Of a stretch of 26,316 nt of DNA, positions 1 to 26,316 are shown piece by piece. Made by a program: the position numbers and the translations under genes. The number at the start of each line of letters is the position of its first letter. Positions within the stretch are counted from its first letter, which is position 1. The notes beneath the pieces are model-generated. The model had not been told where the DNA came from, did no database searches, and saw only the letters and a list, made by a program, of their open reading frames with translations. This stretch comes from a virus. Where the stretch lies: positions 1 through 26,316 of the IMG/VR virus record IMGVR_UViG_3300010296_000068; one strand, 5' to 3'.

Positions 1-549
1 AAACAGTTTCAATCCATTAATGACTCGCACATCATGACCCTCCGTGATGTCCGCACCTACAACAGCCAAGAGGACAGCTGCTTCACTGACCTCCAAGAGG
101 CGAAGTTCGACCACTACAAGGTTGCTGTCGCCATCCCGACAAAGCGCTATGAGAATGAGTACGCTCCGCAAATTCGTGCGCTTCACGAATCGTGGGGCAG
201 TGACATGTCGAAGTACATCTTTGAGCGTGACCTGTGGGGCGAACCACACACGATCATCAAGCTCGACACCAAGCGTGTCGCTGACTGGTCGACCCCGAAG
301 ATCTGGGACACCAAGCTCAACCTGATCACCGAGCGGTTGATCATTCGCATGGGGTCACGACTCAACGTCAAGATCAACATGCGTGCGACTGAACACCAAG
401 GAACCCACTACATGCAGCACCAGGTCAAAGAGGTGCAGGTGCTTGAGCTGAGCGAAGGCGAGTCTGGTGGGCCAGGGTTCGAGGTCGAGGACGGCTTCGT
501 GTACGACGGGGGTGCCGACGTTGAGGTATCACGCCAAGCGGAGTTCTAA
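1..549 (+). CDS. single-stranded DNA-binding protein, T7 gp2.5-like (5' partial)
   Basis: The reading frame is open from the first base, so the true start lies outside the window; the first ATG inside is at 34. The visible part resembles the C-terminal two thirds of T7 gp2.5. A beta-strand segment, GSRLNVKINMR, followed by a QVLEL strand and a DGFVY turn, matches the gp2.5 order GSKLKVKYSL, MLVEL, ENGYV. The protein ends in Glu-Phe. In T7 the acidic gp2.5 tail with its terminal Phe binds the DNA polymerase and the helicase. Its expected role is to coat ssDNA and coordinate the replisome. It lies directly upstream of endonuclease I, as gene 2.5 does in T7. The tail here is less acidic than in T7. 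The family call is good but rests on pattern memory, not a search. Confidence 0.75.
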   Translation, partial: KQFQSINDSHIMTLRDVRTYNSQEDSCFTDLQEAKFDHYKVAVAIPTKRYENEYAPQIRALHESWGSDMSKYIFERDLWGEPHTIIKLDTKRVADWSTPKIWDTKLNLITERLIIRMGSRLNVKINMRATEHQGTHYMQHQVKEVQVLELSEGESGGPGFEVEDGFVYDGGADVEVSRQAEF

Positions 550-958
550 TCCGGCTGGCCTGTGCGATCAGGAAGGTAAGATCAAGGCATTTCGCTCGCG
601 GTTCGAAGAGCGCATCTGCGAGGATCTTTGTAGACGCGGCATTGACTTCCGGTATGAGCGCCCGAGTGATCGGGTCGCTTACATCAAGCCGGCAACCAAC
701 CACGTCTACAACCCTGACTTCGTGATCGTCAGGCCAGACGGCCACACCATCCTGTGTGAGGCCAAAGGTAGGCTGGATGGTGACGCAATGGCTAAGCACG
801 TGCTGCTCAAGCGGCAGACTGACTTGGACATTCGCTTCATCTTCCAGTCACCCAACGCACGCGCAGGCAAAACCAAGAAAACTTGCAAGGACTGGGCCGA
901 CAAACACGGCTTCCGCTGGTGCCACGGCACAGTCCCTGACAGCTGGCTGACAGGATAA
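521..958 (+). CDS. endonuclease I, Holliday-junction resolvase (T7 gp3-like)
   Basis: This protein resembles T7 endonuclease I, which cuts branched DNA and helps break down host DNA and resolve replication intermediates. The conserved run starts at KAFRSRFEERI, continues through NHVYNPDF and CEAKG, and ends with KHVLLKRQ and LDIRFIF, all in the T7 order. With the start used here, the metal-binding residues are Asp66, Glu80 and Lys82, corresponding to T7 Asp55, Glu65 and Lys67. The start is unsettled. The frame is open upstream to a GTG at 467 and has another GTG at 512. The TTG at 521 was chosen because it gives an N-terminus RYHAKR, close to T7's GYGAKG, and a 29-base overlap with the preceding gene. 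The stop at 958 is firm. The next gene begins two bases later. Confidence 0.85.
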   Translation: MRYHAKRSSNPAGLCDQEGKIKAFRSRFEERICEDLCRRGIDFRYERPSDRVAYIKPATNHVYNPDFVIVRPDGHTILCEAKGRLDGDAMAKHVLLKRQTDLDIRFIFQSPNARAGKTKKTCKDWADKHGFRWCHGTVPDSWLTG

Positions 959-960
959 AC

Positions 961-2646
961 ATGGGTGATCACAAAGATGAGTTTGTCGAGACGCACGTGG
1001 AGTGTGACCTCTGCGGTAGTAGCGATGGTGCAGCTGTGCGGTCAGACGGTTCGCGGTATTGCTTCAGCTGCCGTACAAGCCGACCCGCCGCCGAAGACCA
1101 AGCGCAACCCGCTGGCCAAGAGCCTGCGTTCACAGCACCTGCGCAAGAGAGTCGTCCCAAGCAAGCTGCGGTACAGTCGAAAAGGCCGAAGGGGCAAGTC
1201 CAGCGAATCAGAGAGCGAGAGCTGAGCGACCTCGACGTCCTCCGCAAGTACGAGTACGAGATCGACGAGTCCGGCAACCACCTCGCACACTACTTTGACA
1301 CGCATGGCAACTGGACTGGCACGAAGGTGCGCACGCCGGACAAGCGCTTCTACTGGCAGGGCCAGCCTGTCACGTCAGGTTTGTACGGCCGTCACGTCGT
1401 TCCGAAGTCCAACCAGTACAACAACACTATTGTCGTGACCGAGGGAGAGGTCGACGCAATCACCGTCAGGTCAGCTACGAAGCTGCACGCTGTCAGTCTT
1501 CCTGGTGGCGCTCAGTCTGTCGACAAGGTGCTGGCTGACGAGGCGTCTTGGTCGTACCTGACGTCGTTCGACACAGTCATTGTCGCTACCGATGGTGACG
1601 AGCAAGGACGTCGAGCAGCAGAGACACTCTGCAGCAGCCTGTGCATGAGCCACCGAGACATCGAGGTGCGCTGCGTGTCTTGGCCCAGCGGCCGCAAAGA
1701 TGCCAGCGACGTCCGCATCAACGACAACAGCAAGGCACTGTCGGATCTGATCGAGTCAGCTCCGTCGTGGCGACCGAGCGGTATCTACAGCGCATCCGAG
1801 CTAGAGCACCTGCTCGACCAGCCCGACGACGATGGCGTGCCGTTCCCGTTCGCTGCACTGCAGGATCTGCTGCGTGGTCTACGCCGGGAGCTGATCACTG
1901 TCACTGCCGGCACGGGCGTAGGAAAGAGCACGCTTTGTCGTACGCTGGCGCTGTCACTCGTGAAGGATCACGGGCTGCGCTGCGGCATGGTCATGCTCGA
2001 GGAATCCAATCGGCGCACGCTGCGTGCACTGATCGGTATGTCTGCCGGTAAGCCGTTGGTGATGGACAGCAAGTGCATGACTACCGAGGAGCAGAAGGAC
2101 GAGCTGCGCAAGATCAGCGCCAACGACGGCCTCTGGCTCTACGATCACTTCGGCTCGACTGATGCCGAGGGGCTGCTCGCTCGCATGTCGTGGCTCGCAG
2201 CCGGCTGCAAGTGTGACTTCATCGTCCTCGATCACATCACGATGGCGACAACACTGGGCATGAACCAGCAGCACTTGGATGAGCGTCGGATTATCGATGC
2301 GATCTGCACCGACATTCGCTCAAAGATTGTCGAGCGGACAGGCACGGGTGTGATCATGGTTGCGCACACCCGCAAGCCGAGCACCGGAGACCACAGCAGC
2401 GGCACAGCAAGTCTGAGCCTGTCTGACATACGTGGCTCCGGTGCACCGGCCGCACTGTCAGACGCAGTGATTGGCCTCGAGCGCGCTAGCGACGAGAACG
2501 GGGATCCGATCCCCAATGTCGTGCGCGTGAACATCATGAAAAACAGATACACTGGGGAGACGTCACATGACGCAGGCTCTATCTATTTCAATCGACAGAC
2601 CGGTTGCTTGGAAGAACGCCACGACACATTCCGAGCTGACTTTTGA
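961..2646 (+). CDS. DNA primase-helicase (T7 gp4-like)
   Basis: A bifunctional replication protein. A zinc ribbon has Cys15, Cys18, Cys34 and Cys37. A TOPRIM primase core follows, with the acidic motif around Glu161-Asp165 (TEGEVDA) and the Asp-Gly-Asp motif at 211-213. A RecA-like helicase domain has Walker A GTGVGKST at 317-324 (Lys322) and a Walker B aspartate at 424 (FIVLDH), then a VRVNIMKNR strand of the type preceding the arginine finger in hexameric helicases. At 561 residues it is nearly the length of T7 gp4 (566). It ends in Ala-Asp-Phe; in T7 a terminal Phe on an acidic tail docks the helicase to the polymerase. Its role is to unwind DNA at the fork and make primers. It starts two bases after endonuclease I, and its 3' end overlaps the next gene by 80 bases. 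Confidence 0.96.
   Translation: MGDHKDEFVETHVECDLCGSSDGAAVRSDGSRYCFSCRTSRPAAEDQAQPAGQEPAFTAPAQESRPKQAAVQSKRPKGQVQRIRERELSDLDVLRKYEYEIDESGNHLAHYFDTHGNWTGTKVRTPDKRFYWQGQPVTSGLYGRHVVPKSNQYNNTIVVTEGEVDAITVRSATKLHAVSLPGGAQSVDKVLADEASWSYLTSFDTVIVATDGDEQGRRAAETLCSSLCMSHRDIEVRCVSWPSGRKDASDVRINDNSKALSDLIESAPSWRPSGIYSASELEHLLDQPDDDGVPFPFAALQDLLRGLRRELITVTAGTGVGKSTLCRTLALSLVKDHGLRCGMVMLEESNRRTLRALIGMSAGKPLVMDSKCMTTEEQKDELRKISANDGLWLYDHFGSTDAEGLLARMSWLAAGCKCDFIVLDHITMATTLGMNQQHLDERRIIDAICTDIRSKIVERTGTGVIMVAHTRKPSTGDHSSGTASLSLSDIRGSGAPAALSDAVIGLERASDENGDPIPNVVRVNIMKNRYTGETSHDAGSIYFNRQTGCLEERHDTFRADF
2554..2566 (+). promoter_or_regulatory. ribosome-binding site inside the helicase gene
   Basis: GGGGAGA at 2554-2560 lies six bases before the ATG at 2567. 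This Shine-Dalgarno match sits within the helicase coding sequence and is the main support for starting the 142-residue downstream gene here, despite the 80-base overlap. Confidence 0.5.
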
Positions 2647-2995
2647 TCACCTGTATGACCTAGCCGAGTGGCTGGTTGTACGAGCTGACCGTGATCCAAA
2701 GTGGCAGGATGCGTACGCTATCGTACAGAACACTATACGCCGACTGGACTGGACTGACACGTCCTACCCATGGATCGACGCAGCCAAGTTTCTACTTGGT
2801 ATGGGCATCGGCCTGACTGCCCTCGACCTGCGCGCCCTTGGAAACCGCAACAGTAATTATGTCGGTGTGCTGCGTGAAGCAGGCATCGAGGTGGTCGGTG
2901 TGAAGATGGCACCGGAGCCGCGTGTCGGGCCACGGCGTAAGCGCTACTATCGAGCTGACCTGGTGCCACCTAGCGAGGTATCACAATGTCGCTAA
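2567..2995 (+). CDS. unknown protein with possible winged-helix C-terminal half
   Basis: I do not recognise this 142-residue protein. It lies between helicase and polymerase, overlaps the helicase end by 80 bases and the polymerase start by 10, and has a good ribosome-binding site. The C-terminal half reads as a helix (ALDLRALGNR), a second helix (SNYVGVLREAGIEVVG), then a basic hairpin-like stretch (PRVGPRRKRYYRAD). That pattern is typical of small winged-helix DNA-binding proteins, with the basic hairpin as the wing. The N-terminal half contains an amphipathic, Trp-containing segment and no recognisable motif. A regulator or replication accessory protein is possible; this is inference. In T7 the region between genes 4 and 5 also holds small genes of mostly unknown role. 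Confidence 0.7.
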   Translation: MTQALSISIDRPVAWKNATTHSELTFDHLYDLAEWLVVRADRDPKWQDAYAIVQNTIRRLDWTDTSYPWIDAAKFLLGMGIGLTALDLRALGNRNSNYVGVLREAGIEVVGVKMAPEPRVGPRRKRYYRADLVPPSEVSQCR

Positions 2996-4761
2996 GGACG
3001 CTCGCCTTCGACATCGAAACCGATGGTCTGCTCGACGAAGTAACAACCATCACCTCGCTCTGTATCATCGACTGCGACACCGGCGAGGAGTTTGCTTTCA
3101 AGCCTGAGCACGTCGAGCGTGGCCTACGTCTGTTGTCGAACGCCGAGACTATCGTCGCCCACAACGGCATCAACTTCGACATCGCTGTGATCCGCAAGCT
3201 GCACTCTGATTGGATGCCGCCGCTTGTGCGCGACACCCTCGTGCTCAGCCGGCTGGCATGGCCGGATCTGCGAGAACGCGACTACGCTCGCTTTGGTAAG
3301 GTAGGCCTGCGCCAGTACGGACCCCGCATGTTCAACGGCTCGCACTCACTTGGCGCTCACGGAATCCGCCTTGGCCTGCACAAGGGAGAGTTCACTGGCG
3401 AGTGGACAGATGGCTGGTCGCAGGAGCTGGAAGACTACTGCATGCAAGACGTGCGGGTGACTGTGAAGCTGTGGCACCAGATGGTGGCACTTGCGCTGAA
3501 CAGCAGGGCTGTTGATCTCGAGCACAGATTCGCCCAGGTCTGTCACGACATGGAGCAGGTTGGCTTCGCGTTCGACACCGAGCACGCCGAGCGTCTTCGT
3601 GCACTGCTACTGCATCGGCAGGATGAGCTGTCGGCTGAGCTGACCGACAAGTACGGCGGCTGGTACGAGCAGGACGGCCCGGTCGTCACACCTAAGCGCA
3701 GTGCCAAGTACAAGAACCGGCCAGAGGTTACCGAGGGCTGTCCGTACACCAAGGTGAAGTATGTCGTGCTCAACCCCGGCTCCCGTCAGCACATCGAGCG
3801 CGTGCTCCGCAGCGAGGGCTGGGTGCCGACCGAGTTTACCGAGACGTCAGGGCAAGCCAAGATCGACGAGCAGGTGCTGCTCAAGATTGCCGACAAGTTC
3901 CCCAGCGCCAAGCTGTTCGCCGAGCAGTTCACAGTACAAAAGCGCTTAGGCCTGCTCGACAGCTGGCTCGAGGCTGACCGAGGCGGACGTGTGCACGCAC
4001 AGGTCATACCCAACAGTGCCGCCACGTCGCGCACCAGCAGCCGAAACCCAAACCTCCAGCAGGTGCCATCCGTTCACGGAGCCTACGGGCGGGAGTGTCG
4101 CAAGTGTTTCACTGCCAGCCCTGGTCGTGTTCTGCTGGCAGCTGACCTCGACAAAGCCGAGTTAATGCTGCTGGCCCACTACATGGCCGCGTATGACGGC
4201 GGTGCCTATGCTGCGATGCTGACCGAAGGTGACATCCACCAGTCAAACGCTGACGCTATGGGTGTCGATCGACAGACAGGCAAACGCACGATCTTTGCCC
4301 TGTTGTACGGCAGCGGTGACAAGCTGCTTGGTGAGATCACAGGCCGGCCAGGTAGCCAGATTCGAGCTGACCTGATGGAGGCGTTCCCGGCACTCGACAA
4401 GCTGATCAGTGACGTACAGGCCCGAGTCAAAAAGGACGGCGGCTTCACAGCTCTCGACGGACGCTGGATCCCGTGTGCCGGTACGTTCAAGGCGCTCAAC
4501 TATCTGATCCAGTCGTCGACATCGATCGTCGGCAAACAGTGGGCATCGCTCATTGTCGAGAAGCTACGCGTCACACCTGTGCCAGCTGACCTCGTCATGT
4601 ACGTGCACGACGAGATCCAGATCGACTGCGCTCCCGCCCACACCGAGTTTGTCTCGGGAGTTATTAAGGCAGCGCTCGCCGAAGCCTGCCGAATCTACAA
4701 CCTGCGCGTCACCATGACGTGCGGCACCCAGACTGGACCGGATTGGTCGGAGAGCCACTGA
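2986..4761 (+). CDS. DNA polymerase, family A (T7 gp5-like) with 3'-5' exonuclease
   Basis: Replicative polymerase. The N-terminal exonuclease has Asp9 and Glu11 (FDIET), Asp65 (NGINFD) and Asp155 (CMQDVR). The polymerase part has motif A with Asp387 (DLDKAEL), the fingers helix with a GKRTIFALLYG motif, and motif C with VHDE at 540-543. It ends GPDWSESH, close to the T7 C-terminus GPNWAICH with its terminal His. At 591 residues it is about 110 shorter than T7 gp5 (704). Part of the shortening falls between GWYEQDG and YVVLNPGSRQHI, where T7 has the thioredoxin-binding loop, so host thioredoxin may not be its processivity factor in the T7 manner. Its stop and the next start overlap by one base (TGATG). 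Confidence 0.97.
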   Translation: MSLRTLAFDIETDGLLDEVTTITSLCIIDCDTGEEFAFKPEHVERGLRLLSNAETIVAHNGINFDIAVIRKLHSDWMPPLVRDTLVLSRLAWPDLRERDYARFGKVGLRQYGPRMFNGSHSLGAHGIRLGLHKGEFTGEWTDGWSQELEDYCMQDVRVTVKLWHQMVALALNSRAVDLEHRFAQVCHDMEQVGFAFDTEHAERLRALLLHRQDELSAELTDKYGGWYEQDGPVVTPKRSAKYKNRPEVTEGCPYTKVKYVVLNPGSRQHIERVLRSEGWVPTEFTETSGQAKIDEQVLLKIADKFPSAKLFAEQFTVQKRLGLLDSWLEADRGGRVHAQVIPNSAATSRTSSRNPNLQQVPSVHGAYGRECRKCFTASPGRVLLAADLDKAELMLLAHYMAAYDGGAYAAMLTEGDIHQSNADAMGVDRQTGKRTIFALLYGSGDKLLGEITGRPGSQIRADLMEAFPALDKLISDVQARVKKDGGFTALDGRWIPCAGTFKALNYLIQSSTSIVGKQWASLIVEKLRVTPVPADLVMYVHDEIQIDCAPAHTEFVSGVIKAALAEACRIYNLRVTMTCGTQTGPDWSESH

Positions 4762-5522
4762 TGCGTCACCACATATCTTTTAGCGGTGGACTTGGCAGCG
4801 CAGTGACTGCACTTGCAGCACACAAAGCTGGACTCGAGTTTACGTTACTGTTTGCGGATACCTTGATTGAAGATGAAGACCTGTATCGTTTCATTGAAGA
4901 TGTTGCGAAAGCAGTAGATGTGCCTATCACTTATCTTCGTGATGGCCGCGATCCTTGGGAAGTCTTTGTCGACAGGAAGTACATCGGTAACACTCGCACT
5001 GCGCACTGCAGCACTGAGTTAAAGACTAAACCGATTCAAAACTGGCTAGCTGAAAATGCTGCAATCGATGAGCCGCTCGTACTAGGAATGGATTGGTCAG
5101 AAAGCGATCGCTTAGAAAGAGCAGCGCAGCGCTGGCACCCACGCCCAGTGATTAGCTTGTTGAATGAGTTGAACGTGTGGCGACCTCAGTATGATAGCAT
5201 TCTCGCAGAGTACGACATCACAAAGCCGCGCCTTTATGATCTTGGCTTTACGCACAACAACTGTGGTGGCTTCTGCGTGAAAGCAGGAAAGAAGCAGTTC
5301 GCTCTGCTGCGTGACGTATTCCCTGACAGGTACAAATACCACGCTGCAAAGATGGACGATGCAATGAAAGCTATCGGTGAAACAGCGCGCCCCTTTTTGC
5401 GCCACCGCCGGAACAATGAGACCGCTTACTTGACTCTTAATGAGTACGATACCGTACTCAACACCGAAGCCGACATACAAGACGAGTTCGACTTGTCGGG
5501 GTGCGGCTGTTTTACAGACTGA
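4761..5522 (+). CDS. PP-loop ATPase family protein, PAPS reductase-like
   Basis: The N-terminus carries a PP-loop, SFSGGLGSA (residues 6-14), which binds the pyrophosphate of ATP or PAPS in the adenine nucleotide alpha-hydrolase superfamily. Further features fit phage PAPS reductase-like proteins: a Cys in TAHCSTELK followed by a Trp-containing helix, and a NNCGGFCVKAG motif with two Cys. The last residues hold a Cys-Gly-Cys pair (GCGCF). Real sulfate assimilation is unlikely in a phage; candidates are nucleic-acid thiolation or another sulfur or adenylation reaction. The start at 4761 overlaps the polymerase stop by one base and has GGAGAG just upstream; an upstream extension to 4719 in the same frame lies inside polymerase and is not needed. 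Base use differs from the flanks: two sampled lines (4801-4920) are about 44% G+C, against about 60% just upstream. Confidence 0.75.
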   Translation: MRHHISFSGGLGSAVTALAAHKAGLEFTLLFADTLIEDEDLYRFIEDVAKAVDVPITYLRDGRDPWEVFVDRKYIGNTRTAHCSTELKTKPIQNWLAENAAIDEPLVLGMDWSESDRLERAAQRWHPRPVISLLNELNVWRPQYDSILAEYDITKPRLYDLGFTHNNCGGFCVKAGKKQFALLRDVFPDRYKYHAAKMDDAMKAIGETARPFLRHRRNNETAYLTLNEYDTVLNTEADIQDEFDLSGCGCFTD

Positions 5523-5533
5523 AAGGACTACCA

Positions 5534-5674
5534 ATGTCGTTGTACAAGAACATGAATGACCGGAAGAAAGCAGGCACGTCGCGCAGCAAGGCGGACAGCA
5601 CCGTGAGCGACAAGACCTACGCCAAGATGAAGTCAAAGACTGGAGGCTTTGCACCGAAGAAGGGTAAGAAATGA
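5534..5674 (+). CDS. small basic protein, 46 residues, unknown function
   Basis: A short gene starting with ATG at 5534 behind AAGGA (5523-5527) and ending in TGA at 5672-5674. That stop overlaps the glutaredoxin start as ATGA. The protein is very rich in Lys, Arg, Ser and Thr, has almost no hydrophobic residues, begins MSLYKNMNDRKKAG and ends in a PKKGKK tail. Small proteins with a similar LYKN-R-KAGTSR start are, as I remember, common in marine podoviruses between replication genes, without an assigned function. The composition would suit a nucleic-acid-binding or disordered peptide. The translational coupling on both sides and the ribosome-binding site make it a likely real gene. Confidence 0.75.
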   Translation: MSLYKNMNDRKKAGTSRSKADSTVSDKTYAKMKSKTGGFAPKKGKK

Positions 5675-5901
5675 CAAATAGCTACGTGCTGATTAGCAAG
5701 CGCGACTGTCCTTGGTGTGACAAGGCGAAGGACTTCATGACTCGCCAGGGTTTTCAGTTTGTCGAGGTCGACATCACCGACGACGACCTTGCCAAAACTG
5801 CACTCAAACGTGTAGGCTGGCGTACTGTTCCAATTATCGTACCTATGGGGAAGGCACGGACTTACCAAGGTTTTGAACATGAAGTGCTTAGTGGACACTG
5901 A
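5671..5901 (+). CDS. glutaredoxin / NrdH-like redoxin
   Basis: A 76-residue thioredoxin-fold protein. The redox motif is Cys13-Pro-Trp-Cys16 after the first beta strand (YVLISKRDC). The cis-proline motif Thr52-Val53-Pro54 and the later Gly67-Phe68 are where glutaredoxins and NrdH redoxins bind the substrate Cys. Such proteins pass electrons from NADPH systems to ribonucleotide reductase. The phage encodes a class II reductase 1.3 kb downstream, so this is its probable reductant. The start overlaps the preceding stop by four bases (ATGA), and the 3' end overlaps the exonuclease gene by 23 bases. Confidence 0.93.
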   Translation: MTNSYVLISKRDCPWCDKAKDFMTRQGFQFVEVDITDDDLAKTALKRVGWRTVPIIVPMGKARTYQGFEHEVLSGH

Positions 5902-6613
5902 CGTCCTCGTGTACCAAGCAGCCAACGCTGCGACCACCATCATGGAGGCTGACCACGGTGACGACCTAGTGTTGTTCCCGTCGGTCAGCGTCGGTGAGGC
6001 CTGCGCGATCTTCGACCATCTTGTCGAGCAGATCCGCGACATGACGGAGGCGGACGAGATGTTCTTTGCGCTGTCCGCCCCGACCAACTTTCGGAAAACA
6101 CTTTACGCCGACTACAAGGCAAATCGGAAAGGCGACCGGCCGATGGCCTACAGTTTCCTGCGCGAGCACGCGGTCGACAAGTACAGTGCAACATGGCTTG
6201 AAGACCTCGAGGGCGACGACGTCATCGGGATTAACAGCGGCCCCGGCACTGTGATCTGGTCGATCGACAAAGACATGCGGACCATACCCGGTCTGCACGT
6301 TGACCTCGACACCGGCGACATCATCGACATCAGCGAGGCGCAAGCGCTGCGCAACTGGATGACTCAGGTGCTGACAGGCGACCCAGCGGACAACTACCCA
6401 GGTTGCCGAGGAATCGGCAAGGTCAGAGCTGAGCGTCTCCTTGAGGATGTCGAGCCAACGGTCGAGGACATGTGGCCTGTTGTCGTCAACGCATACAACA
6501 AGAGCGGCCAAGGCGAAGCTGACGCAATCGTCATGGCCCAGCTCGCACGCATTCTACATCCATCTGACTACACTGAAGGGGAGATCCACCTATGGACACC
6601 GACGATCCAATAA
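5879..6613 (+). CDS. 5'-3' exonuclease, FEN/T7 gp6-like
   Basis: A flap-endonuclease family nuclease of 244 residues. The start is rich in acid residues (Asp6 and Asp8 in VDTDVL). The conserved patch FRKTLYADYKANRKGDRP is where this family places its DNA-contacting Arg and Lys. LEGDDVIG and the IDKDM aspartates follow, then the helix-three-turn-helix DNA clamp (LTGDPADNYPGCRGIGKVRA). In T7 the equivalent gp6 removes RNA primers and degrades host DNA to nucleotides. The ATG at 5879 was chosen because AAGG lies about eight bases upstream; a TTG at 5873 adds two residues in the same frame. The gene overlaps the redoxin before it and the DUF3310 gene after it by about 20 bases each. Confidence 0.92.
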   Translation: MKCLVDTDVLVYQAANAATTIMEADHGDDLVLFPSVSVGEACAIFDHLVEQIRDMTEADEMFFALSAPTNFRKTLYADYKANRKGDRPMAYSFLREHAVDKYSATWLEDLEGDDVIGINSGPGTVIWSIDKDMRTIPGLHVDLDTGDIIDISEAQALRNWMTQVLTGDPADNYPGCRGIGKVRAERLLEDVEPTVEDMWPVVVNAYNKSGQGEADAIVMAQLARILHPSDYTEGEIHLWTPTIQ

Positions 6614-6819
6614 ACCCAAAACACTATACGAAAGGCATTAGTGCCTATTCCTACATCGCCAGCTGGGATATGGGCTATGAAGCCGGCAACATCATCAAGT
6701 ATGTAACGCGTTTCCCCTACAAGAATCCGACCAACCCGACACAGGATCTCGAGAAGGCCAAGTGGTATCTTGAGGAGCTGATTAGCCGTGTCGAGCGGGA
6801 GGTCGCAGCTGATGTTTGA
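6592..6819 (+). CDS. DUF3310-family protein
   Basis: A 75-residue protein with the family's typical layout: INPKHYTKG near the N-terminus, a Gly-Asn-Ile-Ile-Lys-Tyr segment (EAGNIIKYVTRF), then Asp-Leu-Glu-Lys-Ala-Lys-Trp-Tyr-Leu (DLEKAKWYLEELI). This small domain is widespread in phages and also forms part of T7 gp1.7, a nucleotide kinase. Alone it has no proven activity, but its neighbours suggest a nucleotide-metabolism role. The ATG follows a GGGGAG ribosome-binding site. The stop overlaps the next start by eight bases. Confidence 0.9.
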   Translation: MDTDDPINPKHYTKGISAYSYIASWDMGYEAGNIIKYVTRFPYKNPTNPTQDLEKAKWYLEELISRVEREVAADV

Positions 6820-7207
6820 TACAGTCAACGGCTTCGCAAAAGCTGCCGGGCAAATCCACAACGGCGAAGGCTTGTTCAGCGATGCTGACACTGTGGCCCT
6901 GCGCCTGCGTCTGATTACTGAGGAGTTCCTAGAACTGACCGAGGCGATGCACAAGGCGCACCACAAGCCGACTAACGAGAACAAAGCACACGCCCTCAAG
7001 GAGATGTGTGATCTGCTGTACGTGACGCTGGGTGCAGGTGTCGTGTTCTTCAAGCCCGACGTGTGCATTGATGCGTACGCTGCCGTACACGACAACAACA
7101 TGACGAAGGTCACCGGAGCCGTCGACAAGGACAACGGCAAAGTCACGAAACCAAAAGACTATAAGCCGGTGGATCTGACCCCGCTGGTACGGGGAGATGC
7201 CGCATGA
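6812..7207 (+). CDS. MazG-like nucleotide pyrophosphohydrolase
   Basis: An all-alpha NTP pyrophosphohydrolase of about 131 residues. The metal-binding helix motif is RLITEEFLELTEAM (Glu-Glu-x-x-Glu), and the second motif is KEMCDLLYVTLG (Glu-x-x-Asp). A GADxxK-type sequence is not seen, but the later D-x-x-N-M-x-K in DNNMTKVTG is typical of the phage branch of the MazG/HisE superfamily. Possible roles are removing non-canonical nucleotides or tuning (p)ppGpp and NTP pools. The ATG at 6812 was chosen because GGGAGG lies about ten bases upstream; a GTG at 6788 would add eight residues. The stop overlaps the reductase start as ATGA, so the two genes are probably translationally coupled. Confidence 0.88.
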   Translation: MFDTVNGFAKAAGQIHNGEGLFSDADTVALRLRLITEEFLELTEAMHKAHHKPTNENKAHALKEMCDLLYVTLGAGVVFFKPDVCIDAYAAVHDNNMTKVTGAVDKDNGKVTKPKDYKPVDLTPLVRGDAA

Positions 7208-8868
7208 GCAAGCCAAACACCTACTTTCGTAACTCCTTCTCAGAAGACATCTTCAACCAGAAATACCGCGCTGATCCTAATGAGACATGGGCCGACCGCG
7301 TGGCGATTGTCGTCGAGGATGTATGCCGTGACCTGATGACAGCTGACGAGAAGGAGCAGCTGACCCAGTACGCCATCAACATGAAGGTGCTGTTCGGTGG
7401 TCGTTACATTTACTACGGCGGACGACCCAACAAGTTCTTCAACAACTGCTACCTTCTGAAAGCCGAAGAAGACTCTAGAGAGGACTGGGCGAATCTCTCG
7501 TGGAAATCCGAGAGCTGTTTGATGACGGGCGGGGGTATCGGGGTGGACTACTCCGTGTATCGACCAGCCGGGTCACCGATCGAGCGCACAGGTGGAACTG
7601 CTAGCGGCCCGATTCCAAAGATGACGATGATCAACGAGATCGGCCGACGTGTCATGCAAGGCGGATCACGACGCAGCGCCATCTATGCCAGCCTCAATCA
7701 CGCACACGGCGACGTCATGGACTTCTTGGTGGCGAAGGACTGGGAGAACATGCCCGTTCCCGGCACCGACAAGACACTGTGGGATCTGAAGCAGGACGAC
7801 TTCAACTGGCCAGCGCCACTCGACATGACAAACATCAGCGTCAACTACGACACCAAGTGGCTGATCGACTACTACAAGACCGGCGATCCTGGCCCTGTAT
7901 TCCGCAAGAACGTGGCCCAAGCGCTGCGAACCAGTGAGCCGGGATTCAGTTTCAACTTCTACGACAAAGAGAACGAGACGCTTCGCAATGCGTGCACAGA
8001 GGTGACGTCGAGCGAAGACTCGGATTGCTGCAATCTGAGCAGTGTCAACCTGAGTCGGATCGAAAGTTTGGAAGAACTGAAGGATGTCGTGCAGCTGACC
8101 ACCAAGTTTCTACTTTGTGGAACAGAGCGCGCAGACTTGCCCTACTTCAAAGTGTGGGAGACACGAGCTAAGACGCGCAGACTCGGCCTTGGCCTCATGG
8201 GAATCCACGAGTGGCTGATCCAGCGTGGTTACAAGTACGAAGTGACACCCGAGCTGCACCAGTGGCTGGGCGTTTGGAAAGGCGAGAGTGAGTCGACAGC
8301 GACCAGCTTTGCTGCCTACCTCGGTGTCAACAGGCCGTGGGGCGTACGCGCCATCGCTCCGACTGGCACCATCGGTATCCTGGCCGGCACGACAACAGGC
8401 ATCGAGCCAATCTTTGCGACAGCCTACAAGCGCCGCTACCTTGTTGGCGGTACTGAGTGGCGATACCAGTACGTGATCGACAGTGCTGCGCAGGAGATGA
8501 TCGACAAGTACGGTGTCGAGCCTGAGTCTGTTGAGTCAGCCCTTGATCTTGCCGCTGAGCCAGAGCGCCGAGTCAAGTTCCAAGCTGACATCCAAGACTA
8601 TGTCGACCAGTCCATCAGCTCGACCATTAACCTTCCTGCTTGGGGGACTGAGCTGAACAACGAGGATAGTGTCGATACCTATGTCGACCTGTTCGCACGC
8701 TATGCGCCACGACTGCGCGGAATGACGGTGTATGCCGACGGGTCGCGTGGTGGTCAGCCATTGACGAGCGTCCCCTACAGCGAGGCAAAGAAGTTCGAGG
8801 GCGAGACGTTCGTCGAAACCCACGACATTTGTGACATCAGCGGAACTGGTGGCTCATGCGGGATCTAA
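7204..8868 (+). CDS. nrdJ: class II (adenosylcobalamin-dependent) ribonucleotide reductase
   Basis: This protein reduces ribonucleotides to deoxyribonucleotides with a B12-generated thiyl radical. The reductase barrel motifs are present: Asn81-Cys82 (NNCYL), the phosphate-binding stretch MTGGGIGVDYS, Asn262-x-Cys264-x-Glu266 (NACTE, radical Cys and catalytic Asn and Glu), and a Cys275-Cys276 pair in CCNLSSVNL where the second redox Cys is expected. PTGTIGILAGTTTGIEP is the usual barrel strand motif. The C-terminus ends with Cys543 and Cys552, the shuttle pair that is re-reduced by a redoxin. At 554 residues it is shorter than Lactobacillus RTPR (about 740). No small-subunit gene is present and the length is compact, which supports class II. 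B12 dependence is inferred from family likeness, not directly visible. Confidence 0.9.
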   Translation: MSKPNTYFRNSFSEDIFNQKYRADPNETWADRVAIVVEDVCRDLMTADEKEQLTQYAINMKVLFGGRYIYYGGRPNKFFNNCYLLKAEEDSREDWANLSWKSESCLMTGGGIGVDYSVYRPAGSPIERTGGTASGPIPKMTMINEIGRRVMQGGSRRSAIYASLNHAHGDVMDFLVAKDWENMPVPGTDKTLWDLKQDDFNWPAPLDMTNISVNYDTKWLIDYYKTGDPGPVFRKNVAQALRTSEPGFSFNFYDKENETLRNACTEVTSSEDSDCCNLSSVNLSRIESLEELKDVVQLTTKFLLCGTERADLPYFKVWETRAKTRRLGLGLMGIHEWLIQRGYKYEVTPELHQWLGVWKGESESTATSFAAYLGVNRPWGVRAIAPTGTIGILAGTTTGIEPIFATAYKRRYLVGGTEWRYQYVIDSAAQEMIDKYGVEPESVESALDLAAEPERRVKFQADIQDYVDQSISSTINLPAWGTELNNEDSVDTYVDLFARYAPRLRGMTVYADGSRGGQPLTSVPYSEAKKFEGETFVETHDICDISGTGGSCGI

Positions 8869-9062
8869 CCGACAAGCCGCCGGCTCCGACACCGATCGTC
8901 ACCAAGGAATTGCTCGAGTACTTGCTCGAGCGATACCCTGACCGCGTCCCAAACGTCGACGAAACTGACCGGCAGATCTGGCTATCTGTCGGTGCAGTGG
9001 GCGTTGTCAGGCATCTTCAATCAATCTTCGAAGAACAAAACAACAACATTCTAAGGATCTGA
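8856..9062 (+). CDS. small unknown protein, 68 residues
   Basis: A short gene whose start overlaps the reductase 3' end by 13 bases and whose stop is two bases before the next gene. It has a Pro-rich start (PPAPTPIVT), then a helical, charged body (KELLEYLLERYPDRVPN) and a DRQIWLSVGAVGVVRHLQ helix ending in EEQN. Similar short proteins, with an I-T-x-x-x-L-E-x-L start and a D-R-x-I-W motif, occur as I recall near the head genes of marine T7-like phages. No function is known. Position suggests a structural or assembly accessory role. It is kept as real because of the tight packing and clear secondary-structure pattern. Confidence 0.75.
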   Translation: MRDLTDKPPAPTPIVTKELLEYLLERYPDRVPNVDETDRQIWLSVGAVGVVRHLQSIFEEQNNNILRI

Positions 9063-9064
9063 CT

Positions 9065-9334
9065 ATGTGTCTAGGGAACCAGCCGGCACCCCCGCCACCA
9101 GCGCCTATCATTGTCGAGGCTCCAGCGCCAACACCGACACCACCAACCCTTGCTCAAGCGGCACCTGCAAAAGCTGCTCGGGCTAAGCAGAAGGCGCGAC
9201 TCAAAGACCCGTACGGTAGTGAAAGCGGCGGCGCACGTGCGCTCCGTATCGCCCGTCCATCCAACGCAAAAGTTAGCATGCCAAGCGTCAATACCGGCGG
9301 TGGCATGGGCGTCAACACAGGCGCACAGAAGTAA
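9065..9334 (+). CDS. Pro/Ala-rich protein in the T7 gp7.3 position
   Basis: An 89-residue low-complexity protein. It starts MCLGN, continues with a Pro-rich stretch (about residues 8-28), an Ala/Lys-rich segment, then ALRIARPS and a Gly-rich end (NTGGGMGVNTG). T7 gp7.3, a virion tail-assembly protein just upstream of the portal gene, also has a disordered body and ends with a basic-to-LSVARSSGGGINI pattern. The shared position and C-terminal style suggest the same role, but this is not homology shown by alignment. AAGGA precedes the ATG by about seven bases. The stop TAA shares one base with the portal start. Confidence 0.7.
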   Translation: MCLGNQPAPPPPAPIIVEAPAPTPTPPTLAQAAPAKAARAKQKARLKDPYGSESGGARALRIARPSNAKVSMPSVNTGGGMGVNTGAQK

Positions 9335-10869
9335 TGCACGGCGTGACCTGTGCGTCACGCTATGAGAAGCTCGCAGCGACACGAGAGACCTACCTCGAAC
9401 GCGCTCGAGAGTGTGCAAAACTTACCCTCCCCTCAGTAGTTCCCCCAGCGGGACATACATACAGTTCCCGGCTCCCGACCCCGTATCAGGGCATCGGTGC
9501 GCGTGGCGTGAACTACTTGGCAGCTCGGCTTCTTCTCAGCCTGCTGCCCCCGAACACCCCCTTCTTTCGTCTTACTCTCAGCGACTTCGAAGCAGCTGAG
9601 CTGGCCCAGCGGCCAGACGCACGTGGTGAGATCGAAGCTGGCTTGTCGGCAATCGAACGAGCAGTCATGGAAGAGGTTGAGCAGTCGGGCCTGCGCGCCC
9701 CGCTCTTCGAAGCTCTCAAGCATCTGATCATCAGCGGCAACTGTTTGATCTACCTGCCAGCCTCTGGCGGAACTCGCGTATACGGACTCGATCGTTATGT
9801 CGTGTCCCGTGACGCAGACGGAAACCTCCTCGACATCACCATCAAGGAATCCGTCAGTCCTGCAACCCTAGAGCCGGACGTCGCAGCCCTCATCACCGAC
9901 CACAAAGATGGTGAAGATGTCGAAATCTACACCAAGTATTTCCGCGATGGCAAGCGCTGGCGTCTCTACCAAGAACTCGACAACGGAGTCATGATTCCCG
10001 GCAGCGAGGGCAGCTGGCCAATCGACAAAGGCCCGATGCTCGCACTCCGCTGGAACACGATCGACGCTGAAAGTTACGGCCGGGGCTACGTCGAGGAGTA
10101 CCTCGGTGACCTGATCAGTCTGGAAGGACTGTCGAGAGCAATCCTCGAGGCCAGCGCTGCAGCATCCAAGGTAGTATTCTTGGTGCAGCCGAACGGCGTG
10201 ACGCGTATGCAGGATCTGGCGGAGGCTGAGTCGGGCGACTTCAAGTCCGGCAATGCAGCAGACGTCTCGACACTGCAGGTGCAGAAGCAGGCCGACATGG
10301 CAGTCGCAGCTAATGCGGCCCAGCGGATCGAGCAGCGGCTAGCACAGGCGTTCATGTTGTACGACAGCATCCAGCGTGACGCTGAGCGTGTGACGAGCAC
10401 TGAGCTGACCCTGTTGGCCAACGCCCTCGAGGCAAGCCTGGGTGGCCTGTACAGTAACTTGTCGCAGACACTGCAGCTGCCACTGGTCAAGCGCCTGATG
10501 GAGCGTATGCAGCGACAGAAACGCCTGCCATCGCTGCCTGATGGTGTGATCAAGCCGAGCATCGTGACCGGCACTGCCGCTCTCGGCCGAGGCAACGACC
10601 TCAACAACCTCATGCAGTTCATGCAGGTCGTCGGATCTCTCGGCCCTGGCGTGCTCGACACGTACATGAACGTCGACGAGTTCATTATCCGCACGGGTGC
10701 CAGCCTCGGCATCGACATGGGCGGTCTCGTCAAAACCCGCGAGCAGCTTGCGATGGAACAGCAGGCCCAGCTCGAGGCTCAACAACAACAGCAACTCGCG
10801 TCGATTGCACAGAGCGCAGCTCCGCAAGCGGTAAAGGCTGTCGCCGACGCTAACCAGCAACAACAGTGA
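9334..10869 (+). CDS. portal (head-tail connector) protein, T7 gp8-like
   Basis: Twelve copies of this family form the DNA channel at the capsid vertex. The 511-residue protein follows T7 gp8 closely in order: GIGARGVNYLAARLLLSLLP, FEALKHLIISGNCLIYLP, SYGRGYVEEYLGDL, then LQVQKQADMAVA, RVTSTELTLLANALEASLGG and LPLVKRLM. The length is close to T7's 536. The C-terminus is Gln-rich (about residues 468-511) and probably flexible, lining the DNA-facing barrel or tail. The ATG at 9334 overlaps the preceding stop by one base. The scaffold gene follows after ten bases, as in T7. Confidence 0.97.
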   Translation: MHGVTCASRYEKLAATRETYLERARECAKLTLPSVVPPAGHTYSSRLPTPYQGIGARGVNYLAARLLLSLLPPNTPFFRLTLSDFEAAELAQRPDARGEIEAGLSAIERAVMEEVEQSGLRAPLFEALKHLIISGNCLIYLPASGGTRVYGLDRYVVSRDADGNLLDITIKESVSPATLEPDVAALITDHKDGEDVEIYTKYFRDGKRWRLYQELDNGVMIPGSEGSWPIDKGPMLALRWNTIDAESYGRGYVEEYLGDLISLEGLSRAILEASAAASKVVFLVQPNGVTRMQDLAEAESGDFKSGNAADVSTLQVQKQADMAVAANAAQRIEQRLAQAFMLYDSIQRDAERVTSTELTLLANALEASLGGLYSNLSQTLQLPLVKRLMERMQRQKRLPSLPDGVIKPSIVTGTAALGRGNDLNNLMQFMQVVGSLGPGVLDTYMNVDEFIIRTGASLGIDMGGLVKTREQLAMEQQAQLEAQQQQQLASIAQSAAPQAVKAVADANQQQQ

Positions 10870-10879
10870 GTGAAGACTA

Positions 10880-11671
10880 ATGGCTGACACTGATCAAATG
10901 ACCCTGCCGCTCGACGGCGATGTCGCTGAACCGACGCTGCAGGAATCTTACGACAAGCTCGTTGAAGAGGGCCACCTGCCCAAGGACGAAGCTGTCGAAT
11001 CCGAACCCGCTCAGACGTCTGAGCAGCCACAGGCGGCAGAGCGGCCTGCATGGTTGCCGGAGAAGTTCAACAGTCCAGAAGACATGGCGAAGAGCTATGC
11101 GGAACTTGAACGGAAACTCAGTAGTGGCGAACCCGAACCCGAGCAAGCGTCGGAGAGCGAGGAGGTTTCTCCCACTCCCGCTGTCGACGGCCTGATTGGA
11201 TCAGCAGAGCAAGAGTTTATGTCGACCGGACAGTTGTCCGACGCGACGTTCGACGCCTTGGCTGCAGCGGGTATCCCACGAGAGACCGTTGAGGCTGTCC
11301 GCGACATGCGTATTCGCGAGGCTGAATCGAACCGCTCGGCAATCGTGCAGGAATTTGGCGGCGATGATCGTGTCGGTGCCATGCAGAACTGGGCAGCAGA
11401 CCACTACGACGACAACATGATTGAACGTCTGAACGGTATGTTGAACAGCGGCGACTACAGCCAAACGCGCATGGCCATGGCGATGATCTCCACTGACTAC
11501 GACCGCACGGTTGGCTCGACAGAACCACAGCGGACGATTGGTGGCGTACGGTCTGGCCCCGAGGGTTTCAGATCTACCGCAGAGATGCTCGAGGCCATCA
11601 ACGATCCTCGGTACAAATCTGACGACGCATACCGCAGTGATGTCGAGCGCAAAATCGGCAACATGAGGTAA
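10880..11671 (+). CDS. capsid assembly scaffold protein, T7 gp9-like
   Basis: A 263-residue acidic, largely helical protein between portal and capsid genes. The N-terminal half is rich in Glu, Pro and Ser, and contains RPAWLPEKFNSPEDMAKSYAELE, a marker segment of T7-like scaffolds (only the first part need be compared). The C-terminal half is helical with alternating charge, ending DAYRSDVERKIGNMR; the basic end probably binds the capsid protein, as in T7. Scaffolds guide procapsid assembly and leave the particle. In T7 the capsid gene follows directly; here three lysis genes intervene. Confidence 0.93.
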   Translation: MADTDQMTLPLDGDVAEPTLQESYDKLVEEGHLPKDEAVESEPAQTSEQPQAAERPAWLPEKFNSPEDMAKSYAELERKLSSGEPEPEQASESEEVSPTPAVDGLIGSAEQEFMSTGQLSDATFDALAAAGIPRETVEAVRDMRIREAESNRSAIVQEFGGDDRVGAMQNWAADHYDDNMIERLNGMLNSGDYSQTRMAMAMISTDYDRTVGSTEPQRTIGGVRSGPEGFRSTAEMLEAINDPRYKSDDAYRSDVERKIGNMR

Positions 11672-11677
11672 CGGACA

Positions 11678-12424
11678 ATGATGAAGAAACGGTTGAGTGA
11701 GCGCGGCCTTGCGCTCATCGCCTTCTACGAGGCGAGTACCTCGCTCCAAACCCGAGACGGTTACGTTTGGTATCCCGGCGGTTACGACAACATCCCAGAC
11801 AAGTACTTGAAAGTTTATGCGGACCCGATTGCAACGAAGCCGATCCCTACGGTGGGTTTCGGGACGACGACGTATGACGTCAAAGGCTTGGAGGTCGGCC
11901 AGGTCTACAGCCAGGCGGACGTCATCAAGATGTTCGAAACGACGATAGGCACCTACGAGAAGGCAGTGAACAAGCACGTCACCGTCGAGCTGAACCAGAA
12001 CGAGTTCGATGCGCTCGTGTCGTTTGTCTACAACGTGGGTGTCGGTGCGTTTAAGGACAGCACGCTGCTGCGTCTTCTCAACCGTGGCCAACGTGTGCTG
12101 GCAACCGAGCAGTTCTATCGATGGAACAAGGCCGGCGGCAAAGAGCACGAAGGCCTCAACAAGCGCCGTGCCAGTGAGGCTGAGCTGTTCTCGTCACCAG
12201 TAAGCAAACCACGTGCAGACATCACAGAGAGTCGGACGGTTCGAGCAGCCGGTGCGCTGGGTGTTGTCGGGACAGTCACAGCAGTTGCGCCTGTGATCGG
12301 TCCGTTGGAGCAGGCAGCTACGTTTGTCGAGAACCACCTGTGGGTGGCCGGCTTAGCGGTTGCTGCAGTGGCGGTCTACCTGATCGCTGTGCGGTTTGAC
12401 GATTGGCAGAAAGGACGCCGATGA
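11678..12424 (+). CDS. endolysin, GH24 lysozyme (T4-type) with hydrophobic C-terminus
   Basis: This protein cuts the glycan strands of peptidoglycan at lysis. The catalytic layout of the GH24 family is present: Glu18 in FYEAS, Asp49 in YADP and Thr58 in PTVGFGTT. About 22 extra residues lie between Glu and Asp compared with T4 lysozyme. Later landmarks are NQNEFDALVSFVYNVGVGAF and FYRWNKAGGKEHEGLNKRR, both typical. The last 60 residues are unusual: a moderately hydrophobic stretch (about 187-206) and a clear membrane-like segment (about 217-235) followed by a basic tail, which would anchor it at the membrane. No cleavable signal is seen at the N-terminus. It starts six bases after scaffold and its stop overlaps the following small gene region. 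Confidence 0.9.
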   Translation: MMKKRLSERGLALIAFYEASTSLQTRDGYVWYPGGYDNIPDKYLKVYADPIATKPIPTVGFGTTTYDVKGLEVGQVYSQADVIKMFETTIGTYEKAVNKHVTVELNQNEFDALVSFVYNVGVGAFKDSTLLRLLNRGQRVLATEQFYRWNKAGGKEHEGLNKRRASEAELFSSPVSKPRADITESRTVRAAGALGVVGTVTAVAPVIGPLEQAATFVENHLWVAGLAVAAVAVYLIAVRFDDWQKGRR

Positions 12425-12425
12425 G

Positions 12426-12650
12426 ATGTTTGACGACATCAAGCGCATTGTCTTCAGCGTTGCGATCGGCTTGGCGGCTGTCGCGTATATCATCAGTACA
12501 ACGCAGGCGAGAACCAATGAACGCAAACGACTTGCAAAACACTTTACGGAGAAAGGGTACAATGCCCAAGCGGCTCGCCACCTTTCTCACACTGTCAGTG
12601 AGCGCGATCTTCGTCGCGAGCTGCACGAGCGTGGATGGCTCAGAGATTGA
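12426..12650 (+). CDS. small membrane protein, candidate inner-membrane spanin (Rz-like)
   Basis: A 74-residue protein with one N-terminal membrane segment (about residues 8-25, IVFSVAIGLAAVAYIIST), then a long, strongly charged helical part (ARTNERKRLAKHF to RRELHERGW). This N-in, C-periplasm layout fits an i-spanin, although it is shorter than lambda Rz (153). A holin-like role cannot be excluded. The ATG at 12426 lies just after the endolysin stop (TGA 12422-12424) and near the GGACGCC-type context; a longer frame from 12396 overlaps the endolysin and was not used. It overlaps the next gene by 89 bases in a different frame, the arrangement seen for Rz/Rz1. Confidence 0.65.
   Translation: MFDDIKRIVFSVAIGLAAVAYIISTTQARTNERKRLAKHFTEKGYNAQAARHLSHTVSERDLRRELHERGWLRD
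12548..12561 (+). promoter_or_regulatory. ribosome-binding site of the embedded lipoprotein gene
   Basis: GGAG at 12548-12551 and AAAGGG at 12552-12557 sit four to ten bases before the ATG at 12562, inside the coding sequence of the preceding gene. This decides the start of the embedded lipoprotein. Confidence 0.55.
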
Positions 12651-12762
12651 TCGAGCTGTCTGCGCATCCTGGCTACCGATCTACGCAAGTGCGGCAGATA
12701 CCGACCAGACGTTACGTCAGGTGTACGGATCTAACCTGGCACGCGCAGATTGGTGCAACTGA
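12562..12762 (+). CDS. lipoprotein, candidate outer-membrane spanin (Rz1-like), overlapping
   Basis: A 66-residue protein in the +1 frame relative to the small membrane protein before it. It begins MPKRLATFLTLSVSAIFVAS and then Cys21: a basic start, a hydrophobic core and a lipobox Val-Ala-Ser-Cys, which together form a lipoprotein signal. The mature part has Cys and Trp in CASWLPIYASAADT and ends RADWCN, a pattern I recall from short phage lipoproteins annotated near lysis genes. The arrangement, a lipoprotein gene starting inside and out of frame with a single-TM protein gene, is the known Rz/Rz1 layout. Role: with the i-spanin, it would fuse inner and outer membranes at the end of lysis. 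It implies a Gram-negative host. Confidence 0.75.
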   Translation: MPKRLATFLTLSVSAIFVASCTSVDGSEIDRAVCASWLPIYASAADTDQTLRQVYGSNLARADWCN

Positions 12763-12864
12763 GACAACCCTAACCGCAACGGCCCGACGTGCCTGTCGGA
12801 CAACCAAGAAGGTCAGCTGAGTCACAGTCATTTCCCCCTTATGTAGTTCTATTAGGAGGCCACA
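12763..12864 (+). promoter_or_regulatory. intergenic leader of the capsid gene, with strong ribosome-binding site
   Basis: This 102-base gap is the largest in the window. TAGGAGG at 12853-12859 lies five bases before the capsid ATG, the strongest Shine-Dalgarno match seen here, as expected for the most abundant virion protein. Upstream is a small inverted repeat (CCGAC 12784-12788, GTCGG 12795-12799) and a T/C-rich, A+T-rich stretch (12830-12850). These could hold a promoter, but no convincing -35/-10 pair or T7-type promoter is visible. Confidence 0.5.
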
Positions 12865-13881
12865 ATGGCTAACGCTACTCCGAGCTATCTCGGTATTAAG
12901 AATGCAGGCACCTACTCCAGCCCTGCGGCGGATGAAAGCTCCGTCAACGCCACCCAGTTTGCAGCCAACAACGAGCTGTTTCTCAAGGTGTTCAGTGGCG
13001 AGGTCCAAGCTCGCTTCATGGCGCAGACCGTACTGCGCGACAAAACCCGTATCCGCACGATCCAGTCTGGTCGTTCGGCAGTGTTCAACGCAATCGGTAA
13101 GACGACTGCTGCGTACCACGTACCCGGCACGGAGATCACCGGCTCGAACATCAAGCAGGATGAGCGCATCATTCAAATTGATGACGTGCTGCTTGCGTCG
13201 ACGTTCATCAGCAACTTCAACGAAGCCATGAACCACTACGATGTTCGGTCCTCGTTCTCTCGCGAGATGGGTGACGCCCTTGCTCAGACCTACGACCGCA
13301 ACCTGTTTGCTGTCGCTGGTGCTGAAGCGCTGGCTCCATCTTCAGCGATTGCAGACCAAGGCGTTGCTGAGTCCATCACCATGGATGCGACCCCGACCTT
13401 CGCAGAACTGGTTGACCAGATCTACGTGGCGGCGCGCAAGCTCGACGAGAAGAACGTCCCTGAGTCTGACCGCTACGTCTACGTGTCGCCGACCGTATAC
13501 TACGGCCTGCTCGCACAGGATAAGATCCTCAACCGTGACTTCGTCGCGAACAACGGTGACTTCTCCCAGGGCACGCTGTTCAAGATTGCCGGTATGTCGG
13601 TCATCAAGACCAACAACATGCAGGCTGACCACAGCGCTACCTCGATCGACTTCCGCTCCAAGTACGACGCGGACATGTCGACGATGCAGGCTCTGATCAT
13701 GCATCCAGAAGCGCTTGGCACTGTCCAGCTTGGCTCGTTCGGTATGTCGACCGAGTCTGAGTACGACATCCGCCGCCAAGGTGTACTGATGGTCAGCAAG
13801 ATGGCAGTCGGCCACGGCGTGTTGCGCCCAGAATGTATCATCGGCATCAAGACCGACGGTGTGAACGACACCCTGTCCTAA
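12865..13881 (+). CDS. major capsid protein, T7 gp10-like
   Basis: The 338-residue shell protein (HK97 fold expected). It starts MANATPSYLGIKNAG. Landmarks in the T7 order are FSGEVQARFMAQTV, RTIQSGRSAVFNAIGKT, PGTEITGSNIKQDERIIQID, a central ELVDQIYVAARKLDEKNVPE segment and DRYVYVSPTVYY. It ends ECIIGIKTDGVNDTLS with a clean stop; no slippery site or downstream extension for a T7-like 10B form is seen. T7 gp10A is 345 residues. It has its own strong ribosome-binding site and is followed by a stem-loop. Confidence 0.97.
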   Translation: MANATPSYLGIKNAGTYSSPAADESSVNATQFAANNELFLKVFSGEVQARFMAQTVLRDKTRIRTIQSGRSAVFNAIGKTTAAYHVPGTEITGSNIKQDERIIQIDDVLLASTFISNFNEAMNHYDVRSSFSREMGDALAQTYDRNLFAVAGAEALAPSSAIADQGVAESITMDATPTFAELVDQIYVAARKLDEKNVPESDRYVYVSPTVYYGLLAQDKILNRDFVANNGDFSQGTLFKIAGMSVIKTNNMQADHSATSIDFRSKYDADMSTMQALIMHPEALGTVQLGSFGMSTESEYDIRRQGVLMVSKMAVGHGVLRPECIIGIKTDGVNDTLS

Positions 13882-13890
13882 GTGACACAC

Positions 13891-13917
13891 GTGGTGGCTC
13901 ACATGCTGGGCCACCAC
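13891..13917 (+). terminator. stem-loop after the capsid gene, probable terminator
   Basis: GTGGTGGCTCA (13891-13901) pairs with TGGGCCACCAC (13907-13917) through a five-base loop CATGC. The stem has eleven pairs with a single T-G wobble and is G+C-rich. It begins nine bases after the capsid stop, the place of T7's T-phi terminator. No U-tract follows (ACCTCTACCCC), so it may be a weak or partial terminator, an attenuator, or an mRNA-stabilising 3' end. Confidence 0.6.
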
Positions 13918-13951
13918 ACCTCTACCCCAACCAATACGGAGACATGACGAC

Positions 13952-14554
13952 ATGACCGATTTCGTGACGGCTACGACCAAGCTTCAAGCGGTCAACGTCA
14001 TGCTGACTAACATCGGTGAAACCCCGGTCGCTAGCTTAGAAGATGAGCAGGTCATTGACGCCGCAATGGCTGAGTCGATCCTCGACAGTGTGACGCGTGA
14101 GACTCAGACCCAGAGCTGGCACTGGAATACCGACATTCAAATGAAGCTCAAGCGCAACATCGAGAAGCGCATTGTGCTCGCACCCAACATCATGCGGATC
14201 GCGCCCAGCGGAGCTGACTCAATGCTCGCTGTCGTGCAGCGGGGCCGATACCTCTACAATCGCGGAAGCCACTCGTATGAGTTTGACCACGACATCACCT
14301 GCGACGTCACCATTGCGTTGCCGTTCGATGAGATGCCAGAGGTCGCACGCCGGTACGTGACTCTGCGGTCAGCGCGTATGTTCCAAGAGCGGATGATCAG
14401 CTCCGACCGGCTGAGCCAGATGGACCGCATCGACGAGTTCAAGGCTTACTCCGACATGCTGAACGAAGAGGCAAAGGTCGGCGGCTACAACGCGCTCAGC
14501 GGTAGCTTCAGCGCCCAGCGCATCATCAATCGTTACGGCTTCACAGGGAGCTAA
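13952..14554 (+). CDS. tail tubular protein A, T7 gp11-like
   Basis: A 200-residue adaptor ring protein that joins portal to tail nozzle. It starts MTDFVTATTKLQAVNVMLTN with the GETPV turn of this family, continues TQSWHWNTD, and has the ALPFDEMPEVARRYVTLRSARMF segment typical of gp11. The length matches T7 gp11 (196). The ATG follows GGAGACATG spacing (about eleven bases). The tail nozzle gene starts five bases after its stop. Confidence 0.95.
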   Translation: MTDFVTATTKLQAVNVMLTNIGETPVASLEDEQVIDAAMAESILDSVTRETQTQSWHWNTDIQMKLKRNIEKRIVLAPNIMRIAPSGADSMLAVVQRGRYLYNRGSHSYEFDHDITCDVTIALPFDEMPEVARRYVTLRSARMFQERMISSDRLSQMDRIDEFKAYSDMLNEEAKVGGYNALSGSFSAQRIINRYGFTGS

Positions 14555-14559
14555 TTGAC

Positions 14560-17500
14560 ATGCCACTGATCAGCGACACGATTGCCAACCTCATCGGAGG
14601 TGTAAGCCAGCAGGCCGAGAACCTGCGCTTCAGCAACACCGCCAACGAACTGGTGAACGCGTTTGCCTCGCCCGTCTCAGGACTACAGAAGCGACACGCC
14701 GCTGAGTTTGTCGGCGAGATGAACGCCTTTGGCAGCACGGCAGATCTGTCGTTTGGCGACAGGGCCGCTGTACATTGGATCGACCGTGACGCTGTCGAGC
14801 GATACGTCCTCGTTGCCGACAGCAATGGCATAAAGGCGTTCGACGCCGATACAGCTGACGCGATCGAAGTCGAGTATGTCGGCGGCACGCTGCCGAGCTA
14901 CCTAACGAGCGACGGTGACGGCGGTGTACTGACTGACTTTGCAAACGACCTACGGTTCATCACAGTAGCCGACACGACATTCATTCTGAACCGTAATGTT
15001 ACTGCTTCTGGCAGCACCGGGGCGGACTTCAACGACTATCATTTCGCAGCGTTCCCACAGCTTGAGTACGACGCTGACAGAGGCGGATCTAAAGGTGGTC
15101 GTAAGGTGGACAACTCCATTAAGACGAGCGGGTCAGCTGGATATCGCACCCTGTACTTTAGCCAAGGTAAGACCGACGGCACTGGCGACTTTGTGATTGG
15201 CTTCAGCAACGACGCTAACATTCTCATGGGTCTTGCCAAACAAGCCAGCAGTATTAGTACAGCAAGCACTGACCAGGTCGTGGCTACGTTTTTAAGCACT
15301 ACAGGCGGGGCGAATCCCAATACCTCTCTTACTAGCGCAACTGTCCATCAGTATCTGCGCCGCTATGAGGTCAGCCGCTTTGCAGATCACGCCGAGCGCT
15401 ACCCGTTCTACAGTAGTGGTGCTACGCAGGGCGACTTCGTCGCTGAGTTTGGACCGGTTCCTGCTATTCCTGGCAACGCTGGTAACAACCTTGGCTCCAT
15501 TTGGTATGAGCAGGCAACAGTACTTGCCACGACAGACGGGTACATGACGGACGACGACCTGCGAAAATGCTTTGTCGGGCCGTACTATGGCCTTGATGAC
15601 ATCACGTCGAGCGGCTCTACCTTGACCTTCCGTGTTGTACGCCCAGACGCTAAAGACTACAGTGGCTACAGCTCCACTGTTGACGGCCAGACACGCACAA
15701 TAGTGAACGACCTGCGCGTCAACAGCGTCGGCACTATTGAGATCAGCGACGGTGTTGGCGGCTACCGTGACATTACAGTAAGCCGCACTGACAGCACCGC
15801 CGACATTTACTTGCCGTTCAATGCAAACGCTACACTTGGAACCGACCCGCTACTCAATTACGTGTACTGGAATGCTGCGCCGGCTGGAACAACTTGGCCG
15901 TCCGCAACACTCGACATCATCAACGACCTGATCCAGATCGCGCACGACGGTGCGAACTACACAGTTGGTGTTACCGACGAAGAGCTGCGCATCCTCGTGG
16001 CTGACGGCGCAGGATTCAGCCTGACCAAGAACGCAGCTGGCACAGTGACGACCTTTGAAGATCTGCCACCAGAGGCAGCAAACGGACGAGTGATCAGCGT
16101 GGGCGGTGTCGGTGAAGGCGACGGAACTTACTATGTCATTGGTGTCGATGGTGAATACGTCGAGACCTATGCGGTGCCATACATCATCGATGACGACACA
16201 ATGCCTCACACGATTAAACGCAAGTTTCGCAACGACGGTACGCCGTACTTCGAGGTAGGCCCACACCAATACGCAGCACGTGTGGTCGGCGACGAAGAAT
16301 CAAACCGTGTGCCAAGCTTCATTGGCAACAAGATCAACGACATCTTTGTCTACAAGGGGCGTCTCGGTTTCTTGTCGGACGAGAACGTGATCATGTCGGG
16401 AGCCAATGAGTTCGGAACTACGGCCAACTTCTTCCGCAAGACGGTTATCCAGCTTCTTGATGACGACCGGATCGACATCGGTATGTCCACTGGCCGGATC
16501 GACATCCTGAAGAACGCAGTGTCATTTGCCGATACGCTGATGGTGATGTCGGACCGAGCGCAGTTCAAGCTCGTGTCCGGTACAGCACTGTCGCCCAACA
16601 CCGTATCGATTCAGCAGTCTACCGCGTTTGCTGTGTCGCCAACCGTGCAGCCGATCAACGCTGGCAACACGATCTACTTCGCTCAAGACAACCTTAACTT
16701 CACCACCGTCCGCGAGATGGTGGCCGAATACGACACCGACATCATCGAGACCAACGAGGTGACCGGCCAAGCTCCACGGTACATCCCAACTGGCGTGTTC
16801 AACATGGCGGTGAGTACGAAGAAGGAGCTGCTGTGTGCTGCTTCGTCAAACGAGCTGAACAGCATCTACGTCTACAAGTACTACAAAAACGAGGGCCAAC
16901 GGCTACAGAGCGCATGGTCAAAGTGGTCGTACAACACAGACACCAAGCTTGTCGGATTCAGCTTTATCGACGATTACCTTGTACAGATCCTGTCGATCAC
17001 GACACCTGACTACGTTGCCTCACTGGAACTGGCAGCTGGTGCGACTGCTCCGACGTATGGTACAATGAGTACGAGATCGTACATAGTACGGACAAAGATC
17101 GAAGAGATTACCAGTGTGTCGTCGACCGCGTTCCCTATCTTGCTCGACATGCGAGTAAATCGCAGTCAGTGTCCATCTGTTGTCGGACTGAGAACTGACG
17201 AGACCAACGCCGCCGTCACGGGCCTGCCTCTTGGCACAGACAGCACGACGATTGAGCTGCCTTATCGCACGACGTCGACGAGGCTTGTCGGGCTGCGATC
17301 TGGTGCTGACGACTACGGCACGGCAATGCCATTCATTGCGGCCTCGAACTTGAAGATCAATCCGCTGGCCGGTGGGACTGTCGCTGAGCTGACGACCCGG
17401 ACTCAGGCATTCTTAGCTGCACCATCACAGACGACAGCTGATGCGCTCAACGCGATCCTCGACACAACGGCTAGCAACACGTACCTGACTGTCTTCGGTC

Positions 17501-17943
17501 GCCACGACTACGAGCAAACAAATGCACTGACACAGACGCTGGATCTGACAGATCAGCCATCGTTTACAGTCGGTTTGACCTACGACTTTGAGTTCGACCT
17601 TTCGCCTATCTACTACAAGCCTGGTCAGACCACTGTCGGTCGAAGCGACAGCCGGCTGCAGCTTCGATACGCGACCGTGACCTATGACGACACGGCGGGG
17701 TTTGCCATCGATGTCGAGCCAAACGGGCGACAAAAGACAACGCGGCAGTTTAACAGCCTGACGTTCGGTGACAGCACTGACGCACTCGGGCAACTGTCGT
17801 TCGACACCGGCTCGTTCCGATTCCCGATCATGGCAAAGAACGACCGAGTGAGCATCAAGTTCCGCAACAGCCAGCCGTTCCCATCGACGCTGACCACGAT
17901 CGAGTGGGAAGGCTTCATTGCACCTAAGACGCTGCGGGGGTGA
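14560..17943 (+). CDS. tail tubular protein B (nozzle), T7 gp12-like, enlarged
   Basis: The N-terminus MPLISDTIANLIGGVSQQAE and SGLQKRHAAEF matches T7 gp12 (ISQSIKNLKGGISQQP, GLQKRPP), so the family call is firm. This protein builds the hexameric nozzle at the tip of the short tail. At 1127 residues it is about 330 longer than T7 gp12 (794). Extra material probably lies in beta-rich, Gly/Ser/Thr-rich segments (about residues 140-560), which may add surface domains to the nozzle. Conserved core motifs return later: FIGNKINDIFVYKGRLGFLSDENVIMSG (use only its first part for comparison) and TVREMVAEYDTD. It ends GFIAPKTLRG. The next gene overlaps or starts within a few bases. Confidence 0.94.
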   Translation: MPLISDTIANLIGGVSQQAENLRFSNTANELVNAFASPVSGLQKRHAAEFVGEMNAFGSTADLSFGDRAAVHWIDRDAVERYVLVADSNGIKAFDADTADAIEVEYVGGTLPSYLTSDGDGGVLTDFANDLRFITVADTTFILNRNVTASGSTGADFNDYHFAAFPQLEYDADRGGSKGGRKVDNSIKTSGSAGYRTLYFSQGKTDGTGDFVIGFSNDANILMGLAKQASSISTASTDQVVATFLSTTGGANPNTSLTSATVHQYLRRYEVSRFADHAERYPFYSSGATQGDFVAEFGPVPAIPGNAGNNLGSIWYEQATVLATTDGYMTDDDLRKCFVGPYYGLDDITSSGSTLTFRVVRPDAKDYSGYSSTVDGQTRTIVNDLRVNSVGTIEISDGVGGYRDITVSRTDSTADIYLPFNANATLGTDPLLNYVYWNAAPAGTTWPSATLDIINDLIQIAHDGANYTVGVTDEELRILVADGAGFSLTKNAAGTVTTFEDLPPEAANGRVISVGGVGEGDGTYYVIGVDGEYVETYAVPYIIDDDTMPHTIKRKFRNDGTPYFEVGPHQYAARVVGDEESNRVPSFIGNKINDIFVYKGRLGFLSDENVIMSGANEFGTTANFFRKTVIQLLDDDRIDIGMSTGRIDILKNAVSFADTLMVMSDRAQFKLVSGTALSPNTVSIQQSTAFAVSPTVQPINAGNTIYFAQDNLNFTTVREMVAEYDTDIIETNEVTGQAPRYIPTGVFNMAVSTKKELLCAASSNELNSIYVYKYYKNEGQRLQSAWSKWSYNTDTKLVGFSFIDDYLVQILSITTPDYVASLELAAGATAPTYGTMSTRSYIVRTKIEEITSVSSTAFPILLDMRVNRSQCPSVVGLRTDETNAAVTGLPLGTDSTTIELPYRTTSTRLVGLRSGADDYGTAMPFIAASNLKINPLAGGTVAELTTRTQAFLAAPSQTTADALNAILDTTASNTYLTVFGRHDYEQTNALTQTLDLTDQPSFTVGLTYDFEFDLSPIYYKPGQTTVGRSDSRLQLRYATVTYDDTAGFAIDVEPNGRQKTTRQFNSLTFGDSTDALGQLSFDTGSFRFPIMAKNDRVSIKFRNSQPFPSTLTTIEWEGFIAPKTLRG

Positions 17944-17947
17944 TGGG

Positions 17948-18415
17948 GTGACGATCACGGTGACGATGGCCGACCATCACCACATAGAACACGTAGCGCA
18001 CAACTTACGAGAGGCAGACAAACGTGAGGCATGCCGCATCACTGACAGTAACGACGCTATACGAGCAGTGGTCGAGAGTGCTCGTAATTCTCGGTTTACA
18101 TTGGTCGGCTTGGAGTCTGGCACGACGCCTGTGGCAGTTGCCGGGGTCGCGGATTCTAGTGCTGTGGGGATCGGAATCCCTTGGCTGGTCGGTACGGACC
18201 GGATCAGCGAAAAGCCTGTGCAGTTTTTGCGAAAGGCTAAGTCCGTTCTCGAGCTGATGTTCGACGAAAGCGGCTACGACATCTTCTACAACGTCGTCGA
18301 TGTCGAGAACACTGTGCACCAACAATGGCTCAAGTGGGTCGGCGCATCGTTCGCACCGTCGCCAATCAAGATCAACGGCTTCGATTTCTTTGAATTTACC
18401 ATCAGGAGACAATAG
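17948..18415 (+). CDS. internal virion protein / gp13-like (DUF2833, acyltransferase-like fold)
   Basis: A 155-residue protein in the T7 gene 13 position. Family features are the helix READKREACRI, the GTTPVAVAGVAD strand-turn where T7 gp13 has FPLAIGG, IPWLVGTDRIS (T7 CWFVTSDQVWR), and the helix FLRKAKSVLELMFD (T7 KAKRKFRKLIMEY). It then has YNVVDVENTVHQQWLKWVGASF (compare NYVWVGNTSHIRFLKTIGAVF). The fold of this group is thought to be acetyltransferase-like; gp13 is involved in T7 virion assembly. The GTG at 17948 is used because it gives the first beta strand TITVTMAD; ATG at 17966 is an alternative, and a TTG at 17918 overlaps the nozzle gene. Confidence 0.85.
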   Translation: MTITVTMADHHHIEHVAHNLREADKREACRITDSNDAIRAVVESARNSRFTLVGLESGTTPVAVAGVADSSAVGIGIPWLVGTDRISEKPVQFLRKAKSVLELMFDESGYDIFYNVVDVENTVHQQWLKWVGASFAPSPIKINGFDFFEFTIRRQ

Positions 18416-19087
18416 ATGTGTACTGCCGCCATGGGCCTCATCGGTCCCGTGATGAACGCTGGGCTGAGCATTGCCCAGGCTAACGTACAACGACAGGCGA
18501 TCTACGAGCGCGCCGCTGAACAGCAGCGCCAGTACGATGCCAACAAGCAGCTGGCCGGCGAGGCATTCGACATCGCTCAGCAGCAGATCGACAAGCAGAC
18601 GGTTGAGCAGGTTCGGGAGACGCAGATGGCCGCGTTCGACCAGACGATGCAAGCACGTGACGTCATGGCCCAGACACGCGCAATGAACGCGTCGGCGGGT
18701 CGGACTGGTCGAAGCGTGACAGAGACTTACGGCGCGATCAGCCAAGTCAGTAACCGAAACCTCGGTCGTCTTGCACACCGTCGCGCAATGCTTCTCGAGT
18801 ACAACAATGATGCAAAGACGCAGGCGGCTTACGACTACAGAGCGCGTGTCGCGAGTGTACCGCAAGGACGCGTCAGTCCAGCTGAGCTAGCAGCTGTAAA
18901 CCTTACCGCACTTGGCGGACTGATTAGCTCCTTCAGCTCGTTCACAAAGACGATGCAAAGCAACCAGATGATCAACGCTCAAATGAGCTACCAGCAGCGC
19001 AGTTTCGATCAGAGCATGCAGTTCGGTCAGGCGCAGATGAACTTCTTTGACCAGAGACACAGCTATCTGATGGGGCAATATCGATAA
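18416..19087 (+). CDS. internal virion protein, T7 gp14-like
   Basis: A 223-residue protein starting MCTAAMGLIGPVMNAG, like T7 gp14 (MC-x-AA followed by a hydrophobic start). The rest is a long, Gln/Ala-rich helical body (about residues 25-130). T7 gp14 is ejected first and forms a pore in the outer membrane. The start follows GGAGACAATAG at the end of the gp13-like gene, so the pair is coupled. Its TAA overlaps the next start by one base. Confidence 0.9.
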   Translation: MCTAAMGLIGPVMNAGLSIAQANVQRQAIYERAAEQQRQYDANKQLAGEAFDIAQQQIDKQTVEQVRETQMAAFDQTMQARDVMAQTRAMNASAGRTGRSVTETYGAISQVSNRNLGRLAHRRAMLLEYNNDAKTQAAYDYRARVASVPQGRVSPAELAAVNLTALGGLISSFSSFTKTMQSNQMINAQMSYQQRSFDQSMQFGQAQMNFFDQRHSYLMGQYR

Positions 19088-22000
19088 TGGTGGAATACAT
19101 CCGGCCAGTGCGGCCTAACGCAGCCCCGACAAAGATGATCGACAGTTACTACCGGCCGCTCCTCGACAACAGAGAGAGCCAAGCACTGTCAAAACTAGCA
19201 AGCGCCATCGGCAACCTACGCGGTCCTATTCAAGACCTTGCAAACACAGCTGTGCAGGCACGCCGTAACCAACTGCAGATGATGAAGATGGAGCAGAACC
19301 TGCAGCTGCAAGAGCAGGAGAACGCCTTCAAGCTGTACAAGATGGAGCAGGACTTCGCGCTGACTCAGGCGCGTGACAACTACGCCGACACAATGGAAGC
19401 TTTCAAAGCTGTCAACGACGACATCAGCCAGCAGATCCAGCTCGACCAGCTGCGGATGGAGCAAGGCCTGCCTGTCTACGGCACAGATGTGTTTGTCGGG
19501 ACAAGCGCTGGCAAGGTGACGATGGCCCACGAAGAGGCTATCCGTAACAAGCCACTCGATGATGAGCTGTACGGTATCCTGAGTAGCGCAGCTGCACAGA
19601 CAGGCCTCGAGGTCCGTGTGTTCAGCGGTGGTCAGCCAGGGATTGACGAGGGTGGCCAGCGCACAGGCACCCAGCGCCACGACCACGGTAACGCAGCGGA
19701 CGTGCATCTGATTGACCAAGCAACGGGCAAGATCATTCCGGTCGACGGCAGTGACCCCCGCGCCATCAAGTTCGCCCAGGTTGCACGCGGTCTAGGTATT
19801 GTCGGCATCGGCGGCGGCGAGGGATACATGGGTGGTAACGCTCTGCACCTCGACACTGTCGGCACAGCCAAGGGCGGTGGCAACTACTGGGGCAAAAAAG
19901 GTGGCACGCCCTACGCGTGGATCCCAGAGCTGTTCAACAGCAACATGGCCGATAACATCAAGGAATATAGCGCAGCGGAATCCGTTCAGTACACGATGGC
20001 GATGAACGCCAAGCGCACGTCACTGCTGAACCAAGTGCTGGCTGACCGTGGCATCGGTGAAGAGAACCGCTCGCGTATTATGGAAGCCGTCTCACGCGAC
20101 AACGCATTTGCCCTAGAGAAGGCAATGATCCTTGCTGAAGGAGCGGACCGCGCTAACCAGATGGCACAGTACGAAGCCTCGCGTGACATTACCGATCAAG
20201 CGCTAGCTGAGAGCTACAAGAACATGAGCGACAGCGCTCTGTTAGGTATCAGTACGGATGACTTCCTCGACAGCTTAGCTAGCCAGTTTGCAGAAGCTGG
20301 TGGCAAAGAAGGCTTCGATCAGGGCATCATCGCCTCAGTAAACTCAGCAGACGCTCTGATGCAGACAAGCGCGTTCACTACGTTTGCAGCAGAACGAGGG
20401 AAAGCTTTTGCAGAGAGCAAGCGTGCCTTTGCAGCAAGCAGCGCGATAAACAATGTCGCTGAGTTCCAAGCTGGATCTCCCGAGGCAGACGCTGAAGTGT
20501 TGGCACAGGTCTACCGTGAAGAGGTAGAAAAGACTGGCCTAGCTCCAGAAGAGATTGCATCGACGTTTGTCAGCAACGTCGAGATGGCGCAGGGACAGGC
20601 AGCAGCGTCTGGCGCAACCGTTGCTAACATCGAGAACGCAGCAAACCTCACAGCCGCGCTGGATGCTTTGTATCAAGCAAACGCGTTTGTAGGTGTCGAT
20701 GATGCAATGGCAGATCGCATTGCTAGTCTCGTTAAGGCTGACTCCGACAACCGTGTCGGTAACACACTGAAGGCGTTTGAGCTGACACTGGATCAGACTG
20801 AAGACCCAGAGCAAATCAAGCAGTTCACACTTTCAATGATGCAAACGATGCAACAAAGCGAAGGCTTGATGAGCATCGACGAGCAAGAAGACCTGTTGAA
20901 CGCTACGAAGAAGGCGGCAACGCGTTACAACTCGGCTCAGTCGAAGATCGACAGCAGCCCTTACGAACCTGTCCGCGACACGAAGGGAACAGCTACGGTC
21001 ACCAACGGCACTCTGTACTACAACGAAGAGTACCGCATGACCTCAAGCGAGGTGGCTACACAGAAGACCAACAAGCAGAACGCACTGATCCGTGAGCAGA
21101 TCTTGCCGGCCCTCGATGCAATCACTGCTGGCGATCAAAACGGACACAACGCGTTGGCTGCAGCGATCACACTTGCTAAGCGGAATGGCTTCGGTGAAGG
21201 TCTGCTAGCGCAGGTGTTTGCTGAGACGGTGCGCGACGGTGAGGTCACGACAGACACGATCGCTACCGTCGAGCGTCTTGTCAGTTACAGCAAGCAGTTT
21301 GGCGCGCCATATGTAGACTTTGCTGGTAACCCCGAGCTGCAGATCCTAGCGCTTTCGCCTCAGAGCTTCTCAGTGGCACAGCGCCAGTTCGGCAATATGC
21401 TGATTAGCGGCGCAATCACCAGTGATCATATCGCTACTGTCGAGCAGGCAATCGGCTCCTTGGGCGTAAACGATGCGCGATTCGAAGCAGTGCTAGCGAT
21501 TAGCTCTAACCTCGACACCATCCTTGCCAAGCCAGATAACCCAGACGCAATCCAAAAGCAGATCGAAAAGCTGGCTGCACGGTCCGCGCCACGCGAGTTG
21601 TATGGTGCTTTGGGCGACAGCTTGCTAGGTGGCGGGACAGCGACCCGTGCGTTTGCCGGTGAAATCACTGTAGATCAGATGATGAAGGGCGTGAACGTGA
21701 TCGGTCTGTTCGCCGAGAAGGTCAGCGTTAAGAGCACCGACAACATCCGCGACCTGACAATGGCCACGTACGGTCTCGACAAAGACAGCATGAAAGGCGC
21801 TGCAGCTCTTGGAGCACGTATGCATGCCGACCTGTTCGGCGCAGCTGGCGTAGAGCTGAAGAACATCGAGCAGAACGCTGCCGGCATCGACATAACAATC
21901 AATAGTGACGGCTTTAGCCTGTCTCGCGCTGACGGTGAGGCAATGCTCTACCGAGACAGCTTCGGTAATCTTGCACCTCTTGGGCGGTTCCGTACTCGAG

Positions 22001-22446
22001 TTGTTGGTGGTGCAATACCGTTGCAGGCTGTCAACTTTAGCCGGCCAAACAACACGGCGATGCAGGGCAGGACGACACACTTTCTTGTCGAAGGTCTGGG
22101 TGGCCAAACGTGGGACATCCGCAACGTGCGCGGGGCCATGGCAGTCACTGCTACGTTTGCTGATGGCACGTCACAGGACTTTCCAGTCGACGCTGATGAC
22201 TTCCTGTCGATCGATACGCGCAATCGCGACTTCGACGATAGCCACGGGTCAATCGCATACATGCTGCCGTACGAGGACAAGTACAGCGGTGCCACGAGCA
22301 TCGAGCTGCGCATGGATGGCGACATCGGGTACGCCCCTCCGAACAGCACTGACTTCCAGTCAGCGTTCTTTCACACAGCGACCGTCGTGCCAGCGTGGAA
22401 GCTGGGCCAGGCTGATGAACAGCTGACTATCTTGGGAGGTGACTGA
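19087..22446 (+). CDS. internal virion protein (gp15 position) with M15-like zinc peptidase domain
   Basis: A 1119-residue protein in the place of T7 gp15 (747). Residues about 55-110 form a Gln/Lys-rich coiled coil. Residues about 160-290 resemble a D-Ala-D-Ala (M15A) peptidase: a FSGGQPG turn, a TGTQRHDHGNAADVHL motif giving His198 and Asp205, and ALHLDTVG giving His254, the expected zinc ligands. Such enzymes cut peptide cross-bridges in peptidoglycan. The rest is helical and repeat-rich, consistent with the ejected core and trans-periplasmic tube. T7 gp15 has no such domain; in T7 the wall-cutting enzyme is part of gp16. Peptidase call: motif-level, family inference. Confidence 0.85.
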   Translation: MVEYIRPVRPNAAPTKMIDSYYRPLLDNRESQALSKLASAIGNLRGPIQDLANTAVQARRNQLQMMKMEQNLQLQEQENAFKLYKMEQDFALTQARDNYADTMEAFKAVNDDISQQIQLDQLRMEQGLPVYGTDVFVGTSAGKVTMAHEEAIRNKPLDDELYGILSSAAAQTGLEVRVFSGGQPGIDEGGQRTGTQRHDHGNAADVHLIDQATGKIIPVDGSDPRAIKFAQVARGLGIVGIGGGEGYMGGNALHLDTVGTAKGGGNYWGKKGGTPYAWIPELFNSNMADNIKEYSAAESVQYTMAMNAKRTSLLNQVLADRGIGEENRSRIMEAVSRDNAFALEKAMILAEGADRANQMAQYEASRDITDQALAESYKNMSDSALLGISTDDFLDSLASQFAEAGGKEGFDQGIIASVNSADALMQTSAFTTFAAERGKAFAESKRAFAASSAINNVAEFQAGSPEADAEVLAQVYREEVEKTGLAPEEIASTFVSNVEMAQGQAAASGATVANIENAANLTAALDALYQANAFVGVDDAMADRIASLVKADSDNRVGNTLKAFELTLDQTEDPEQIKQFTLSMMQTMQQSEGLMSIDEQEDLLNATKKAATRYNSAQSKIDSSPYEPVRDTKGTATVTNGTLYYNEEYRMTSSEVATQKTNKQNALIREQILPALDAITAGDQNGHNALAAAITLAKRNGFGEGLLAQVFAETVRDGEVTTDTIATVERLVSYSKQFGAPYVDFAGNPELQILALSPQSFSVAQRQFGNMLISGAITSDHIATVEQAIGSLGVNDARFEAVLAISSNLDTILAKPDNPDAIQKQIEKLAARSAPRELYGALGDSLLGGGTATRAFAGEITVDQMMKGVNVIGLFAEKVSVKSTDNIRDLTMATYGLDKDSMKGAAALGARMHADLFGAAGVELKNIEQNAAGIDITINSDGFSLSRADGEAMLYRDSFGNLAPLGRFRTRVVGGAIPLQAVNFSRPNNTAMQGRTTHFLVEGLGGQTWDIRNVRGAMAVTATFADGTSQDFPVDADDFLSIDTRNRDFDDSHGSIAYMLPYEDKYSGATSIELRMDGDIGYAPPNSTDFQSAFFHTATVVPAWKLGQADEQLTILGGD

Positions 22447-22448
22447 TA

Positions 22449-25400
22449 GTGGTAGACATTGAGAACTACACAGAGGACACAGCGGTCGTAACGTCCGCTC
22501 CAGAGTACATGCCGTTCGCGGCAGGGTACGGCACTGGAGTCCGGTACGGCACAACAGGTGACCTCATGCGCTTCTTTGCTGAGCCGAGCTTCATTGATCA
22601 GGCTGGTGCGGCGCTGACTGGTGACCGGGAGGCGTACGCTGCAAACATTAGAGAGAAGGCGCTGTTCCGCGAGCTGACAGCAAAGCGAGCAATCAACCGC
22701 GTCTTCGACATTGCGCAGCCCTACGACGGCGATCGTGTGGACGAGCTGCTCAAAACGTACAGCGTCCCGATGGGCGACATGACCGACAACCTGCACAACG
22801 CGGCTCAGTTTCTCGCTGACGACCAGCTGGAGACGTACGCTGAGTTCCTTGGTCGTCGAGCAAAAGACATGCAGCAGGTCGGCCCTGGTGCTAACCTGAC
22901 GGCTGCTATCGCTGACCCAGCAACTCTGTCGACCTACCTGATCGGCGGTGCCGGCATTCTAGCGACTTCGACGCGAGCAAGCGCAGCGGTCAAGGCAGGC
23001 CAAAGCGTGAACCGCGTGCAGCAGTTCGCAGCAGCGCGGCCGTTCATGTTCGGTGCGGCCGGTGAGGCAGCGCTTGATGCAGGCATCCAAGCGGCGGCGG
23101 GGACAGCTGACACGACAGGCACACGCGAGTTCGACGTGACGTCACTTGCACTCGCCGCGCTGATCGGTGGCGGATTCAACAAAGTGCTGACCGACGGCAT
23201 GCCAAAGATCGACATGAACTGGCGACCATCGCCGGAACAAAAAGCAATGGCCGAGGCGTCCGATCTCGTGACGTCGACAACACAGAATGTACAGAAGCGC
23301 GCTGCGGTGCAGATCGTAGATGGCAAGATCAAAGGCGCACCGACGCCAGGAAGAGTTGCCGGCGGTTCTGTCAAGATAGCCGGCGTCGACGTGCGTCGGC
23401 TATTCTCCCCGCTTGTTCGCATCTACACAAGCGACATCCCGGCGATCCGGCAGGCAGCTGAGATGTTGGGCGGTGTGCAGACGATGCTGGGCCGCAAGGT
23501 GCAGGATGTCGGCGACATTGAACTCGACCAGATCCGTATGGCCAACATTGAGTCGGCGCAGATGACTCCTGTCCTGTCTGACGTGAACAACGCGTTCCGC
23601 ACTGTGGGCGTCAATGACTCGTGGATGGCTGAATATGCCATGACTCAATATGTACGACGCCGTACGCGTGGCATCGCGCCGGGGGACATCGACATGGATG
23701 AGCTGCTTGGCGACTTGGTTGCGGCCAAGGATTACGCACGTATCGGTAACGCGCTTGAGAACCTGTACAAGCAGCACGGTGCGCAGATGAAGAAGCTTGC
23801 CGACAACATGACCGAGTCAAAGGTACGCGGTGCACGGTACGTCGACAACGCAGAAGAGGGAAAGTACCTGCAGCGTGCGTACAGTATGATTAACTTTCCT
23901 CGCATCTGGAAGATCCTTGGCCCAACAAACATCGGCCGAATGTTCGGCGGTGCGATTGCTGACGACCAGCTTACGGACATCATGAAGGTGTTGGCTGAGC
24001 GGATCGCAAGCGGAAAGAAAGCTACCAGCTTTTACAGCGTGAAGAAGTCACAGGCAGCTGCAAACAAAGCACGCGGCAAGAAAGGCACCGTTGTTGAACA
24101 AGGTACGACAACGTCCGGCCTGACAGCTGATGAGATCCTCGCGACGTTCCCGAAAGAGATGGCAGCAGAGGCTCGTAAGTTTTCGATGAAACTCGGTGAA
24201 GGTATGTCGAAGCGAATCTACGAGCGCATGACCAACAGCTTCATGACGCAGATGGATGCTGCACAGATCAACGATCTGACTGACGAAGCGATCGAGCGCA
24301 TGCTGGCTGATTTGAAGTCAGGCGGGAAGCTTGATGAAGAGACCGACGAGTTCATGCAGGCACTGAAAGACTTTGTGTACCGCAAGCCGACGACAAAGAA
24401 GGAGTCAGACATGGGGCCGCTGAATCGGCGGATCCGTCTGAACGAGCTGCACAAGATGCGCTGGTCTGACATGGTGAGCGAGAAGACGAAGAAACCGTTG
24501 AGCGCAGATGAGCTTGCTCAGATGAAAGAAGACTACGCCAAAGCGATGGGCCGCTCACGACGCTCGAAAGCTGACCAAGGCGCTAGCTTTGAGGACTTCC
24601 TCAACAACGGCTACCAGCAACTGATGGATGGCTACTACCACCAGTATGCCAGTCAGATGGCTCTGGCTAAGCGCGGCATCAACAAGGAAGGCGGCGCTAC
24701 TGTCGATGACTTGATTGCCCTGGCAACAAAAGAAGTCGAGGATCTGAAGGGCCGGGGTGTCTCGCAGAAGAGACAGAACCGAGCCGAGCAAGATCTCAAC
24801 GCGTTCATCTACCTTATGCACACAGCAAACGGACGCGGGATCGAGTTTGCAAAAAGCAAGATGCGGAACACCGACAATGCCCTCGAGGCCTCGTTAGCGC
24901 AGCATACAGTCGGCGGCAAGGCGGTCGGAATCTTCCGTAACATCTCGACAAGTGTGCACCTCGGCATGGTTGCATTCGCGCAGGCCTCGGAGGCTGGCCA
25001 GCTGATCGGCACGGTCGGGGCGCGCATCCACGACATCGACCGCACCACACGCGTCCTGCGAGAGATCGGTAAAGTCAAAGACGGCAGCGCACCGAGCACG
25101 CTGACTCGCGACATGATGCGTATCGGCCTGATGAACGAAGGCGCAATGCGCAAGTTCGAGGGCATGGATTACGGCGGTCGCTTTATGTACCAAGAGGGTG
25201 ATGACCTCATCACGCGTACCTACAACGCTACCAGTAACTGGCGCGATTTCATGGGCTGGATCAACGGGATCAAGCCTATCACCATGATGATGCGCGTCGT
25301 TGCTATCGGACGTGCACACGACAGATTGTACGCCGGTGCGACAGGCACGAAGGGTGTAGGAAACGCGTTCAGTCCGGCTGAGCTGAAGACGTACCTGACA

Positions 25401-26243
25401 CTTAACGAAGAGGACGTCGAAAAGGTATACGAGGCCATTCGGAAGTTCGCGATAGTGAACAAGAAGACTGGCGGCGTTGAGACACTGCGGCCCGACCTGT
25501 GGCACACGCTGGGGCCAGACTACGCAGCGCTGGCGGCACAGCTTGACGAAGGTCTGTTCCGGTTCAGTCACACGATTGTGCAGCAATCAGGGCGCGGGTA
25601 TGCCCCGATCTTCATGCAAGGCGGTCTAGGGTCGACGCTGTTCCAGTTTATGAGCTACGCGTCGAACTCGTTCGAAAAGCAGTTCATCCCGACCCGCCTG
25701 CTGGCAGAGCGTGGCGACACGGGCGCGGCAGCTACTCGCGTCAGTGGTGCTGTGCTTGGATCACTGCTTGGGTACAGCACACGCCTGTACGTGCGCAGCC
25801 TCGGTATGTCGGAAGAGAAGCGCAGTAAGTATCTCGAAGAGAACCTAACGCTCGACAAAACGATTACCGGGACGATCGCGTACCTGCCGCAGCTGAGCGG
25901 ACCGATGATCGCTGGATCGATTGCGTACGACATTCTGCGCGGGTCAGTCACAGGCGACAGTACTGCAATCCGCCGAGGATTCCCGACAATCCCGTCGATT
26001 TCCAGTGCGCAGGACATCCTGTCGACAGGCAGCTCGATTGGTCGTCTGTTCAATCCTGACAAGGACATCACAGAAGCGCAGCTGCACAAGCTCGCGAACT
26101 ACGGAACGCTGGGCTTAGCGAACACGCCGCTAGTCACAGTACCGCGCAACGTCCTGGCCGGCATGCTCGGCGAGAACCGAAACTCCTCCCTTAACCCAGC
26201 GCCACCGAGGAGTGAGCGCGAAGAAACTCAACAAGATCAATAA
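22449..26243 (+). CDS. internal virion protein, T7 gp16-like core protein
   Basis: A 1264-residue protein, close to T7 gp16 (1318), in the last core-gene position. The start is a GTG at 22449 behind GGGAGGTGA (22434-22442). An N-terminal lytic transglycosylase domain, which T7 gp16 has, is not obvious: no Glu-Ser plus GLMQ-type motif is seen in the first 200 residues. Residues about 155-260 hold alternating hydrophobic, Ala/Gly-rich segments that could contact membranes. The remainder is long, charged and helical, with a Lys-rich part around residues 510-700. A hydrophobic stretch near 1130-1150 (GSLLGYSTRLYVRS) and an Ile/Leu-rich segment (about 1175-1190) follow. Role: forms the internal core and is ejected into the cell with gp14 and gp15 analogues. 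Confidence 0.88.
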   Translation: MVDIENYTEDTAVVTSAPEYMPFAAGYGTGVRYGTTGDLMRFFAEPSFIDQAGAALTGDREAYAANIREKALFRELTAKRAINRVFDIAQPYDGDRVDELLKTYSVPMGDMTDNLHNAAQFLADDQLETYAEFLGRRAKDMQQVGPGANLTAAIADPATLSTYLIGGAGILATSTRASAAVKAGQSVNRVQQFAAARPFMFGAAGEAALDAGIQAAAGTADTTGTREFDVTSLALAALIGGGFNKVLTDGMPKIDMNWRPSPEQKAMAEASDLVTSTTQNVQKRAAVQIVDGKIKGAPTPGRVAGGSVKIAGVDVRRLFSPLVRIYTSDIPAIRQAAEMLGGVQTMLGRKVQDVGDIELDQIRMANIESAQMTPVLSDVNNAFRTVGVNDSWMAEYAMTQYVRRRTRGIAPGDIDMDELLGDLVAAKDYARIGNALENLYKQHGAQMKKLADNMTESKVRGARYVDNAEEGKYLQRAYSMINFPRIWKILGPTNIGRMFGGAIADDQLTDIMKVLAERIASGKKATSFYSVKKSQAAANKARGKKGTVVEQGTTTSGLTADEILATFPKEMAAEARKFSMKLGEGMSKRIYERMTNSFMTQMDAAQINDLTDEAIERMLADLKSGGKLDEETDEFMQALKDFVYRKPTTKKESDMGPLNRRIRLNELHKMRWSDMVSEKTKKPLSADELAQMKEDYAKAMGRSRRSKADQGASFEDFLNNGYQQLMDGYYHQYASQMALAKRGINKEGGATVDDLIALATKEVEDLKGRGVSQKRQNRAEQDLNAFIYLMHTANGRGIEFAKSKMRNTDNALEASLAQHTVGGKAVGIFRNISTSVHLGMVAFAQASEAGQLIGTVGARIHDIDRTTRVLREIGKVKDGSAPSTLTRDMMRIGLMNEGAMRKFEGMDYGGRFMYQEGDDLITRTYNATSNWRDFMGWINGIKPITMMMRVVAIGRAHDRLYAGATGTKGVGNAFSPAELKTYLTLNEEDVEKVYEAIRKFAIVNKKTGGVETLRPDLWHTLGPDYAALAAQLDEGLFRFSHTIVQQSGRGYAPIFMQGGLGSTLFQFMSYASNSFEKQFIPTRLLAERGDTGAAATRVSGAVLGSLLGYSTRLYVRSLGMSEEKRSKYLEENLTLDKTITGTIAYLPQLSGPMIAGSIAYDILRGSVTGDSTAIRRGFPTIPSISSAQDILSTGSSIGRLFNPDKDITEAQLHKLANYGTLGLANTPLVTVPRNVLAGMLGENRNSSLNPAPPRSEREETQQDQ

Positions 26244-26260
26244 CTTAGGAGCCGTCTCCC

Positions 26261-26316
26261 ATGGCAACATACACGCCCGTCGCCTACACGACGGCAGCTA
26301 GCAACACCCAGATTGA
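26261..26316 (+). CDS. start of next virion gene, probable tail fibre (3' partial)
   Basis: The window ends 18 codons into this frame (MATYTPVAYTTAASNTQI). TAGGAG lies about ten bases before the ATG. By T7 order the gene after gp16 is the tail fibre gp17, which is the likely identity. The visible residues alone cannot prove it. Confidence 0.5.
   Translation, partial: MATYTPVAYTTAASNTQI

Follow-up and report, generated by a model that had tools for sequence, protein, structure and literature searches.

The question raised by this locus is what is encoded by two short plus-strand reading frames that lie directly behind the lysozyme gene of a phage and in part share the same nucleotides. The window, i.e., the whole stretch of 26,316 bases analyzed here, is a virus record whose gene content reads as that of a T7-like podovirus in PHROG and Pfam scans, with primase/helicase, family A polymerase, portal (PF12236, E 6.4e-90), scaffold (PF05396), lysozyme, the overlapping pair and the major capsid protein (PF21703). 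The phage records closest to its portal belong to Roseobacter phages, Autographiviridae, at about 56% identity, and the window phage is T7-like and aquatic. A first-pass annotation of this DNA had placed a one-TM protein gene at 12426-12650 and a lipoprotein gene at 12562-12762 and had read them as a spanin-like pair; both frames were recovered exact to the base, encode 74 and 66 residues without internal stops, and very probably represent an overlapped two-component spanin.

The pair is preceded by an endolysin gene of the phage lysozyme type (11678..12424, plus strand; PF00959, E 1.3e-35; PHROG endolysin, 1.5e-46), and the i frame begins one base after the lysozyme stop. By hydropathy, the lysozyme has a hydrophobic stretch at residues 190-208 and another at 220-238, both close to its C-terminus, and then a basic tail. 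No separate holin was found in the lysis cassette of the window, and a distant DNA search with the cassette recovered lysozyme pieces alone, in four phage records. According to the Enc34 paper (PMC8943055), a membrane domain of two C-terminal helices seems to be confined to Chivirus and its relatives; the layout of the PF00959 lysozyme of this T7-like phage is similar to the one described there. By eye, a similar tail layout was also seen in the CHAP endolysin of Roseobacter phage CRP-118 (L125) and in the amidase of Microcystis phage yong2 (L130). The tails of the window lysozyme and the yong2 amidase have weak common matches to PHROG 17373 (E 0.046 and 0.004, respectively), the full-length comparison of the two enzymes gave E 0.018, and tblastn searches with the lysozyme and amidase tails reached no other phage record. 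A C-terminal membrane tail shared by these two enzymes, likely as it looks by eye, is not claimed here, since BLASTP of the tails returned no alignment.

The o-spanin (12562..12762, plus strand) was assigned from its translation, lipobox, family match and alignment. Its 66-residue product carries a hydrophobic signal and the lipobox VASC at residues 18-21, the lipobox cysteine being Cys21 (Kyte-Doolittle and lipobox pattern), has two mature cysteines, C34 and C65, and is read from a frame without internal stops. The protein matches PHROG 1275 'Rz-like spanin' with E 1.3e-6, residues 5-66 falling on profile positions 5-70 of 81, and the same family was matched by 7/7 clade o proteins (best 4.9e-9). 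Across seven aligned o sequences the Ser-Cys of the lipobox is invariant and two further cysteines are conserved; a cysteine inside the signal peptide region occurs in L003, L033, L035, RHph_TM3_14A and ctEw122, and these five are left out of any figures for lipobox spacing or mature cysteines. According to our own pattern, this is the only plus-strand ORF of at least 40 residues with a lipoprotein-type signal in the 26.3 kb, two being present when both strands are counted. A tblastn search with the o protein gave seven weak matches (best E 0.05), three of which were later confirmed by PHROG 1275, while the o-profile search of genome contigs found no relative.

The ribosome-binding site and Val-Ala-Ser-Cys lipobox earlier ascribed to this gene were both located, the former as the Shine-Dalgarno-like GGAGAAAGGG at 12548..12557 (plus strand), a purine-rich run that is kept in an alignment of 15 sequences (the window and 14 loci); ahead of the o start, the relatives L033 and L034 carry AAGGAGGG in its place. 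At the position of 12562 the aligned codon is ATG in 11 sequences, GTG in two and CGG in two (L002:3718-3720 and L006:1018-1020), the latter two retaining the frame and the lipobox. Judging from the alignment, the o start of L002 and L006 must have moved, either to the ATT codon that immediately precedes the CGG or to the ATG that corresponds to 12517. An upstream in-frame ATG at 12517..12519 (plus strand) is indeed found in 11 of the 15 aligned sequences, including these two which lost the ATG at 12562, and if the o-spanin of a real spanin pair began there in the window, it would be an 81-residue precursor with a longer n-region. However, this ATG is missing from L033-L036, whereas the codon at 12562 is ATG or GTG in 13/15 sequences, with the Shine-Dalgarno-like run ahead of it. 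An o-spanin start at 12517 in the window is thus unlikely, and 12562 is retained as the most likely start despite its loss in two relatives.

The i-spanin candidate (12426..12650, plus strand) was delimited by translation, hydropathy and conservation in relatives, and a Shine-Dalgarno-like AAAGGA precedes its start (12410..12415, plus strand). The transmembrane check proposed for the 74-residue product returned one stretch, N-terminal at residues 8-26, and no other peak (Kyte-Doolittle); the protein has no cysteine and its frame no internal stops. Searches with the window i protein gave no significant family match (PHROG best E 0.12; Pfam best E 0.03, below the cut-off; NCBIfam none), and PHROG 1026 'Rz-like spanin' was absent from its matches at E up to 1. 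This family was listed weakly for 4/10 clade i proteins, with a best E of 0.027 (L035) and 0.53 for L033, and profile-profile comparison (hhalign) of the i-protein profile with four PHROG-1026-like proteins resulted in E 0.0015 at a probability of 17%. In tblastn searches of 50,697 phage records, the window i protein reached four Vibrio phages alone (E 0.6-2) and the L033 i protein nothing. Homology to known i-spanins is weak. Since no significant family match was obtained, the protein is called an i-spanin on the strength of its position, topology and conservation rather than of its family; the o-spanin, as its partner in the proposed pair, is supported by family match and conservation. The predicted structures of both proteins were of low confidence (pLDDT 52 and 55), with a helical tendency and two helices in the i protein. 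At 74 residues it is shorter than lambda Rz, which has 153 residues. The small size had earlier been entered as a caveat, which does not hold: the PHROG 1026 profile, one of short i-spanins, comprises 85 positions, the i candidates in five other phages measure 68-89 residues as delimited here, and the combined periplasmic lengths given by Kongari et al. (2018; PMC6139136) start from 62 residues.

These five phages show the same succession, an endolysin gene, a short one-TM frame and a lipoprotein frame that overlaps its end. Pseudanabaena phage Pam5, Rhizobium phage RHph_TM3_14A, ctEw122 and Microcystis phage yong2 were reached via the weak o-protein matches and Roseobacter phage CRP-118 through PHROG 1275; in Pam5 and RHph_TM3_14A, an extra small membrane-type ORF lies between the endolysin and the one-TM frame. 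Pam5 has its i partner in PHROG 1026 'Rz-like spanin' (8e-6) and its o partner in PHROG 1275 (8e-10), and CRP-118 showed matches to PHROG 1026 (8.6e-9) and, weakly, to PHROG 1275 (0.09). RHph_TM3_14A and ctEw122 match PHROG 1275 (2.4e-6 and 1.4e-6, respectively), their i frames having no match among the spanin families, and the yong2 pair was read from the sequence, outside the PHROG scan. Further scans for PHROG 1275 gave a weak match in CRP-804 and none in RHEph21, BB8, G002 and G003. Sizes and overlaps are approximate for RHph_TM3_14A, yong2 and CRP-804, in which the o start, and for ctEw122, in which the i start, is a cut of the open frame. The Pam5 pair of 78 and 70 residues, with an overlap of 98 nt in the +1 frame, resembles the window pair of 74 and 66 residues in having a PHROG 1275 o-spanin and the same order behind the endolysin; it differs in that the window i-spanin is too diverged for confident PHROG 1026 membership.

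It could be argued that the 74-residue protein, being short, with one transmembrane stretch, beside a lysozyme and devoid of a significant family match, is a holin or antiholin, and that the lipoprotein is an o-spanin with some other partner. Nevertheless, its gene overlaps that of the o-spanin as i-spanin genes do, and the Pam5 gene in the same place is the PHROG 1026 'Rz-like spanin'. Moreover, the 40.8 kb relative G001, which bears the pair, has two other short membrane-type ORFs of 68 and 102 residues (L131:2704-3176, minus strand) that adjoin the small terminase gene and could serve as holins; the T7 holin sits at about this position, by the terminase genes. These two ORFs had no holin family match, their hits being to PHROG 29088 (E 0.0094) and PHROG 10540 (E 9.1e-15, the 102-residue ORF), both families of unknown function, so that they are possible holins, and the idea of the 74-residue protein as holin is weakened, not refuted, by them. 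On balance we regard that idea as quite improbable and retain the 74-residue protein as the i-spanin candidate.

The two genes share 89 nt (12562..12650, plus strand), with the o-spanin read in the +1 frame of the i-spanin and continuing 112 nt beyond the i stop. That the 66-residue frame is open by chance can practically be dismissed: when the i gene was recoded synonymously at random 100,000 times, about half of the versions (49,202) retained an open +1 frame, but just 1,487 still carried a lipoprotein signal, the product matches PHROG 1275, its lipobox cysteine and two other cysteines are conserved, and the non-overlapping o tail is under strong purifying selection. The latter was seen from Nei-Gojobori counts in 11 sequence pairs (10 sequences translated), in which non-synonymous changes per site were fewer than synonymous ones in both single-coding parts. 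For window and L003 the values were 0.11 vs. 0.54 in the i-only part and 0.05 vs. 0.51 in the o tail, for window and L010 0.10 vs. 0.54 and 0.05 vs. 0.58, and for L033 and L035 0.29 vs. 0.59 and 0.16 vs. 0.51. In the i-only part, saturation was nearly reached in the two pairs that are furthest apart (0.52 vs. 0.63 and 0.47 vs. 0.65). These counts indicate that purifying selection acts on both single-coding parts, and strongly on the o tail. Within the overlap, most pairs showed a lower synonymous rate of the i frame (0.10 vs. 0.30; 0.19 vs. 0.54 for window and L003; 0.10 vs. 0.54), but this was not so in L033-L035 (0.72 vs. 0.59), L034-L036 (0.77 vs. 0.59) and window-L035 (0.67 vs. 0.65). Joint reading of the two frames is the simplest account.

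One small contig group was recovered whether the query was the lysozyme, o protein, capsid or either of the two profiles. With each profile, o or i, 15 loci were detected, on one and the same set of 15 IMG/VR contigs, three of the i-profile matches (L119-L121) starting at residue 19. Relatives with stops in one of the two frames, named earlier as the finding that would speak against the pair, were sought and none were encountered: in contigs chosen by capsid at identities of at least 83% (13 full-length capsids of 83-100% and one partial of 97%), the pair was intact in 14/14, and the frames of the 10 translated sequences had no internal stops. Contig 3300007539_000124 is identical to the window in the pair region and therefore not independent. 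At capsid identities of 59% or less the scaffold-capsid junction mostly carries other genes, as judged from 18 of 68 listed capsid loci, four in the group of the window and 14 more distant. The junction itself (window 11672-12864; L037-L041, L062, L075, L079) is variable in content: the group of the window has the lysozyme and the spanins there, an HNH endonuclease is annotated in CRP-118 and CRP-804, L062 has a lysozyme-like frame together with a one-TM frame and a lipobox frame in overlap, and in L075 and L079 an 84-residue frame is overlapped by a lipobox frame.

The survey of Kongari et al. (2018; PMC6139136) describes 528 two-component spanin systems, of which 182 are embedded, 228 overlapped and 118 separated. 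In the window, the o-spanin starts inside the i-spanin in another frame and ends beyond it, the i protein has a single N-terminal transmembrane stretch and the o protein a lipobox cysteine (pattern test); the pair is hence an ordinary overlapped two-component spanin, of a kind already known. It is like the overlapped class as described in that survey, including P2 LysB/LysC and Dinoroseobacter phage DFL12phi1, in having a one-TM i-spanin and then a lipoprotein o-spanin that starts inside and ends beyond it, as well as no cysteine in the former and two in the latter. This 0/2 combination is given there as the commonest one, and the T4 spanin pair, which shares it, is stated to require both o-spanin cysteines. 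The presumably periplasmic parts of the window pair amount to about 48 and 45 residues, approximately 93 together, so that size and cysteine content are typical and inside the published combined range of 62-300 residues. For DFL12phi1, the overlap of 116 nt in the +1 frame was reproduced here, as compared to 89 nt, likewise +1, in the window, and its i-spanin has 110 residues instead of 74; no sequence similarity to the spanins of P2 and DFL12phi1 was shown, and the DFL12phi1 pair matches other PHROGs. The comparison with lambda Rz/Rz1, made in the first-pass annotation, stands as a functional analogy and with respect to a +1 lipoprotein gene that begins within the i-spanin gene. It is inexact as to arrangement, because Rz1 lies wholly inside Rz, in the embedded class of the survey, whereas the o gene here runs 112 nt past the i stop, and a lambda-type embedded pair was rejected on this ground in favor of the overlapped, P2-like class. 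A unimolecular spanin, i.e., one protein with both a lipobox and a C-terminal transmembrane stretch, was likewise rejected, as there are two separate frames and the signal is the sole hydrophobic stretch of the lipoprotein.

In spanin systems, as also summarized in the survey (PMC6139136), cutting of the peptidoglycan allows the two periplasmic parts to meet and the membranes fuse. By analogy with this established biology, we propose that the 74-residue protein would be an inner-membrane protein whose C-terminal half reaches into the periplasm, the side of the membrane taken by this tail being deduced from other spanins, and that the 66-residue protein would receive its lipid on Cys21 and be held in the outer membrane, with disulfides probably formed by its other two cysteines, C34 and C65. 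After cleavage of the peptidoglycan by the lysozyme, the periplasmic parts would bind, and the inner and outer membranes would be drawn together and fuse, releasing the virions. More speculatively, and with a rather low probability in our estimation, the miniature overlapping spanin pair and a lysozyme whose C-terminal tail anchors it to the membrane may behave as a single compact lysis unit, relocated to the scaffold-capsid junction of this phage group, in which the o start of L002 and L006 shifted, to the non-standard ATT or to the upstream ATG, while the gene stayed functional. If true, L002 and L006 would represent an overlapping gene that changed its start yet remained functional.

The practical worth of the pair lies in annotation, as it is easily missed by automatic annotation. 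The earlier remark that gene calling often overlooks the second gene of such pairs agrees with the survey, in which the o-spanin was unannotated in 196/528 systems (Kongari et al., 2018; PMC6139136), and with the records examined here. None of the five records of Pam5, RHph_TM3_14A, yong2, ctEw122 and CRP-118 has both genes annotated, the lipoprotein being missing as CDS in Pam5, RHph_TM3_14A, yong2 and CRP-118. In ctEw122 (L128:2308-2577), the reverse of the usual omission was observed: the lipoprotein is annotated and the overlapping one-TM frame is not. The DFL12phi1 record lists the lipoprotein from a later start, 9382 rather than 9238. As none of the six annotated records examined has both genes fully right, short overlapping spanins in aquatic and soil phages are probably under-counted, which is in agreement with the estimate given in the survey (PMC6139136).

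Follow-up and report, generated by a model that had tools for sequence, protein, structure and literature searches.

Peptidoglycan hydrolases are known to change place within the ejection machinery of T7-like phages. A review of ejection proteins describes hydrolase swaps between gp16 and gp15, and gp35 of phages K1E and K1-5 is a gp15-position protein with lysozyme activity (PMC8954989). Proteins of the gp15 type are recognised by their size and synteny (PMC8954989). According to a 2018 review, endopeptidase domains of virion-associated lysins come almost exclusively from phages of Gram-positive bacteria (PMC6116005). In Agrobacterium phages Atu_ph02 and Atu_ph03, Alfirin and Nostoc phage NMeng1 (Atuphduovirus), the gp15-position protein is annotated as “cell wall hydrolyse” or “endolysin”. 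That of Atu_ph03 contains a true Peptidase_M15_3 domain (E 2.6e-19) together with Hydrolase_2, and the gp16-like protein of this phage matches phrog_342 from position 169 only. Alfirin and NMeng1 resemble Atu_ph03 in this arrangement.

A first-pass annotation of the DNA studied here had proposed an M15-type zinc peptidase domain in the gp15-position protein and had noted the lack of such an enzyme in T7 gp15. The latter is correct, yet enzyme domains in gp15-position proteins have the precedents just described.

Gene order and the gp15-position protein

The window, that is, the whole stretch of 26,316 nucleotides analysed, contains a T7-like structural operon. Profile searches revealed capsid, tube, nozzle, gp13-like and gp14-like genes, followed by ORF 19087-22446 and a gp16-like gene. 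These genes and a separate lysozyme gene upstream of them are listed below with the evidence for each.

11678..12424, + strand: GH24 phage lysozyme, separate gene (Phage_lysozyme, E 1.3e-35)
12865-13881: capsid gene
13952-14554: tube gene
14560..17943, + strand: gp12-like nozzle, tail tubular protein B (Phage_nozzle, E 3.1e-165)
17918..18415, + strand: gp13-like internal virion protein (phrog_308, E 1.2e-33)
18416..19087, + strand: gp14-like internal virion protein, 223 aa (synteny; T7_gp14 profile at E 1.2e-4, below the curated cut-off)
19087..22446, + strand: gp15-position internal (ejection) protein, 1119 aa, carrier of the peptidase-like domain (ORF, translation, gp14-like and gp16-like genes on either side)
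22449..26243, + strand: gp16-like ejection protein, 1264 aa (phrog_342, E 1.1e-36)

Translation confirmed the frame and coordinates of the 1119-aa ORF, and its gp13-, gp14- and gp16-like neighbours place it at a T7 gp15-type position. The full-length protein had no family match in Pfam, PHROG and NCBIfam scans and no match in a single-sequence search of the PDB. Since the whole protein matches no family, we use “gp15” as a positional label. The GH24 gene is likely the lysis enzyme of the phage.

The gp16-like protein aligns to phrog_342 solely from profile position 301 of 1235, and no SLT domain was found in it by Pfam at E<1. The usual hydrolase of a T7-type machine is therefore not detectable in this phage. 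Rhizobium phage TRX32-1 shows the reverse distribution, with an SLT domain in gp16 and a gp15-position protein of 674 aa in which no enzyme was detected. Among five other T7-like phages scanned with Pfam, a single one had SLT in its gp16, so these data do not amount to a strict either-or rule for an enzyme on gp15 or gp16.

Conservation of the domain family

The pattern on which the peptidase proposal was based, H198-x6-D205 (H198-D-H-G-N-A-A-D205) followed by H254-L-D256, is present in the translation at the claimed positions. Taken alone, such a bare zinc-ligand motif is not significant and constitutes weak evidence. In 5000 shuffles of the 1119-aa protein, H-x6-D appeared in 55%, the longer pattern H-x6-D-x(25-70)-H-x-[DE] in 3.7% and HxxGxxxD..H in 1.9%. 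What raises the motif above chance is its conservation across relatives. Relatives of residues 152-290 are encoded at 55 IMG/VR loci, in Rhizobium and Agrobacterium phage records, and at 16 loci of bacterial genome assemblies, three of which are Patescibacteria-type. The bacterial loci presumably belong mostly to Rhizobiales and Rhodobacterales, with orders assigned from genus names. The domain and its conserved segments map to the following positions.

19540..19956, + strand: LAS/M15-like domain, residues 152-290 (55 related loci, alignments A1 and A4, fold model, Foldseek)
19624..19635, + strand: S180-G-G-Q183, where M15_2/M15_3 proteins have their SGYRS motif (invariant in 46/46; hhalign register)
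19675..19701, + strand: R197-H198-D-H-G-N-A-A-D205, with proposed metal ligands H198 and D205 (invariance; profile alignment to LysECD7)
19846..19854, + strand: H254-L-D256, with proposed third ligand H254 (H254 invariant; D256 in part of the family)

H198, D205 and H254 proved invariant in 35 aligned members and then in 46, and the same is true of S180-G-G-Q183, R197, D199, H200, G201, A203, G237 and G240. The copy in Agrobacterium phage OLIVR1 (RHNDGDAAD), which lies outside the 46-member alignment, keeps H198, D205 and H254 and has changes at D199 and H200, singling out the three proposed ligands. This pattern of conservation suggests that H198, D205 and H254 are probably zinc ligands. D256 behaves differently: it is kept in this phage, in relatives L010-L012 and in a few others, and is Gly in most relatives. 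All members of the M15_2/M15_3 comparison sets keep H-x-D. Judged by the alignments, D256 appears to be neither a family-wide ligand nor a catalytic residue. The proposed M15-type ligand pattern thus holds across the family for three of its residues but not for D256.

Conservation is concentrated in the domain: comparison with the relative L010 gives 72% identity for the domain and 44% for the remainder of the protein. In another close relative, L003 (57% identical at the N-terminus), the ligands have been lost, and about 200 additional residues are present in their place. A search for relatives of this insert found only L003 itself. Absence of the ligands in L003 suggests that the activity is dispensable or has been replaced in this lineage.

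Predicted fold and relation to M15 peptidases

AlphaFold2 models were obtained for the domain of this phage (35 sequences; pLDDT 85.7, pTM 0.84) and for a central family member (46 sequences; pLDDT 91.2). The top seven Foldseek matches of the first model in the PDB were MepA (ranked first, E 4.7e-3, prob 0.97), VanX, Ply500, Sonic hedgehog, T5 endolysin, LysECD7 and a DD-peptidase of S. albus; unrelated folds only follow from E of about 0.5 upwards. The top eight of the central member comprise Sonic and Indian hedgehog, T5 endolysin, Ply500 and LysB4. We take all of these top seven and top eight matches to be members of the LAS superfamily. Taken together, the two models returned M15, MepA and Hedgehog proteins as best PDB matches, but with a best E of about 0.005, none below 1e-3 and TM-scores of about 0.35-0.48 for both models, so the strength of the fold evidence lies in the agreement of ranks. 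A search of BFVD gave 16 matches below 1e-3, several of them phage proteins named Peptidase M15. Both predicted models show the alpha/beta fold shared by the LAS superfamily (M15, MepA, Hedgehog), and the LAS zinc-ligand pattern H-x6-D ... H is conserved in the family, in register with M15 sets.

The M15_2/M15_3 comparison sets used for this alignment were drawn from alphaproteobacterial genomes. In hhalign comparisons with them, the three ligands and a G..H...G..W tail fall in register. Three comparisons with M15 sets gave probabilities of 4.6%, 3.0% and 7.7% (P 0.0087, 0.015 and 0.0045). In shuffled-column controls, the real score was 23.5 for A2, compared with a mean of 13.6 and a maximum of 26.1 among 60 shuffles, and 22.9 for A3, compared with a maximum of 18.0. 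Given these modest statistics, hhalign would not suffice by itself to establish homology. A profile search of the PDB aligned the R197-D205 stretch to SRHLHGLAVD of LysECD7 (8q2g). Xylanases ranked above the M15 entries in this search; their alignments cover the C-terminal half and leave out the H198/D205 region, and we regard them as chance matches.

Family libraries do not recognise the domain. Three trimmed versions of it had no match in family scans at E up to 10, and a single-sequence search of the PDB had none either. The PF08291 and PF13539 profiles matched nowhere in the 26,316-nt window. Scanning 35 members with Pfam gave one match, unrelated, and no curated cut-off was reached for MEROPS M15 as defined by PF08291, PF13539 and PF05951 plus NCBIfam. 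The endolysin family phrog_465 was considered and rejected, with just 4 of 35 members matched, and weakly. The proposed M15 identity is thus supported by the predicted M15/LAS-type fold but not by any Pfam or NCBIfam M15 profile, and on the models the domain is best described as LAS-like in fold and outside the curated M15 families.

In classic M15 enzymes such as VanX, T5 endolysin and Ply500, the catalytic base is an acidic residue located three positions ahead of the last ligand. The corresponding position is N251 in this phage and G, S or another residue elsewhere; the family conserves no acid there, and the M15_2/M15_3 comparison sets likewise have none.

Domain contexts and proposed function

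The domain occurs in several kinds of phage protein. In a distant T7-like contig (L040), the gp15-position protein contains it next to a GH24 Phage_lysozyme domain that has relatives among the GH24 domains of tape measure proteins. Rhizobium phage RHph_TM21B has a tail protein in which the peptidase-like domain adjoins Phage_lysozyme2, and there is a weak match in the tape measure protein of Rhizobium phage RHph_I4. In the N4-like OLIVR1, it is part of a structural protein encoded beside the virion RNA polymerase gene. A P22-type prophage region of Roseovarius (L066) encodes the domain as a standalone gene of 212 aa. It lies between the gene of a DNA-ejection protein (phrog_598, E 3.4e-27) and, one gene further along, that of a DNA-transfer protein (phrog_770, E 5.5e-16). 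Relatives of this DNA-transfer protein are found about 1.6-2 kb downstream of the domain in five contigs (L014, L016, L020, L038 and L039). These contexts are places where virion-associated lysins sit, and for this reason we favour, as the most likely function of the domain, that of a virion-associated peptidase which attacks murein during ejection.

The following sequence of events can be envisaged. The gp15-position ejection protein would carry an inserted LAS-type metallopeptidase-like domain at about residues 152-290. After adsorption, the internal proteins would leave the head and the gp15-like protein would meanwhile build a periplasmic tunnel. By cutting a stem-peptide or cross-link bond, the domain would open the local murein mesh and let the tunnel through, standing in for the transglycosylase domain carried by T7 gp16. 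We infer presence of the domain in the virion, zinc, catalysis, bond specificity and timing. The first-pass annotation had further suggested that peptides are cut instead of glycan strands. This is plausible, although the replacement is not established because the phage also has the GH24 lysozyme (11678-12424). Its interpretation of the domain as a whole was largely right and is partly supported by the present results.

The main alternative is that the LAS fold and metal site are kept in a non-catalytic binding or assembly module, which would serve to tie the tunnel to murein or a partner protein. The nearest solved folds of the central family member are Hedgehog domains, which share the zinc-ligand pattern of the phage domain; Hedgehog is, to our knowledge, not a known peptidase. 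Such a module would also agree with the lack of a conserved acid three residues before H254 and with the ligand-free relative L003. However, the M15_2/M15_3 sets do without this acid too, the three ligands and the SGGQ/RHDHG segments are fully conserved over dozens of loci and several kinds of phage protein, and fusion to muramidase domains points to an enzyme. We therefore regard a non-catalytic role as unlikely. Another reading, in which the peptidase would cleave phage or host proteins (internal proteins during processing, for instance, or host periplasmic proteins), appears more improbable still. The peptidase fold leaves the substrate unfixed and the PDB fold matches are modest, but murein peptides or D-Ala-D-Ala are the substrates of the bacterial and phage enzymes matched, and in tail and ejection proteins members of the family are found together with lysozyme domains. 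Finally, the motif could have arisen by chance in a tunnel protein that is helical and has no metal site. The frequency of H-x6-D in shuffles and the lack of a family database match might speak for this reading, but it is very improbable and already strongly contradicted by invariance in 46 homologs, by the higher identity of the domain than of its flanks and by the consistent retrieval of LAS folds with two models.

Murein peptidase activity during ejection thus remains our preferred reading. More tentatively, as a possibility rather than a probability, the domain may found an unnamed family of LAS metallopeptidases for DNA delivery, mainly in alphaproteobacterial phages and with a catalytic apparatus unlike classic M15. 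It would represent a cassette exchanged between podovirus ejection operons, either standalone or gp15-fused, and N4-like structural, tape measure and myovirus tail proteins.

Comparison with known systems

Modular swapping of hydrolases is already known; what is new here is a domain family absent from the searched libraries. Since this family is unseen by Pfam, PHROGs and NCBIfam, routine annotation will miss the domain. A peptidase-type murein hydrolase in a T7-like ejection apparatus, if confirmed, would widen the picture given in the 2018 review (PMC6116005). It would also mean that both the ejection protein bearing the hydrolase and the bond cut are freely exchanged.

The Hedgehog N-terminal domain belongs to the same fold class as the phage domain, but it is an animal signalling domain with no functional link. 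M15 endolysins (T5 endolysin, 2mxz; Ply500, 2vo9; LysECD7, 8q2g) and VanX/MepA are fold neighbours with the same H-x6-D...H spacing. They differ in that they are not found in ejection proteins and in that their base residue has no equivalent here, and their sequence similarity to the phage domain is below family thresholds. The T7 gp16 transglycosylase is comparable in that it, too, is proposed to open murein locally during ejection (PMC8954989), but it cuts glycan, is located on gp16 and has an unrelated fold. K1E and K1-5 likewise have a peptidoglycan hydrolase at the gp15 instead of the gp16 position, in their case a lysozyme and not a metallopeptidase fold. Atuphduovirus phages also place a large protein in the same slot between gp14-like and gp16-like genes. 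The M15 domain of Atu_ph03 is canonical (SGYRS, SQHTTGNAAD) and paired with Hydrolase_2, whereas the phage described here carries a member of the divergent SGGQ/RHDHG family, alone.

Relatives of the peptidase-like domain

Relatives of the LAS/M15-like peptidase-like domain, or of the gp15-position protein that carries it, were found at the following loci:
L040:7272-10094, on a distant T7-like contig, encoding a gp15-position protein that has two wall-active domains
L066:5992-6627, standalone copy of the domain, in a Roseovarius prophage region
L003:8001-9896, close relative of the window's gp15-position protein

The L040 protein combines the peptidase-like domain with a GH24 lysozyme akin to the GH24 that phages of Ruegeria, Caulobacter and Brevundimonas have in tape measure proteins. 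The standalone L066 copy is part of a P22-type ejection cassette. Assemblies that bear the labels Patescibacteria, Kaiserbacteria and Gracilibacteria (L071, L073 and L075) also contain the domain, twice within proteins of 1600-1900 aa.

In the L003 relative, about 200 residues replace or expand the peptidase-like region, and all three proposed metal ligands (H198, D205 and H254) are absent. A search for relatives of this roughly 200-residue region found none. The region has an FHTEPF motif and possibly contains degenerate copies in tandem.

Other genes of the window

Window 7204-8868, ribonucleotide reductase-like gene, as read from its translation only
Window 11678-12424, GH24 lysozyme gene
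Window 14560-17943, nozzle protein gene

The putative ribonucleotide reductase-like gene lies upstream of the structural genes. The nozzle protein has 1127 aa versus 794 positions in the Pfam model, the additional sequence being internal. The GH24 lysozyme has hydrophobic C-terminal segments, and its gene is flanked by the scaffold-position and capsid genes, an unusual site for a lysis gene.
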